Source: Clostridia bacterium
Lineage (GTDB): Bacteria; Bacillota; Clostridia; Christensenellales; Aristaeellaceae
NCBI GenBank assembly: GCA_017434085.1
Contig: JAFRFY010000007.1
Span: 1-51,052 of the forward strand
Direction: 5' to 3'
Length of the DNA stretch: 51,052 nt
In this document: positions 1-51,052 of the stretch, one piece after another
Position numbering within the stretch: the first letter of the stretch is position 1
Layout of the letters: every line of letters starts with the position of its first letter
The notes under the pieces: model-generated
Databases searched by the model: none
Told to the model about the DNA's origin: nothing
What the model saw: only the letters and a program-made list of their open reading frames with translations
Position numbers and translations under genes: made by a program

Positions 1-2
1 CC

Positions 3-140
3 GCACCTTATCCGGACAAGCGGTATTGTAAGCCTGAGGAGGTTGCAGATCTGGCGCTGTTCCTGGCGAGCGAAAAGAGCAGTCATATTACAGGGTCGCT
101 TGTAACGATGGACGGTGGTCAGGCGGCCTTGGGAAGGTAA
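3..140 (+). CDS. Short-chain dehydrogenase/reductase, C-terminal part only
   Basis: The window opens inside this gene; only the last 45 codons and the TAA stop are present. The readable end contains PEEVADLALFLAS followed by SSHITGSLVTMDGG, the closing block of classical NAD(P)-dependent short-chain dehydrogenases/reductases (FabG-like), where the helix carrying the 'eva-la-fLas' pattern and the 'G-ditvDGG' strand form the dimer interface. The Rossmann glycine motif and the Ser-Tyr-Lys triad lie outside the window, so substrate and pathway cannot be told. The following gene is an unrelated surface-protein remnant. Confidence 0.85.
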   Translation, partial: APYPDKRYCKPEEVADLALFLASEKSSHITGSLVTMDGGQAALGR

Positions 141-168
141 TTACCCACCTTGAATGCGAATGAATGAT

Positions 169-184
169 GGGGCTGTTGCACTAA
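169..184. repeat. Copy of the GGGGCTGTTG element end
   Basis: GGGGCTGTTGCACTAA closely matches the two inverted ends of the nested element at 13117-13330 (GAGCTGTTGCGTTAA and, reversed, GGGGCTGTTGTGCTAA). Here it stands alone between the dehydrogenase stop and the broken GLUG gene. It may be a remnant that marks where the 5' end of that gene was lost. Confidence 0.4.
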
Positions 185-226
185 CAATCAGCATCAAACA
201 ACAAAAAAAGCGGAGAACAACAAAAG

Positions 227-262
227 AAGCGGAGAAGTTCGAGTAGAACAACTCCGCTTTTT
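227..262 (+). terminator. Hairpin with T-tract
   Basis: AAGCGGAG-AA-GTTC pairs with GAAC-AA-CTCCGCTT around the loop GAGTA (one AA/AA internal loop) and is followed by TTT. It fits a rho-independent terminator for the dehydrogenase transcript. It lies inside the reading frame that leads into the GLUG gene, so that gene's original start is probably missing. Confidence 0.55.
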
Positions 263-298
263 GCTGTATACCAGAAAGAAACAGGTACGGTCCTGGAC

Positions 299-2290
299 GT
301 GTTCTACTGTTCGAGAAACGGCTCCCCTTCCCAATACAATCATGTTTTACAGGGAAGTGAATATAGTACCGTTCTTGGTTTGCGAGACGCGGGAACGAAC
401 GATCGCAAGTCTGCCCGAAGGAACTGGAACGGTCATATACTCGGCTGGTACGGCGGCATGGAGGCGGCGACGCTTCCGACAACGACGCTGCAGCCCCCAA
501 CGCTGAAGGTCGTAAATGCTGAAAAGCTGTATGTGGAGGTGTCAAATACAAACAGGGATAACACGGACGCTAAATTGAGGCTCATCATTACGGGCGTAGA
601 CAGCGGGGCGCAGAAGGCGTATGAACTGTCATTGACAGACAGTAGTGATGATCGTGTGATGATTTCAATTCCGAATGATTATACTGTGATTCTGGATGAT
701 GTGGCAAGCTCAGGGCTGCATTTCGGAAGCATCGATGCCGATACTACAGAAAAGTTCATCCCGGGCGAGGATATCACGATCCAGGCCGTCGCGTTCAGCA
801 CAACTGTCCTGGCAAATATCGCCTACAGCAGCAAGTACACGACCAACAGCTTGTTTGGCAGCATCAACACGGCGAAGGATACGGCTTACATCGGCAATAT
901 CCGGCATTTGGAAAATCTCGACAAGAGTATTTCAAACCTTGATGCAAATGACGGAACCGGAGATGGAATCGGAGCGGATGACAAAATCAAAATTAAACGC
1001 GCGGAACAGACGGACAGCTTTAGCTGGATCGGTTTCCAGAAGGCGGTCAAAGAGATAGAGTCAAAGAGCGACAGCGGTGGACCGTCCGAGGAAGGCTATG
1101 AAACGGTCTGCGTATATGATTTCAGCGGAACAAACTCCAAAGAAGGGCACTATACGCCTATTGCGCCGGACTATGCGCTGACTTACGACGGAAAGAGCCG
1201 GAGCATCTCCGACGTTGCGGTGGATGTGACCGGAGATGCGGGGCTGTTCGGCAAGATCGAGGAGAAAACTGTTTCGGAAATCAAAAACCTTGAGCTCATC
1301 GACTTCACCGTCAAAGGCACCGACAGCGCCGGAGCCCTGGCGGGCACGCTGGACGGCTGCACCGTGACGAACGTGCTGGCCCGGACCAGCGCAGCCTCGT
1401 CCACAGCCAGGATCACGGCTGCGACGGATGCGGGCGGCCTGATCGGAATGCTTGCCAGCGGTACGGTACAGTACAGCGCCGCGTCGCTGATTGTCGGTGA
1501 TTCAACGAATCCGCCGACGAACGCCGGCGGTCTGATCGGCAACGCGAGCGGTACGATCACCGGCGGCTATTCCGGCGGACATACGAAGAACGGCTCCTAT
1601 GAGGAATGGGTCGCCGAAAAAGACACGGAAGAGCACCTTATCCACAGCTACGCCGTGACCGGCGTCACGGTCGGCGGCTTGGTGGGTACAGCCTCCGCAG
1701 CCATCAGCTACAGCTATTCCACCTGCTCCGTGTATACCACATCTGTGACCGGAGCAGCCGGCGGATTTGCAGGATCGGCAAGCGGCAGCATCTCAAGCAG
1801 CATCTCAAACTGCTAAGCAACCGGGCTCGTGGAAGCAAAATCAGAGACGAATGAAGGCACTACGACAACCGGAACGAAATACGCATTCGTTGCCAGCGGC
1901 AGCCCTGCCCTCAGCGAAAACTGGTATTACAAAGCGATCAATGAGGTGCCGAAGGAGGGCGGCAAGGAAGGCGAAACCGAGCCGATGCTTCCCGTGAGCG
2001 GGTACGTGCTGGCGGAAAACCTGGAAAGCATCAAACCGATCGACCTCAATGCGAAGGTCTACAACACCTTTATAGGCAAGTGGGAGGATTGGAATCCTGC
2101 CAGGGCGTTTGATTCGGCACTGGTCAAATACTACAGCGGACGCTACACGCTGGAAACGATCGATGAGTTAACCGGTACCGATACACCGGCGACGGAATCT
2201 GGCTACACCAACTGGAACGAGCTCTTCGTCATGACCCACTATGGCGATTGGCCGAGCCCCGAGGTGTTCTTCATCAATACAGCCTCATGA
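299..2290 (+). pseudogene. GLUG-repeat surface protein gene, 5' end missing and interrupted by an in-frame stop
   Basis: One reading frame runs from about 185 to 2290 except for a single TAA at 1814-1816. The codons around it read S-N-C-stop-A-T-G-L-V, and Tyr (TAT/TAC) would restore the GLUG-type phrase NCYATGLV, so this is a point nonsense change or a base-call error, not a frameshift. Before the stop are at least four Gly-rich repeats of the GGLxG type (AGGLIG, VGGLVG, AGGFAG), as in extracellular GLUG-motif proteins. The N-terminal part (about AVYQKETGTVLDVFYC) resembles the region after a pilin-like N terminus in long Clostridial secreted proteins, but there is no ATG, ribosome binding site or signal peptide; the first usable start would be GTG at 299. 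Composition is visibly more AT-rich than its neighbours. The post-stop part (1829-2290) has its own ATG but no good ribosome site. Confidence 0.7.
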
Positions 2291-2299
2291 CGCAACATA

Positions 2300-2337
2300 C
2301 CCCCGGCCCTGATTCGTAAGCCGGGGGTGTTTTTTTA
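2300..2337 (+). terminator. Rho-independent terminator
   Basis: CCCCCGGC and GCCGGGGG form an 8-bp GC stem (2300-2307 with 2320-2327) followed by TGTTTTTTT. It lies 10 nt after the stop of the GLUG gene. Keeping a strong terminator suggests the gene was expressed until recently. Confidence 0.9.
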
Positions 2338-2348
2338 GTTATTAAAGC

Positions 2349-3044
2349 TCACTCCATGATGCCCGAGTACTTCGAGGAGACCCAGGCCTCCGCGCCGTCG
2401 TATTCCACCTTGTACCAGTCGACGCCCCGCGCGTCGGTCTCGGTGGCGCCCAGGTATTTGAGGGTCGCGCCCTTCTGAACGGCGCCCAGCTCCTCGTAAT
2501 CCAGCCCGGGCCCCTTGCGGATGTGCACGCTGCCGGTGGCCTGCACCGCGGCGCCGACGATCAGGGTATCCATCACCGCGCTGATCATGTCGTCGCGCTT
2601 CATGGAGGCCTCCTCGTCGTCCAGCTTGTCCACGCCGATGCGCACGGTCAGCAGGGCGGAGGCATTGTCGCCGAGGGCCACGGGGACGATGTAGTAGCTC
2701 TCCGTGAAGGCGTCGTCGTCCACGGTGTACATGATGACGTCCTCAAAGCCGTTCCATTCGCCCTGGGTGACCTCCTCGGGCATGTCCTTGAAGTCCGCCA
2801 CGGTGGGGGCGGTCTCGCCCGCGTCCATACTGCGCAGGTGGATGCGCACGTAGGCGTCGCCGAAGGTCTTGTCCTTCGCGGTCAGTATGACCAGGTCCTC
2901 GGTGTCGGTGTGGTCGTCCATGGTGATGCTGAAGGCCTTCTTGTCGTAGTCGAAGGTCAGCGCGTCCTTGTGGTAGCCGGTCGCCAGGGCGGTGCCCGTC
3001 ATCAGCAGGGCGACGGTCAGCATGATCGCAAACAATCTCTTCAT
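2349..3044 (-). CDS. Secreted protein with C-terminal SH3b domain
   Basis: The 231-residue product starts with a clear signal peptide (MKRLFAIMLTVALLMTGTALA), so it is exported. A middle region of about 140 residues has no family I recognise. The last 60 or so residues match a bacterial SH3 (SH3_3) domain: GSVHIRKGPGLDYEELG, a K-G-A-x-L turn, then VDWYKVEYDG and AWVSSKY. Such domains usually bind peptidoglycan peptides, so a cell-wall location is inferred. The start at 3044 is chosen because AAGGAGGGAATTCCC precedes it; an upstream in-frame ATG would add a non-signal stretch of 43 residues. It is divergent from the GH32 gene. Confidence 0.8.
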   Translation of the reverse strand: MKRLFAIMLTVALLMTGTALATGYHKDALTFDYDKKAFSITMDDHTDTEDLVILTAKDKTFGDAYVRIHLRSMDAGETAPTVADFKDMPEEVTQGEWNGFEDVIMYTVDDDAFTESYYIVPVALGDNASALLTVRIGVDKLDDEEASMKRDDMISAVMDTLIVGAAVQATGSVHIRKGPGLDYEELGAVQKGATLKYLGATETDARGVDWYKVEYDGAEAWVSSKYSGIME

Positions 3045-3152
3045 GGGAATTCCCTCCTTGTATCCATTGAACAGTGAGACGTGCTCTGACACAAAAATGT
3101 GCCAGATAATGTGTAAAATGGAAATTAAGTTTCGCTGAGAGGGCAATTTGCC

Positions 3153-3181
3153 TTTCCCTCGGCCCCGCTGCATTGTATAAT
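3153..3181 (+). promoter_or_regulatory. Probable sigma-A promoter of the GH32 gene
   Basis: A perfect TATAAT lies at 3176-3181, 44 nt before the start codon. The -35 at 17-nt spacing is weak (TTTCCC). A better hexamer, TTGCCT, lies too far away (22 nt). A weak -35 would fit an activator-dependent sugar gene, but no operator was identified. Confidence 0.5.
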
Positions 3182-3224
3182 AGTAGCATCACAGCCGCGC
3201 GCCGCGCGCCGAAGGAGAAATACC

Positions 3225-4736
3225 ATGGCAAGCTATCGTCCGCACTATCATGTCTCCGTGCCCTTTGGCTGGGCGAACGATCCGAACGGAACGATCTTCT
3301 ACAAGGGCAAGGCCCACCTCTTCTATCAGCACTACCCGCACAAGCCGGAGTGGGGGCCCATGCACTGGAACCACGTGGCCACGGAGGACTTCGTCCACTG
3401 GGAGCAGCGGAGCGTGGCGCTCTACCCGGATAAGCCCTACGAGCGGGTCTGCGGCTGCTGCTCCGGCTCCACGGTGGAGAAGGACGGAAGGCTGTATTTG
3501 ATGTACACCGCCGCCCAGCCCATGATGCAGCGCCAGTGCATGGCGGTCTCGGAGGACGGCGATCGCTTTGTGAAGGACCCGGACAACCCGATCCTGACCG
3601 CGGAGATGCTCTCGCCGGAGATCTACGAGGAGGACTTCCGGGACCCCCGCATCTTCCGGCACGGCGACGCCTTCTACCTGATCGCGGGCATACGCTACCT
3701 CGACGGCGGCCGCCGCGTCGAGCCCGCCCCGGCGCGCCAGCGGGAGGTCACCAATCCCCGCCAGCCCGACCCGAAGCACAAAAAGGAGGGCTGGGGCAAC
3801 CTGTGCCTGCTCAAGAGCGACGACCTGTACCGCTGGTCCTACGTGGGGCACCTGCTCTATCCCCAGGAGGCGTTCAACCCGGATTTCTACCGGCTCGACG
3901 GCGTCTACGAGTGTCCGGACTACTTCGCAGCCGATTCCGGCGCGGAGGTGCTGCTCACCAGCCCCCAGAACCTGCCCCGGGACGGCCACCTTTTCCAGAA
4001 CATCCACTCGGTGCTGTTCATGCTGGGCCATCTGGACTTCGAGACCGGCCGGTTCGACGTTCAAACCATCGGCGAGGTGGACAGCGGCTTTGACTTCTAC
4101 GCCGCCCAGACCCTGCGCATGCCGGACGGCCGGGTGATCATGATCGCCTGGAAGGAGATGTGGGACCGCAGCTTCCCCTCCCGCGACGAGGAGTGGGCGG
4201 GCACCTACACGCTGCCGCGGGAGCTGACGGTGGAGGGGGACCGGCTCATCCAGCGGCCCGTCCGGGAGATCGAGGCCTGCCGCCGCAACCCGGTGCGCGT
4301 CGAAAAAGCTGCCGTGGCGGACGGTTCCGTCAGCCTGCCGGGCATTTCGGGGAACGTGATCGAGCTGCGCTTTACGCTGATGCCCGGCGACGCGGCGCGC
4401 GCCGGGGTGAAGCTGTTCTGCGACGGGGAACACGAGACCCTGCTGTACTATGACCGGGCGGAGGGGCTTGTGGTGTTCGACCGCGCCAATGCCGGGGTCC
4501 CGCTGACCGGGCGGGAGGACGACGTCAACCGCCGGGTCTGCGCGCTGGGTCCCCGGGACAGCATCGACTTCGACCTGTTCCTGGACGTGAGCTCCCTCGA
4601 GGCCTTCATCGACGGCGGCCGGCACACCATGACCGGCAACGTCTACCCCGACCCGGATAAGGCGACGGGCATACGCTTCTTCGCGGAGGGGGGAACCGCC
4701 GCGTTCAGCCGCGTGGAGAAGTTCGATATCGTGTGA
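3225..4736 (+). CDS. Glycoside hydrolase family 32, sucrose-6-phosphate hydrolase/beta-fructosidase
   Basis: This 503-residue enzyme hydrolyses terminal beta-fructosyl linkages, as in sucrose, sucrose 6-phosphate or fructo-oligosaccharides. The three GH32 carboxylates are visible: nucleophile Asp19 in WANDPNG, Asp140 in the RDP motif (FRDPRIF), and acid/base Glu229 in the EC motif (GVYECPDYF). A five-bladed propeller occupies about residues 1-330, followed by the GH32 beta-sandwich (SLEAFIDGG, RFFAEGG). No signal peptide is present, so it is cytosolic and its substrate must be imported, but no sucrose transporter or PTS is adjacent. AAGGAGAAA precedes the ATG. Its stop abuts the stop of the convergent gene with no spacer. 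Confidence 0.93.
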   Translation: MASYRPHYHVSVPFGWANDPNGTIFYKGKAHLFYQHYPHKPEWGPMHWNHVATEDFVHWEQRSVALYPDKPYERVCGCCSGSTVEKDGRLYLMYTAAQPMMQRQCMAVSEDGDRFVKDPDNPILTAEMLSPEIYEEDFRDPRIFRHGDAFYLIAGIRYLDGGRRVEPAPARQREVTNPRQPDPKHKKEGWGNLCLLKSDDLYRWSYVGHLLYPQEAFNPDFYRLDGVYECPDYFAADSGAEVLLTSPQNLPRDGHLFQNIHSVLFMLGHLDFETGRFDVQTIGEVDSGFDFYAAQTLRMPDGRVIMIAWKEMWDRSFPSRDEEWAGTYTLPRELTVEGDRLIQRPVREIEACRRNPVRVEKAAVADGSVSLPGISGNVIELRFTLMPGDAARAGVKLFCDGEHETLLYYDRAEGLVVFDRANAGVPLTGREDDVNRRVCALGPRDSIDFDLFLDVSSLEAFIDGGRHTMTGNVYPDPDKATGIRFFAEGGTAAFSRVEKFDIV

Positions 4737-6047
4737 TCATTTCCCGCTGATGGCTTTTATCCACGTGGAGAGCACCGTCGGCTCATAGGCGTTCTTGAGC
4801 CTTTTGAGCAGCCGGATGGCGTCGTGCTCGGTGAGGTAGGCCTTCTCCTCGATGATCTCGTGCATCTCGAGGTCGGGGTTTTCCTGCTTCATCAGGTGCA
4901 AAAGGTGCGCCTGGGCGTGCGGCATGTCCGCGTGGATCGCATAGAAGTAGAGGCTGCAGCCCTCCGCCAGCCCCGCCTGGGGCCGGACGATGGAGCGCAG
5001 CTTCATCTTTTCGAGCATCGGCTCCAGCTCGCGCTGTATGCGGTCGGCCTCGTCGCCGGTGGTGACGATCTTTATGTACACCACGTCCGACAGCGAGAAG
5101 TGGTCGTCGTCCAGGTAGTAGCGGTAAGGGGAACGCTTCAACTGCGTGTACACCGAGCGCTCGAGGTCCGTCATTTCGCCGTGGTGGTAGATGCAGTTGC
5201 GGTCCCGGTGCACCGTGTAGACGAAGTAGCTGTAGCCCTCCAGCCGCTTCATCAGCCAGCGGCTGGAGGCGGGGCAGATGTTGGTGGTCGCCAGGTACAC
5301 GTTTTCGTTGGCGTCGTAGATGGCCGCGCCGTCCATCACGATCATGGGCGCGGTGTATTTCACGTGGGCGAGCTGGGAGGTGTGGAAGGCCGGCGCGTGC
5401 TTGGACATCAGGCAGATGGTCGCACCGTCCTGGAACAGCCGCTCCAGCCGGAACAGCACCGGCGGCGAGAGCTGGGCGAACTGGTCGGTGGTCAGGTTCA
5501 TCGTCGGCACGAAGAACACCCGGTCGCGCTGCTTCACCCGGGGCAGGCTCATGGCGTTGACCACGGTGGCGACGGTGGTGCCCACCATCACCCCCAGGAT
5601 GCGGTGAAAGGCCTGGTCCAGCGGGTCCTCGATGTCCGGATAGGCGATCACCACGCAGATGAACACGATGGCCGCCAGCCCGGAGGTGTCCGCCCGGCGG
5701 ATCAGCACGGCGGTGTGCATCGTGACGAGCGTGCCCAGGCCCATCAGCAGGTAGAGCACGAGGCGGTTTTTACCGATGGCGGGGAAGGACATCATCAACA
5801 GCAGGAATAAAAAGCCCCACACCGCGCCGATGATCGTGCCCATAAAGCGGTTCAGGCCGTTTTCGGTGGTGCGGTGCACGAAGGGCTGCATGCAGATGAC
5901 GGCGGTGATCGCCGCCTCCGCGGGCATGGTCTCCCCCCGATAGCCCCTGAGCATGTAGAATATCAGGCAGAGGGTCACCGCCACGCAGGTCTTCAATATG
6001 CGCTGGCCCGGAAGGTGCCAGTCGAAATAGCGCGTGAATTTGTTCAT
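4737..6047 (-). CDS. Aromatic acid exporter (FUSC-like) membrane domain fused to a degenerate HAD-like domain
   Basis: The 436-residue product has about six membrane helices in residues 15-165, with the Met-Pro-Ala-Glu (MPAEAAITAVICMQP) and NRFMGTIIGAVWG segments typical of the aromatic acid exporter/FUSC family. Residues 177-420 follow the layout of Cof-type HAD phosphatases: a T-T-D strand, LERLFQDGATICLMSKHAP (motif II region) and PMIVMDGAAIYD (start of the cap domain). The HAD nucleophile signature DxDGT is replaced by FVPTMNLT at about 179-186, so the fused domain is predicted to be inactive and perhaps ligand-binding. The start at 6047 is chosen for its GGAG ribosome site; longer starts fall at or upstream of the promoter at 6093-6121. 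Confidence 0.75.
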   Translation of the reverse strand: MNKFTRYFDWHLPGQRILKTCVAVTLCLIFYMLRGYRGETMPAEAAITAVICMQPFVHRTTENGLNRFMGTIIGAVWGFLFLLLMMSFPAIGKNRLVLYLLMGLGTLVTMHTAVLIRRADTSGLAAIVFICVVIAYPDIEDPLDQAFHRILGVMVGTTVATVVNAMSLPRVKQRDRVFFVPTMNLTTDQFAQLSPPVLFRLERLFQDGATICLMSKHAPAFHTSQLAHVKYTAPMIVMDGAAIYDANENVYLATTNICPASSRWLMKRLEGYSYFVYTVHRDRNCIYHHGEMTDLERSVYTQLKRSPYRYYLDDDHFSLSDVVYIKIVTTGDEADRIQRELEPMLEKMKLRSIVRPQAGLAEGCSLYFYAIHADMPHAQAHLLHLMKQENPDLEMHEIIEEKAYLTEHDAIRLLKRLKNAYEPTVLSTWIKAISGK

Positions 6048-6092
6048 AGTGTGTTCTCCGAAGGAAATGTTCATGGCCACCCGGCACATGGC

Positions 6093-6121
6093 ATTATAGT
6101 TTTCAACTGTTACCGTTACAA
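6093..6121 (-). promoter_or_regulatory. Sigma-A promoter of the exporter/HAD-like gene
   Basis: Reading the minus strand, TTGTAA (6121-6116), 17 nt, TATAAT (6098-6093). The predicted transcript starts near 6086, about 40 nt before the chosen ATG. Confidence 0.65.
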
Positions 6122-6228
6122 GTCGCGGGGCGCGCGGATGGGGGCAATATACAAAAAAGTTCGCCATTTGTCACAGAAATGCCGCGACTAATCGCCTGCC
6201 CAGGCCCGCCGAAGGGCGCATAAAGAGG

Positions 6229-6257
6229 TTGACCCGGGACCCCGTCTCTGGTAAAAT
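6229..6257 (+). promoter_or_regulatory. Sigma-A promoter of the 6292 gene
   Basis: TTGACC, 17 nt, TAAAAT. It is followed by a short leader and AAGGAGGT before the ATG at 6292. Confidence 0.75.
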
Positions 6258-6291
6258 AGAGTTGGGTACAATGTACAAGGAGGTATGAATC

Positions 6292-6927
6292 ATGAAGAAA
6301 ATACTTGCACTGATACTGACCGCGATGCTCTGCCTGGCCTGCGTTGCGGCGCTGGCGGAGGAGGACGTTCCGGAGGGCGCCAAGCTCGTGAAGCCCATCC
6401 CCGTGGAGATCGACCTGAACAACATCCCCGACGGCGAGTATCCCGCCGAATTTGAGCCGGATGAGCTGAAGACCAACGAGATCCACCTCACGATCTACGC
6501 CGTGGATCATTATACGGACGAGGACATCAAGGGCCTGGCCGTCGGCGACTACATCCTGATCGACGACGACGACCTGAAGATCGAATCCGTGGGCACGGAC
6601 GAGTACGGCGACGTACAGATCAACGGCGGCCTGGTCGAGGACGGCTATGACCTGACCATGCGGGACGGCGATACCGTCTGGACGGTCGCGGGCCTCGACG
6701 ATTACCCGACCTGGACCGCGCTGGGCGAGGTCACCCTGCCCATCGACGACGATGTGAACCTCATCGACGGCGTGAACGGCGACGACAAGCCCCTCACCGC
6801 GCAGGGCGTGCAGGCGGTCATCAGCGCCATCACGTCCTCGGAGGAGGATTATTTTGACGAGTACAACACCACCGTGACCGTGAAGTCCGGCAAGGTCGTG
6901 ACGATCCATCGCGTGTACAATCCGTAA
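6292..6927 (+). CDS. Small acidic secreted protein of unknown function
   Basis: A 211-residue protein with a clean signal peptide (MKKILALILTAMLCLACVAALA, cleavage before EEDVPE). The mature part is very acidic, with runs such as DDDD and frequent Asp/Glu, and reads as beta-rich. I recognise no family. A Cys occurs in the hydrophobic stretch (LACV) but does not make a convincing lipobox. It has its own strong promoter, an excellent ribosome binding site (AAGGAGGT) and a strong terminator, so it is a well-expressed single-gene unit. The acidity suggests cation binding, but this is only inference. Confidence 0.75.
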   Translation: MKKILALILTAMLCLACVAALAEEDVPEGAKLVKPIPVEIDLNNIPDGEYPAEFEPDELKTNEIHLTIYAVDHYTDEDIKGLAVGDYILIDDDDLKIESVGTDEYGDVQINGGLVEDGYDLTMRDGDTVWTVAGLDDYPTWTALGEVTLPIDDDVNLIDGVNGDDKPLTAQGVQAVISAITSSEEDYFDEYNTTVTVKSGKVVTIHRVYNP

Positions 6928-6948
6928 GCGCGGAGACCGAATCAATGC

Positions 6949-6984
6949 CGTAAGGGCGTCCTATGGACGCCCTTACGTTTTTTT
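6949..6984 (+). terminator. Rho-independent terminator
   Basis: CGTAAGGGCGTCC and GGACGCCCTTACG form a perfect 13-bp stem with loop TAT, then TTTTTTT. It ends the 6292 transcript. The arms resemble the dispersed GTAGGG..CCCTAC repeat modules of this window. Confidence 0.93.
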
Positions 6985-6992
6985 GTAACGCT

Positions 6993-8375
6993 TTACCCTT
7001 TTTTCCTCGGCATGGCGTTGACGCACAGCCCCTCGGCGTCGTGCGCCGCCTCCTTGATGATCTCGGACACCGTGGGGTGGGGGTGGATGACCCCGGCGAG
7101 CTGTTCCACCGTGCCGCCCAGCTCCATGACCGCGGCGATCTCCGCGATCATGTCCGTGGCCCGGGGCGCCATGATCGCGCAGCCGAGTATCTTGCCGCTG
7201 CCCTTCTCGGAGACCAGCTTGATGAGCCCCGAGGATTCGTTCATCACCATGCTCCGGCCGTTGGCGGCCACGTTGAAGCCGCCCACGACGACATCGAGGC
7301 CCTGGGCCTTCGCGGCCTCCTCGGACAGCCCCACCCACGCGATCTCGGGGGAGGTGTAGATGCACGCCGGCACGCGGTCGTAGCGCATGGCGCTGTCCCT
7401 GCCCGCGCAGTTGGCGGCGGCCACCATGCCCTGGGCGCTGGCCACGTGGGCCAGTTGGATCTTGCCGGTGATGTCGCCGATGGCGTACACGCCCTCGACG
7501 GACGTGCGCATGTGCTCGTCCACCTCGATGAAGCCCCGCCGGTCGGTCTCGAGGCCGATGGTTTCCAGCCCGCAGTCCCGGGTCATGGGCCTGCGGCCCG
7601 CGCACACGATGACCGTGGCGGAGGTGCGCTCGTCCAGCTTCCCGTCCTTCTCAAAGCGCACGGTGCGCCCCTTGACGACCTCCACCACCTTCGCGCCGAG
7701 TATGAATTCCACGCCCCGCTTCTTCATGGCGGCCTTCAGCTTGGCGGTGATCTCCGGGATGCAGCCCGGCAGGATCTCCGGCATCATCTCGACGATGGTG
7801 ACCTTCTTGTTAAGCGCGGAGAACAGCGTGGCGAACTCCATGCCGATCACGCCGCCGCCGATGATCACCGCGCCGCTGGGCAGCTGGGTGGCGGAGAGCA
7901 CGTCGTCGCTGGTGTGGGCCGTGTCCATGCCGGGTACCGGCGGCTTCGCCGGGGCGCTGCCCATGGCCAGTATCAGCTTGTCGTAGGTGAGCCTGCGCCC
8001 GGCCACGTCCATCTCATGCGGGCCGGTCAGCCTGCCGAAGCCCCGCACGACCTCGACGCCGTGCGCCTTCTCCAGCGCCTCGATGCCGCTGACCAGCTTC
8101 CTGACCTTCTCGTCCTTGTAGGCCGCCAGCCGCTCGTATTTGAGCGTCAGGCCGTGCGTGATCAGGCCGAAGTCGCCGCCGGCCTTGGCCTCGGCGTAGA
8201 TCTCCGCGCCGTGCAGCAGCGCCTTGGTGGGGATGCAGCCCCGGTTCAGGCAGGTGCCGCCCAGCTCCCGCGCCTCGATCAGCGCCGTCTTCAATCCCAG
8301 CTGTGCGCAGCGTATCGCGCACTCGTAGCCGCCCGGACCGCCGCCGAGTACCGCAACGTCGTATTGATATCCCAT
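6993..8375 (-). CDS. lpdA: Dihydrolipoyl dehydrogenase
   Basis: The 460-residue flavoprotein re-oxidises dihydrolipoyl groups with NAD+ (E3 of 2-oxoacid dehydrogenases or L protein of glycine cleavage). Visible features are the FAD-binding GGGPGG at 11-16, the redox disulfide Cys42/Cys47 in GGTCLNRGCIPTKAL, the NAD-binding GGGVIGMEFA, the second FAD motif VYAIGDI, and the C-terminal HPHPTVSE with the catalytic His/Glu. The ATG at 8375 is chosen because AGGAGG lies 7 nt upstream; an upstream extension would run through a dispersed repeat (8448-8471) and is not real. No lipoylated E2 or glycine-cleavage gene is nearby, though a lipoate-protein ligase lies at 39265-40245. Confidence 0.95.
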   Translation of the reverse strand: MGYQYDVAVLGGGPGGYECAIRCAQLGLKTALIEARELGGTCLNRGCIPTKALLHGAEIYAEAKAGGDFGLITHGLTLKYERLAAYKDEKVRKLVSGIEALEKAHGVEVVRGFGRLTGPHEMDVAGRRLTYDKLILAMGSAPAKPPVPGMDTAHTSDDVLSATQLPSGAVIIGGGVIGMEFATLFSALNKKVTIVEMMPEILPGCIPEITAKLKAAMKKRGVEFILGAKVVEVVKGRTVRFEKDGKLDERTSATVIVCAGRRPMTRDCGLETIGLETDRRGFIEVDEHMRTSVEGVYAIGDITGKIQLAHVASAQGMVAAANCAGRDSAMRYDRVPACIYTSPEIAWVGLSEEAAKAQGLDVVVGGFNVAANGRSMVMNESSGLIKLVSEKGSGKILGCAIMAPRATDMIAEIAAVMELGGTVEQLAGVIHPHPTVSEIIKEAAHDAEGLCVNAMPRKKG

Positions 8376-8447
8376 GATCATGCCTCCTGTGCAATGTCGA
8401 AAGTGCTGTTTGTGCAGACGATCGTTCGTGCGCGCCGTTCGGTTACC

Positions 8448-8471
8448 GGGCGATGAGGGCATCGCCCCTAC
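8448..8471. repeat. Dispersed palindromic repeat, single arm
   Basis: One copy of GGGCGATGAGGGCATCGCCC plus CTAC. The core is itself a hairpin (GGGCGATG / CATCGCCC around AGGG). It sits in the leader of lpdA, between promoter and gene. Confidence 0.85.
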
Positions 8472-8495
8472 GATACCGGTTAATCTTCCATTATT

Positions 8496-8525
8496 ATTAT
8501 ATTATGCCCGGAGGGGGGTTGTCAA
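8496..8525 (-). promoter_or_regulatory. Sigma-A promoter of lpdA
   Basis: Minus strand: TTGACA (8525-8520), 18 nt, TATAAT (8501-8496). Transcription would start about 110 nt before the lpdA ATG and would cover the repeat at 8448-8471. Confidence 0.65.
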
Positions 8526-8610
8526 CAATGATCGGGGCAGGGAAAGCGCCGGCTTTACCCTGCCCTTTACAAGTCAAAAACAATCCCCCCTATTCTAAAT
8601 TTTACCCCCC

Positions 8611-8639
8611 TTTAACTTTTTTGAACGCTATGCTATAAT
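8611..8639 (+). promoter_or_regulatory. Sigma-A promoter of the sugar ABC operon
   Basis: TTTAAC, 17 nt, TATAAT, with TGC before the -10 (extended -10). It lies about 50 nt upstream of the ATPase gene. No clear operator or cre-like palindrome was recognised. Confidence 0.65.
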
Positions 8640-8687
8640 ATACATGCTGGACATGAGCGACATTCATCAGGAAAGACGGGTGATCAA

Positions 8688-10208
8688 ATGGGCGAGAAGA
8701 TCGTCTCCATGGAACATATAACGAAGGAATTTCCTGGTGTCAAGGCGCTGGACGACGTGCATTTTGAGCTGGAGGCCGGCGAGGTCATGGCCCTGCTGGG
8801 GGAAAACGGCGCGGGCAAATCCACGCTGGTGAAGATACTGAGCGGGGTCTACACGCTGGATCACGGCAGCCTGAATATATTCGGAAAGGATTACAAAAGC
8901 CTGACGCCCAACATGGCCCGGGAGGTGGGCGTGGCCATCATCCACCAGGAGCTGAACATGTGCCGCGACCTCACGGTCTGCCAGAACATGTACCTGGGCC
9001 GGGAGATGAAGTCCGGCTTCGTACTGAACAACGCGAAGATGGAAAAGGAGGCCCGCAAGTACCTGGACGAGCTGGGCGTGGACATCGACCCCCGCCAGGT
9101 GGTGGGGGATCTGCCGGTGTCCAAGCAGCAGATGATCGAGATCGCCAAGGCGCTGTCCATCAACGCGAAGATACTGATCATGGACGAGCCCACCTCGGCG
9201 CTGACCTCCCGCGAGATCGAGGAGCTGTTCCAGATCATCCACCGGCTCAAGAACCAGGGCTGCGGCATCGTGTACATCTCCCACAGGCTGGAGGAGCTGG
9301 CGCACATCGCGGACCGCGTGACCATCATGCGCGACGGCCGGTTCATCACCCAGGGCAATTACGCCGACTTCACCATGGACGAGATCATCGCCAACATGGT
9401 GGGCCGCGAGATCAAGGAGAAGTTCCCGAAGGTGGTCTGCCCCCGGGGCGAAAAGGTGTTCGAGGTCAAAAACCTGAACGCCGGCAGGCTGGTGCGGGAT
9501 ATCAACTTCTCGCTCTACGCCGGCGAGATCGTCGGCATCGCGGGGCTCATGGGCGCCGGGCGCACGGAGACCACCCGCGCGATATTCGGCGTCGACCCCA
9601 AGCAGAGCGGCAAGATCTTCCTGGACGGGAAGGAGATCACCATCAACGGCCCCATGGACGCCATACGCGCCGGCGTGGTGCTGGCCCCGGAGGACCGCAA
9701 GAAGGACGGCCTGTGCACCAAGCTGAGCATCCGGCAGAACATCGCGCTGCCGAACCTGGACGTCATCGGCGGCAAGTCCGGCATCATCAACAAAAAGACC
9801 GAGAACGATATGTGCGACAAGGCGGTCCGGGAGCTGGCCATCAAGACCCCGAACCTGGAGGTGGACGCCGCCACGCTCTCCGGCGGCAACCAGCAGAAGG
9901 TGGTCGTGGCGAAGTGGCTGGCCCGGAATTCCAGGGTCGTGATATTCGACGAGCCCACCCGCGGCATCGACGTCGGCGCGAAGGTGGAGATCTACCACCT
10001 GATGAACCAGCTCAAGCAGCGGGGCATCGCGGTGATGTTCGTCTCCTCCGAAATGCCGGAGGTCATGGGCGTGGCGGACCGCATCATCGTGATGTGCGAC
10101 GGCCGGATCACGGGCGAGCTCAAGGGGGGCGAGGCGACCCAGGAGGAGATACTGAGGCTCGCCACTTCCTTTGAGAACAAAATGGCCAGGGAAGGCGAGG
10201 AGGTTTGA
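8688..10208 (+). CDS. Sugar ABC importer ATPase, RbsA-type, two NBDs
   Basis: This 506-residue tandem ATPase powers a carbohydrate importer of the ribose/xylose/galactoside (CUT2) class. NBD1 has a complete Walker A (GENGAGKST at 38-46), the family's variant signature LPVSKQQ and Walker B ILIMDEPTS. NBD2 has the family's naturally altered P-loop (GLMGAGRTE), a standard signature LSGGNQQK and Walker B VVIFDEPTRGIDVG. It is the first gene of the operon, with the permease 3 nt downstream and the binding protein next. The D-lyxose isomerase downstream suggests a pentose cargo, but substrate cannot be read from the ATPase. Compare the inactive paralogue at 16145-17662. Confidence 0.95.
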   Translation: MGEKIVSMEHITKEFPGVKALDDVHFELEAGEVMALLGENGAGKSTLVKILSGVYTLDHGSLNIFGKDYKSLTPNMAREVGVAIIHQELNMCRDLTVCQNMYLGREMKSGFVLNNAKMEKEARKYLDELGVDIDPRQVVGDLPVSKQQMIEIAKALSINAKILIMDEPTSALTSREIEELFQIIHRLKNQGCGIVYISHRLEELAHIADRVTIMRDGRFITQGNYADFTMDEIIANMVGREIKEKFPKVVCPRGEKVFEVKNLNAGRLVRDINFSLYAGEIVGIAGLMGAGRTETTRAIFGVDPKQSGKIFLDGKEITINGPMDAIRAGVVLAPEDRKKDGLCTKLSIRQNIALPNLDVIGGKSGIINKKTENDMCDKAVRELAIKTPNLEVDAATLSGGNQQKVVVAKWLARNSRVVIFDEPTRGIDVGAKVEIYHLMNQLKQRGIAVMFVSSEMPEVMGVADRIIVMCDGRITGELKGGEATQEEILRLATSFENKMAREGEEV

Positions 10209-10211
10209 CCT

Positions 10212-11225
10212 ATGAAGAAAAAGGGCGCATTTGGACGGCTGCTGGCAATCAAGGGCGCGGGGTCCGTGCTGACGGCGTTTATCGGCCTCATCGTCATCTA
10301 TGTGGCCTTCGGCATCATGAACCCCAAGGTGTTCTCCATCATGAACATACAGAACCTCTTGCGGTCCATGTCCAAGTACCTGCTGATCGGCATCGGGCAG
10401 AGCTTCGTGATGATCACCGGCAACATCGACCTGTCCATAGGCTCCGTGGTGGGCATGAGCGCCATGACCTCCGCCACGCTGATGACCCGGGGCGTGAACC
10501 CCTTCCTGGCGATACTGCTGACCATACTCTGCGGCCTGATCGTGGGCGTGGTGAACGGCTTCCTGGTGGGCAAGTTCAAGCTGCCCCCGTTCATCGCCAC
10601 GCTGGGCACCATGTTCGTGGCGCGCGGCATCGGCTACATCGTCAACGGCAACCGCAACACCGATAACATCGCCTCCGGCATCGGCAAGGAGGCGGGCGAC
10701 GCCTTCCAGAATTTCTTCTACTACGGCAAGTTCGCCGGCATATTCAACACCTTCTGGATCGCGCTGGTGGTGTTCCTGGTGTTCTTCTTCCTGCTGGCCA
10801 AGACCCGCACGGGCCGCCACATCTACGCCATCGGCTCCAATGTGGACGCGGCGCGGCTGTCTGGCGTGGACGTGATACTCACCACCACCAAGGCCTACCT
10901 GGTCAGCGCGTTCTGCTCCGTGGTGGTGGGCCTGATACTGGCCGCGCAGGCCGGCATGGGCAACATGGACGCCGGCAACACCTATGAGATGTACGGCGTG
11001 GCCGCGGGCGTCATCGGCGGCGTGTCGCCGCTGGGCGGCTCCGGCATACTGCTGGGCACCTTCGCCGGCGCGGGCGTGTGGCAGATACTGGAGAACGGCC
11101 TGAACATGGTGCACGCGCAGGTCGGCATACAGCGCATCGTCATCGGCGTGATCGTGGTGATGGCCGTGCTGCTGGATGTGGTGATGCGCACCAACGACAA
11201 GAAGGGCTTCAAGAAGAAGTCCTGA
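10212..11225 (+). CDS. Sugar ABC importer permease, RbsC-type
   Basis: The 337-residue integral membrane protein forms the channel of the CUT2 importer. Family landmarks are NIDLSIGSVVGMSAM near residue 75, NGFLVGKFKLPPFIATLGTMFVARG, the cytosolic loop TRTGRHIYAIGSNVDAARLSGV that contacts the ATPase, and GVSPLGGSGILLGTFAGAG. About eight to ten hydrophobic helices are evident. AGGAGG at the end of the ATPase gene serves as its ribosome site, so the two are translationally linked. One permease gene implies a homodimer. Confidence 0.93.
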   Translation: MKKKGAFGRLLAIKGAGSVLTAFIGLIVIYVAFGIMNPKVFSIMNIQNLLRSMSKYLLIGIGQSFVMITGNIDLSIGSVVGMSAMTSATLMTRGVNPFLAILLTILCGLIVGVVNGFLVGKFKLPPFIATLGTMFVARGIGYIVNGNRNTDNIASGIGKEAGDAFQNFFYYGKFAGIFNTFWIALVVFLVFFFLLAKTRTGRHIYAIGSNVDAARLSGVDVILTTTKAYLVSAFCSVVVGLILAAQAGMGNMDAGNTYEMYGVAAGVIGGVSPLGGSGILLGTFAGAGVWQILENGLNMVHAQVGIQRIVIGVIVVMAVLLDVVMRTNDKKGFKKKS

Positions 11226-11285
11226 CATCGATCGTAAAGTCTGAGAGGACTTTATAGATAATCAAATTTAGGGAGGTTCCTGACT

Positions 11286-12215
11286 ATGAAGAGCAAGGTT
11301 TTGGCCATTCTGTGCTGCGTGGCGATGCTGGCGTGCATGATTGCGATGCCCGTATTCGCCGAGACCGTCACCGCCGACAAGCCCTACAAGATCGCCCTGA
11401 TCACCATGGACTCTGTCGACCAGCATTGGGTTTCCCTGAAGGAAGGCGCCGAGGCTGAGGCGAATGCCGACGGCGTGAGCGTGGATTTCATGTCCCCCGA
11501 CGTGAAGGACGACGCCAAGCAGATCGAGTGCATCAACAACGCGGTCGCGGGCGGCTATGACGCCCTGATCGTGGCGGCCAACAGCCAGGACGCCGTCTCC
11601 GGCGCGCTGAACGAGGCCGTGCAGTCCGGCATGAAGCTGATCTACGTCGACAGCCCCGCCAACGTCGAGGCCGAGGCCACCTTCTCCACCGACAACAAGG
11701 CCGCGGGCTACACCGCCGGCGAGCAGATGCTCAAGGCGCTTGCCGAGAAGGGCATCACCGAGGGCAGCATCGGCATCGTGAACATCAACACCTCCACCAA
11801 CTCCACGCTGATGCGCGAGGAGGGCTTCCGCGAGGCGCTGGACGGCAAGGGCTTCGACATCCTGGAGACCCAGTACTGCGAGGGCGACGCCGCCAAGGCC
11901 CAGACCATCGCTGAGAACTACCTGACCGAGGGCGTCGTGGGCATCTTCGGCGCCAACGAGGGCGCGGCCACCGGCACCGGCAATGCCATCAAGGCCTCCG
12001 GCAACGACCAGGTCGTGGGCGTTGGCTTCGACAAGTCCGATACCCTGCGCGGCCTGATCGCCGACGGCTATCTGTACTGCACCATGGCCCAGAACCCCGA
12101 CGTGATGGGCAAGTTGGGCGTGCAGGCGGCCATCCGCGTGCTCAACGGCGAGGACCTGGGCGGCGCCGTGACCGACACCGGCGTCAGCGTGCTGACCGCT
12201 GAGATTGTGGGCTAA
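11286..12215 (+). CDS. Sugar ABC importer substrate-binding protein, RbsB-type
   Basis: A 309-residue periplasmic-binding-protein type 1 component. It has a signal peptide ending around MPVFA, then the family pattern KIALITMDSVDQHWVSLKEGAEAEA, the hinge regions IVAANSQDAVSGAL, IYVDSPANVE and GIFGANEGAATGTGNAI, and VGVGFDKSDTLRGLI near the C terminus. A lipoprotein Cys is expected in a Gram-positive; C18 in MLACM is not a good lipobox, so anchoring is unclear. Codon use is more optimised than in neighbours (ATC before CTG and TTC), as expected for the most abundant part of the importer. A hairpin follows the stop. Confidence 0.93.
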   Translation: MKSKVLAILCCVAMLACMIAMPVFAETVTADKPYKIALITMDSVDQHWVSLKEGAEAEANADGVSVDFMSPDVKDDAKQIECINNAVAGGYDALIVAANSQDAVSGALNEAVQSGMKLIYVDSPANVEAEATFSTDNKAAGYTAGEQMLKALAEKGITEGSIGIVNINTSTNSTLMREEGFREALDGKGFDILETQYCEGDAAKAQTIAENYLTEGVVGIFGANEGAATGTGNAIKASGNDQVVGVGFDKSDTLRGLIADGYLYCTMAQNPDVMGKLGVQAAIRVLNGEDLGGAVTDTGVSVLTAEIVG

Positions 12216-12220
12216 AACCC

Positions 12221-12268
12221 ATTGAACCCCGATATGGGCCGGACTGCTTTTAGTCCGGCCCGTTCAAT
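12221..12268 (+). terminator. Two-tier hairpin after the binding-protein gene (attenuator-like)
   Basis: GGGCCGGACT and AGTCCGGCCC pair around GCTTTT; an outer ATTGAAC/GTTCAAT pairing extends the stem with an 8-nt bulge. No T-tract follows, so it is more likely a partial terminator or mRNA-stabilising hairpin that sets a high ratio of binding protein to downstream products. Confidence 0.6.
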
Positions 12269-12287
12269 AGCAAGGAGTGACAGAGCC

Positions 12288-12980
12288 ATGAAACGTTCCC
12301 AAATCAACAAGGCGCTCAAGGAGCTTGAGCAGATGATCAAGGAGTACCGCTACTTCCTGCCGAAGTTCTGCGATTTCACCCCGGAGGAGTGGCAGACCAA
12401 GGGCCACGAATGGGACGAGGTGCGCGACAACATGCTGGGCTGGGACATCACCGACTACGGCCTGGGCAAGTTCGACGAGGTGGGCTTCTCGCTCATCACC
12501 ATACGAAACGGCAATCAGCTCAGGCAGAAGGAGTACCCGAAGCCCTACGCGGAAAAGTTCCTGTTCCTCAAGGAGGGCCAGTACGCGCTCAACCACTTCC
12601 ATTGGTACAAGATGGAGGACATCATCAACCGCGGCGGCGGCAACCTGCTCATCCGCGTGTACAACGCCCACGAGGATGAGACCGTGGACTACGACAGCGA
12701 CGTGACCGTCCACGTGGACGGCGAGGTGCGCGTGGTCCCGGCGGGCACGCAGGTCAAGCTGGAGCCCGGCATGAGCCTGACCATCACCCAGCGGCTCTAC
12801 CACGATTTCAACGTGGAGCCCGGCACCGGCGCGGTGCTGATCGGCGAGGTCAGCCAGTGCAACGACGACAACGTGGACAACCACTTCGACCCGCCGGCCG
12901 GGCGCTTCCCCACCATCGAGGAGGACGAGCCCCCCTATCGCCTGCTGTGCAACGAGTATCCGCCGGCGCCGGAAAAGTAA
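12288..12980 (+). CDS. D-lyxose isomerase
   Basis: A 230-residue cupin-type sugar isomerase of the D-lyxose ketol-isomerase family (EC 5.3.1.15, B. subtilis YdaE-like), which interconverts D-lyxose with D-xylulose and usually D-mannose with D-fructose. The metal site is visible: His103 and His105 (NHFHWYK), Glu110 and His172 (LYHDF). The phrases KFCDFTPEEW, KFLFLKEGQ and EVSQCNDDNVDN also fit the family. The ATG at 12288 is preceded by AAGGAG; an earlier in-frame ATG lies inside the hairpin. It is the last gene of the rbsACB-type operon and gives the best clue to the transporter's sugar. Confidence 0.9.
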   Translation: MKRSQINKALKELEQMIKEYRYFLPKFCDFTPEEWQTKGHEWDEVRDNMLGWDITDYGLGKFDEVGFSLITIRNGNQLRQKEYPKPYAEKFLFLKEGQYALNHFHWYKMEDIINRGGGNLLIRVYNAHEDETVDYDSDVTVHVDGEVRVVPAGTQVKLEPGMSLTITQRLYHDFNVEPGTGAVLIGEVSQCNDDNVDNHFDPPAGRFPTIEEDEPPYRLLCNEYPPAPEK

Positions 12981-12993
12981 TTGAAATGAACAT

Positions 12994-13029
12994 ATCGCCG
13001 GGTGTCTGAGCGGCATCCCGGCGATTTTT
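12994..13029 (+). terminator. Rho-independent terminator of the sugar operon
   Basis: ATCGCCGGG and CCCGGCGAT form a 9-bp stem followed by TTTTT. The T-tract overlaps the -35 of the next promoter. Confidence 0.9.
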
Positions 13030-13056
13030 GACATAGCGTGATGTAAGAGGTATAAT
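13028..13056 (+). promoter_or_regulatory. Consensus sigma-A promoter of the yesN-like operon
   Basis: TTGACA, exactly 17 nt, TATAAT: a perfect consensus promoter. The first gene downstream is the response regulator at 13504, about 440 nt away; almost the whole leader is repeat element 13063-13474. Confidence 0.75.
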
Positions 13057-13116
13057 CTAAGAGTTAGGAATGAGGAGTGAGGAATGAGGAATTAGGGTTA
13101 CGGGTGATCCGTGACT

Positions 13117-13330
13117 GAGCTGTTGCGTTAATGATAAGATGGACAAAACCATTGTGAAACAGTGCGGGCGATGAGGGCATCGCCCCTACACCACGCACTG
13201 ATCGTGGGACTTTTCGCGTAAGAAAGAGGCTCAGAACATCTGAAATTTCCGTCTGCGCGTAGGGGCGATGCCCTCATCGCCCGGTTCCCGTTGTTTCATT
13301 TGCGCAGATTGCCCTTAGCACAACAGCCCC
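13117..13330. repeat. Nested inverted-repeat element with two palindromic cores
   Basis: Ends GAGCTGTTGCGTTAA and TTAGCACAACAGCCCC are inverted relatives of each other and of the sequence at 169-184. Inside are two inverted GGGCGATGAGGGCATCGCCC cores (13166-13189 and 13259-13282), able to fold a long stem 70 nt apart. Confidence 0.6.
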
Positions 13331-13349
13331 GCGAATACCGCGTTCTCCC

Positions 13350-13372
13350 GTAGGGGCGGCGATGCGCCGCCC
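13350..13372. repeat. Variant palindromic core
   Basis: GTAGGGGCGGCGATGCGCCG CC: the same frame as the other cores, with GGCGGCGATGCGCCGCC replacing the GCGATGCCCTCATCGC part. It lies inside the composite element. Confidence 0.6.
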
Positions 13373-13503
13373 GCCAGGTACAACACGACGTATCGCTGTC
13401 AGGCGGGTGCCCATTCATGACTTCCGTCACGGCGCAACCGTAGCCCCAATTCCTCACTCCTCATTCCTCATTCAACACGTGACCCCACAGGATGGAGCGA
13501 ACC

Positions 13504-15090
13504 ATGATAAGAGTAGTGATCGCGGACGACGAGGAGCGCATCTGTCGGCTGATCATCGCCCTGGGCGAGTGGGAGCGCCTGGGCGTGGAGGTGGCCGGCG
13601 TCGCCATGAACGGCCTCGATGCGATGGCGCTGGTGAAGTCCGCCGCCGCGGACATGCTGATCACCGACATCCGCATGCCCGGGTGCAGCGGGCTGGAGCT
13701 GATCGAGCAGGTCAGGAAGCAGTCGCCGAACATCAAGATCATCATCATCAGCGGCTACGCCAGCTTCGAATACGCCCAGCGGGCGCTCAAGGACGGCGTC
13801 AACGACTACCTGCTCAAGCCGATCAACAAAAAGGCGCTCAACGAGGCCGTGGAGCGCCTGGCGGGCATGATCCGGTCCGAGAGGCAGAACCGCGCCGCCA
13901 TGGACGCCTCGGTGGAGCGCATGGAATCCATCCACCGCCTGCGCAGCGCGCTGATCTCCGACCTGCTGTCCGTGAACCCGCCCCGGGCGGACCGCGCCGT
14001 GCTGGAGGAGAAGTACCACTTCGCCTGCGGCAGGGGCGCCTTCCAGACGCTGGTGCTCAAGCTGGACATCCCGCCGTCGGTGGAGGACGGCGTGATCATC
14101 ACCGCCGTGCGGGAAAAGGCGCAGGCACAATTAGAGGAAGCGCTCGGGCAGTTCTGCGTCGACGCGGTGTGCCTGCCGCAGGAGACCTTCCTGTACGCGG
14201 TGTGCTGCTGCGAGGCGGAGGCGCTCGACCCCCTGCGCGACGCCCTGCGGGCACTGCTGGGCCGCATGCGGGCGTGGCGCAACCTGTACGGGGACGTCAG
14301 CTTCTCGATCGCCCTGGGGCCGCGCTGCGACAGCCCCCGCGACCTGGTGGAATCGCTGGCGGAGGCGCGGCGCGTGGTGGCGGAGCGGCTGATCGACGGC
14401 ACCGGCAAGGTGCTGGAAAAATCTGTCTCCGGCCAGGCGCCCCAGGTGAAGCGGCTGTCGGACGAGTGCTTCCGCCAGCTGAACCGCGCCATCGACGAGT
14501 CCGACGCCGCCGGCGTCGCCCAGGCCATCGCCAAGCTCAAACAGAGCGTGGGGGATTGCCCGGGCGTCCACGGGTGGGAGATACTGGAGATCGTGTACGA
14601 GGCGGGCAACCTGATGTTCACCCGGCTGGACCTCCCGGACAGGAAGGAGGCCCGGGACGCCTTCTACCGCGCCTGCGATTCCAGCCGGTCGGTATCGGCG
14701 CTGTTCGACGTGCTGTCGGAGACCTCCCGGGTGTGCATGGAGCGCATGTGCGAGCTGGAGCGCGAGAACGTGACGCGCCCCGTGCGGCAAGCCTGCGAGT
14801 ACATACGGGCGCACTACGATCAGCAGATCACCCTGGAGGAGGTCAGCCTGCACGTGGGGCTCAACCCCGCGTACCTGAGCGTGCTGTTCAAAAAGGAGAT
14901 GGATCAGGGCTTCGCCCACTACCTGATGAGCGTGCGCATCGAGGAGGCCCGGGAGCTGCTTCGGGAGAGCAACGCCCCGGTGGCGGAGATCTGCCGCCGG
15001 GTGGGCTACAACGACATCAAGCACTTCACCCGCATATTTGAAAAGAGCGTGGGCGTGAAGCCGGGAATCTACCGGAAGCTCTACGGTTGA
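13504..15090 (+). CDS. Response regulator with AraC-type DNA-binding domain, YesN-like
   Basis: The 528-residue transcription factor has an N-terminal receiver domain (IRVVIADDEERIC, phospho-acceptor Asp55 in MLITDIRMPG, Lys in DYLLKPINK), a long middle region of about 270 residues typical of YesN proteins, and a C-terminal AraC pair of helix-turn-helices (ITLEEVSLHVGLNPAYLSVLFKKE, then VAEICRRVGYNDIKHFTRIFEK). Such regulators normally activate a sugar transporter operon in response to the partner kinase. The ATG at 13504 has GGAG 7 nt upstream. Its stop lies 8 nt before the kinase start. The likely target is the rbsACB-lyxose isomerase operon just upstream. Confidence 0.93.
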   Translation: MIRVVIADDEERICRLIIALGEWERLGVEVAGVAMNGLDAMALVKSAAADMLITDIRMPGCSGLELIEQVRKQSPNIKIIIISGYASFEYAQRALKDGVNDYLLKPINKKALNEAVERLAGMIRSERQNRAAMDASVERMESIHRLRSALISDLLSVNPPRADRAVLEEKYHFACGRGAFQTLVLKLDIPPSVEDGVIITAVREKAQAQLEEALGQFCVDAVCLPQETFLYAVCCCEAEALDPLRDALRALLGRMRAWRNLYGDVSFSIALGPRCDSPRDLVESLAEARRVVAERLIDGTGKVLEKSVSGQAPQVKRLSDECFRQLNRAIDESDAAGVAQAIAKLKQSVGDCPGVHGWEILEIVYEAGNLMFTRLDLPDRKEARDAFYRACDSSRSVSALFDVLSETSRVCMERMCELERENVTRPVRQACEYIRAHYDQQITLEEVSLHVGLNPAYLSVLFKKEMDQGFAHYLMSVRIEEARELLRESNAPVAEICRRVGYNDIKHFTRIFEKSVGVKPGIYRKLYG

Positions 15091-15098
15091 GGCATGCC

Positions 15099-16148
15099 AT
15101 GAAGGATGACAAGCACTATCTGTCGCGCCGCGTCGCCATATTCTGCCTGATCGCGCCCGCCTGGGCGGTGCTGTTGGCGCTGTTTGCCTACCTGACGGGG
15201 CGCTTTCCCGGGCGCTTCGGCCTCTGGGGCTGGGCCGTGGTGATCGTCACCGGCGCGAGCCTGCCCGCGCTGGCCTATTACTGGATCTACCGGCCCTACT
15301 GCCGCTGCCGGGACACCGTGCGCCGCTTCATAGAGGGGTACATATCGGTGCATGAGCTGCGGGAGCTGACAACCGCGGTGTCCCCGGAGATCGACCGCTT
15401 CATCGCCGTAATCGACGGCGCCATGGCCAGCATGCGCAACCTGGACCTGTCCAAGCGGCAGGCCCAGTACCGCGCGCTGCAAAACCAGATCAACCCCCAC
15501 TTCCTGTACAATACCTTGGAGGGCATCCGCAGTGAGGCGCTGATCGCCGGGCTGGACAGCCTCGCGGACATGACCGAAGCGCTGGCCGCCTTCTTCCGCT
15601 ACACCATCAGCAAGGTGGAGAACCTGGTGACGGTGGAGGAGGAGCTGGAGAACTGCCGCACCTACTTCAAGATACAGCAGTACCGCTTTGGCAGCCGCCT
15701 GCGGATGCGCGTGCACATCGACCCCGAGGACGAGCGGGAGATACTGTGTTGCCTGATCCCCAAGCTGACCCTCCAGCCCATACTGGAGAACAGCATCATC
15801 CACGGCATCGAGCTCAAGCTGGGGGAGGGGCACATCGACATAGAAATCAGCCGCAGTCAGCGCCGGCTGCTGATCAGCGTCAGGGACGACGGCGTCGGTA
15901 TGGACCGGGAGGCGCTGAGGCGGCTGAACGGGCGGCTGGGCTCCAAGGAGGAGGAGCTTCGGGACATGACCCACGAGGCGCAGGGCGGCATCGCCCTGAC
16001 CAATGTGAACAATCGCATCCACCTGATCTTCGGCGAGGAGTACGGCATGCACGTGTACTCCGTGGAGGGCGAGGAGACCACGGTGGAGCTGACCATCCCC
16101 GCGATGACGGAGGAAAAGCGCGCATCGGGAGGCGGAGACGGGGCATGA
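15099..16148 (+). CDS. Sensor histidine kinase, YesM/LytS-type, lacking an external sensor domain
   Basis: A 349-residue membrane kinase of the His_kinase (PF06580) type. The phospho-accepting His134 is in NQINPHFLYNTLEGI; the N box (LQPILENSIIHGIE), G1 (DDGVGMD) and G2 (GGIALTNVNNRI) form the ATP domain. Two membrane helices (about 11-33 and 41-64) are joined by a loop of only about eight residues, and no dCache or other external domain is present, unlike typical YesM. It therefore resembles intramembrane-sensing kinases that read the state of a partner transporter. The ATG at 15099 has GAGG upstream; the TTG at 15087 is a less likely start. Its stop overlaps the next start as ATGA. Confidence 0.92.
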   Translation: MKDDKHYLSRRVAIFCLIAPAWAVLLALFAYLTGRFPGRFGLWGWAVVIVTGASLPALAYYWIYRPYCRCRDTVRRFIEGYISVHELRELTTAVSPEIDRFIAVIDGAMASMRNLDLSKRQAQYRALQNQINPHFLYNTLEGIRSEALIAGLDSLADMTEALAAFFRYTISKVENLVTVEEELENCRTYFKIQQYRFGSRLRMRVHIDPEDEREILCCLIPKLTLQPILENSIIHGIELKLGEGHIDIEISRSQRRLLISVRDDGVGMDREALRRLNGRLGSKEEELRDMTHEAQGGIALTNVNNRIHLIFGEEYGMHVYSVEGEETTVELTIPAMTEEKRASGGGDGA

Positions 16149-17662
16149 AGCAGGAGGTACTCCGGCTGGAGCGCGTCACCTATCGCGCCGACGGCATCAA
16201 CATACTGGACAATTTCTCCTTCCACATCGCCCGGGGGGAGATACTGGGCCTTCAACCGCTGGACAACGACGGGCTGGACGCGCTGTTGGACATCATACAG
16301 AACAACCCGCCGCTGTACTTCGGCTTTGTGTACTACATGGAGAACTGCGTCAACACCTGGCGCGGCATCCACCGCACCAAGAACCGCGTGACCGTCATCG
16401 GCAGCGAGAGCTCGCTGGTGAAGGGCATGGATGTGGTGACCAACATATTCGTGCTGCGCCCGGGCTTTCGGCAGGAGATGATCCACCGGGCGCTGCTGTC
16501 CCGCCAGCTCAGGCCGTTTCTGGAGGACATCGGCGTCAGCATCGACCCGGCCACGCTGGTGGACCACCTCTCCGCCTTCGAGCGCATGGTGGTGGAGATT
16601 TTGCGGGCCGTGGTGGCGGGGCACCATCTGATCATACTGCGGGAGATCGGCTCCGTGGTCAGCGAAAACGACCTGGAGCAGCTGCACGGCATCATGCGCC
16701 ACTACGCCGCCCGGGGGTTTTCGTTCCTCTACATCAGCCCGCACTACGAGGAGATTCGGCAGGTCTGCACCCGCATGGTGCTCATGCAGGGCGCCGCCAT
16801 ACAGATGAGCCGCAGCGGGCGGGACATCCGGCAGGGCATCAGCGTCATGTATTACAGGGAGTACTACGACCACGTCACCCGGCGCATACGCCGGCGGGAA
16901 TGGATGGACCGCGGAAAGGCGCTTCTGGAGGCGAAGAACATCAGCGGCGAATACCTCGATCGCTTCCGTTTCTCGCTGTACCGGGGGGAATGCCTGATCA
17001 TACAGAACCTGGACATGGCCATCCACCAGGAGCTGACCGCCATATTAAGCGGCAACGACACAAAAAACCGCCCCGAGCTGATGCTCAACGGCAGGCAGAT
17101 ACGGGGGTTCGGCTCCCGGGAGGTGGCCTACGTGCGGGAGGACCCCGCCCGGACGATGATCTTCGAGGACATGAGCGCGCTGGAGAACATCTGCATCGCG
17201 CTGGACGGCCGGGTGCCCTCCGTCTGGCGGCGGCAGGGCGTCCAGCGGGCCGTCCGCGAGGAATACGCGCGGCTGTTCGGGGACGACTGCATCGACGGGG
17301 CCGTCAGCGCGCTCACCCAGGCCGAGCGCATCCGGCTGGTCTACGCCCGCATCATGTTCCAGCGCCCGCAGGTGGTGTTCATCGAACAGCCCTACAAGAA
17401 CGCCGACGTCAAGCTGCGCTTCCAGATTTTCAGCCTGCAGGAGATGCTGCTGAACCGGGGGGTGTCCATCGTCATACTCGCCGTCAACATCGCCGACGGC
17501 CTCACCCTGGCGGACCGGCTGGTGCGCGTGGGGCTCAAAAACGGCCGCATCGAGACCCGGGAGTACCTGCAAAAGGACTTCGCCTCCCTGCCCATCAATA
17601 TCCCCTGGGTGGATGTGTTCAGCGATATCCGCAAGGATCGCGCCGCGGAGGGGCGGGGGTAG
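16145..17662 (+). CDS. RbsA-like tandem ABC protein with both ATP sites destroyed (pseudo-ATPase)
   Basis: The 505-residue product aligns end to end with RbsA-type ATPases (506 residues for the copy at 8688), but the nucleotide-binding motifs are gone. In NBD1, Walker A GENGAGKST is replaced by QPLDNDGLDA (37-46, no P-loop Lys), the signature by LSAFER, and Walker B DEPT by REIG (166-169); a His remains in YISPHYEE. In NBD2, the P-loop region reads NLDMAIHQE, the signature LTQAE, and Walker B FIEQP (catalytic Glu to Gln). The frame is intact and codon use normal, so it is a maintained gene, not a pseudogene. Start-stop overlap with the kinase (ATGA) implies stoichiometric synthesis. I infer a structural or signalling role: binding permease or kinase, with no ATP hydrolysis. 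Confidence 0.85.
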   Translation: MKQEVLRLERVTYRADGINILDNFSFHIARGEILGLQPLDNDGLDALLDIIQNNPPLYFGFVYYMENCVNTWRGIHRTKNRVTVIGSESSLVKGMDVVTNIFVLRPGFRQEMIHRALLSRQLRPFLEDIGVSIDPATLVDHLSAFERMVVEILRAVVAGHHLIILREIGSVVSENDLEQLHGIMRHYAARGFSFLYISPHYEEIRQVCTRMVLMQGAAIQMSRSGRDIRQGISVMYYREYYDHVTRRIRRREWMDRGKALLEAKNISGEYLDRFRFSLYRGECLIIQNLDMAIHQELTAILSGNDTKNRPELMLNGRQIRGFGSREVAYVREDPARTMIFEDMSALENICIALDGRVPSVWRRQGVQRAVREEYARLFGDDCIDGAVSALTQAERIRLVYARIMFQRPQVVFIEQPYKNADVKLRFQIFSLQEMLLNRGVSIVILAVNIADGLTLADRLVRVGLKNGRIETREYLQKDFASLPINIPWVDVFSDIRKDRAAEGRG

Positions 17663-17681
17663 GCAGATTCATGAAACATGC

Positions 17682-17758
17682 GTAGGGGCGCCGATGCGGC
17701 GCTCGCCCAATCGGAAACTATGGTTCCTTTCGGGCGGGCGGCGCATCGGCGCCCCTAC
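17682..17758. repeat. Palindromic repeat, GGCGCC variant, inverted pair
   Basis: GTAGGGGCGCCGATGC and GCATCGGCGCCCCTAC form a perfect 16-bp stem with further imperfect pairing (GGCGCTCGCCC with GGGCGGGCGGC) around a short loop. It lies between the convergent genes ending at 17662 and 17799 and could stop transcription from both sides. Confidence 0.75.
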
Positions 17759-17786
17759 AGAGGTGGACTTCGCCAGAGCAGGTCGT

Positions 17787-17821
17787 AACCCCTACTCCCT
17801 ACTCCCTATTCCCTGATTCCC
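17787..17821. repeat. Heptamer array supplying the end of the permease gene
   Basis: Read on the minus strand: GGGAATCAGGGAATAGGG then AGTAGGG repeats and GGTTACG, the same order (heptamers then GGTTACG) as the ends of 13063-13474. It encodes the final residues RESGNRE and the TAG stop of the APC permease. Confidence 0.6.
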
Positions 17822-19424
17822 TTATCTCCGCGTTCAACCGCTCATACATCTCATGCTTTTTGCGCATCAGGCGCTGGATCAGCATCATGACGCACAGGCC
17901 GATGAATATGACCAGCATCATCAGGGCGCCCTCGAAGCGCAGTATGCCGCGCACGGCCTGCACGCTTTCGGCGGCCATCAGGCGCTTGCCGAGCCACATC
18001 AGCACCGAGTAGAGCAGCAGCGCGAACATCACCACGCTGGAGGCGGAGGTGCCGGTGGACACGCCGGCGCGCGCCACCGTGCGCAGGTAAAACACGAAGC
18101 CCAGCAGGCACCACAGCGAGAGCACCAGGAATGCCTCGGCGCCCATGGTCTCCAGCGCGGAGAGCCCCGGGATCAGCTGCACGATGAGCAGCGCGGCGGA
18201 GACCACCGTGCCGATGGCCCCCGTCACGGTGATCCTGCGGTTGCCGAGCTGCCGGGCGACCTTCCAGGCCGAGGCGGAGGAGTAGCCGAAGGCGACGATG
18301 GCCCCGAAGGAGGTCAGCGAGATGAAGCAGTTCAGAGCGTTCCTGCCGAATATGGAGATCACGATGGAGATCACCATGATGGTGAGTATGCTGTAGGTGG
18401 TGTTCGAGAACCTCTCGGACAGTATGCGGTCCTCCGCCATGGTGGAGAGTATGCGGGCCGTGGCGCGGTAGGCGGCGATCATGCCCGTCAGTATGGCGGC
18501 GATGGCGGCCACGGCGATGATGAACAGCCCTATGTCCCCCATGATGGCCTTCGCGGCGTAGAAGGTGGGGAGCGCGGCGACGCCGTCGAGCTGATCGAGG
18601 TCCGCGATGTACGCGCCCCAGGAGGCGTAGCCGTCCGGGGATGCGCAGGTGCCAACCAGGGTCAGCAGTATGTAGACGAGGCCGCTCAAGAGTATGGAGG
18701 CGATGATGATCGCCCGGGACCAGCGGATCTCAAAGTCGAAGTGCGCCGTCTCGAGGGAGATCACCTCGAAGCCCACGAAGGCCCACGGCGTCAGCATGAC
18801 GATGGAGAACAGCGCGTGCAGCCGGTTTCCCCCCTCGCTGCCGAACGCGGGCTGCAGGCTGCCCAGGTGGGGCAGGCAGAAGCCGGCGACGACCAGCACG
18901 CATAAAAGCAGCACCACCGCCATGACGGTGTGCAGCGTCTGGAGCAGGGGCTTCGCGTTGATGAACAGCATGCCCACGATGGCCAGCGCGACGATGGAGG
19001 CGCCGACCTCGCCCATGAAGATCACGTTCCCGGCGATGTGGTAGTAGTAGAAGCCCACCTGGAGGCTCCGGCCGAACATCGTGCGGATGACGGTGAACAG
19101 GGAGGTTGCGTTCAAAAACACGATGGTGAGGTAGGAGAGGCACAAAAACCAGGCGCACAGAAAGGCGTGGTCCCTGCCGAGGGCGTCCTTCGTGTAGGCG
19201 TACACGCCGCCCGTGCCCGGGCTGTTCTTCATCAGGAAGGAGAAGTTGCCGCCGATGACCAGCATGGCGGCCATGCCGATGACCATGGCGATCACCGTGC
19301 CGATGGGCCCGGCCACGGGCAGGAAGGTGCTCCCGGGCATTGAAAAGGCGCCCCAGCCGATGGCGCAGCCGAAGGCGATCGCCAGCGCGTCCAGCGGCGA
19401 TAGGTATCTGTCGTACTCGTTCAT
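17799..19424 (-). CDS. APC-family amino acid permease
   Basis: A 541-residue polytopic membrane protein. The first helix carries the APC unwound motif (FGCAIGWGAFSMPG), followed by GPIGTVIAMVIG, a loop with KNSPGTGGVYAYTKDALGRDHAFLCAW, and a sixth-helix motif TPWAFVGFEVISLETAHF. About 12-13 helices can be counted. This pattern fits proton- or antiport-coupled amino acid/amine transporters of the AgcS/YhdG sort; the substrate is unknown. GGAGGGGAACAGACC precedes the ATG. The last seven codons (RESGNRE) and the stop come from an intergenic heptamer array, so the native C terminus has probably been rewritten. It is a single-gene unit. Confidence 0.9.
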   Translation of the reverse strand: MNEYDRYLSPLDALAIAFGCAIGWGAFSMPGSTFLPVAGPIGTVIAMVIGMAAMLVIGGNFSFLMKNSPGTGGVYAYTKDALGRDHAFLCAWFLCLSYLTIVFLNATSLFTVIRTMFGRSLQVGFYYYHIAGNVIFMGEVGASIVALAIVGMLFINAKPLLQTLHTVMAVVLLLCVLVVAGFCLPHLGSLQPAFGSEGGNRLHALFSIVMLTPWAFVGFEVISLETAHFDFEIRWSRAIIIASILLSGLVYILLTLVGTCASPDGYASWGAYIADLDQLDGVAALPTFYAAKAIMGDIGLFIIAVAAIAAILTGMIAAYRATARILSTMAEDRILSERFSNTTYSILTIMVISIVISIFGRNALNCFISLTSFGAIVAFGYSSASAWKVARQLGNRRITVTGAIGTVVSAALLIVQLIPGLSALETMGAEAFLVLSLWCLLGFVFYLRTVARAGVSTGTSASSVVMFALLLYSVLMWLGKRLMAAESVQAVRGILRFEGALMMLVIFIGLCVMMLIQRLMRKKHEMYERLNAEIRESGNRE

Positions 19425-19477
19425 GGTCTGTTCCCCTCCGTCAGCCGCTCCGGCGCGGTTGTAAATCCCATGACCCT

Positions 19478-19506
19478 ATTCTACCACATCTCCCCCTTGC
19501 GGGCAA
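19478..19506 (-). promoter_or_regulatory. Sigma-A promoter of the APC permease gene
   Basis: Minus strand: TTGCCC (19506-19501), 17 nt, TAGAAT (19483-19478), about 50 nt before the ATG. Confidence 0.6.
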
Positions 19507-19522
19507 CCTCAAAATATACCTC

Positions 19523-19551
19523 TTGCCCAGACACCCTGTCCCTGCTATAAT
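19523..19551 (+). promoter_or_regulatory. Sigma-A promoter of the 19713 gene
   Basis: TTGCCC, 17 nt, TATAAT with TGC before the -10 (extended -10). The 110-bp repeat element 19562-19671 starts only 10 nt downstream, so it is transcribed as the leader. Confidence 0.7.
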
Positions 19552-19561
19552 AGAAATAACA

Positions 19562-19671
19562 CAACGGTTCAGTCCGACGGGCGATGAGGGCATCGCCCCT
19601 ACGGAAACCATGCTGTTGTAGGGGCGATGCCCTCATCGCCCGGCCGATACGCTGCCCGGACTGAACAGTTG
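19562..19671. mobile_element. 110-bp MITE-like palindromic element
   Basis: Terminal inverted repeats CAACGGTTCAGTCCG and CGGACTGAACAGTTG match at 14 of 15 positions. Inside, the palindromic core and its CTAC flank form a perfect 24-bp stem (19579-19602 with 19618-19641) around a 15-nt loop. The loop resembles that of the copy at 28701-28763. The element lies between a promoter and its gene. Confidence 0.75.
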
Positions 19672-19712
19672 CGAGGCAGCGATTAGCGACGCAAACGGAA
19701 AGGAGCCGCACC

Positions 19713-20348
19713 ATGTTTGGAAGAAAACAGATTCAGGAGCTGGAGGCCCAGCTTCAAACCACCCGGGAGGAGCTTAACCAGGCGACCTCGGAGAACGCCG
19801 CCCTCAGGGACCAGCTGGAGGCCGCCAACCGGCAGATCGCCGCGTTGAAGGATCAGCTGCACGACTTCGATCTGGAGAAGGAGAAGGAGACCGCCGCCGC
19901 GCTCAAGGCCGAGTACGAGGGACTGCGGAATCTCTATAAGCAGAAGAACCAGGAGTTCGACGATTCCCGGGAGGAGAAGGAGCAGAACTTCGCCCGGGAC
20001 CAGGCGATACAGCGACACAACCTCGAAAACGAGATCCGGGACAACCGGCAGGCCAACCAGGACTACGTGGCGAACACGGTGCGCACCTTTGGGGAGAGCT
20101 ACAACTACTACCTCAACCAGATCAAGGTGCTCATGGACGCGCTGGGCAGCGTCGCCGCCCAGACCGGCGAGGCGCTGTTCTCCCAGGAGAACGGGGACTT
20201 GAAGGAGCGCTTCGACAGCCAGATGCGCGGCGCGCTCAAGTCCAGCAGCGTCGGCGCGCTGGAGAATGCCCAGGAGGCGGACGCGCCCGACGGCGATACC
20301 GTGGAGGCGGAGATCGTGCCCGAGCCGCCCGTGCCCGTCATGGAGTGA
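19713..20348 (+). CDS. Coiled-coil protein of unknown function
   Basis: A 211-residue soluble protein. Residues 5-125 are almost entirely heptad-like and charged (IQELEAQLQTTREELNQATSEN, then LRDQLEAANRQIAALKDQL), predicting a long coiled coil. Residues 125-165 (TFGESYNYYLNQIKVLMDALGSVAAQTGEALF) look like a short helical bundle, and the tail is acidic and Pro-rich (EAEIVPEPPVPVME). No signal peptide or membrane helix is present. No family was recognised. AAAGGAG precedes the ATG. Its mRNA leader would contain the large hairpin of the repeat at 19562-19671. Confidence 0.75.
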   Translation: MFGRKQIQELEAQLQTTREELNQATSENAALRDQLEAANRQIAALKDQLHDFDLEKEKETAAALKAEYEGLRNLYKQKNQEFDDSREEKEQNFARDQAIQRHNLENEIRDNRQANQDYVANTVRTFGESYNYYLNQIKVLMDALGSVAAQTGEALFSQENGDLKERFDSQMRGALKSSSVGALENAQEADAPDGDTVEAEIVPEPPVPVME

Positions 20349-20358
20349 TGATAATTAT

Positions 20359-20408
20359 AAAGAGGCCGTCCAGAAACGCACAATCGTGCGTTTCCGGACG
20401 GCCTCTTT
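20359..20408. terminator. Long bidirectional hairpin between convergent genes
   Basis: AAAGAGGCCGTCC-A-GAAACGCAC pairs with its complement around AATC; only one A/C mismatch interrupts about 22 bp. CTTT on one side and CTTTAT on the other can serve both strands. Confidence 0.8.
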
Positions 20409-20416
20409 CGTGTTAA

Positions 20417-21412
20417 TTACCGTTCCTCGCGGAAGTAAGGTGTTCCCAGGCTGGCCGGGGGCTGGCTCTCCCGCTTGTTGCGCATGCTGGTGATGATCAG
20501 CACGATGATGGTGACCACATAGGGCAGCATCTTGTAGATCTCCTTGATGGCGAGGTTCATGCCGGAGGGGATGTACATATGGAGGATGTACAGCCCGCCG
20601 AACAGCACCGACGCGATGACGCCCACGTTGGGCCGCCAGATGGTGAATATGACCAGCGCGATGGATAGCCAGCCGCGGTCGCCGAAGGCGTTGTTGGACC
20701 AGATGCCGGAGGCGTAGTCCATCACGTAGTAGAGCCCGCCCAGGCCGGCGACCATGCTGCCCACGCAGGTGGCCACGTACTTGTAGCGGCCCACGTTGAT
20801 GCCGGCGGAATCGGCGGTGGCGGGGTTTTCGCCCACGGCGCGAAGGTGCAGGCCCACGCGGGTGCGCCGGAGCACGTAGCCCGCCACCAGCGCGATGATC
20901 ACCGCGGCGTAGGCCAGCCAGCCGTAGCTCAAAAACACCTTGCCGAACCAGCCGGTGGTGTCGCCGAGGGAGAGGTGCCGCCTGAAGCAGTTGCTGGTGG
21001 CGGACAGCGCCAGGTAGGGCATGTCCGAGCCCGCCAGCTTGATCAGCGAGCCGCCGAAGAAGTTGCCGAAGCCCACGCCGAAGGTGGTCAGCGCCAGGCC
21101 GGTGACGTTCTGGTTGGCGCGCAGCGTGACCGTCAGAAAGCAGTACAGAAGCCCCATCAGGAAGGCCCCCAGCAGGCAGGACAGCGTGGGGATCAGTATC
21201 GCCAGGAAGGGGTTCATCGCCTCGGGGGAGGGCAGGGAGGATTCATACAGAAAGCCGCCGATGACGCCGGAGATCGCGCCCACGTACATCGTGCCGGGGA
21301 TGCCCAGGTTCAGGTTGCCGGACTTCTCCGTGAGCGTCTCGCCGGTGGAGCCCAACAAAAGCGGTATGCCCTGCATGACCGCCCGGGGAATGAAGGACAC
21401 AAAATCGAACAT
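20417..21412 (-). CDS. Nucleoside-type ABC importer permease, NupQ-like
   Basis: A 331-residue membrane protein of the BPD_transp_2 family, second permease of a BmpA/NupOPQ-class importer. Markers are LLGSTGETLTEKSGNLNLGIPGTMYVGA at the N terminus, GLALTTFGVGFGNFFGG, and the coupling loop RTRVGLHLRAVGENPATADSAGI that docks on the ATPase. About eight to nine helices are evident. It is the last gene of the operon, 3 nt from the partner permease, and is followed by the hairpin at 20359-20408. Nucleosides (guanosine or related) are the usual cargo of this class. Confidence 0.92.
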   Translation of the reverse strand: MFDFVSFIPRAVMQGIPLLLGSTGETLTEKSGNLNLGIPGTMYVGAISGVIGGFLYESSLPSPEAMNPFLAILIPTLSCLLGAFLMGLLYCFLTVTLRANQNVTGLALTTFGVGFGNFFGGSLIKLAGSDMPYLALSATSNCFRRHLSLGDTTGWFGKVFLSYGWLAYAAVIIALVAGYVLRRTRVGLHLRAVGENPATADSAGINVGRYKYVATCVGSMVAGLGGLYYVMDYASGIWSNNAFGDRGWLSIALVIFTIWRPNVGVIASVLFGGLYILHMYIPSGMNLAIKEIYKMLPYVVTIIVLIITSMRNKRESQPPASLGTPYFREER

Positions 21413-21415
21413 CGC

Positions 21416-22513
21416 TCAGGCCTCCTTTTTGGGCGCATGCCGGAAATTGATCTTGTAGTTGATAAAGAACTCGCTGCCGATGATGAAGAACAGTATGATG
21501 CCGGTGAGTATGTCCGAGAAGGACTGGTCCAGCCCGAAGCTCGTCGAGATCTCGCCCGCGCCGCGCTGCAAAAACACGATCAGGAAGCTGGTGAGCACCA
21601 TCCAGATGGGGTTGAACTTCGCCAGCCACGACACCATGACCGCCGTGAAGCCGCGGCCCGCGGTGATGGTGGTGGTCAGCGTGTGGTCGGTGCCGCCGAC
21701 CAGCAGCATGCCCGCCACGCCGCACAGGCCGCCGGAGAGCAGCATCGTGCGCACGATGACCCTGTCCACCTTGATGCCCACGTAGCGGGCGGTGCGCTCG
21801 CTCTCGCCCACCACGGCGATCTCGTAGCCGTGCTTGGAGAAGTTCAAATACACGTACATCGCCAGGCAGATGGCGCCGACGACCAGTATGTTCAGCAGGT
21901 ATTTCTGCCCGCCGATCACCGGCAGCCAGCCGATTTCCGACTGCTGGTTGATGATGCCGATCTTGCCCGCGCCCTTGGGCACCTCCCAGACGATGATGAA
22001 GAACGCGACCAGCTGGGTGGCGATGTAGTTCATCATCAGCGTGAACAGCGTCTCATTGGTGCCCCACCGGGCCTTGAAGAAGGCGGGGATGCCGCCCCAG
22101 ACGGCCCCGGCGATGATCGAGGCGACGATCATGCACAGTATCACGCCCCAGTTGGGCAGCACGTCGCGCAGGCAGATCATGCAGGCCGCGGTGGCCAGGC
22201 CGCCGACCAGCATCTGCCCCTCGCCGCCGATGTTCCAAAACCGCATGCGGAAGGCCGGGGTGACGGCCAGCGACACGCACAGCAGTATGGCGATGTTCTG
22301 AAACAGCACCCAGGCGCGCCGGGGGCTGCCGAAGGAGCCGCTCCAGATGGTGGCGTAGATGCTGATGGGGTTTTCGCCGGTGACCAGCATGGTGACCGCC
22401 GCGCAGGCGATCAGCGCCAGCAGCACCGCGCAGCCCCGCACCAGCCAGCCCTTGTACCAGGGCAGCTCGCCCCGCTTGGAGATGTGAAACAGGGGTTCCT
22501 TCACGTTATTCAT
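21416..22513 (-). CDS. Nucleoside-type ABC importer permease, NupP-like
   Basis: The 365-residue first permease of the importer. The pattern GENPISIYATIWSGSFGS, AFRMRFWNIGGEGQMLVGGLAT, GTNETLFTLMMNYIA and the coupling loop KHGYEIAVVGESERTARYVGI is typical of NupP/YufP. The ATG at 22513 overlaps the end of the ATPase gene by 8 nt and is served by GGAGGT inside it, so ATPase and permease are translationally coupled. About ten helices. Confidence 0.92.
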   Translation of the reverse strand: MNNVKEPLFHISKRGELPWYKGWLVRGCAVLLALIACAAVTMLVTGENPISIYATIWSGSFGSPRRAWVLFQNIAILLCVSLAVTPAFRMRFWNIGGEGQMLVGGLATAACMICLRDVLPNWGVILCMIVASIIAGAVWGGIPAFFKARWGTNETLFTLMMNYIATQLVAFFIIVWEVPKGAGKIGIINQQSEIGWLPVIGGQKYLLNILVVGAICLAMYVYLNFSKHGYEIAVVGESERTARYVGIKVDRVIVRTMLLSGGLCGVAGMLLVGGTDHTLTTTITAGRGFTAVMVSWLAKFNPIWMVLTSFLIVFLQRGAGEISTSFGLDQSFSDILTGIILFFIIGSEFFINYKINFRHAPKKEA

Positions 22514-24041
22514 TGGAGCCACCTCCGATTCGCGTCATCATCAGGCCCAGCTCCCGCTTGTCGGTTTTGCGCCCGTCCACGATGCCGCTGACCCTGCCGC
22601 CGCACAGCACCAGTATCCTGTCCGCCAGCTCCACCAGCACGTCCAGATCCTCGCCCACGTAGATCACCGCGACCCCGGCGGCCTTCTGCCGGTTGATGAG
22701 GTCGTAGATGGTGTAGGAGGAGTTGATGTCCAGCCCGCGCACGGCGTAGGCGGTCAAAAGCACCGACGGGGCCTGGGTGATCTCCCGGCCCACCAGCACC
22801 TTCTGCACGTTGCCGCCGGACAGCCGCCTCACCGGGGTGGAGAGGTTCGGGGTGACCACGTCCAGCTCCTCCACCACGTTTTCCGCCACGCGGCGGGGGG
22901 TCTTGCGGTCCGTGAACACCGATTTTCCCCGGCGGAAGGTGCGCAGCATCATGTTGTCGGACAGGTCCATGTTGCCCACCAGGCCCATGCCCAGCCGGTC
23001 CTCCGGCACGAAGGACATCGTCACGCCCATGTCGTGGATCTGCCGGGGGTCCTTGCCGATCAGGTTATCCCGGGCGCCGTCGTCCCGGATGTACTCGATC
23101 TGCCCGCGCTCCATGGGCTGGAGCCCCGCGATGGCCTCCAGCAGCTCCTTCTGGCCGGAGCCGGAGATGCCCGCGATGCCCAGTATCTCGCCGGAGTTGG
23201 CGGTGAAGGACACGCCGTCCAGCTTGAGGATGCCCTCCTCGCTGCGCACGGTCAGGTCCCTGACCTCCAGCCGGGGGCGCGGGTTGACGGGCTCGGGCCG
23301 GTCGATGTTGAGCGTCACGGCGCGGCCGACCATCATGTTGGTCATCTCCTGGGCGTTGGTCTCGGCGGTGGCCATGTCGCCGATGTAGTGGCCGCCGCGC
23401 AGCACCGCCACCCGGTCCGAGAGGCTCTCCACCTCGTGCATCTTGTGGGTGATGATGACGATGGCCTTGCCGTCGTCGCGCATGTTCCGAAGCACGTTGA
23501 ACAGCTTGTCGGACTCCTGCGGGGTCAGCACGGCGGTGGGCTCGTCGAGGATCAGTATGTCCGCGCCGCGGTAGAGCACCTTGACGATCTCCACCGTCTG
23601 CTTCTGGGAGACGGACATGTCGTAGATCTTCTGCTTCGGGTCCACCTCGAAGCCGTACTGCGCACAGATGGCGTTGATCTTCTCCGTCGCGCCGGCCAGG
23701 TCCAGCTTGCCCTTGATGCCCAGCACGATGTTCTCCGCGGCGGTCAGCACGTCCACCAGCTTGAAGTGCTGGTGGATCATGCCGATGCCCAGGGCAAAGG
23801 CGTCCTTCGGCGAGCTGATGACGACTTCCCTGCCATCGATGAGGATTTGTCCCTCGTCCGGAAAGTAGATGCCGGCGAGCACGTTCATCAGCGTGGTCTT
23901 GCCGGAGCCGTTCTCGCCCAGCAGCGCCAGTATCTCGCCCCGGCGGATATCGAGGGAAATGTCATCGTTGGCGACGATGCCCTTGAACCCGAACCGCTTC
24001 GTGATGTGCCTGAGCTCAACGGCGGGCGCCTTTTTCTGCAT
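22506..24041 (-). CDS. Nucleoside-type ABC importer ATPase, NupO-like, two NBDs
   Basis: The 511-residue tandem ATPase energises the NupPQ permeases. NBD1 is complete: Walker A GENGSGKTT, Q-loop MIHQHFKLVD, signature MSVSQKQ, Walker B ILILDEPTAVL and H-loop ITHK. NBD2 has the family's changed P-loop (GISGSGQKELLEAIAG) and a good signature (LSGGNVQK), but its Walker B reads LLTAYAVRGLD, losing the acidic pair more fully than most relatives, so only site 1 should hydrolyse ATP. The ATG at 24041 has GGAG 8 nt upstream. A stable hairpin separates it from the binding-protein gene. Confidence 0.93.
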   Translation of the reverse strand: MQKKAPAVELRHITKRFGFKGIVANDDISLDIRRGEILALLGENGSGKTTLMNVLAGIYFPDEGQILIDGREVVISSPKDAFALGIGMIHQHFKLVDVLTAAENIVLGIKGKLDLAGATEKINAICAQYGFEVDPKQKIYDMSVSQKQTVEIVKVLYRGADILILDEPTAVLTPQESDKLFNVLRNMRDDGKAIVIITHKMHEVESLSDRVAVLRGGHYIGDMATAETNAQEMTNMMVGRAVTLNIDRPEPVNPRPRLEVRDLTVRSEEGILKLDGVSFTANSGEILGIAGISGSGQKELLEAIAGLQPMERGQIEYIRDDGARDNLIGKDPRQIHDMGVTMSFVPEDRLGMGLVGNMDLSDNMMLRTFRRGKSVFTDRKTPRRVAENVVEELDVVTPNLSTPVRRLSGGNVQKVLVGREITQAPSVLLTAYAVRGLDINSSYTIYDLINRQKAAGVAVIYVGEDLDVLVELADRILVLCGGRVSGIVDGRKTDKRELGLMMTRIGGGSNE

Positions 24042-24072
24042 ATGCTTCACTCCTTCGGATAATGAACAGCGA

Positions 24073-24100
24073 AGGCCCGGATCGCAAGTGGTCCGGGCCT
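24073..24100 (-). terminator. Hairpin between binding-protein and ATPase genes
   Basis: AGGCCCGGA and TCCGGGCCT form a 9-bp GC-rich stem with no T-tract on the minus strand. As after the RbsB-type gene, it probably limits read-through or protects the upstream message, so the binding protein is made in excess. Confidence 0.6.
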
Positions 24101-24117
24101 CCGATGTCAGCGGGGAA

Positions 24118-25302
24118 TCAGAACGCGGTATCCAGCAGGGTGATGCCGTCGATCTGGAGGTCGAAGTACGGGGCGGAGCGGAACTCGGACTCGTGGAAGT
24201 AGCCGTCCGCGACGACCTCGGTGTCGCCGGTGTAGGCCTCGTCGGTATCGACGTCAGCCATGTAGCTCTCCAGAGCCGCGCCGTCCTTGGTGAAGGTGGC
24301 GGTGTCGAACACGTGCAGCTCGCCGGCCTTCATGGCGGCCTCGGCGGCCTCGATGGCCTCGGCGGTGCCGGGGGCGGCGGCCTGCTCGTTCAGGGTCAGC
24401 AGCTCGACGGAGCCGGTCTCCAGGGTGCCGGTCCAGTCGGCGGGAATGGCCTCGCCGTTCTGAACGGCGTTGATGATGAACTCAAAGTAGGGCTCCCAGT
24501 TGATGCGGGACGCCACGATGTAGGTGTTGGGGCAGGCGTCGGCGGCGGAGCCGTTGTAGAACACGAAGGGGATGTTGGCGGCCTCGCAGGCGGTGGGCGC
24601 GCCCATGGAGTCGGCGTGCTCGGAGATCACGACGCAGTTGTCGGCGATCAGCTTGGCGGCGCCTTCCTTCTCCAGCGCCTCGTCATACCAGGAGCCGGTG
24701 AAGGTGACTTCCATCGTGGCGGAGGGGCACACGGAGCGGGCGCCCAGGAAGAAGGAGGTGTAGCCGGAGATGACCTCGGCGTAGGTGAACGCGCCGATGT
24801 AGCCCAGCTTGGCCTGATCCTCGGTGATGGCGCCGGACTCGATCAGCTCGTTGAGCTTCAGGCCCGCGGCGATGCCGCCCAGGTAGCGGCCCTCGTAGAT
24901 GGAGGCGAAGGCGTTGTGGTAGTTGCTCAGGCCCTCGGTGTGGGCGCGGGTGCCGGTGGCGTGGCAGAACTCGACCTCGGGGCACTCCTTGGCGGCCTGG
25001 ATCATATAGTCCTCATGGCCGAAGGAATCCGCGAACACGATGTTGCAGCCGGCGTCCACCAGGTCCAGCGCGGCCTCGTAGCACTCCTGGCCCTCGGGGA
25101 TGTTGGTCTTTAGGATGGACTCGACGCCCAGCTTCTTGCAGGCTTCGGTGGCCGCGTTGATGAAGTTGAGGTCGTAGGTGGAGTTCTCGTTGTGCAGGAA
25201 GATGAAGCCGACCTTCAGGGTCTTGCCCTCGGCCATCGCGGTGGCGGAGAACAGGCAGACGATCATGGCGATCACCATCAGAATGCTGACCATTTTCTTC
25301 AT
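24118..25302 (-). CDS. BMP-family substrate-binding protein, nucleoside uptake
   Basis: A 394-residue exported binding protein of the Bmp/Med family (PnrA-like), the usual nucleoside receptor of NupOPQ importers. It has a signal peptide (MVSILMVIAMIVCLFSATAMA), then the family pattern KVGFIFLHNENSTYDLNFINAA, NIVFADSFGHEDYMIQAA, NAFASIYEGRYLGGIAAG and KLGYIGAFTYAEVISGYTSFFLGA. No lipobox Cys is obvious at the cleavage site, unlike most Gram-positive members. AGGAGG lies upstream of the ATG at 25302. First gene of the operon. Confidence 0.93.
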   Translation of the reverse strand: MKKMVSILMVIAMIVCLFSATAMAEGKTLKVGFIFLHNENSTYDLNFINAATEACKKLGVESILKTNIPEGQECYEAALDLVDAGCNIVFADSFGHEDYMIQAAKECPEVEFCHATGTRAHTEGLSNYHNAFASIYEGRYLGGIAAGLKLNELIESGAITEDQAKLGYIGAFTYAEVISGYTSFFLGARSVCPSATMEVTFTGSWYDEALEKEGAAKLIADNCVVISEHADSMGAPTACEAANIPFVFYNGSAADACPNTYIVASRINWEPYFEFIINAVQNGEAIPADWTGTLETGSVELLTLNEQAAAPGTAEAIEAAEAAMKAGELHVFDTATFTKDGAALESYMADVDTDEAYTGDTEVVADGYFHESEFRSAPYFDLQIDGITLLDTAF

Positions 25303-25373
25303 AACCCAAATACCTCCTGTATCTGCCCGGCAGTATGGATATTCCGGGAATAATCCTATCATACCTTTCCCTT

Positions 25374-25401
25374 ATAATATCGGAAAGCACTTTCGTGTAA
25401 A
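25374..25401 (-). promoter_or_regulatory. Probable promoter of the nucleoside importer operon
   Basis: Minus strand: TTTACA (25401-25396), 16 nt, TATTAT (25379-25374), leaving a leader of about 65 nt. No purine riboswitch fold was recognised in it. Confidence 0.5.
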
Positions 25402-25479
25402 GATTGGCGTTTCCCGCCGCAAATAAACGAAAAATCAACCGTCGCGCCGATGATCGGCCCTGTGATGAATTGACAGGGG

Positions 25480-25488
25480 TGGTATAAT
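25480..25488 (+). promoter_or_regulatory. Extended -10 promoter of the GDPD gene
   Basis: TGG-TATAAT with no good -35 at the right distance. An ATG at 25492 would fall at the transcription start, so the gene start is placed further downstream. Confidence 0.55.
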
Positions 25489-25527
25489 AACATGAGGGAA
25501 ATATACAAACCAAAGCGGGTGTTCGAT

Positions 25528-26364
25528 ATGCGAATGACGGGCTGGCTGATCGTGCTGATCGCGGCGGCGGCGCTGATCTATCTGACCGCGCCGAACCCGA
25601 GGCGCGGGCGCATGGCGCGCTGGCGCCACGAGGCGTTTGCCCACCGGGGGCTGCACGACGCGGACCGGGGGATCGTGGAGAACACGCTCCCGGCCTTCGC
25701 GGCGGCCTGCGATAAGGGCTTCGGCATGGAGCTGGACATACAGTTCTCGAAGGACTTCGAGGTGGTGGTGTTCCACGACGACACCTTGAAGCGCCTGACC
25801 GGCGATCCGCGCCGGGTGGACGCCTGCACGCTTGAGGAGCTGCGGGCCTTTTGCCTCCACGGGATAGCGGACGCCCGCATCCCCACGCTCAGGGAGGTGC
25901 TTCGGCTGGTGGACGGCCGGACGCCGCTGCTGATCGAATTGAAGAGCGGCAAGAACAACGCCCGGCTGTGCCGCGCGCTGATGGCGCTGCTCAGGGACTA
26001 TCATGGCGAGTACATCGTGGAATCCTTCAACCCGCTGATCGTGGGCTGGTTCAGACGCCATGCGCCCGGGGTGGTGCGGGGCCAGCTGGTGTGCCCCATG
26101 CGGGAGTACATCGCCCAGGCCAGCCGCGTGAGCGCGTTCTTCATGTCGGGGCTGCTGCTCAACTGCGTGGGACGCCCCGATTTCGTGGCCTATAACGCCA
26201 ATGCCGCCCGCTTCTTCTCCCCCCACTTCCAGCGCTTCGTGTTCCATACCCCCATGGCCGCGTGGACCGTGCGCACCGAACATCTGCAGGCGCTGATCGA
26301 GAAGCGGGGGGAGATCAGCATATTTGAGAAAATTTGGAATTGGGAATGGGGAATTAGGAATTAA
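25528..26364 (+). CDS. Membrane-anchored glycerophosphodiester phosphodiesterase
   Basis: A 278-residue protein with one N-terminal membrane helix (about 6-20, WLIVLIAAAALIYL) and a GDPD TIM barrel. Catalytic residues are visible: His39-Arg40 (FAHRGLH), Glu51-Asn52 (IVENTLPAF), Glu68 and Asp70 (MELDIQF) and His83 (VVFHDDTLKRLTG). It releases glycerol 3-phosphate from glycerophosphodiesters. The start at 25528 is inferred from the promoter position; ribosome binding is weak. The last residues, IWNWEWGIRN, and the stop are read from an intergenic heptamer repeat, an acquired Trp-rich tail. Confidence 0.85.
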   Translation: MRMTGWLIVLIAAAALIYLTAPNPRRGRMARWRHEAFAHRGLHDADRGIVENTLPAFAAACDKGFGMELDIQFSKDFEVVVFHDDTLKRLTGDPRRVDACTLEELRAFCLHGIADARIPTLREVLRLVDGRTPLLIELKSGKNNARLCRALMALLRDYHGEYIVESFNPLIVGWFRRHAPGVVRGQLVCPMREYIAQASRVSAFFMSGLLLNCVGRPDFVAYNANAARFFSPHFQRFVFHTPMAAWTVRTEHLQALIEKRGEISIFEKIWNWEWGIRN

Positions 26365-26442
26365 ACGGTTGCTGCCGCGTTTATGTGCAATCATTACACA
26401 TAAACGCGGCAGCAGCATTCTATAACTCCCAATTCCTAATTC
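26333..26442. repeat. Inverted heptamer arrays around an 18-bp hairpin, between convergent genes
   Basis: Left array AATTGGGAATGGGGAATTAG (about 26339 onward) and the reversed right array (26425-26442) flank a perfect stem TGCTGCCGCGTTTATGTG / CACATAAACGCGGCAGCA with a 9-nt loop. The arrays encode the C termini or stops of both flanking genes. It probably works as a bidirectional terminator, although it lacks T-tracts. Confidence 0.7.
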
Positions 26443-27392
26443 GTCTCCGCCCTCTCCTTCCTCCTGTACAGCTTCCGCTCCAGCGACCAGATGCGCTCGG
26501 TGAAGCCTCCGGGCGGGGCGTTTTTGAGCTCGCGCTCCATTTCGAACATGCGGGCGTCCAGCAGGTCCAGCACGTGCAGCACCTCGGCCTCGGGGAACAT
26601 GGGGGGCTTGGGGCTGCCGTACTCGGGCAGGTCGTGGTGGGAGAGTATCATGTGCTCCAGCATCATCAAAAGCTCCGGCCGCACCTTGAGCTTCCGGCCG
26701 CAGCGGTCCAGCTCCGCCACGCCCTGCACCAGGTGGCCGATCAGCATGCCCTGGACGGTGTAGTCGGACACCACGCCGATCTGGTCGGCCTCCATCTCGG
26801 TGATCTTGCACAGGTCGTGGAGGATCACCCCGGCGGCCAGGAGGTCGGCGTCCAGATTGGGATAGATCTCGCAGATGGCCGCCGCGCCGCGCAGCATGGT
26901 GCTGGTGTGGTGCAAAAGCCCGGAGCGCTCCGCGTGGTGCAGCTTGGACGCCGCCGGGTAGTAGCTCAGCTTGTCGCCGCACTCCTCCAGCCGCATCAGC
27001 ACCAGGTCCTTGAGCTCGTGGTCGGCGAAGGCGTCCACCCGGTTGAGGATCTCGTCCAGCATTTCATTGGCGGGCCGGGGCGCGCAGGGGGCCAGCACCG
27101 ACATGTCCACCTCGTCGCTCTCCACCGAGGGCCGCAGCTTGTCCACCCGCAGCTGGGGCCGGCCGTTGTACTCCAGCATCATGCCCCGCAGGCGGATCAC
27201 CTGCGCGACGGCGGGCGGCGCGGTGAGGCCGTCCCACATCTTGGCGTTGACCTCGCCGGAGATGTCGCACAGCGTCATGTCCAGGTACTTGCCGCCGTTG
27301 GAGCTGGTGCGCTGCTGTGCCTGCCGCACCAGTAGAAAGCCGTCGAAGGCCTGCCCCTTGATCATACTGCCGAGCTGTGGCTGTTCGCGCAT
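26436..27392 (-). CDS. OB-fold and HD-domain 3'-5' exoribonuclease, YhaM-like
   Basis: The 318-residue protein has an N-terminal OB-fold (FLLVRQAQQRTSSNGGKYLDMTLCDISGEVNAKMWD, about 19-55) and a C-terminal HD metal-dependent domain (LLHHTSTMLRGA, then AGVILHDLCKITEM, then LSHHDLPEYGSPKPP). This is the layout of B. subtilis YhaM, which degrades RNA and single-stranded DNA with Mn2+ or Co2+. The start at 27392 is fixed by the promoter at 27439-27467, which excludes longer forms; its ribosome site (GGGGGTG) is weak. The stop lies in the heptamer repeat shared with the convergent GDPD gene. Confidence 0.9.
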   Translation of the reverse strand: MREQPQLGSMIKGQAFDGFLLVRQAQQRTSSNGGKYLDMTLCDISGEVNAKMWDGLTAPPAVAQVIRLRGMMLEYNGRPQLRVDKLRPSVESDEVDMSVLAPCAPRPANEMLDEILNRVDAFADHELKDLVLMRLEECGDKLSYYPAASKLHHAERSGLLHHTSTMLRGAAAICEIYPNLDADLLAAGVILHDLCKITEMEADQIGVVSDYTVQGMLIGHLVQGVAELDRCGRKLKVRPELLMMLEHMILSHHDLPEYGSPKPPMFPEAEVLHVLDLLDARMFEMERELKNAPPGGFTERIWSLERKLYRRKERAETN

Positions 27393-27438
27393 GAAACCGC
27401 ACCCCCGTTGAGTGATGGTAATATCCGTTATCAATTCT

Positions 27439-27467
27439 ATAATAGTCTTTCCCCTCCGCGCTGTCAA
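27439..27467 (-). promoter_or_regulatory. Sigma-A promoter of the YhaM-like gene
   Basis: Minus strand: TTGACA (27467-27462), 17 nt, TATTAT (27444-27439). Its -35 lies 4 nt from the -35 of the divergent promoter. Confidence 0.75.
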
Positions 27468-27471
27468 GCCC

Positions 27472-27500
27472 TTGCGCGCACGGAATATTTGGTCTATAAT
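27472..27500 (+). promoter_or_regulatory. Sigma-A promoter of the 27538-28685 gene pair
   Basis: TTGCGC, 17 nt, TATAAT. It is back to back with the YhaM-like promoter, so both may compete for RNA polymerase. Confidence 0.7.
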
Positions 27501-27537
27501 AGGGATACTGATCTGCACTTTATCGGAGGCTTAAGAT

Positions 27538-28206
27538 ATGCCGGATACCAGGCTGACATGGTACAATCTCAGGGAGCATCTGCGCAAGTTCTGCTTGATT
27601 TACGCGGTGATCATCGCGGTGGCGCTGGTGCTGGGCAACCTTTTGTGGATCGCCACTGAGCCGCGGGTGCCGGAGAATGAGCGGATACTGATCTACATGG
27701 CGGACGAGTGGTCCAACCCGGAGCCGCTGGACGCCGTCGCCGCGGACGTGCTTAAAAAGCTGCAATCGGAGGACGACACCCTGCGGGAGGTCGCCTTTGA
27801 GAGCCTGATGTTCGCCGACCCGGCGCGGGAGTACACCGGCGTGATGGTGCTGATGACCCGGCTGGCGGTGGGCGAGGGCGACATCTTCCTGGCCAATGAA
27901 AACGCCATGGAGGCACTGGTGAATGCCGGGGCGTGTCTGCCGCTGGACGATCACTGGGCGGCGGGCTGGCTCAACGACGGCGGGCTTGAGCCCTACTACG
28001 CCACCGTCACCGACCAGGAGACCGGCGAGAGCGCCACGCTGCTGGCGGGGCTCAGGCTGGACAGCCTGACGGCGCTCAGGCAAATGGAGGCGTTTGACAA
28101 CGAGGGCGCGTTCCTGGTGATCGCCGCAAACGGCGAAAACATCGAGGCCTCCCTGCGGGCGGCGGAATATCTGGTGGAGGACCTCAAAAAGGAGGCGGCG
28201 CAATGA
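27538..28206 (+). CDS. Single-pass membrane protein of unknown function
   Basis: A 222-residue protein with a short cytosolic N terminus, one membrane helix (about 18-40, KFCLIYAVIIAVALVLGNLLWIA) and a large external part. The external region contains DAVAADVLKKLQSEDD, VMVLMTRLAVGEGDIFLANENAMEALVNAGACLPLDD and an aromatic/acidic linker. The stretch around 'GDIFLANENAMEALV' resembles ligand-side segments of extracellular solute-binding proteins, but this is a weak similarity. GGAGG precedes the ATG. Its stop overlaps the next gene's start (ATGA), so the two are probably made as partners. Confidence 0.7.
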   Translation: MPDTRLTWYNLREHLRKFCLIYAVIIAVALVLGNLLWIATEPRVPENERILIYMADEWSNPEPLDAVAADVLKKLQSEDDTLREVAFESLMFADPAREYTGVMVLMTRLAVGEGDIFLANENAMEALVNAGACLPLDDHWAAGWLNDGGLEPYYATVTDQETGESATLLAGLRLDSLTALRQMEAFDNEGAFLVIAANGENIEASLRAAEYLVEDLKKEAAQ

Positions 28207-28685
28207 TACAGCAGCGGGTGAGCCACCGCTCCCTGCAGGGCTGGCGCGGCGTGGTGCTCATCGCCGTGATCGCCCTGGGCGTGATACTGGGCTCCAATCT
28301 GTTCTACTACCTGGGCCGCTGGATCGGCAACACCGCCTCGCTGCTGTTCATACTCTTCGGCATGGGGGTGGCCTGGTTTCTGCTGAACCGGTATGTGATG
28401 AGCTTCGTGTACGTCTGCGACGGAAGCTGCCTGCGCGTGCGCCGCGCCTACGGCCGCTACGAGCGCCAGATGGCCGATATCTGGCTAAACGGCATACAGC
28501 GCTGCGGCACGCTCGAGGATGTGAAGCGCCGCTGCCCCGGGGCCCGGGTGCAGCGCGCCGTGAAGCCGGAGTGCCCCATCGAGCCCCTGGCCGTGGCCTA
28601 TAACGACGCCGGGAGGACCGCCATTATGGTGCTGCAGCCGGAGAAGGCGCTGCGGGACGTGATCATCAAAGCGGCGAAGAAATGA
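28203..28685 (+). CDS. Two-helix membrane protein of unknown function
   Basis: A 160-residue protein with two adjacent membrane helices (about 15-40 and 43-65) and a cytosolic C-terminal half rich in Arg and Cys (LRVRRAYGRYERQMADI, ...KRRCPGARVQRAV). The hydrophobic pair with a following beta-like domain recalls PH-like membrane proteins, but I cannot assign a family. Translation is coupled to the upstream membrane protein by an ATGA overlap. Followed by a palindromic repeat. Confidence 0.7.
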   Translation: MIQQRVSHRSLQGWRGVVLIAVIALGVILGSNLFYYLGRWIGNTASLLFILFGMGVAWFLLNRYVMSFVYVCDGSCLRVRRAYGRYERQMADIWLNGIQRCGTLEDVKRRCPGARVQRAVKPECPIEPLAVAYNDAGRTAIMVLQPEKALRDVIIKAAKK

Positions 28686-28700
28686 TCGAAAACGGCAGTC

Positions 28701-28763
28701 GGGCGATGAGGGCATCGCCCCTACGGAATCCACGTCGTTGTAGGGGCGAGGCCCTCATCGCCC
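28701..28763. repeat. Palindromic repeat, inverted pair
   Basis: Two inverted cores (28701-28724 and 28740-28763) form a 24-bp stem with one mismatch (GAGGCC for GATGCC at about 28749-28754). The 15-nt loop GGAATCCACGTCGTT is a clear relative of the loop in 19562-19671. No flanking 15-bp TIR remains. Confidence 0.8.
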
Positions 28764-28783
28764 GTCGGACCGAAAAGACACGA

Positions 28784-28813
28784 ACGGCCCCGGGACGCGC
28801 GTCCCGGGGCCGT
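28784..28813 (-). terminator. GC palindrome downstream of rubredoxin
   Basis: A perfect 30-nt palindrome with arm ACGGCCCCGGGACGC, 13 nt after the rubredoxin stop. On the minus strand it is followed by TCGTGTCTTTT, a poor T-tract. It can also stop transcription from the + strand. Confidence 0.65.
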
Positions 28814-28826
28814 CTGTGCCGGTAAG

Positions 28827-28985
28827 TTATGCTTCGGAGAACATGTCCTTGCCGACGCCGCACAGCGGGCACTCGAAATCGTCGGGCAGGTCCTCAAACT
28901 TGGTGCCGGGGGCGATGCCGTTCTCGGGGCTGCCGAGGTCCTCGTCGTATTCCCAGCCGCAGGCGTCACATACGAACTTTGCCAT
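28827..28985 (-). CDS. Rubredoxin
   Basis: A 52-residue one-electron carrier. The single iron is bound by Cys6/Cys9 ([12 protein letters not shown]) and Cys39/Cys42 ([10 protein letters not shown]), with the usual YD-x-x-G-S-P-E-N-GI-PGT middle. It serves anaerobes in NADH-rubredoxin oxidoreductase and peroxide/superoxide reductase chains; none of those partners is nearby. The ATG at 28985 has GGAGG 8 nt upstream and gives the standard length. Single-gene unit with a strong promoter. Confidence 0.97.
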
Positions 28986-29018
28986 GGTGTAATCCTCCAT
29001 CATCATATTTGTAAAGAT

Positions 29019-29047
29019 ATTATACACGATTTAACAGGATTTGGCAA
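29019..29047 (-). promoter_or_regulatory. Sigma-A promoter of rubredoxin
   Basis: Minus strand: TTGCCA (29047-29042), 17 nt, TATAAT (29024-29019). The leader is about 25-30 nt. Confidence 0.8.
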
Positions 29048-29055
29048 CCGTCAAA

Positions 29056-29880
29056 TCAATCATCTTCGAGATTTTCCAGAAAAGTATGCGCGACGCCCCG
29101 ATGCTTCCAGCCCACCAGCGTGTCGAGCTGCACGGTGTGGACGCTGTTGAACAGGTTTTGGGAGACCTTGGGGTGGTCGGCGTCGAGGGCCTGCATGAGC
29201 CGCTTGACGTACTGCCGCCGGGAATCCGCGCCCTTGCGGGTCACGCGGCAGGCGCACTGCAAGAACTCCAGGCCGTAGTCGTCCCGCCAGGCGACGATGT
29301 CCCGCTCCCGTATGGCGTACATGGGGCGTATGAGCCGCAGGCCGGGGAAGTTTTTGGCCTCCAGCATCGGCGGCATGGCCTGGATCTGGCCGCCGTAGAG
29401 CATGGCCATCAGGGTGGTCTCGATCACGTCGTCGAAGTGGTGGCCCAGCGCCAGCTTGTTGCAGCCCAGGGCCCGCGCGTGGCGGTACAGGCAGCCACGG
29501 CGCATGCGGGCGCACATGAAGCAGGGCCGCGCGTCCTGCGCCGCGGCGGCCTCGAACACGTCGGACTCGATCAGCGTATACGCGATGCCCAGCCGCCGGG
29601 CGTTGTCCTCGATCTGCCGCCGGTGTTCGGGGGCGTAGCCGGGGTCCATGACGAGGTTGACCGCCTCGAAAGGGATCTCAAAGTGCCTCTGCAGCATGCG
29701 CATCAGCACCGAAAGCAGCATGGAATCCTTGCCGCCAGACACGCACACCGCCACGCGGTCCCCGGGCTCGATCAGCCGGTATTCCCGGACGGCGCGGCAG
29801 AAGGGCCGCCACAGCGCTTTGCGCCGGCGGGTGAGTATGTCCCGCTCCATGCCCTCGATGAAGTTGAGCGCGCGCGCCAT
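29056..29880 (-). CDS. TtcA/TtuA-family tRNA thiolation enzyme
   Basis: The 274-residue PP-loop ATPase resembles TtcA, which makes 2-thiocytidine at tRNA position 32. The ATP motif SGGKDS is at 48-53. Conserved Cys120/Cys123 (CFMC) plus Cys209/Cys211 (LQCACR) could hold the [4Fe-4S] cluster of the family. LGHHFDDVIETTLMAMLYGGQI is the family's central motif. It is preceded by a 74-residue Cys-rich HMA-like protein 1 nt upstream, so both are likely co-translated. TtcA and TtuA cannot be separated safely, so no symbol is given. Confidence 0.88.
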   Translation of the reverse strand: MARALNFIEGMERDILTRRRKALWRPFCRAVREYRLIEPGDRVAVCVSGGKDSMLLSVLMRMLQRHFEIPFEAVNLVMDPGYAPEHRRQIEDNARRLGIAYTLIESDVFEAAAAQDARPCFMCARMRRGCLYRHARALGCNKLALGHHFDDVIETTLMAMLYGGQIQAMPPMLEAKNFPGLRLIRPMYAIRERDIVAWRDDYGLEFLQCACRVTRKGADSRRQYVKRLMQALDADHPKVSQNLFNSVHTVQLDTLVGWKHRGVAHTFLENLEDD

Positions 29881-29881
29881 G

Positions 29882-30106
29882 TCAGCTCAGAAACACGCCG
29901 GCGGCGTCCATGGCGTCCTCCAGCGCGTCGAGGTCGGCGCCGTCGTGGGTGACCGTCAGCGCGCCCTCGCGCCGGTCGACCGCCGCGTCCAGCACGCCGG
30001 GCAGCGCCCTCAACAGGCCGGCGATGTCCTCCTGGCACTTCTTGCAGTGGTTCTTGCCCACGCAGGATTCACAGGGAAGGTAGCTGTAACGGTAGGTTGT
30101 GGTCAT
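29882..30106 (-). CDS. Small Cys-rich protein with HMA-like fold
   Basis: A 74-residue protein. The N terminus has four Cys in two pairs (CESC, CKKC at about 12-24), followed by a ferredoxin-like alpha/beta pattern (IAGLLRALPGVLDAAVDRREGALTV, then LDALEDAMDAAGVFL) matching heavy-metal-associated domains, where the second CxxC falls near the usual metal-binding position. It is directly upstream of the thiolation enzyme. A role in delivering metal, an Fe-S unit or sulfur to that enzyme is inference only. The ATG at 30106 is preceded by AAGGGGG. Confidence 0.7.
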   Translation of the reverse strand: MTTTYRYSYLPCESCVGKNHCKKCQEDIAGLLRALPGVLDAAVDRREGALTVTHDGADLDALEDAMDAAGVFLS

Positions 30107-30126
30107 TGCGCGGCCCCCTTTGGAAA

Positions 30127-30289
30127 AGAGAGTGGAGTGTGGAGAGTGGAGAGTGGAGTTATGGTTAGCCGCGCACATAGCATTGTGGGAATAACAATCA
30201 ATGTTCCCGCGAATAAAGGTGCTTTGTGAAAGGAAATCACGTCGCTTCGTTCCCGGGCATTCTATATCTCCACTCTTCACTCTGCTCCC
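30127..30289. repeat. Inverted heptamer arrays, GGAGAGT type
   Basis: GAGTGGAGTGTGGAGAGTGG and following units (30127-30160) and a shorter reversed array (30267-30289, CTCCACTCTTCACTCT) flank about 105 bp that includes a GGGAA..TTCCC hairpin. This fills most of the 270-base gene-free interval between the HMA-like and dipeptidase genes. No gene was seen in it. Confidence 0.6.
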
Positions 30290-30378
30290 ATCATATCACT
30301 TCCTCATCGTACAATCAAGCAGGAAAAACGCACCGCCATGTAGAATAATGACGCAATCAACGAAAAGGGGAGATATCA

Positions 30379-31281
30379 ATGTTCATCGCCGACGCGCACT
30401 GTGACACACTCTATGAAATCGCTATCTGCCACACCCGGCCGGAGGACTGCGTGGTCACCCCGGAGCGGCTTAAACGGGGCGGCGTGGGGATTCAGACCTT
30501 CGCGCTGTTCTGCGGCAAGCACGGCACCCGGGGCACGGCGTATCAGGACGGCATCGACATGTTAGGCGCCGTGCCCAGGCTGGGCGTGCCGGTGCTGACG
30601 GGCGACCTGCCGGACGCGCCGCCGGAGGTCCCCACGGGCATACTGTCCTGCGAGGGCGGGGAGATGCTGGAGGGCTCCATCGCGCGGTTTGACGAGTTCA
30701 TGGCGGCGGCGCGGCTTCGGATGATCGCGCTGACCTGGAATTTTGAAAACGAGATCGGCTATCCCGCCGCGGGCGGGGAGAAGAAGGGTCTCAAGCCCTT
30801 CGGCTTCGAGCTGGTGCGGGCCATGGACGCCGCAGGGGTGCGCGCGGACGTGTCGCACCTGAACGAGGCGGGCTTCTGGGACCTGATGGAGCGCGCCGCG
30901 CTGGCCCCCATCGCCACCCACTCCGACTGCCGCTGGCTGTGCGACGTGCCCCGGAACCTGACCCGGGAGCAGGTGAAGGCCCTCATCGACCGCAGGGGCT
31001 TCATCGGCATCAACTTCTATTCGGACTTCCTCAAAGCCGACGGCCGGGCCACATTGGACGATGTGGTGCGGCACATCGACGCCATCTGCGAGATGGGCGG
31101 CGAGCATGTGCTGGGCTTCGGCTCCGATTTCGACGGCATCGAGTCCTGGCCCGACGGCCTGGGCGATCCCTCCGGCTTCCCCGTGCTGCTGGACGCGCTG
31201 CGGCGGCGCGGCTATTCCGAGGCGACGCTTGCCGGTATCGCGGGGCTCAATTTGTGGCGGGTGCTGAAGGAGACGGCATGA
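30379..31281 (+). CDS. Membrane dipeptidase family (peptidase M19)
   Basis: A 300-residue TIM-barrel metalloenzyme of the renal dipeptidase family, which cleaves dipeptides, often with a D-residue or dehydro side chain. Zinc ligands visible are His7 and Asp9 (ADAHCDTLYE), Glu in LSCEGGE, His in VSHLNEAGFWD and THSDCRWLC, and the closing GSDFDGIESWPDGLGDPS. No signal peptide, so it is cytosolic despite the family name. GGGGAGATATCA precedes the ATG. Its stop overlaps the next gene's start (ATGA), an unexpected link to a TetM-like GTPase. Confidence 0.93.
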   Translation: MFIADAHCDTLYEIAICHTRPEDCVVTPERLKRGGVGIQTFALFCGKHGTRGTAYQDGIDMLGAVPRLGVPVLTGDLPDAPPEVPTGILSCEGGEMLEGSIARFDEFMAAARLRMIALTWNFENEIGYPAAGGEKKGLKPFGFELVRAMDAAGVRADVSHLNEAGFWDLMERAALAPIATHSDCRWLCDVPRNLTREQVKALIDRRGFIGINFYSDFLKADGRATLDDVVRHIDAICEMGGEHVLGFGSDFDGIESWPDGLGDPSGFPVLLDALRRRGYSEATLAGIAGLNLWRVLKETA

Positions 31282-33239
31282 ACAACACCATCATCGGCAT
31301 ACTGGCCCACGTGGACGCGGGCAAGACCACCTTTTCGGAGCAGATACTGCGCCACGCGGGGGTGATCCGGACCGCGGGCCGCGTGGACCACGGCGACGCC
31401 TTCCTGGACGCCCATCCGCTGGAAAAACAGCGGGGCATCACCATATTCTCGGACCAGGCGACCTTCGAGCGCGGCGGGCGGCGCTTCTTCTGGGTGGACA
31501 CCCCCGGGCACGCCGACTTCGCCGCGGAGATGGAGCGCTCCGCCACGGTGCTGGACTACGCGGTGGTGATCGTGTCCGGGGCCGAGGGCGTGCAGAGCCA
31601 CACCGAGACCGTCTGGGCGATGCTCAAAAGGCTCCATATACCGGCCTTCGTGTTCGTCAACAAGACGGACCGGGCGGGCTTCGACGCGGCGGCGAACCTC
31701 GCGGAATTGAAGCGCCGCCTGTCCCCGGACTGCGTGGACATGCGGGGCTATACCGGCGGGGCGCTGCCGGATGCGCTGATCGAGGCCGTGGCCGAGCGCG
31801 ACGAGGCGCTGCTGGACCGGCTGATGGCGGACGATTACGACCCCGACGCCTGGCGCGACGCCCTCATAAGGCAGATCAGGGGCCGGGAGATCTTCCCGGT
31901 CTACCGGGGCTCCGCGCTCAACGACGCGGGCGTGCGGGAATTTCTGGACGCGCTGTGCCTGCTGACCGGCGACACCGTCCCCGATAACGGGCCCTTCGAC
32001 GCGCTGGTGTACAAGGTGCGCCGGGACGCCCAGGGCAACCGACTGACGTTCTTTAAGGTGCTGTCCGGGTCCGTCGCGGCGCGGGAGGAGGTGGCGCTGC
32101 CCTCCGGCGCGACGGCCAAGGTCAACGAGCTTCGGCTGTACTCCGGGGTGAAGTACCAGCCCGCCGCCCGGGCGGAGAGGGGCATGCTGTGCGCCGCCGC
32201 GGGGCTTCCCGAGGCCCGGCCGGGGGATCATATCGGCCAAAGCGCCGGGAAGCGCAACCGCTTCGAGGCCGAGCCGATGCTGGCCTCCTCGGTGGTGTGG
32301 GGCCCGGAGGTCCCCGCCGGGCGGGTGCTCCAGGCGCTCAGGCAGCTGGAGGAGGAGGACCCGGCGCTGAACGTCAGCGTGAACGCCGCCGGGGACGCCG
32401 TCGACGTGAACGTCATGGGCCCCATACAGCTGGAGGTGTTGAAGCAGCTGATGCTGGACCGCTTCGGCATACCGGTGGCGTTCGGCAGGCTCCGGGTGAT
32501 GTACATGGAGACCATCGCCGCCCCCGCCATAGGCATCGGCCACTACGAGCCCCTGCGCCACTACGCCGAGGTGCAGCTCCGGCTGTCGCCGGGGCCCCGG
32601 GGCAGCGGCATCACCTTTGAATCGAAATGCCACGTGGACGAGCTCAGCCTCAACTGGCAGCGGCTCATAGAGACCCACGTGTTTGAGAAGAAGCACAAGG
32701 GCGTGCTCACCGGCGCGCGGCTGACGGACGTGAAGGTGGAGCTTCTGCACGGGCGCAGCCATTTGAAGCACACCGAGGGCGGCGACTTCCGCCAGAGCAC
32801 CTACCGCGCCATACGCAACGCGCTGATGGTCGCCGAATCCGTGCTGCTGGAGCCCGTGTGCCGGTTTGAGCTTCGGGTCCCGGGGGAGGATTACGGCCGG
32901 GTGATGGGGGATCTGACCCGCATGCAGGCCGATCTGGAGCCCCCCGCGCCCGAGGGCGACGGCTTCATGCTGCGGGGCGAGGCGGCGTTCAAGCTGTTCG
33001 CCGACTACATCTCCGACTTCATGGCCGCCACCCACGGGCGGGGGAGCCTGCGCTACCGGCTGGACCACTACGCCCCCTGCAGGGACGCGGCGGAGGTTAT
33101 CGCCGCGGCGAATTACAATCCCCTGGCCGACGATACCCCCGACAGCGTGTTCTGTGCCCACGGCGCGGGCTTCACCGTGCCGTGGGATCAGGTGCGCCAG
33201 TACGCGCATACGCCGGTGGAGAAGCCGAATGAGGAATGA
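31278..33239 (+). CDS. TetM-like ribosomal-protection-type translation GTPase
   Basis: The 653-residue protein has an EF-G-like layout: G domain with AHVDAGKTT (10-18), EKQRGIT (switch I), WVDTPGHADF, VNKTDRAG and a SALN-type G5; domain II; domain III; domain IV (FESKCHVDEL..); and a C-terminal domain V. Length and the TPGHADFAAEMERS phrase fit the TetM/TetO group. It is clearly divergent from acquired TetM/O/W, GC-rich like its surroundings and coupled to a dipeptidase gene, so it looks like a resident chromosomal member. Tetracycline protection is possible but not shown. The final residues NEE and stop (AATGAGGAATGA) are read from a heptamer repeat. Confidence 0.88.
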   Translation: MNNTIIGILAHVDAGKTTFSEQILRHAGVIRTAGRVDHGDAFLDAHPLEKQRGITIFSDQATFERGGRRFFWVDTPGHADFAAEMERSATVLDYAVVIVSGAEGVQSHTETVWAMLKRLHIPAFVFVNKTDRAGFDAAANLAELKRRLSPDCVDMRGYTGGALPDALIEAVAERDEALLDRLMADDYDPDAWRDALIRQIRGREIFPVYRGSALNDAGVREFLDALCLLTGDTVPDNGPFDALVYKVRRDAQGNRLTFFKVLSGSVAAREEVALPSGATAKVNELRLYSGVKYQPAARAERGMLCAAAGLPEARPGDHIGQSAGKRNRFEAEPMLASSVVWGPEVPAGRVLQALRQLEEEDPALNVSVNAAGDAVDVNVMGPIQLEVLKQLMLDRFGIPVAFGRLRVMYMETIAAPAIGIGHYEPLRHYAEVQLRLSPGPRGSGITFESKCHVDELSLNWQRLIETHVFEKKHKGVLTGARLTDVKVELLHGRSHLKHTEGGDFRQSTYRAIRNALMVAESVLLEPVCRFELRVPGEDYGRVMGDLTRMQADLEPPAPEGDGFMLRGEAAFKLFADYISDFMAATHGRGSLRYRLDHYAPCRDAAEVIAAANYNPLADDTPDSVFCAHGAGFTVPWDQVRQYAHTPVEKPNEE

Positions 33240-33307
33240 GGAGTGAGGAATGAGGAATGAGTCTCCCGGCATTCCATAATTCCCCATTCCCAATTCCCCA
33301 TTCCCAA
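33228..33307. repeat. Inverted heptamer arrays between convergent genes
   Basis: GAATGAGGAATGAGGAGTGA and following units (33228-33261) face reversed units (33271-33307, ATTCCCCATTCCCAATTCCC). The array supplies the end and stop of the TetM-like gene and reaches to 3 nt before the stop of the DUF2383 gene. Both transcripts would end in this imperfect stem. Confidence 0.7.
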
Positions 33308-33309
33308 TT

Positions 33310-33756
33310 TCAAACGAGTACCTTGTCCTGTAGATACGCCTTCTGCCGGTCGATGATGTCGTTCTGCGTCACGATGAAGCGGCTGGCGAGGCTGGCGGCG
33401 TCGGCATCGGCGTCGGGGTAGGTGTTGCGGGCCTTGGTCATCTCGATGATGCCCATGGTGGCCCCCTGTATGACCATCTCGGCGATGTGGGCGTTGGAGC
33501 GGTCGGTGAGGGTGTTCATCTGGGTGCCCATCCACATGCCGGCCTTTTGAAGCGCTCCCACGGGCTCGGCGCGGCCCCCGGCGGCGGCCAGGGCGCTCTC
33601 GGCCTCCTGGGCGGAGGCACGGTACTGCTCGCGCTCGCGGTCCAGCTCGCCCCGCATCTCCTGGCTCTCGACCTTGTCCATCAGCTGGTTGATGGCCTCC
33701 TCGCCGCTTCGCGCGTTGCGCACGACGTCCTGCAAAAGCTGAATCGTCTCGTTCAT
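33310..33756 (-). CDS. DUF2383 helical protein
   Basis: A 148-residue all-helical cytosolic protein. The pattern LLQDVVRNARSGEEAINQLMDKVES, then MWMGTQMNTLTDRSNAHIAEMVIQGATMGIIEMTKA, matches the DUF2383 family, related to ferritin-like four-helix bundles. His and Glu residues in the central helix (NAHIAEM, IIEM) could sit in the core, but no complete di-iron set is obvious. Function is unknown. AGGAGGAATCAGC precedes the ATG at 33756. Confidence 0.8.
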   Translation of the reverse strand: MNETIQLLQDVVRNARSGEEAINQLMDKVESQEMRGELDREREQYRASAQEAESALAAAGGRAEPVGALQKAGMWMGTQMNTLTDRSNAHIAEMVIQGATMGIIEMTKARNTYPDADADAASLASRFIVTQNDIIDRQKAYLQDKVLV

Positions 33757-33898
33757 GCTGATTCCTCCTGCGATTTTTTGCGGCCGCGAGGCTTATTATG
33801 GCCGCAAAGCGCCGTCGCAGGCGTGGAAATTGAAGCCTTGGAAAATGTAAAATATGATGGAAGATCGGGCAAAAAATGCAAATTCGGGGCATTGACAC

Positions 33899-33927
33899 TT
33901 GATTTTCGCCGATTAACGCGCTATCAT
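33899..33927 (+). promoter_or_regulatory. Sigma-A promoter of ilvE
   Basis: TTGATT, 17 nt, TATCAT, about 55 nt upstream of ilvE. A TTGACA also lies at 33892-33897 but is too far (24 nt). No T-box leader was recognised. Confidence 0.55.
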
Positions 33928-33939
33928 AGGGAGGTACGG

Positions 33940-33990
33940 ATGCAAAAACGCATCAATCTCAACGATGAAACGGAGCGATACCCATGTTGA
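33940..33990 (+). CDS. Possible 16-residue leader ORF overlapping ilvE
   Basis: ATG at 33940 has an excellent ribosome site (GGGAGGT, 5 nt spacing) and encodes MQKRINLNDETERYPC; its TGA at 33988-33990 lies inside the ilvE start region (ilvE ATG at 33984). The overlap is what translational coupling would need. It lacks the run of Ile/Val/Leu codons seen in classical attenuation peptides, so a regulatory role is unproven. Confidence 0.35.
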   Translation: MQKRINLNDETERYPC

Positions 33991-35054
33991 ACATTCGCAT
34001 TGAGAGGACCGCCGCGCCGAAGGCCAAGCCGACGCCGGGCCAGAAGCTGGGCTTCGGCCACATCTTCACCGACCACATGTTTGTGATGGACTACACCGAG
34101 GGCCAGGGCTGGCACGACGCCCGCGTGGTGCCCTACCAGAATATTTCGCTGGCGCCGTCGGCGATGGTGTTCCACTACGGCCAGGAGATGTTCGAGGGCC
34201 TCAAGGCCTATCGCGGCGAGAACGGCGAGGCCTTCCTGTTCCGCCCGGACATGAACGCCAAGCGCGCCAACGCCTCCAACGACCGCCTGTGCATCCCGCA
34301 GATCCCCGAGGAGGACTTCGTGCAGGCCATCAAGACCGTGGTGGCCGTGGACAAGGACTGGATCCCCACCGACCCGGGCACGTCCCTGTACATCCGCCCC
34401 TTCGTGATCGCCACCGACGAGTTCCTGGGCGTGGCCCCCTCCAAGACCTACCTGTTCATCATCATACTGAGCCCCTCCGGCGCCTACTATGAGAGCGGCC
34501 TGGCCCCCGTGGGCATCTGGATCGAGGACGAGTACGTGCGCGCCGTGCGCGGCGGCATCGGCTTCGCCAAGACCGGCGGCAACTACGCCGCGTCCCTGAT
34601 CGCCCAGGTGAAGGCCCACGACGGCGGCTACTCCCAGGTGCTGTGGCTCGACGGCGTGGAGCGCAAGTACATCGAGGAAGTCGGCGCCATGAACATCATG
34701 TTCAAGATCAACGGCAAGATCGTCACCCCGATGCTCAACGGCTCCATACTCCCCGGCATCACCCGCAACTCCGTTCTGTTCCTGTGCCGCCAGTGGGGCA
34801 TGGAGGTCGAGGAGCGCAAGGTGTCCGTGGACGAGCTGATCGAGGCCCAGAAGAACGGCACCCTCGAGGAGGTCTTCGGCACCGGCACCGCCGCCGTCAT
34901 CTCCCCCGTGGGCAAGCTGCGCTACATGGACGAGGTCATGACCATCGGCGACGGCAACATCGGCCCCGTGACCCAGAAGCTGTACGATACCATCACCGGC
35001 ATACAGACCGGCAAGGTGGAGGACAAGTACGGCTGGCGCGTGCGCGCGGATTGA
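33984..35054 (+). CDS. ilvE: Branched-chain amino acid aminotransferase
   Basis: A 356-residue fold-type IV PLP enzyme that performs the final transamination to Leu, Ile and Val, or the first step of their breakdown. PLP-binding Lys196 is in GFAKTGGNYAASL. The sequence around FHYGQEMFEGLKAYR, and FGTGTAAVISPVG near the C terminus, match the long BCAT type II group. Codon use is strongly optimised, suggesting high expression. GGAG 8 nt before the ATG is its own ribosome site, and a short upstream ORF overlaps its start. Confidence 0.95.
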   Translation: MLNIRIERTAAPKAKPTPGQKLGFGHIFTDHMFVMDYTEGQGWHDARVVPYQNISLAPSAMVFHYGQEMFEGLKAYRGENGEAFLFRPDMNAKRANASNDRLCIPQIPEEDFVQAIKTVVAVDKDWIPTDPGTSLYIRPFVIATDEFLGVAPSKTYLFIIILSPSGAYYESGLAPVGIWIEDEYVRAVRGGIGFAKTGGNYAASLIAQVKAHDGGYSQVLWLDGVERKYIEEVGAMNIMFKINGKIVTPMLNGSILPGITRNSVLFLCRQWGMEVEERKVSVDELIEAQKNGTLEEVFGTGTAAVISPVGKLRYMDEVMTIGDGNIGPVTQKLYDTITGIQTGKVEDKYGWRVRAD

Positions 35055-35071
35055 TTTTTCGGAACATAAAG

Positions 35072-35106
35072 CCCGGCCCTCCGTATCGGGGAGGCCGGGT
35101 TATTTA
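35072..35106 (+). terminator. Rho-independent terminator of ilvE
   Basis: CCCGGCC and GGCCGGG pair (with extra CTCC/GGGG pairing inside), followed by TTATTTATAT. It stands between convergent genes. Confidence 0.8.
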
Positions 35107-35113
35107 TATAATC

Positions 35114-35887
35114 TCACACCTCCACGCCATCCCCGGCGCTGATGTAATGAAGCCGGGTCATGCGCCGCTTCATGTATTCGTACTGTTCCGTGCCGGTGCA
35201 GTGGCAGGTGTAGAAGGTCGCGCCGGTGGCCTCCAGCGCGTCGGCATAGCCGTCCAGCGCTTCGCCGACGGGCAGCTTGAACAGGTGGAAGCCCCCGATG
35301 AGCACGTCCGGCCTGAACCGGCGCGCGATGTTCAGTATGCCCCGGTGGGAGCAGCCGCTGAACAGCACGCGGCGGCCCTTATCCTCGATCAGCAGGTACT
35401 GCTCGTGCAGGAAGTCGTCCTCCATAAGCCGCCCCTGCCGCATGACCTTGAGGCCGAAGGCGCCTGGGCTTTTGTACAGGGGCACCTGGCCCGCGCTGAC
35501 GAGCGTCATGCCCGGCGCGAGCGCCAGCCCGTCGTCCACACAGACCAGCCGGGGCGCGTCCCTCAGCCGTTCATCCAGCCCGATATAGGCGTCCGAGGCG
35601 TTGTAGTGCGGCTCAAAGGCGCGGCGGCTTATGTACACCGGCGCGCGGTCGTTGAGGGCGAGGAAGGTCGCCAGGCCGCCGCCGTGGTCGTAGTGCCCGT
35701 GGGACAGCACGGCGAAATCCGCCGTCCCCAGGTCGATGCCCAGCGCCCGGGCGTTCTCGGCGAAGAGCGCCGTCTGCCCCATGTCGAACAGGAACCGCCG
35801 CCGCCCCATGTCCACGAACAGGCTCAGGCCGTGCTCCGTGCCCAGGCCGCGGGCGGAGGTGTTTTCCGTCAGCGCGGTGATTTTCAC
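35114..35887 (-). CDS. MBL-fold metallohydrolase, COG1237-like
   Basis: A 257-residue cytosolic metallo-beta-lactamase-fold protein. Metal ligands His63, His65, Asp67 and His68 are in LSHGHYDHGGG; GCSHRGILNIARRF and a late CHCTG complete the site. This pattern matches the family that includes the archaeal dihydropterin/ribofuranosyl-aminobenzene phosphate synthase, but bacterial members have no settled substrate. It starts with GTG at 35887 after GAGGG. Last gene of a four-gene operon led by the GGDEF-EAL protein. Confidence 0.85.
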   Translation of the reverse strand: MKITALTENTSARGLGTEHGLSLFVDMGRRRFLFDMGQTALFAENARALGIDLGTADFAVLSHGHYDHGGGLATFLALNDRAPVYISRRAFEPHYNASDAYIGLDERLRDAPRLVCVDDGLALAPGMTLVSAGQVPLYKSPGAFGLKVMRQGRLMEDDFLHEQYLLIEDKGRRVLFSGCSHRGILNIARRFRPDVLIGGFHLFKLPVGEALDGYADALEATGATFYTCHCTGTEQYEYMKRRMTRLHYISAGDGVEV

Positions 35888-35897
35888 GTCGATTCCC

Positions 35898-36182
35898 TCA
35901 CTTCATGAGCTTTGTCCCCAGGAAGATGGCCAGTATCATCTGCGCGAACAGCGCGACCATCCCCCAGAACGACGAAAACAGGCCCACGATGCCCGCATAG
36001 GCCGGGGCCAGCGCCACCAGCGCGATCACCTTGGCGAACTGGGTGGCGTACCTGCGCTTGTCGGCGATCTTCGCTGCGTAGCTCCGGGGGATCATGTTCA
36101 CGTCCTTGCTCAGGTAGAGCAGCGCCGCGTACAGCAATAGCCCGCCGGAAAACGCGAACATCAGTATCGACAGTGGATTCAT
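35898..36182 (-). CDS. Small membrane protein of unknown function
   Basis: A 94-residue protein with one N-terminal helix (about 5-24, ILMFAFSGGLLLYAALLYLS), a basic middle loop (SYAAKIADKRRYATQF) and one or two C-terminal helices (AKVIALVALAPAYAGIVGLF, GMVALFAQMILAIFLG). No family was recognised. GGAGGG lies just before the ATG. It sits between a thioesterase and an MBL hydrolase with gaps of 13 and 10 nt, so it is clearly part of the operon. Confidence 0.75.
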   Translation of the reverse strand: MNPLSILMFAFSGGLLLYAALLYLSKDVNMIPRSYAAKIADKRRYATQFAKVIALVALAPAYAGIVGLFSSFWGMVALFAQMILAIFLGTKLMK

Positions 36183-36195
36183 GCCGCCCTCCTCA

Positions 36196-36603
36196 TCATT
36201 GTCCGATCATGCGCTCGATGGCCGCGCAGAACGCCGGCATATCCCGCCGCATCCGGACAAGCCGCCCGGACCGGTCCGTGAACACGTGCTCGGATTGGGC
36301 CTCGCACAGCGTATCGTCGCCCCGCTTCATGGCGTAGCGTATGGTCAGCACCACGCCGTTGAAGGCCTCGACCCCCACGGCGATCGCCACGGTGTCCCCG
36401 AAGGTGCAGGGCTTTTTGTACTGCACGGACAGCGCGCGCACCGGGGAGAGCACCCCCTCCGCCTCCATGCGGGCGTAGGGATAGCCCAGCTGGGCCATGA
36501 AGTCGATGCGCGCCTCCTCCATCCAGTGGATGTAGTTGGCGTGGTGGGCGATGCCCATCATGTCCGTCTCGTAGTACTGAACGGTTCTCGTGTACGGTTT
36601 CAT
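36196..36603 (-). CDS. Acyl-CoA thioesterase, hotdog fold (YbgC/4HBT-like)
   Basis: A 135-residue hotdog protein. The catalytic segment YYETDMMGIAHHANYIHWMEEARIDFM, with Asp14 as the expected catalytic residue, is the classic 4-hydroxybenzoyl-CoA thioesterase/YbgC motif. VQYKKPCTFGD continues the fold. It would hydrolyse short acyl-CoA or acyl-ACP thioesters; the exact substrate is unknown. It lies 6 nt downstream of the GGDEF-EAL gene. Confidence 0.9.
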   Translation of the reverse strand: MKPYTRTVQYYETDMMGIAHHANYIHWMEEARIDFMAQLGYPYARMEAEGVLSPVRALSVQYKKPCTFGDTVAIAVGVEAFNGVVLTIRYAMKRGDDTLCEAQSEHVFTDRSGRLVRMRRDMPAFCAAIERMIGQ

Positions 36604-36609
36604 TGCGTC

Positions 36610-38898
36610 CTATTCCTCCGTCTGCGCGTCGTCCAGCCAGTGGGCCTCGAATTCCGCCGGGGGCATGGGGCGGGCGAAGTAATAGCCCTGGAACAGCCGG
36701 CAGCGCATGTCGGAGAGCATGCCGTACTGCTCCCGGGTCTCCACGCCCTCCACCAGGGACACGATGTCGATGTCCTCGGACATGCGCATCACGTTGTTGA
36801 GTATGCGCCGGGCCTTCATCTCGTGCTCGGACCGGGACAGGAAGCGCATGTCGATCTTGATCACGTCCACCGGCATATCCTTCAACAGGTTCAGCGACGA
36901 ATACCCGGACCCGAAGTCGTCCATCTCGATCCGGAAGCCCTCTTTTCTCAGGGATTCCAGTATTTTGATGCGGTTTTCCATGTTCGTCATCATGACGGTC
37001 TCGGTGATCTCCAGCCGCAGCCGGTCGGGGGAGACGCCGTAGTCCCGCGCCGCGTCGCGGATCTCGGCGGCCACGTCCATGAAGTAGAAGTCCTTGGGGG
37101 AGATGTTGACGGATATGAACTGGTCGCGCCCGCGCTTCTTCCACTCGGCCAGTATGGCGCACGCCTGCCGCCACATGTGGCGGTCCACCTGGGCGATCAT
37201 GCCGTTTTCCTCGAATATGGGGATGAACGCGGCGGGGGAGAGGAAGCCCTCGACGGGGTGCACCCAGCGCACCAGCGCCTCCGCGCCCACCGGCCTGCCG
37301 TCGCCGTCCACGATGGGCTGGAGATAGGGCCGGATCTGCCCCTGCGAGAGCGCGTCGGGCAGCTCCGCGGTGATCTGCTGCGCCCAGAGGATGCGGCGGC
37401 GCATGGTGTCGTCGTACCAGGCGATGTGGGTCTGGTATTCCCGCTCGATGGTGGACAGCGCCAGGTGCGCCCGGTCCAGCATCACCGAGACCTCCAGCTC
37501 CGGCTCGGTGACCGGGTAGACGCCGATGTGGATCAGTATGTTGTGCGCCACCGCGCCGTCGGCCACCACGAAGCGGGACAGGCTGGCCTCCACGGCGGCG
37601 GGGTCGAAGGCGTCCCCGGGCACGCACGCGCCGAAGGTGTCCCCCGCCAGGCGCCCGTAGACGCTGCCCTCCGGCAGGGTGCGTGCGATCCACGCGCCGA
37701 TGGCGTGTATGGCGTAGTCGCCGAAGGCCGTGCCGAATATGTCGTTGACCAGCTTGAAGTCCTTGACGTCGATGAACGCCACCAGCCACTCCACGTCGCG
37801 GCGGGTGTCGATCAGCCCCCGTATGCGCTCGCTCAGGTATTCCCGGTTGTAGAGGCCGGTCAGCCGGTCGTGGGTGGCGTTGTACTTCTCGCGCTGCAGC
37901 GCCTGGTGCTCCCGGGTGTCGTCGCGCACGGACAGAAACGCGCCCAGCAGCCGCCCGCGGTCGTCCGAGAGGGCGTGCTTCTGGAGCACGAAGTGTTTGA
38001 CGCCGCCGTCCGCCGCCACCTGGCGCTGCACGGACCACTCGTCCAGGCTCTCGAGGCTGATGTCGAACATGGATTTCAGCCGTCCCGTGGCGCTGTCGAA
38101 GTCGTCCTCGCCCAGCGCCGCGAGCTGCTGGCCGGGGCGGTTCGCCCACACGCAGTGGCCCGCCACGTCCAGGAAGAACATGGCCTCCGGCATCTCCGAG
38201 GCGATGTTGGCCAGCATGCGGTCCAGAAGCCGCACCGGGCGGTAGTAGATCGAGAAATAGAACACCAACAGCCCGAACACGCCGAAGCTCACCATCGAGC
38301 GGTCGATGGGCGTGCGGGAGAAGATGTAGTAGGTCTCCCAGACCAGGCCCGCCAGTATGGCCGCCAGTATGATGCCGTAGCGCTCGGAGTAGATGTGGGG
38401 AGTGTGGATCAGCTTGTAGATGAATATCACGATGACCGTGGCCAGTATGCCGTAGTCCACCACCCGGTGGAAGGTCTGGCCCAGGCGCGGCACCAGCCGG
38501 TAGTAGGCGAAGCCGTCCACCGGGATGGCCTCGGTGTCGAAGGCGTGGCCGAAAAGGGGGTTCAAAAGCAGCTGTACGGCGTCGACGGCCAGCAGCGCGC
38601 GCACGGCGGTCAGGTATTTTGACTTGAGATTGGGCAGATGGCAGTACTCCAGCGTGAACCCGGTCAGCGCCAGCATCACCAGGTCCATGCCGATGAAATA
38701 GATGTAGCAGCCCAGCGTCGAGAGCGCCTTCGTGCCGGAGGCGACGATGATCATGTTGCCGATCACCGGAGGGATCAGCGCCGCGACGGTCTGGGCCACG
38801 TATTTCCCGATCGCCTTCCGGGAGCGCAGCGCCAGACAGGCGCACGCCGCCAGGGCAATCGCCATGAGCAGAAATACCAGCGAAAATGTATGCCTCAT
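36610..38898 (-). CDS. 7TM-PAS-GGDEF-EAL protein, probable c-di-GMP phosphodiesterase
   Basis: The 762-residue product has seven or so membrane helices in residues 1-225 (histidine-kinase 7TM-like input), a PAS-like domain (MPEAMFFLDVAGHCVWANRPG onward, about 232-340), a GGDEF domain (about 345-500) and an EAL domain (about 510-755). The GGDEF signature is degenerate (RLAGDTFGA), so cyclase activity is unlikely. The EAL set is intact: GAEALVRW, ISVNIS, EITET, DDFGSGYSSL, IKID and VEGVET. Net c-di-GMP breakdown is inferred. There is no ribosome site before the ATG at 38898, and the leader holds three tandem palindromic repeats. First gene of a four-gene operon. Confidence 0.9.
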   Translation of the reverse strand: MRHTFSLVFLLMAIALAACACLALRSRKAIGKYVAQTVAALIPPVIGNMIIVASGTKALSTLGCYIYFIGMDLVMLALTGFTLEYCHLPNLKSKYLTAVRALLAVDAVQLLLNPLFGHAFDTEAIPVDGFAYYRLVPRLGQTFHRVVDYGILATVIVIFIYKLIHTPHIYSERYGIILAAILAGLVWETYYIFSRTPIDRSMVSFGVFGLLVFYFSIYYRPVRLLDRMLANIASEMPEAMFFLDVAGHCVWANRPGQQLAALGEDDFDSATGRLKSMFDISLESLDEWSVQRQVAADGGVKHFVLQKHALSDDRGRLLGAFLSVRDDTREHQALQREKYNATHDRLTGLYNREYLSERIRGLIDTRRDVEWLVAFIDVKDFKLVNDIFGTAFGDYAIHAIGAWIARTLPEGSVYGRLAGDTFGACVPGDAFDPAAVEASLSRFVVADGAVAHNILIHIGVYPVTEPELEVSVMLDRAHLALSTIEREYQTHIAWYDDTMRRRILWAQQITAELPDALSQGQIRPYLQPIVDGDGRPVGAEALVRWVHPVEGFLSPAAFIPIFEENGMIAQVDRHMWRQACAILAEWKKRGRDQFISVNISPKDFYFMDVAAEIRDAARDYGVSPDRLRLEITETVMMTNMENRIKILESLRKEGFRIEMDDFGSGYSSLNLLKDMPVDVIKIDMRFLSRSEHEMKARRILNNVMRMSEDIDIVSLVEGVETREQYGMLSDMRCRLFQGYYFARPMPPAEFEAHWLDDAQTEE

Positions 38899-38933
38899 AA
38901 TACAGCTGTTTCAGAGTGCGGGGTGGGGTCGAT

Positions 38934-39105
38934 GTAGGGGCGATGCCCTCATCGCCCGTCGGATGCGGGGTGCGGTATGCAGATCGAGGCTGTCGTAGGG
39001 GCGATGCCCTCATCGCCCGTCGGATGCGGGGTGCGGTATGCAGATCGAGGCTGTCGTAGGGGCGATGCCCTCATCGCCCGTCGGAGGCGGGGTGCGGTAT
39101 GCAGA
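38934..39105. repeat. Three tandem 61-bp units carrying the palindromic core
   Basis: Cores begin at 38934, 38995 and 39056, exactly 61 bp apart, each GTAGGGGCGATGCCCTCATC GCCC followed by GTCGGATGCGGGGTGCGGTA and TGCAGATCGAGGCTGTC. The third has GGAGGC for GGATGC. It lies in the leader of the GGDEF-EAL gene, between promoter and start codon. A partial unit may precede the first. Confidence 0.9.
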
Positions 39106-39115
39106 ATTCACTCTT

Positions 39116-39144
39116 ATTATATCAGGATTTGTCCTCGTTGTCTA
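39116..39144 (-). promoter_or_regulatory. Sigma-A promoter of the GGDEF-EAL operon
   Basis: Minus strand: TAGACA (39144-39139), 17 nt, TATAAT (39121-39116). The predicted leader is about 210 nt and consists mostly of the three tandem repeats. Confidence 0.6.
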
Positions 39145-39172
39145 CCGATTTGTTATCATGCCGCTGCGGCGG

Positions 39173-39260
39173 TCGTAGGGGCGGCGATGCCCGTCGTAGG
39201 GACGCCATTCATGGCGTCCGCGGATGCCCACCCCGTAAGGGCGGCGTATTATGCCGCTGG
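39173..39260. repeat. Cluster of short palindromes related to the dispersed repeats
   Basis: GTAGGGGCGGCGATGCCC, then the hairpin GGACGCCATTCATGGCGTCC (39200-39219), then GTAAGGGCGGCG with GCGGCGTATTATGCCGC (39241-39257). No gene is present. The cluster ends 4 nt before the stop of the lipoate ligase gene and may act as its terminator. Confidence 0.6.
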
Positions 39261-39264
39261 CGCA

Positions 39265-40245
39265 TCATCCCAATTCCTCGAGCGCGATCCAGGCGGCCAG
39301 GTCCGTCATCCGCGGGTCTTTAAGGCCGTGCAGGGCGTCGGCGATTGCGGCGTTTTCGTAGCGCAGGCCCTCGAGGGCGGGGGCGATGCGCGCGATGACG
39401 GCCTCGTCCATGGCGTCGGACCACACCGAGGCGCGCTCGATCACGCCGTGGCGCAGCGCGAGCTCCAGCGTCACGCCGCCCCAGTCGAACCGGTGGGACA
39501 GCGTGGCGTCGAAGGGCAGCGCCTTGCCCAGCCGGAAGTCCCAGGCGGCGAACTGCTCCTTTAGCGCCGCGAGGCGGTCCGGGTCGAGGTCGTTTACCGC
39601 GAGGCGCTCCGCGGGCCCGTAGGCCGCCTCGAACGCCCGCTCCAGGGCGTCGGCCAGCGCGGGAACGGTGATATCGGGGTTCAGCTCGGCAAGATTGCAC
39701 ACCCGGGCGCGCACGCTTTCGATGCCCTTGGCCTTGAGCTTGTCCTTCCCGGGGACCAGGTAGCGGCCCAGCTTATCCATGTCCACGCTGACCAGCACCG
39801 TGCCGTGGTGCATGCCCACCGCGTCGGAGAATTTGAAGGCGTTGCCGGAGAACTTCGCCCCGTCCGGCGCGATGACCAGGTCGTTGCGCCCGGTGAAGGC
39901 CGTCTCGATGCCGAAGTCCGCCGCCGCCCGGCGGATCACGTCGAGCTGCCGACGGACGTCGTAGTGCGCCCGGGGCGCGACGAACGTGAAATTGAGATTG
40001 CCCAGGTCGTGGTACACCGCGCCGCCGCCGGTCGAGCGCCGGGCCAGCAGGCCGCCCTCGTCCTCCAGAAGCTTCACCCGGCACTCCTGCCAGGCGTTCT
40101 GGTGCCGCCCGATCACCACCGTGTTCTGGTTCTGCCAGAGGTAAAACGCGATCTCCTCCGGCCCCAGCGTCTCAAACAGCAGCGCCTCCACGGCCAGGTT
40201 GCAAAAGGGGTTGAAGCTGTCCCCCCGCAGCATGCGATAGTTCAT
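39265..40245 (-). CDS. lplA: Lipoate-protein ligase A
   Basis: A 326-residue enzyme that activates free lipoate with ATP and attaches it to E2/H-protein domains. Motifs are QNTVVIGRHQNAW, the lipoate/ATP loop RRSTGGGAVYHDLGNLNFTF, and APDGAKFSGNAFK with the catalytic Lys; a C-terminal accessory domain (about 245-326) is present, so it is a full-length ligase. The ATG at 40245 has GAGGG upstream. It depends functionally on lipoylated complexes not found in this window; dihydrolipoyl dehydrogenase is at 6993-8375. Confidence 0.93.
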   Translation of the reverse strand: MNYRMLRGDSFNPFCNLAVEALLFETLGPEEIAFYLWQNQNTVVIGRHQNAWQECRVKLLEDEGGLLARRSTGGGAVYHDLGNLNFTFVAPRAHYDVRRQLDVIRRAAADFGIETAFTGRNDLVIAPDGAKFSGNAFKFSDAVGMHHGTVLVSVDMDKLGRYLVPGKDKLKAKGIESVRARVCNLAELNPDITVPALADALERAFEAAYGPAERLAVNDLDPDRLAALKEQFAAWDFRLGKALPFDATLSHRFDWGGVTLELALRHGVIERASVWSDAMDEAVIARIAPALEGLRYENAAIADALHGLKDPRMTDLAAWIALEELG

Positions 40246-40272
40246 CACATTCCCTCTCTTCTTGTTGTAAAC

Positions 40273-40301
40273 ATTATAGCGCATCCCGCGGGACGGCGCA
40301 A
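40273..40301 (-). promoter_or_regulatory. Sigma-A promoter of lplA
   Basis: Minus strand: TTGCGC (40301-40296), 17 nt, TATAAT (40278-40273). ATGCGCTATAAT is shared with the divergent rpsF promoter. Confidence 0.75.
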
Positions 40302-40337
40302 GGTGGCGAATTATCACAAATTTATCATTATCCCGCA

Positions 40338-40366
40338 TTGCATCCCGCCCCCAAATGCGCTATAAT
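40338..40366 (+). promoter_or_regulatory. Sigma-A promoter of the rpsF-ssb-rpsR operon
   Basis: TTGCAT, 17 nt, TATAAT, followed by a leader of about 60 nt. Confidence 0.8.
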
Positions 40367-40380
40367 AGAAAAAGCGCATC

Positions 40381-40410
40381 CTTGCCACGGTGAACCGATC
40401 GTGGCCGAAG
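40381..40410 (+). promoter_or_regulatory. Probable S6:S18-binding leader motif
   Basis: CTT-GCCACG pairs with CGTGGC-AAG around a 10-nt loop, with an unpaired CG next to C on the 3' side giving CCG beside the stem. A stem with a bulged CCG in the rpsF leader is the known autoregulatory target of the S6:S18 complex. Assignment is by eye from this pattern and position. Confidence 0.55.
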
Positions 40411-40432
40411 TCCATAAGGAGGTGAAAATGAC

Positions 40433-40900
40433 ATGAACCAGTATGAAGTCATGTACGTTATTGATCCCGCGCTGGAGGACAGCGCCAGGATCGAGCTGAT
40501 CAACCGTTTTTCGGATTTGGTGAAGAAGAACGGCGGTGAAGTGGATCGCGTCGACGAGTGGGGCAAGCGCCGCCTGGCCTACGCCATCCAGTACAAGACC
40601 GAGGGCTACTATGTGCTGATGTACATCAAGGCGCCCGCGGAGCTGCCCCGTGAGATCGAGCGCAACATGCAGATCTCCGACAGCGTGCTGCGCTACCTGA
40701 CCGTGCGGTACGAGGGTGAGCTGCCCGCCAAGCGCGAGCCGCAGAAGCCCTACGTCGCCCGCGACGCCCAGGCTCCGGCCGAGGCCGCGCCCGCGCCCGT
40801 CGCCGAGCCCGTCGAGGCCCCCGCGCCCGCCGAGCCCGCCGAGCCCGAGACCGTTGCCGAGCCCGTCGACGACGAGAAGCCTGAATCCGAGGCCGAATAA
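40433..40900 (+). CDS. rpsF: 30S ribosomal protein S6 with long acidic tail
   Basis: Residues 1-98 are bS6 (MNQYEVMYVIDPALEDSARIEL, then GKRRLAYAIQYKTEGYYVLMYI, then ISDSVLRYLTVRYE), which pairs with S18 on the platform of the small subunit. Residues 100-155 are a low-complexity Pro/Ala/Glu tail that about halves again the usual length of 95-100. AGGAGG lies 10 nt before the ATG; a closer ATG at 40428 opens a two-codon ORF (ATGACATGA) overlapping the true start. The order rpsF-ssb-rpsR is standard in Firmicutes. Confidence 0.97.
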   Translation: MNQYEVMYVIDPALEDSARIELINRFSDLVKKNGGEVDRVDEWGKRRLAYAIQYKTEGYYVLMYIKAPAELPREIERNMQISDSVLRYLTVRYEGELPAKREPQKPYVARDAQAPAEAAPAPVAEPVEAPAPAEPAEPETVAEPVDDEKPESEAE

Positions 40901-40931
40901 GCCCCGGCTCCTGAAAAGGCAGGGATAATCC

Positions 40932-41450
40932 ATGAACAAAGTTATTATGATCGGCAACCTCGCCAATGATCCCGAGGGCCGCGTCACGCAGAGCGGAATC
41001 TCCCAGTCGACCTTCCGCATTGCCGTGCAGCGCCGCTTTGCCAACCAGCAGGGCGTGCGCGAGGCGGATTTCTTTACCGTCATCGCATGGCGCCAGACCG
41101 CTGACTTCTGCAACCGCTACCTGTCCAAGGGTCGCCGCGTTGCCGTGGAGGGCAGCATCCAGAACCGTTCCTATGATGCGCAGGACGGCTCCAAGCGCTA
41201 TGTGACCGAGATCATTGCCGACAGCGTCGAGGCCCTGGGCAGCCGTAACGAGGAAGGCGTACAGCCGCGCAATTACGACAACGGCTTCGCGCCGCCCCCG
41301 GCCAGGCGCACCCAGCCCGCGGCCCCTTCGGCGAACGATCCCGCCGGGGCTGACGACGGCTCCGCGCCGTCCCCGGCCAGGCGCGCCCAGCCCGCGCCCC
41401 CTTCGGCGAACGATTTCACCGAGGTGGAGGACGACGAACTGCCCTTCTGA
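40932..41450 (+). CDS. ssb: Single-stranded DNA-binding protein
   Basis: A 172-residue protein. The OB-fold (MNKVIMIGNLANDPEGRVTQSG to about 105) binds single-stranded DNA as a tetramer. A Pro/Ala-rich linker leads to the acidic partner-binding tip DDELPF. The linker contains a duplicated segment (ARRTQPAAPSAND and ARRAQPAPPSAND). It lies between rpsF and rpsR, the canonical Gram-positive arrangement that links replication and ribosome synthesis. Confidence 0.97.
   Translation: MNKVIMIGNLANDPEGRVTQSGISQSTFRIAVQRRFANQQGVREADFFTVIAWRQTADFCNRYLSKGRRVAVEGSIQNRSYDAQDGSKRYVTEIIADSVEALGSRNEEGVQPRNYDNGFAPPPARRTQPAAPSANDPAGADDGSAPSPARRAQPAPPSANDFTEVEDDELPF
41288..41414 (+). repeat. In-frame tandem duplication in the ssb linker
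   Basis: Two copies of a 52-bp segment start 75 bp apart (41288-41339 and 41363-41414) and differ at only a few positions. The period is divisible by three, so the frame is kept. Confidence 0.8.
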
Positions 41451-41576
41451 TTTGGGCTTTGGGCGTCCGCGCCGAAGCGGGTTTTCGACCCGCAAAAGGC
41501 TTTGTTACACCGTATTTTCTTCTTTGGGAATGCCTCCGAGGGCATGCCCTATAATCCGAAAAGGAGGAACAACAAC

Positions 41577-41831
41577 ATGTCTGAAGATCGTGGCGAGCGC
41601 ATTCGCCGTCCCCGTGGCCGCAAGCCGCGCAGGAAGGTCTGCGAATTTTGCGTGAATAAGATCCAGCACATCGATTACAAGGATGTCAATCGGCTCCGCC
41701 GCTTCACCAGCGAGCGCGGCAAGATACTGCCCCGCCGCATGACCGGCACCTGCGCCAAGCATCAGCGCCAGCTGTCCACCGCCATCAAGCGCGCCCGGAC
41801 CATCGCCCTGATGCCCTACGTGTCCGACTGA
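41577..41831 (+). CDS. rpsR: 30S ribosomal protein S18, zinc-binding (C+) form
   Basis: An 84-residue protein with the bS18 core ([45 protein letters not shown]). Cys22, Cys25, Cys59 and His62 form a likely zinc site, as in C+ paralogues. AAGGAGG lies 8 nt before the ATG. The 126-nt gap after ssb contains a TATAAT (41550-41555) and an AGGGCATGCCCT palindrome, so an internal start or processing site is possible. Last gene of the operon. Confidence 0.97.
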
Positions 41832-41854
41832 TCGAAGTGAATACTGCACAGAAA

Positions 41855-41898
41855 AGCGGCTTCATGGGAGCGAGAACGCTCCCGTGAAGCCACTTTCT
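41855..41898 (+). terminator. Rho-independent terminator of the rpsF operon
   Basis: GGCTTCATGGGAGCG and CGCTCCCGTGAAGCC form a 15-bp stem (one T-G pair) around AGAA, followed by ACTTTCT. Confidence 0.8.
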
Positions 41899-41931
41899 AT
41901 AAGGAATCACACTGATGAGGAGGCGGCGGAT

Positions 41932-44355
41932 ATGCGCTGCGGCTATTTCGACGACGTCGCCCGGGAGTACGTGATCGACCGGGTGGACGCGCCCTTCTCC
42001 ATGACCAACTACCTGGGCACCCAGCGCATGGGCGCGGTGCTCAGCCACAACGCGGGCGGCTACTGCTGGCTGGATTCCCCGCAGTTTCACCGCATCACGC
42101 GCTTCCGGCCCAACGGCGTGCCCATGGATCAGCCCGGCCACTACGTGTACCTGCGGGACGCGGAAACCGGGGAATACTGGTCGGTCAGCTGGCAGCCCAC
42201 GGGGCGCGACCTGACCAAAGCGCGCTATGCCTGCCGCCACGGGCTGGGCTATTCCACCTATAACTGCGATTACGAGGGCATATCGGCCCGCCAGACGCTG
42301 TTCATCCCCCGGGAGGCGGGGGACGATACCCCGGTGGAGCTCTTCGATGTGCGCCTGCGCAACGATTCGAACCGGCCGCGGGTCATCGATCTGACCGGCT
42401 ACGTGGAGTTCTCCTTCCACAACATCGACATCGACAACCAGAACTTCCAGATGAGCCTGTACTGCGCCGGGTCCTTCATGGAGGACGGCGCGGCGGTCTG
42501 CGAGCTGCACTACGAGCCGGACAGCTTCCAGTTCTTCACCGCCTCCTTCGAGCCGGACGCCTGGGAGGGTACCCGGGACGGCTTCATCGGCGACTACCGC
42601 ACCGAGCGCAACCCCATAGGCGTCGAGCGGGGGTTGATGGGCGGCCATGAGAACGGCGGCAACCCCGTGGGCGCGCTGTCGAAGCGGCTGACGCTCAAGC
42701 CCGGGGAGGAAAAGCGGGTGCTTTTCTACCTGGGCACCGGCCGGGGCGAGGCCGCCCGGGACGCCCGCGGGCGCTACGACTTCGACGGCGCCGACCGGGC
42801 CTTCGACGAGCTTCGCCGCTTCTGGGATGAAAAACTGGGCACGCTGCAGGTGAAGACCCCCCACGAAAACATGAACCGCAGCCTGAACATATGGAACCTG
42901 TACCAGAGCGAGATCAACGTGCTGTTCTCCCGGTTCGCGTCGTTCATCGAGGTGGGCGGGCGCACGGGCCTGGGCTTCCGGGACACCGCCCAGGACGCCA
43001 TGTGCATCCCCCACGCGGAGCCGGAGGGCTGCCGCAGGCGCATCGGGCCGCTGCTGAACGGCCTGCCCCGGGCGGGCTACGGGCTGCACCTGTTCGACCC
43101 GGCGTGGTTCGAGGGGGAAGCCGCCGAGGCGGAATGGTCCCCCACGGTGGTGCCCAAGGCGACGGACAACCGGCACGTCCACGGCATCGGGGACGCCTGC
43201 GCCGACGACGCGCTGTGGCTGATCCCGGCCATCGTGGAATACGTTCGGGAGACGGGGGATGTGGCGTTCTTCGACCACCCCGCGCCCTACGCCGACGGCG
43301 GTGTAGAGCCCGTATGGGATCACATGAAGCGCATACTGGACTTCTCCTACGCCCAGACCGGCGCCCACGGCATCACCAAGGGCCTGCGGGCGGACTGGAA
43401 CGACTGCCTGAACCTGGGCGGCGGGGAGAGCGCCATGGTGGCGTTTTTGCTGGTGTGGGCCACGGAGCACTTCCTGGACGCGGCGCGCTATCTGGGCCGG
43501 ACGGCGGACGCTACGGCCTACGCGGCGAAGCTCAGGGCCATGAAGGACGCCTGCCAGGCCTGCCTGTGGGACGGCGACTGGTTCCTGCGGGGCTTCACCG
43601 CCGACGGTCGGGCCATCGGCACACACCTGGCCGCGGAGGGCAAGGTGCACCTGGAATCCAACGCCTGGGCGGTGGTGTCCGGCGCGGCGACCCGTGAACA
43701 GGGCTTATCCGCCATGGACGCCGTGGACGCATGGCTGTACACCCCCTACGGGCTCATGCTGAACGCCCCGGCGTTTACGAAGCGGGACGATGGCATCGGC
43801 TTCATCACCCGGGTGTACCCGGGCATCAAGGAGAACGGCGCGGTGTTCAGCCATCCCAACCCCTGGGCGTGGGTGGCGGAGTGCCGCCTGGGCCGCGGCG
43901 GGCGGGCGATGAAGTTCTACGACGCGCTGCTGCCCGAGAACCAGAACGACATCATGGAGATCCGCCGGGCGGAGCCGTACAGCTACTGCCAGTTCATCAT
44001 GGGCCGCGACCACGCCGCCCACGGCCGGGCGCGACACCCGTTCATGACCGGCTCGGCGGGCTGGGCCTATTTCGCCGCCACGCGCTTCATGCTGGGCGTG
44101 CGGCCGGAGTTCGACCGGCTGACCGTCGATCCCTGCATCCCCGAGGACTGGGACGGCTTCGAGCTCATCCGCCGCTGGCGCGGGGCGGTGTATGACATCC
44201 GGGTGGAGAACCCGGACCGCGTGGAGAAGGGCGTCCGTTCCGTCGAGGTGGACGGCGCGCGCGCCGAGGCGATCCCCGCGTTCACGGGCGGGCGGCACGC
44301 CGTGCGGGTCATTATGGGAGATCCGTCAAAAAAGGGGGCGAAGAGCGATGATTGA
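41932..44355 (+). CDS. Glycoside hydrolase family 94 disaccharide phosphorylase (cellobiose/chitobiose phosphorylase-like)
   Basis: An 807-residue cytosolic enzyme that splits a beta-linked disaccharide with phosphate to give sugar 1-phosphate. The N-terminal beta-sandwich starts with RCGYFDDVAREYVIDR; the linker has NPIGVERGLMGGHENGGNP; the (alpha/alpha)6 barrel has GLGFRDTAQD and the catalytic Asp in GLRADWNDCLNLGGGES. The C-terminal part has RLTVDPCIPEDWDGF. Whether the substrate is cellobiose, chitobiose or another disaccharide is not decided by the motifs seen. The ATG at 41932 has GAGGAGG 8 nt upstream. It overlaps the phosphohexomutase gene by 8 nt, which would handle the sugar 1-phosphate. 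No dedicated transporter is nearby. Confidence 0.9.
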   Translation: MRCGYFDDVAREYVIDRVDAPFSMTNYLGTQRMGAVLSHNAGGYCWLDSPQFHRITRFRPNGVPMDQPGHYVYLRDAETGEYWSVSWQPTGRDLTKARYACRHGLGYSTYNCDYEGISARQTLFIPREAGDDTPVELFDVRLRNDSNRPRVIDLTGYVEFSFHNIDIDNQNFQMSLYCAGSFMEDGAAVCELHYEPDSFQFFTASFEPDAWEGTRDGFIGDYRTERNPIGVERGLMGGHENGGNPVGALSKRLTLKPGEEKRVLFYLGTGRGEAARDARGRYDFDGADRAFDELRRFWDEKLGTLQVKTPHENMNRSLNIWNLYQSEINVLFSRFASFIEVGGRTGLGFRDTAQDAMCIPHAEPEGCRRRIGPLLNGLPRAGYGLHLFDPAWFEGEAAEAEWSPTVVPKATDNRHVHGIGDACADDALWLIPAIVEYVRETGDVAFFDHPAPYADGGVEPVWDHMKRILDFSYAQTGAHGITKGLRADWNDCLNLGGGESAMVAFLLVWATEHFLDAARYLGRTADATAYAAKLRAMKDACQACLWDGDWFLRGFTADGRAIGTHLAAEGKVHLESNAWAVVSGAATREQGLSAMDAVDAWLYTPYGLMLNAPAFTKRDDGIGFITRVYPGIKENGAVFSHPNPWAWVAECRLGRGGRAMKFYDALLPENQNDIMEIRRAEPYSYCQFIMGRDHAAHGRARHPFMTGSAGWAYFAATRFMLGVRPEFDRLTVDPCIPEDWDGFELIRRWRGAVYDIRVENPDRVEKGVRSVEVDGARAEAIPAFTGGRHAVRVIMGDPSKKGAKSDD

Positions 44356-45757
44356 ATTCGGCACCGGCGGCTGGCGCGCCATCATCGGCGACGGCTTCAC
44401 CAAGGCGAACATACGCCGGGTGGCCGCCGCGCTGGGGCGGCGCATCGTCCGGGAGGGCGCGCGGCGGGAGATCTGCATCGGCTACGACCGGCGCTTTTTG
44501 AGCCGGGAGGCGGCGATATGGTTCTCCGAGGCCATCGCGGGCGAGGGCGTGAAGGTGGATTTCATCAACATCTCCGGCCCCACGCCCCAGATCATGTTCA
44601 CCGTCAAGAGCCGGGAGCTGCCCTACGGCGCGGCGATCACCGCCAGCCACAACCCGGCGCTGTGGAACGGCATCAAGCTGTTCACCGCCGGCGGGCGGGA
44701 CGCGGTGCAGGAGGTCACCGACGAAATCCAGGCCGAGGCCAACGCCCTGTCGGAGGCGGATATCCGTACCGTGGACTTCGAGGCGGGGCTTTCAAACGGC
44801 AGCATCGCGCGCATCGACCCCCGGGACGACTACCTCGATTCCATACTCGAGCGGGTGGACATCGCGGCCATCCGCCGCAGGCGGCCCCGGGTGGTGCTGG
44901 ACCCCATGTTCGGCGTGAGCCTGACGGGTCTTTTGACGATACTCTACACCGCCCGGTGCGATCTGGACGTCATCAACGACCGCCACGACGCCTTCTTCGG
45001 CCGCCACCTGCCCGCGCCCAACCCGGACACGCTGATCGATTTGCAGATGGCCGTGAAGGAGCACAACGCCGATCTGGGCATCGCCACCGACGGCGACGCC
45101 GACCGGCTGGGCGTGGTGGACGAGACGGGCCGCTACATAAGCGCCAACCTGGTCTTGGTGATGCTCTACTACTACCTGCTCAAGTACAAGGGCTGGAAGG
45201 GCGCGGCGGTGCGCAACGTGGCCACCACCCACCTGCTGGACCGGGTGGCCGGGCGCTACGGCGAGCGCTGCATCGAGGTGCCCGTGGGGTTCAAGCACGT
45301 CTCCGCCGCCATGCAGGCAAACGACGCCATGATCGGCGGCGAATCCTCCGGCGGCCTCACGGTGCGGGGGCACATCTTCGGCAAGGACGGCCTCTACGCC
45401 GCGTCGCTGCTGGTGGAGATGCTCAGCGTCACCGGCAGACCCCTGTCCGGCATGGTGCGGGACATCTACGACGAATTCGGCGAGCTGCACATGGCCGAGC
45501 ACGACTGGCCGCTGACCCTCGAGCGGAAGGCGGAGATCGCACGAAAGGTGTTCGAGCGCCGGGAGCTGCCGGACTTCGGCCTGCCCGTTGAGCGCGTAAG
45601 CTGGGAGGACGGCTGCAAGGTGTGGTTCGAGAGCCGCTGGATCATCGTGCGCTTCAGCGGCACCGAGCCCCGGCTGCGCGTATTCGCCGAAGCCCCCGCC
45701 CGCGAGGAGGCCGAGGCGCTGGTGCGGCGGATGGCGGGGTTTTTGGGGCTGGGATAA
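44348..45757 (+). CDS. Phosphoglucomutase/phosphomannomutase family
   Basis: A 469-residue alpha-D-phosphohexomutase that converts sugar 1-phosphate to 6-phosphate. All four signatures are present: phospho-Ser100 in TASHNPALWNGIK, the Mg2+ loop TDGDADRLG, the sugar-specificity loop GGESSGG, and the phosphate-binding RFSGTEPRLRV. It starts inside the end of the GH94 gene (8-nt overlap), so the two form a phosphorolysis-isomerisation pair feeding glycolysis. Glucose versus mannose or glucosamine preference cannot be told. Confidence 0.93.
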   Translation: MIEFGTGGWRAIIGDGFTKANIRRVAAALGRRIVREGARREICIGYDRRFLSREAAIWFSEAIAGEGVKVDFINISGPTPQIMFTVKSRELPYGAAITASHNPALWNGIKLFTAGGRDAVQEVTDEIQAEANALSEADIRTVDFEAGLSNGSIARIDPRDDYLDSILERVDIAAIRRRRPRVVLDPMFGVSLTGLLTILYTARCDLDVINDRHDAFFGRHLPAPNPDTLIDLQMAVKEHNADLGIATDGDADRLGVVDETGRYISANLVLVMLYYYLLKYKGWKGAAVRNVATTHLLDRVAGRYGERCIEVPVGFKHVSAAMQANDAMIGGESSGGLTVRGHIFGKDGLYAASLLVEMLSVTGRPLSGMVRDIYDEFGELHMAEHDWPLTLERKAEIARKVFERRELPDFGLPVERVSWEDGCKVWFESRWIIVRFSGTEPRLRVFAEAPAREEAEALVRRMAGFLGLG

Positions 45758-45790
45758 GAGGGATTGAATTGAACGGTCATGCGCAAGAAC

Positions 45791-45826
45791 ACCGGCCCCC
45801 GCGTCACTCGTGGCGCGGGGGCCGGT
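45791..45826. terminator. Hairpin between convergent genes
   Basis: ACCGGCCCCCGCG and CGCGGGGGCCGGT form a perfect 13-bp stem around a 10-nt loop, 33 nt after the mutase stop and 19 nt from the HtrA stop. T-tracts are poor (ATCTGTATC). Confidence 0.75.
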
Positions 45827-45845
45827 ATCTGTATCGGATCATTAT

Positions 45846-47198
45846 TTACTTGTCCAGGACCTCCAGGGTGACGTCCAGGTCCAGGGTGGTGTAGCCGTCG
45901 CCCACCACCAGGGTGCCGTTGGTCATGGTGGAGCCGTTGCCGCCGTTGCCGCCGTTGCCGCCGTTGCCGCCGCCGTTGTTGCCGTAGCCGTAGTTGCCAT
46001 AGCCGTAGCCGCCGAAGCCGAACCCGAAGGGGAAGCCGTAGTAGCTGTCATAGCCGTTGTTGACGGGCATCATGGACACGTTGTTGTAGCGGACCACGGT
46101 GACGGTCACGGTGTCGCCGGGCTGGAACTTGTCCAGCAGGGTGGTCAGCTCGCGGCGGGAGGTGACGCGCTTGCCGTTGATGGCGGTGATGAAGTCGTAC
46201 TGCTTGAAGCCGGCCTTCTCGGCGGGGCCGCCCTCGGTGACGCCGTACACGCACACGCTGGCGGGCGCGTAGTCCTGCATGGGCTCGTCGGGACCCTCGT
46301 AGTCCTTCACGGTGATGCCCAGCTGCGGGCGCAGCACCTTGCCGTTTTCGATCAGCTGCTGGGCGATGGGGTAGGCGGTCTCGATCGGGATGGCGAAGCC
46401 CAGGCCCTCATAGCTGTTGCTGGAGTAGTAGCTGCCGCCGTACTTCAGCGTGTTGATGCCGATCAGGTTGCCCTGGTAGTCGAACAGGCCGCCGCCGGAG
46501 TTGCCGGAGTTGATCGGCGCGTCGTGCTGGATGTAGTCCACATTGCGGGTGGTGTTGTTGCTGGAGACGCTGGTGCGCTGCAGGGCGGAAATGATGCCCT
46601 GGGTGACGGTGTTCGCCAGCACCTCGCCGCCGGGGTTGCCGATGGCGATGACGGTGGAGCCCACCTTCATGGCCTCGGAGCTGCCGATGGTCACGGGGAC
46701 AAGCTTGTCGGCCTGGTCGGTGACCTTCAGTACCGCCAGGTCCAGGTTGGAGTCCGCGCCGGCCACGGTGGCGTCCACCTTGTCGCCGGAGGGGAGCAGC
46801 ACCTGGAAGGCGTTGCCGTCCTCGATGACGTGGTAGTTGGTCAGCACGTAGCCGCCCTCGGCGATCACCACGCCGCTGCCCTGGGCCATCATGCGGTCCT
46901 GCACGCCGTAGGTGCGATCCCAGCCCTGGGTGTTGGTGATGATGCCCACCACGGAGCTGGCGTTCTTCTCAGCCACGTAGATGGCCGGGCTGGTGTCGAT
47001 CACCGGCGCACCGATCTGGGCCTGCGTGGCCTCGGCGCTGGCCGCCTTGGGGGCCGCGTTCAGCGCGAATACCGAGCCGATCGCCAGCATGCACACCAGC
47101 ATCAGCGCCGCCAGCAGCGTGCCGCCGCCGCGGTTGTTGCGATGATTCCTCCGATGCGACGCCCTGCGGACGTTTTTGCGTTCATTCGTGTACTTCAT
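45846..47198 (-). CDS. HtrA/DegP-like membrane-anchored serine protease with Gly/Asn-rich PDZ insert
   Basis: A 450-residue protease with a basic cytosolic tail, one membrane helix (about 27-46) and an extracellular trypsin-like domain. The triad is His123 (TNYHVIED), Asp153 (NLDLAVLK) and Ser234 (INSGNSGGGLF). One PDZ domain follows (GITVKDY, VYGVTEGGPAEKAGFKQYDFI, NGKRV). Before the last PDZ strand is a Gly/Tyr/Asn-rich insert of about 45 residues (YGFPFGFGFGGYGYGNYGYG, then NGG repeats), after which LDLDVTLEVL closes the domain. Expected role: quality control of misfolded exported proteins. Strong promoter; GGAG before the ATG. Confidence 0.93.
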   Translation of the reverse strand: MKYTNERKNVRRASHRRNHRNNRGGGTLLAALMLVCMLAIGSVFALNAAPKAASAEATQAQIGAPVIDTSPAIYVAEKNASSVVGIITNTQGWDRTYGVQDRMMAQGSGVVIAEGGYVLTNYHVIEDGNAFQVLLPSGDKVDATVAGADSNLDLAVLKVTDQADKLVPVTIGSSEAMKVGSTVIAIGNPGGEVLANTVTQGIISALQRTSVSSNNTTRNVDYIQHDAPINSGNSGGGLFDYQGNLIGINTLKYGGSYYSSNSYEGLGFAIPIETAYPIAQQLIENGKVLRPQLGITVKDYEGPDEPMQDYAPASVCVYGVTEGGPAEKAGFKQYDFITAINGKRVTSRRELTTLLDKFQPGDTVTVTVVRYNNVSMMPVNNGYDSYYGFPFGFGFGGYGYGNYGYGNNGGGNGGNGGNGGNGSTMTNGTLVVGDGYTTLDLDVTLEVLDK

Positions 47199-47270
47199 GA
47201 TATTTGACTCCTTTCGGGGAAGATTTGTCGTTATTGTTCCCGGTTGCGTTCTCTCTCAACCGCTGGATAT

Positions 47271-47299
47271 ATTATATGGTCAGGCAAGATCAAAGTCAA
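47271..47299 (-). promoter_or_regulatory. Sigma-A promoter of the HtrA gene
   Basis: Minus strand: TTGACT (47299-47294), 17 nt, TATAAT (47276-47271). No CssR-like operator was recognised. Confidence 0.8.
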
Positions 47300-47352
47300 C
47301 AAACAAACATCCGATGTTTTGTGAACAAAGTTTGAATGAAAGGGGAGGGCAT

Positions 47353-47385
47353 AAAAAGCCCGGGCGCCGCGCGCGGCGCCCGGGC
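47353..47385 (-). terminator. Rho-independent terminator of the foldase gene
   Basis: On the minus strand, a 28-nt GC palindrome with arm GCCCGGGCGCCGCG (47385-47358) is followed by TTTTT. Confidence 0.9.
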
Positions 47386-47403
47386 AAATGCTATGCGGCT
47401 CGA

Positions 47404-48783
47404 TCAGAAGCGGTCGAGGTGGTAGACGGGATTGGCCTCCTCCACCCAGACGGCCACCTGGTCGTCGTAGGTCTGGGCGACCTTATCGTCCAGCGCGGCG
47501 GCGGCGACGTCCTCGCGAATGTCCTCAAAGGGCACCTCGCCGGGGGTGATGTCGCTCAGGTAGTAGATGATGTGCACGCCGTTCTTGCCGCGCACGGGCT
47601 CGCTGATCTGGCCCACCTCGGCGATGGACATGGCGCCCTCGGTGAAGGCGGGGTCCCAGTAGCCGGACTTCTCCGCCACGGCGTAGCCCTGGGTCTTGGC
47701 GGGGTCGCGGGTCATGCCGGGGTCCTCGCCGTACTTCTCGATCAGGCTGTCGAAGTCCGCGCCGCCGTTGAAGGCGTCCACGACCTCCTGGGCTTTGGGC
47801 ATCAGCTGGCTGTAGAGCGCCTCGATGGAAGCGCCGATCTCGCCGATGTCCTTCTCGATCTCCTCGCGGGTGCGGGGCGCGGCCTCCTCGGCTTCGCCGG
47901 TCTCCTCGCCCTCGGCGGGCTCGGCGGTGGGCTTGGGGTCGTCCAGGGCGGCCAGCTCGTCGTTCAAGCCGCTCAGCGCGCTCTGCAGCTCAGTGTACTG
48001 CTTGGCCTGGTCCTCGTCAAACTTGACGAGCACGTGCTTCACCGCGCGGTAGCCCTCGGGATTCCAGGCGATGGTCTCGCCGCCGGAGCGGGCGCTGTTG
48101 TAGGCGGTGTCGTCCTCGGCGTAGCTGTCCTTGTCGTCCTCGATCATGGCCTGGTACTTGGCCTGGACCTCCTCCTCGGAGACGGTCACGTCCTTGGTCA
48201 CGGCGTCGTGCAGCTGCTCGCTGACGTAGTTTTCGATGCGATCCTCAAGCAGCGCCTCGGCGCTGATGCCGTTGTCGGCCAGGCCCTTGACGGTGGCCTC
48301 GCGGTTCTCCTCGTCGGAGGCGCCGTCCTTGGCGAAGTAGCTGCTGTAATAGCCGATATAGGTCTCCAGATCGGCGTTGGCCTGCTCGGCCAGCGCGGCC
48401 TTGGTCTCATCGTCCAGCGCGTTCAGGCCCATCTCCTCGGCCTTGGCGTCCAGCACCGCCTTGCGCACCAGGCTCTCGACGATGCTCTGCTTGATCTCGG
48501 CGGCGTAGTTTTCCACCGGGATGCCGTACTGGGCGTACATCGCGGAGGCCTCGTCGAACTGCTTCTGGGCGTCCTCCAGCCACACGATGCCGTCCTCGCC
48601 GTACTCGGCCACGATCTGCCGCTCGTAGAACGGGCGATACTTCTCCACCTGCGCCTCCAGCTCGGCGATGTGGGCGTTGGCCTCGTCCAGCTGGGCCTGG
48701 AGGTCGTCGCCCTCCGCCAGCGCGCAGGCGCCCAGCGCCAGCATCAGCGCCATCGCAAGGCAAAGGATTCTCTTCATAGTCAT
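47404..48783 (-). CDS. PrsA/SurA-like exported peptidyl-prolyl isomerase (foldase)
   Basis: A 459-residue exported protein. A signal peptide (RILCLAMALMLALGACALA) is followed by a SurA/PrsA-type helical chaperone domain. A parvulin-type PpiC domain appears split: its first strand (EGYRAVKHVLVKF, about 243-255) is separated by an acidic coiled insert of about 85 residues (with PKPTAEPAEGEETGEAEEAA) from the rest (FDSLIEKYGEDPGM, GYWDPAFTEGAMSIAEVGQISEPVRGKNGVHIIYYL). LGAC could be a lipobox, so membrane anchoring is possible. GGAGG precedes the ATG. It probably folds exported proteins next door to the HtrA protease. Confidence 0.88.
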   Translation of the reverse strand: MTMKRILCLAMALMLALGACALAEGDDLQAQLDEANAHIAELEAQVEKYRPFYERQIVAEYGEDGIVWLEDAQKQFDEASAMYAQYGIPVENYAAEIKQSIVESLVRKAVLDAKAEEMGLNALDDETKAALAEQANADLETYIGYYSSYFAKDGASDEENREATVKGLADNGISAEALLEDRIENYVSEQLHDAVTKDVTVSEEEVQAKYQAMIEDDKDSYAEDDTAYNSARSGGETIAWNPEGYRAVKHVLVKFDEDQAKQYTELQSALSGLNDELAALDDPKPTAEPAEGEETGEAEEAAPRTREEIEKDIGEIGASIEALYSQLMPKAQEVVDAFNGGADFDSLIEKYGEDPGMTRDPAKTQGYAVAEKSGYWDPAFTEGAMSIAEVGQISEPVRGKNGVHIIYYLSDITPGEVPFEDIREDVAAAALDDKVAQTYDDQVAVWVEEANPVYHLDRF

Positions 48784-48833
48784 GTCTCTGTCCTCCGTTG
48801 GTTGTATTGAGCTTATACAAACTCACTTTTCGC

Positions 48834-48862
48834 ATTATAGCACAAGCGCCGATGATGCACAA
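48834..48862 (-). promoter_or_regulatory. Sigma-A promoter of the foldase gene
   Basis: Minus strand: TTGTGC (48862-48857), 17 nt, TATAAT (48839-48834) with TGC before the -10. It lies in the short gap after tsaD. Confidence 0.7.
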
Positions 48863-48886
48863 CGGCGCCCGTGAATAATTCATAGT

Positions 48887-49960
48887 TCATTCACAATTCA
48901 GCATCCTCAGCGCGGGCACGGCGTTGAGGCTCAGCGCGGCCACGTGCCCGGCCATCAGCGCGTAGAAGCCCGCGGAACCGATCATGGCGGCGTTGTCGGT
49001 GCACAGGCCCTTCGGGGGGATGAACACCTGAAGGCCCGCCGCTTCGCCGCGCCTTTGAAGCTCGGCGCGCAAAAGCGCGTTGGCCGCCACGCCCCCGGCC
49101 ACCGCGACGCGCCTGGCGCCGGTGTCCACGCAGGCGGCCACGGTCTTGGTGACTAGCATGTCCACCACGCTTCTGCGGAAGGAGGCGGCGAAGTTCTTCG
49201 CGTCGATGACGACGCCCTGCTGCCGCAGGTTGTGGGCCTGGTTGATCACGGCGGTCTTCAATCCCGAGAAGGAGAAATCGTACTTCCCCTGGGTGTGGGG
49301 GTGGGGGAAGCGGTAGGCCTGATCGTCCCCCTCCTCCGCCAGCTTATCCAGCAGCGGCCCGCCGGGGTAGGGGATGTCCAGCACCCGCGCCACCTTGTCG
49401 AACGCCTCGCCCGCGGCGTCATCGGTGGTCTGGCCCAGCAGCGTGTACGCGCCGTAGCCGGTGACGTTGAGGATATGGCTGTGGCCGCCCGAGGCCACCA
49501 GGCACACGAAGGGCGGCTCGAGGTCCGGGTGGGCGATGTAGTTGGCGGACACGTGCCCCTCGATGTGGTTGACGGGGATCAGCGGCACCCCCAGCGCGTA
49601 GGCCAGGGCCTTCGCCCACGACACGCCCGTCAGCAGCGCCCCCACCAGCCCCGGGCCGTAGGTGACCGCCACGGCGTCGATGGCGGCGAGCGTCGTGTGC
49701 GCCTCGGCCAGCGCCGCGTCCAGCAGCGGGTCGATGGCCTCCACGTGCATGCGGGACGCGATCTCCGGCACCACGCCGCCGTAGAGGGCGTGGGTGTCGA
49801 TCTGGCTGGCGATGCAGTTGGCGAGCACCTGCCGACCGTCCCGCACGATGGCGACGGCGGTCTCGTCGCAGGAGCTCTCCACCGAAAGGATCAGCGCGTG
49901 CCCCGCCGCCCGAAGTCGATCCGCTTGGGCGCGGGTCCGCGCCGCGTAGTCGTTTTCCAT
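48887..49960 (-). CDS. tsaD: tRNA threonylcarbamoyladenosine synthase, TsaD
   Basis: The 357-residue ASKHA-fold enzyme transfers threonylcarbamoyl to A37 of ANN-decoding tRNAs with TsaB/TsaE. Motifs are ILSVESSCDETAVAI, YGGVVPEIASRMH, the metal ligands His132 and His136 (PVNHIEGHVSAN), GQTTDDAAGEAFDKVAR, and the late VAGGVAANALLR and CTDNAAMIG. It carries an N-terminal extension of about 23 residues compared with most TsaD, in a region that overlaps the upstream membrane-protein gene by 70 nt; no later start codon fits. The ribosome site (AGGGTG) is modest. Confidence 0.95.
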   Translation of the reverse strand: MENDYAARTRAQADRLRAAGHALILSVESSCDETAVAIVRDGRQVLANCIASQIDTHALYGGVVPEIASRMHVEAIDPLLDAALAEAHTTLAAIDAVAVTYGPGLVGALLTGVSWAKALAYALGVPLIPVNHIEGHVSANYIAHPDLEPPFVCLVASGGHSHILNVTGYGAYTLLGQTTDDAAGEAFDKVARVLDIPYPGGPLLDKLAEEGDDQAYRFPHPHTQGKYDFSFSGLKTAVINQAHNLRQQGVVIDAKNFAASFRRSVVDMLVTKTVAACVDTGARRVAVAGGVAANALLRAELQRRGEAAGLQVFIPPKGLCTDNAAMIGSAGFYALMAGHVAALSLNAVPALRMLNCE

Positions 49961-50643
49961 GTGTTTTCACCCTTTTTCTTCGGCCAAATGAACGTCAGCG
50001 CTGTCGCAAGGGCCGAAACCGCGAGGATCGCCGCGAGGCTGTAGACCCCGATGCGCGCGCCCATGCGCATGAACATGGATTCCGGGCAGACGCGGATCAG
50101 CAGGTCCGTTGCCGGGTCCAGCAGCCACAGGTCGTTTTGGAACAGTATTTTGTGAAACAGCGTGAACGCCCGGTCGAAGTGAAGCGCCGCGAACAGCGCG
50201 AACAGCCCCAGCGGTATGAGCAGTAAAAGCGGCGACAGCCACGCGCACCGCCGGATACGCCGCCTGTCCTGCAAAAGCCACGCCCCGCCCGTGATCAGAA
50301 GGACGGCCCACGGTATCATACGGCGGCGGACCGTCCTTAAAAGCTCAAACAGCTTAAAGCAGTCCGCCATATGGGCCATCTCCCGGGCGTTGAAGGGGTT
50401 GCCGGGCGCGAGCGCCGCCGCGTCGCCCGAGAGATAGCGGGCCATGCTGCCATCCAGCGCCCTCAGCGCCGCGTCGCAGATGCCCGCCCTCGGCAGTATG
50501 TCCGCCCTCATCTGCTCGGCGTAGTACAGCCCGCCGTCCGTGCCCACGGCGTGCAGCGCGGTGAGCATCAGTATCAGCATCAGCGCGACCAGGCCCAGCG
50601 TCAGGGCCGCGGCGCCGACGATATGCCGCGTGCGCTCAGACAT
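49891..50643 (-). CDS. TIGR01906-type integral membrane protein (DUF1461)
   Basis: A 250-residue protein with an N-terminal helix (IVGAAALTLGLVALMLILML), an external loop of about 80 residues carrying FNAREMAHMADC, and three further helices (IPWAVLLITGGAWLL, LSPLLLLIPLGLFALFAALHF, IGVYSLAAILAVSALATALTF). The N-R-E-x-xH-M-x-D pattern before the second helix and the ILFQNDLWLLDPATDLLI segment match the Firmicutes TIGR01906 family, of unknown function. GGAG precedes the ATG at 50643. Its basic C-terminal tail is encoded in the overlap with tsaD. Confidence 0.82.
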   Translation of the reverse strand: MSERTRHIVGAAALTLGLVALMLILMLTALHAVGTDGGLYYAEQMRADILPRAGICDAALRALDGSMARYLSGDAAALAPGNPFNAREMAHMADCFKLFELLRTVRRRMIPWAVLLITGGAWLLQDRRRIRRCAWLSPLLLLIPLGLFALFAALHFDRAFTLFHKILFQNDLWLLDPATDLLIRVCPESMFMRMGARIGVYSLAAILAVSALATALTFIWPKKKGENTWKTTTRRGPAPKRIDFGRRGTR

Positions 50644-50688
50644 GGCTCACTCCGCGTCCGCGTCCAGCGCCTCCAGCAGGAAGCTGAC

Positions 50689-51052
50689 TCATAGCTTCTG
50701 CAGGTAACTGGTCACGAACCCCTCCAATTTGCCGTCCATCACGGCGGAGACGTCGCCCATCTCGTAGCCGGTGCGGTGGTCCTTGACCATGGTGTAGGGC
50801 TGGAACACGTAGGAGCGGATCTGGCTGCCCCACTCGATCTTCTTCAGCTCGCCCTTGATCTCGCCCATCTGCTCCTGCCGCTGCTGCTCCTTCAATTCAG
50901 CCAGCCGCGCGCGCAGCCATATGAAGCACATCTCCTTGTTCTGCACCTGGCTGCGCTCGTTCTGGCACTGCACCACGATGCCGGTGGGCAGGTGGGTGAT
51001 GCGCACGGCGGAGTCGGTGCGGTTGACGTGCTGGCCGCCGGCGCCGGAGGCG
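50689..51052 (-). CDS. prfB: Peptide chain release factor 2, C-terminal part
   Basis: The gene runs in from beyond the right edge; 121 codons are present. The catalytic GGQ motif is visible at the edge ([24 protein letters not shown]), followed by [27 protein letters not shown] and the C-terminal alpha helix ending LQKL. RF2 recognises UGA and UAA and triggers peptide release. The N-terminal anticodon-like SPF motif and any programmed frameshift site are outside the window. The stop is TGA; the same frame stays open for 13 more codons, to a second TGA just before the next gene's ATG. Confidence 0.95.

Follow-up and report, generated by a model that had tools for sequence, protein, structure and literature searches.

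A predicted non-catalytic RbsA-like protein encoded with sensor-less YesM kinases, and its possible role in reading a sugar importer

The 51,052-nucleotide stretch of Clostridia bacterium DNA analysed here (the window) carries, directly behind genes for a YesN-type regulator and a YesM-type kinase, a gene for a full-length relative of the sugar importer ATPase RbsA whose ATP motifs have been erased. We refer to this protein as pseudo-RbsA. In the sequences compared, it belongs to one clade that has lost these motifs, is under purifying selection, and has a distribution that tracks the kinase and not the transporter. On balance we think it probable that pseudo-RbsA, a derivative of RbsA without catalysis, serves the YesMN system as a third component, one that would replace the sensor domain of the kinase and report the state of the importer to it. 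The genes concerned are the following.

8688..10208, + strand: intact RbsA-type ATPase of the linked importer (domain profiles and motif alignment)
10212..11225, + strand: RbsC-type permease (named by eye and by its place; relatives occupy the same place)
11286..12215, + strand: RbsB-type sugar-binding protein (Pfam)
12222..12980, + strand: D-lyxose isomerase, a hint to the substrate (passes the Pfam cut-off but not that of the NCBIfam D-lyxose/D-mannose equivalog)
13492..15090, + strand: YesN-type response regulator with receiver, GGDEF-like middle and AraC HTH (Pfam domains)
15087..16148, + strand: histidine kinase of the YesM type, with no extracellular domain (9 residues join its two membrane helices; the His and ATPase regions are intact)
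16145..17662, + strand: pseudo-RbsA, a 505-aa tandem NBD protein, predicted not to be an ATPase (ORF, domain and motif comparison)

The pseudo-RbsA gene

The pseudo-RbsA frame runs uninterrupted from an ATG at 16145 to a TAG stop at 17660-17662, and the sequence ATGA holds both its start codon and the TGA that ends the kinase gene (15087-16148). The intact frame and the overlap are thus as a preliminary description of this DNA had given them, and its statement that the protein keeps the length and fold order of a tandem sugar ABC ATPase also holds: the RbsA-type tandem NBD layout of about 500 aa is present in the 505 residues, and the NCBIfam XylG-type and RbsA models match along the entire protein, at 138.5 and 111.3 bits. 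These scores are far from the cut-offs of 699 and 745, a failure that weighs little because the neighbouring RbsA itself falls under its best NCBIfam cut-off (581 against 699). With Pfam at E-values up to 1, the sole domain found was ABC_tran, weakly (32.6 bits, against 175 in the neighbouring RbsA), and no PhoU domain was detected. Within its own genome the next 14 matches to pseudo-RbsA score 44-116 bits at 20-25% identity, and a PDB sequence search gave generic NBD matches only, among the matches listed. A known defence function was rejected, as PADLOC gave no match.

Loss of the composite ATP site

We compared the ATP motifs of 29 pseudo-RbsA proteins, the window's included, with those of 23 RbsA proteins from the same loci. 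The corresponding segments of the window gene are these.

16256..16282, + strand: erased NBD1 P-loop, PLDNDGLDA (GENGAGKST in RbsA)
16397..16468, + strand: segment past the Q-loop position, residues 85-108 (top-ranked zone against windows of equal length)
16568..16588, + strand: NBD1 signature position, LSAFERM (non-canonical in RbsA already)
16628..16651, + strand: erased NBD1 Walker B, LIILREIG (VLIMDEPT in RbsA)
17003..17029, + strand: NBD2 Walker A position, QNLDMAIHQ (motif alignment with RbsA)
17312..17332, + strand: erased NBD2 signature, LTQAERI (LSGGNQQ in RbsA)
17372..17401, + strand: erased NBD2 Walker B, VVFIEQPYKN (IEQPY lies opposite FDEPT of RbsA)

In the window protein the H-loop His is replaced by Pro and the Q-loop Gln by Ser. 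None of the 29 pseudo-RbsA proteins carries GxxxxGK[ST] within its first 70 residues, LSGG or DEPT, motifs that were found in 23/23, 22/23 and 23/23 RbsA proteins; the single RbsA lacking LSGG is truncated at a contig end. The Walker B Asp and the H-loop His of NBD1 and the signature glycines of NBD2 are lost in 29/29, and the Walker B Glu of NBD2 has become Gln in 24, Lys in four and Arg in one. What survives is the acid following the NBD1 Walker B Asp position, which is E or D in all 29, the Lys at the P-loop position in seven and the Q-loop Gln in three. Since the motifs are absent across all 29 homologues, neither chance nor sequencing error accounts for their loss.

In the 23 RbsA proteins the NBD1 signature (LPVSKQQ or similar) and the NBD2 Walker A (AGLMGAGRT) are already non-canonical, and RbsA of B. 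subtilis has a single canonical composite ATP site according to the accessible part of PMC11466899. RbsA-type proteins therefore normally own one good composite site, and it is exactly this site that pseudo-RbsA has lost. The residues on which the preliminary description based its view that both ATP sites are erased are confirmed, but the count of two has to be reduced to one; of the two signatures that it took to be gone, that of NBD2 is lost in all 29, while that of NBD1 is non-canonical in RbsA too. Its P-loop and Walker B losses stand, with the qualification that the second Walker B acid is universal and the P-loop Lys occasional. That the protein should not be a working ATPase by family rules agrees with the absence of the motif set from every member of the clade, although three distant relatives (L091, L096, L122) keep the NBD1 Walker A.

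Conservation was ranked for 17 zones in the sequence alignment against windows of equal length, the ranking being nominal and uncorrected. The zone of residues 85-108, past the Q-loop position, scored 0.645 against 0.538 overall, and a fraction of 0.021 of the equal-length windows reached that score, the lowest among the 17 zones; the H-loop zone is as high (0.654, fraction 0.051). The P-loop zone of pseudo-RbsA is average at 0.552, against 0.797 in RbsA. We take the segment past the Q-loop position to be permease-facing in ABC importers, and zone conservation agrees, only weakly, with a mechanism in which the permease would be read.

Elsewhere in the window (22506-24050, - strand) lies a tandem ATPase of the importer type, with LLTAYAVRG at its NBD2 Walker B, so that its second site looks degenerate as well. 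NupO of B. subtilis has a likewise degenerate second site, as the consulted portion of PMC11466899 reports, so this ATPase is an ordinary one.

Family, selection and descent

A protein search at 1e-40 found pseudo-RbsA in 12 of 200 genomes of the window's family, its own included, and in 6 of 50 genera. A profile built from these 12 members scores them at 589 bits or more and the RbsA proteins of the same stretches at 194 or less; at 1e-66 it found 4 of 396 order, 13 of 391 class and 4 of 299 phylum genomes, the window's own being counted each time. Score cut-offs were chosen after inspection of the known members, and with three to five candidates scored per genome in the profile searches, second copies may be missed. 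In all there are 29 distinct members including the window's, at 95 down to 27% identity to it, and a thirtieth, in genome G583, is cut at a contig end. Near-identical named records come from the uncultured Clostridiales MAGs RUG11088 and RUG13574, the gene being split over two contigs in the latter; we take the RUG prefix to denote rumen genomes. No relative was found in viral contigs. All 29 members match ABC transporter ATP-binding profiles, and automatic annotation is likely to name them accordingly, so that these genes may be miscounted as transport genes.

Frameshifts and stops were looked for in the relatives. No member is broken internally: in G171, G1129 and G1222 the one stop reported per match is the normal terminal codon of the gene, and one copy (L036) is short, at 455 aa. 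In nine of ten close pairs, some of which share a row, dN/dS of pseudo-RbsA was 0.04-0.20, and the L062-L063 pair was saturated and gave no value. These ratios lie within the spreads of YesM (0.03-0.31) and YesN (0.01-0.28) and mostly above those of RbsA and RbsC. The view that the gene is maintained is thus borne out by purifying selection, and with unbroken frames in 29 members and dN/dS far below 1 we rejected decay or sequencing error.

A quick maximum-likelihood tree of 67 rows, from which seven near-copies or fragments had been dropped, places 26 pseudo-RbsA rows in one clade (SH-aLRT 98) and the linked RbsA proteins, together with the RbsA of L088, in a separate one (100), with similar branching inside both; branches are long and deeper placement is unsure. 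A recent duplication of the neighbouring RbsA was rejected, because in this tree the pseudo-RbsA clade lies outside the linked RbsA.

Association with YesM and YesN

An AraC-type YesN, a PF06580 kinase and pseudo-RbsA form one gene run whose order is kept in 27/29 loci. The YesM gene is directly upstream of pseudo-RbsA in 28 of the 29, overlapping it in 20 and separated from it by 3-26 bp in eight, and YesN precedes YesM in 27, the 28th locus being at a contig edge; homologues that lack the motifs do, then, adjoin YesMN genes, the point on which the preliminary description had proposed to check its reading. The intact importer gene rbsA lies beside the run in 23/29 loci, one copy being cut, and rbsA, rbsC and rbsB are all present in 22, with rbsB of L052 split over two frames. 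At L059 an rbsA fragment reaches the contig end, and L036, L053 and L064, which have no visible rbsA, are short contigs or loci at a contig end; at L028 no rbs gene was seen within roughly 1 kb on the upstream and 4 kb on the downstream side. Two layouts occur, rbsACB-(isomerase)-yesNM-pseudoA as in the window and yesNM-pseudoA-rbsACB. At one locus (L030, 4296-8351) a second YesMN-like pair, with a kinase of about 500 aa, and an RbsB-like protein follow right after the pseudo-RbsA operon.

Genome G885 departs from this pattern. Its pseudo-RbsA gene is solitary (L058, 9215-10666), flanked by isoleucyl-tRNA-synthetase-like and peptidase-like genes as judged by eye, and a yesNM-rbsACB run without it lies on another contig (L088, 7283-13806). 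Pseudo-RbsA and yesNM are unlinked in this genome, yet both are retained.

The phospho-acceptor His and the ATPase motifs are conserved in all 28 kinases, and by simple hydropathy each has two hydrophobic segments near the start with 2-11 residues between them; in five, a further weak segment appears within the catalytic half. A loop of this length leaves no room for an extracellular domain in any of the 28. The kinase profile gave 12 matches at 453 bits or more among the 200 family genomes, identical to the 12 with pseudo-RbsA, and 14 at 434 bits or more among the 391 class genomes, 13 of them with pseudo-RbsA. The fourteenth, G583, has about 170 aa of the protein at a contig end, and the next matches reach at most 310 bits. 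Among the genomes searched, none had pseudo-RbsA without its kinase.

The importer does occur alone. RbsA of the linked clade, at 820 bits or more of a linked-RbsA profile, was found in 11 of 80 family genomes without pseudo-RbsA, which were hand-picked, not random, and include all eight of the window's genus; in the tree, all 11 fall within the linked-RbsA clade. None of these 11 importer-bearing genomes has the kinase at 434 bits or more. Where the flank is visible (L111, L113, L114, L115, L118 and L119) there is no yesNM, only weak AraC-type matches, and in the other five (L109, L110, L112, L116 and L117) the contig breaks off before that point; next to the importer of L110 lies a YesN fragment, so this genome (G021) may carry the cassette on sequence past the contig end. 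The importer can thus exist without the cassette, in which kinase and pseudo-RbsA are the constant pair, and with a transporter clade found without the cassette and a gene never found without the kinase in the genomes searched, the tie is to the kinase rather than to transport. Mere co-location with transport was rejected on these grounds.

Distances between pseudo-RbsA proteins correlate with those of YesM (0.96), YesN (0.96), RbsA (0.90) and RbsC (0.86) over 17 loci with all six genes, after removal of six near-copies or doubtful rows; because YesM and RbsC correlate at 0.91 with each other, these values show inheritance as a unit and not contact.

Next-nearest kinases

The 14 kinase matches below 310 bits from the family and class searches, few and related as they are, formed a contrast set. 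All six sensor-less kinases among them (L090 and L092-L096) adjoin an RbsA-like protein without a signature, on the opposite strand at L090; for L092 and L094 only one kinase helix was called. Five of these six neighbours lack all three motifs sought, and that of L096 retains both Walker A motifs. In eight kinases a stretch of roughly 100 or more residues lies outside the membrane, and of these only L091 and L122 have a signature-less RbsA-like neighbour, next to yesN in the former and two genes off in the latter; both neighbours retain the NBD1 Walker A. The RbsA-like protein beside the kinase of L121 has its Walker A and signature intact, and the other five kinases have no signature-less neighbour, L126 having an intact RbsA. 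The contrast of 6/6 with 2/8 gives a Fisher p of 0.0097 from few, related rows. The Walker A motifs kept at L091, L096 and L122 indicate that loss of ATP binding is not general among RbsA-like partners of YesM.

The RbsA-like proteins beside the sensor-less kinases of L090, L092, L093, L094 and L095 are dead and far more diverged than pseudo-RbsA. The importer near these five differs as well, with an intact RbsA and an RbsC-like permease.

A model for pseudo-RbsA and its alternatives

We suggest that pseudo-RbsA sits at the membrane beneath the kinase, in place of the missing sensor domain, and that it keeps an NBD shape able to feel the permease and passes a signal on to the kinase. It might take the place of RbsA on the RbsC dimer, using the kept segment past the Q-loop position, or it might touch RbsA/RbsC from the side. 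The kinase would be switched by the sugar loading or flux of the importer, and expression of rbsACB would probably be set through YesN. Such a role would be like that of PhoU between PstSCAB and PhoR, with the connector made from a dead transporter ATPase.

We counted in favour of this proposal the motif loss in 29/29, the single clade and the low dN/dS; the adjacency of YesM in 28/29 loci, the lack of a sensor in 28/28 kinases and the reciprocal match of kinase and pseudo-RbsA; the importer without a cassette and the retention of both unlinked genes in G885; and the 6/6 against 2/8 contrast with the top rank of the post-Q-loop zone. Against it we counted the nominal nature of that ranking, with the H-loop zone as high; the P-loop Lys in 7/29 and the Walker B acid in 29/29, which might still serve noncanonical nucleotide binding; the unlinked G885, L028 without rbs genes, the YesN fragment of L110 and the Walker A of L091, L096 and L122; and the rarity of the cassette, in 12/200 family genomes.

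The same distribution with the kinase, and the separation from rbsACB in G885, would also be expected if pseudo-RbsA never touched the importer and served as a YesM-bound cytoplasmic sensor or scaffold that responds to a small cytoplasmic ligand, for which a sugar phosphate, or a nucleotide bound in an atypical pocket, would be candidates. We regard this as unlikely, if worth serious consideration, given that the protein descends from a transporter ATPase, that rbsA lies beside it in 23/29 loci and that the best-ranked zone is the presumably permease-facing one. Its RbsA-like layout of two NBDs and the kept post-Q-loop segment could instead point to a negative transport subunit that limits import by occupying the RbsC dimer in competition with RbsA, with the adjacency to yesNM reflecting co-regulation; the gene overlap, however, is with yesM and not with the rbs genes, co-occurrence is one-to-one with the kinase, and the sensor-less kinases would be left unexplained, so that we consider this improbable.

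It is more improbable still that the protein only binds ATP or is a divergent ATPase that cycles with unusual motifs. The Walker B acid in 29/29, the P-loop Lys in 7/29, the Q-loop Gln in 3/29 and the Walker A of the relatives L091, L096 and L122 could be read in this way, but the Walker B Asp, the H-loop His and the NBD2 signature glycines are lost in 29/29 and GK[ST] occurs in none. We give almost no credence to a decaying paralogue of the neighbouring RbsA, for which only the motif loss itself and the short L036 member speak: the clade lies outside the linked RbsA in the quick, long-branched tree, dN/dS is far below 1 and frames are unbroken inside among the 29.

Returning to pseudo-RbsA as a link between importer and kinase, the next-nearest kinases allow a wider proposal, which we hold with slightly more doubt than belief: that a widespread class of sensor-less YesM kinases swapped its extracellular sensor for a dead importer ATPase, with more than one origin or more than one bout of diversification (the 29-member clade and L090 and L092-L095, beside the Walker A-keeping relatives L091, L096 and L122), and that the real sensor would be the dead ATPase, reading the conformational cycle of the importer.

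Relation to known systems

Pseudo-RbsA resembles the RbsA/XylG/AraG monosaccharide ATPases in length, tandem NBD order and full-length profile matches; it differs from them in its destroyed composite ATP site, in scores far below the curated cut-offs, and in being encoded with yesM beside a transporter that owns its RbsA. From what the accessible parts of PMC9769921 and PMC10384115 describe, XylFII-LytS-YesN and CuaDSR are similar in that a second copy of a transporter part was recruited to a kinase/regulator of sugar import; there, however, the recruited part is an extracellular binding protein that acts on a kinase domain outside the cell, whereas here the accessory part is cytoplasmic and ATPase-like and 28/28 kinases have no extracellular domain. 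PstSCAB-PhoU-PhoR likewise combines a kinase without the usual periplasmic sensor, an importer and a separate linker protein (PMC6978683, in the sections available), but in our case there is no PhoU domain, a homologue of transporter ATPases would act as the linker, and the kinase belongs to PF06580 (YesM).

In flux sensing by BceAB-BceS, as far as it is set out in the available text of PMC10314905, a kinase without a dedicated sensor domain is tied to an ABC protein, and the kinases linked to pseudo-RbsA share with the Bce-type module two helices and the absence of an extracellular domain. In contrast, BceS packs against the helices of BceB, its function is peptide resistance, and that text describes no extra dead ATPase. 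A search of the literature on YesM/RbsA and on dead ABC ATPases with kinases, covering titles, abstracts and few subscription papers, yielded no such component; a paper on Clostridium phytofermentans (PMC3899296, in the portion consulted) concerns CUT1 systems and other kinases. Precedents thus exist for each element (PhoU, BceS, XylFII-LytS, CuaDSR), and the combination appears not to have been met in the literature searched.

The locus suggests a testable input for sensor-less YesM kinases, a dead ATPase beside an importer that it could report. Judged from its sequence, pseudo-RbsA would be a clear case of an ABC ATPase with catalysis lost that selection nevertheless maintains, probably in a signalling role, and the partly degenerate relatives show possible steps toward catalysis-free RbsA-like proteins.

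Substrate of the linked importer

Genes of the D-lyxose isomerase type also occur at L026, L027, L052, L053 and L065 and near the cassette-free importers of L112 and L113, and a mannose-6-phosphate isomerase-like gene was recognised by eye near L071 and L119. Our guess is that the importer takes up mannose or a related monosaccharide. Genes beside the locus at L061 (13476-19757) resemble by eye an inositol-degradation set, so the substrate may differ between lineages. L062 (3568-5376) has an RbsB-type frame of some 600 aa, double the usual length, which is perhaps a fused pair of binding proteins; the RbsB-type frame of L063, which is cut, may resemble it.
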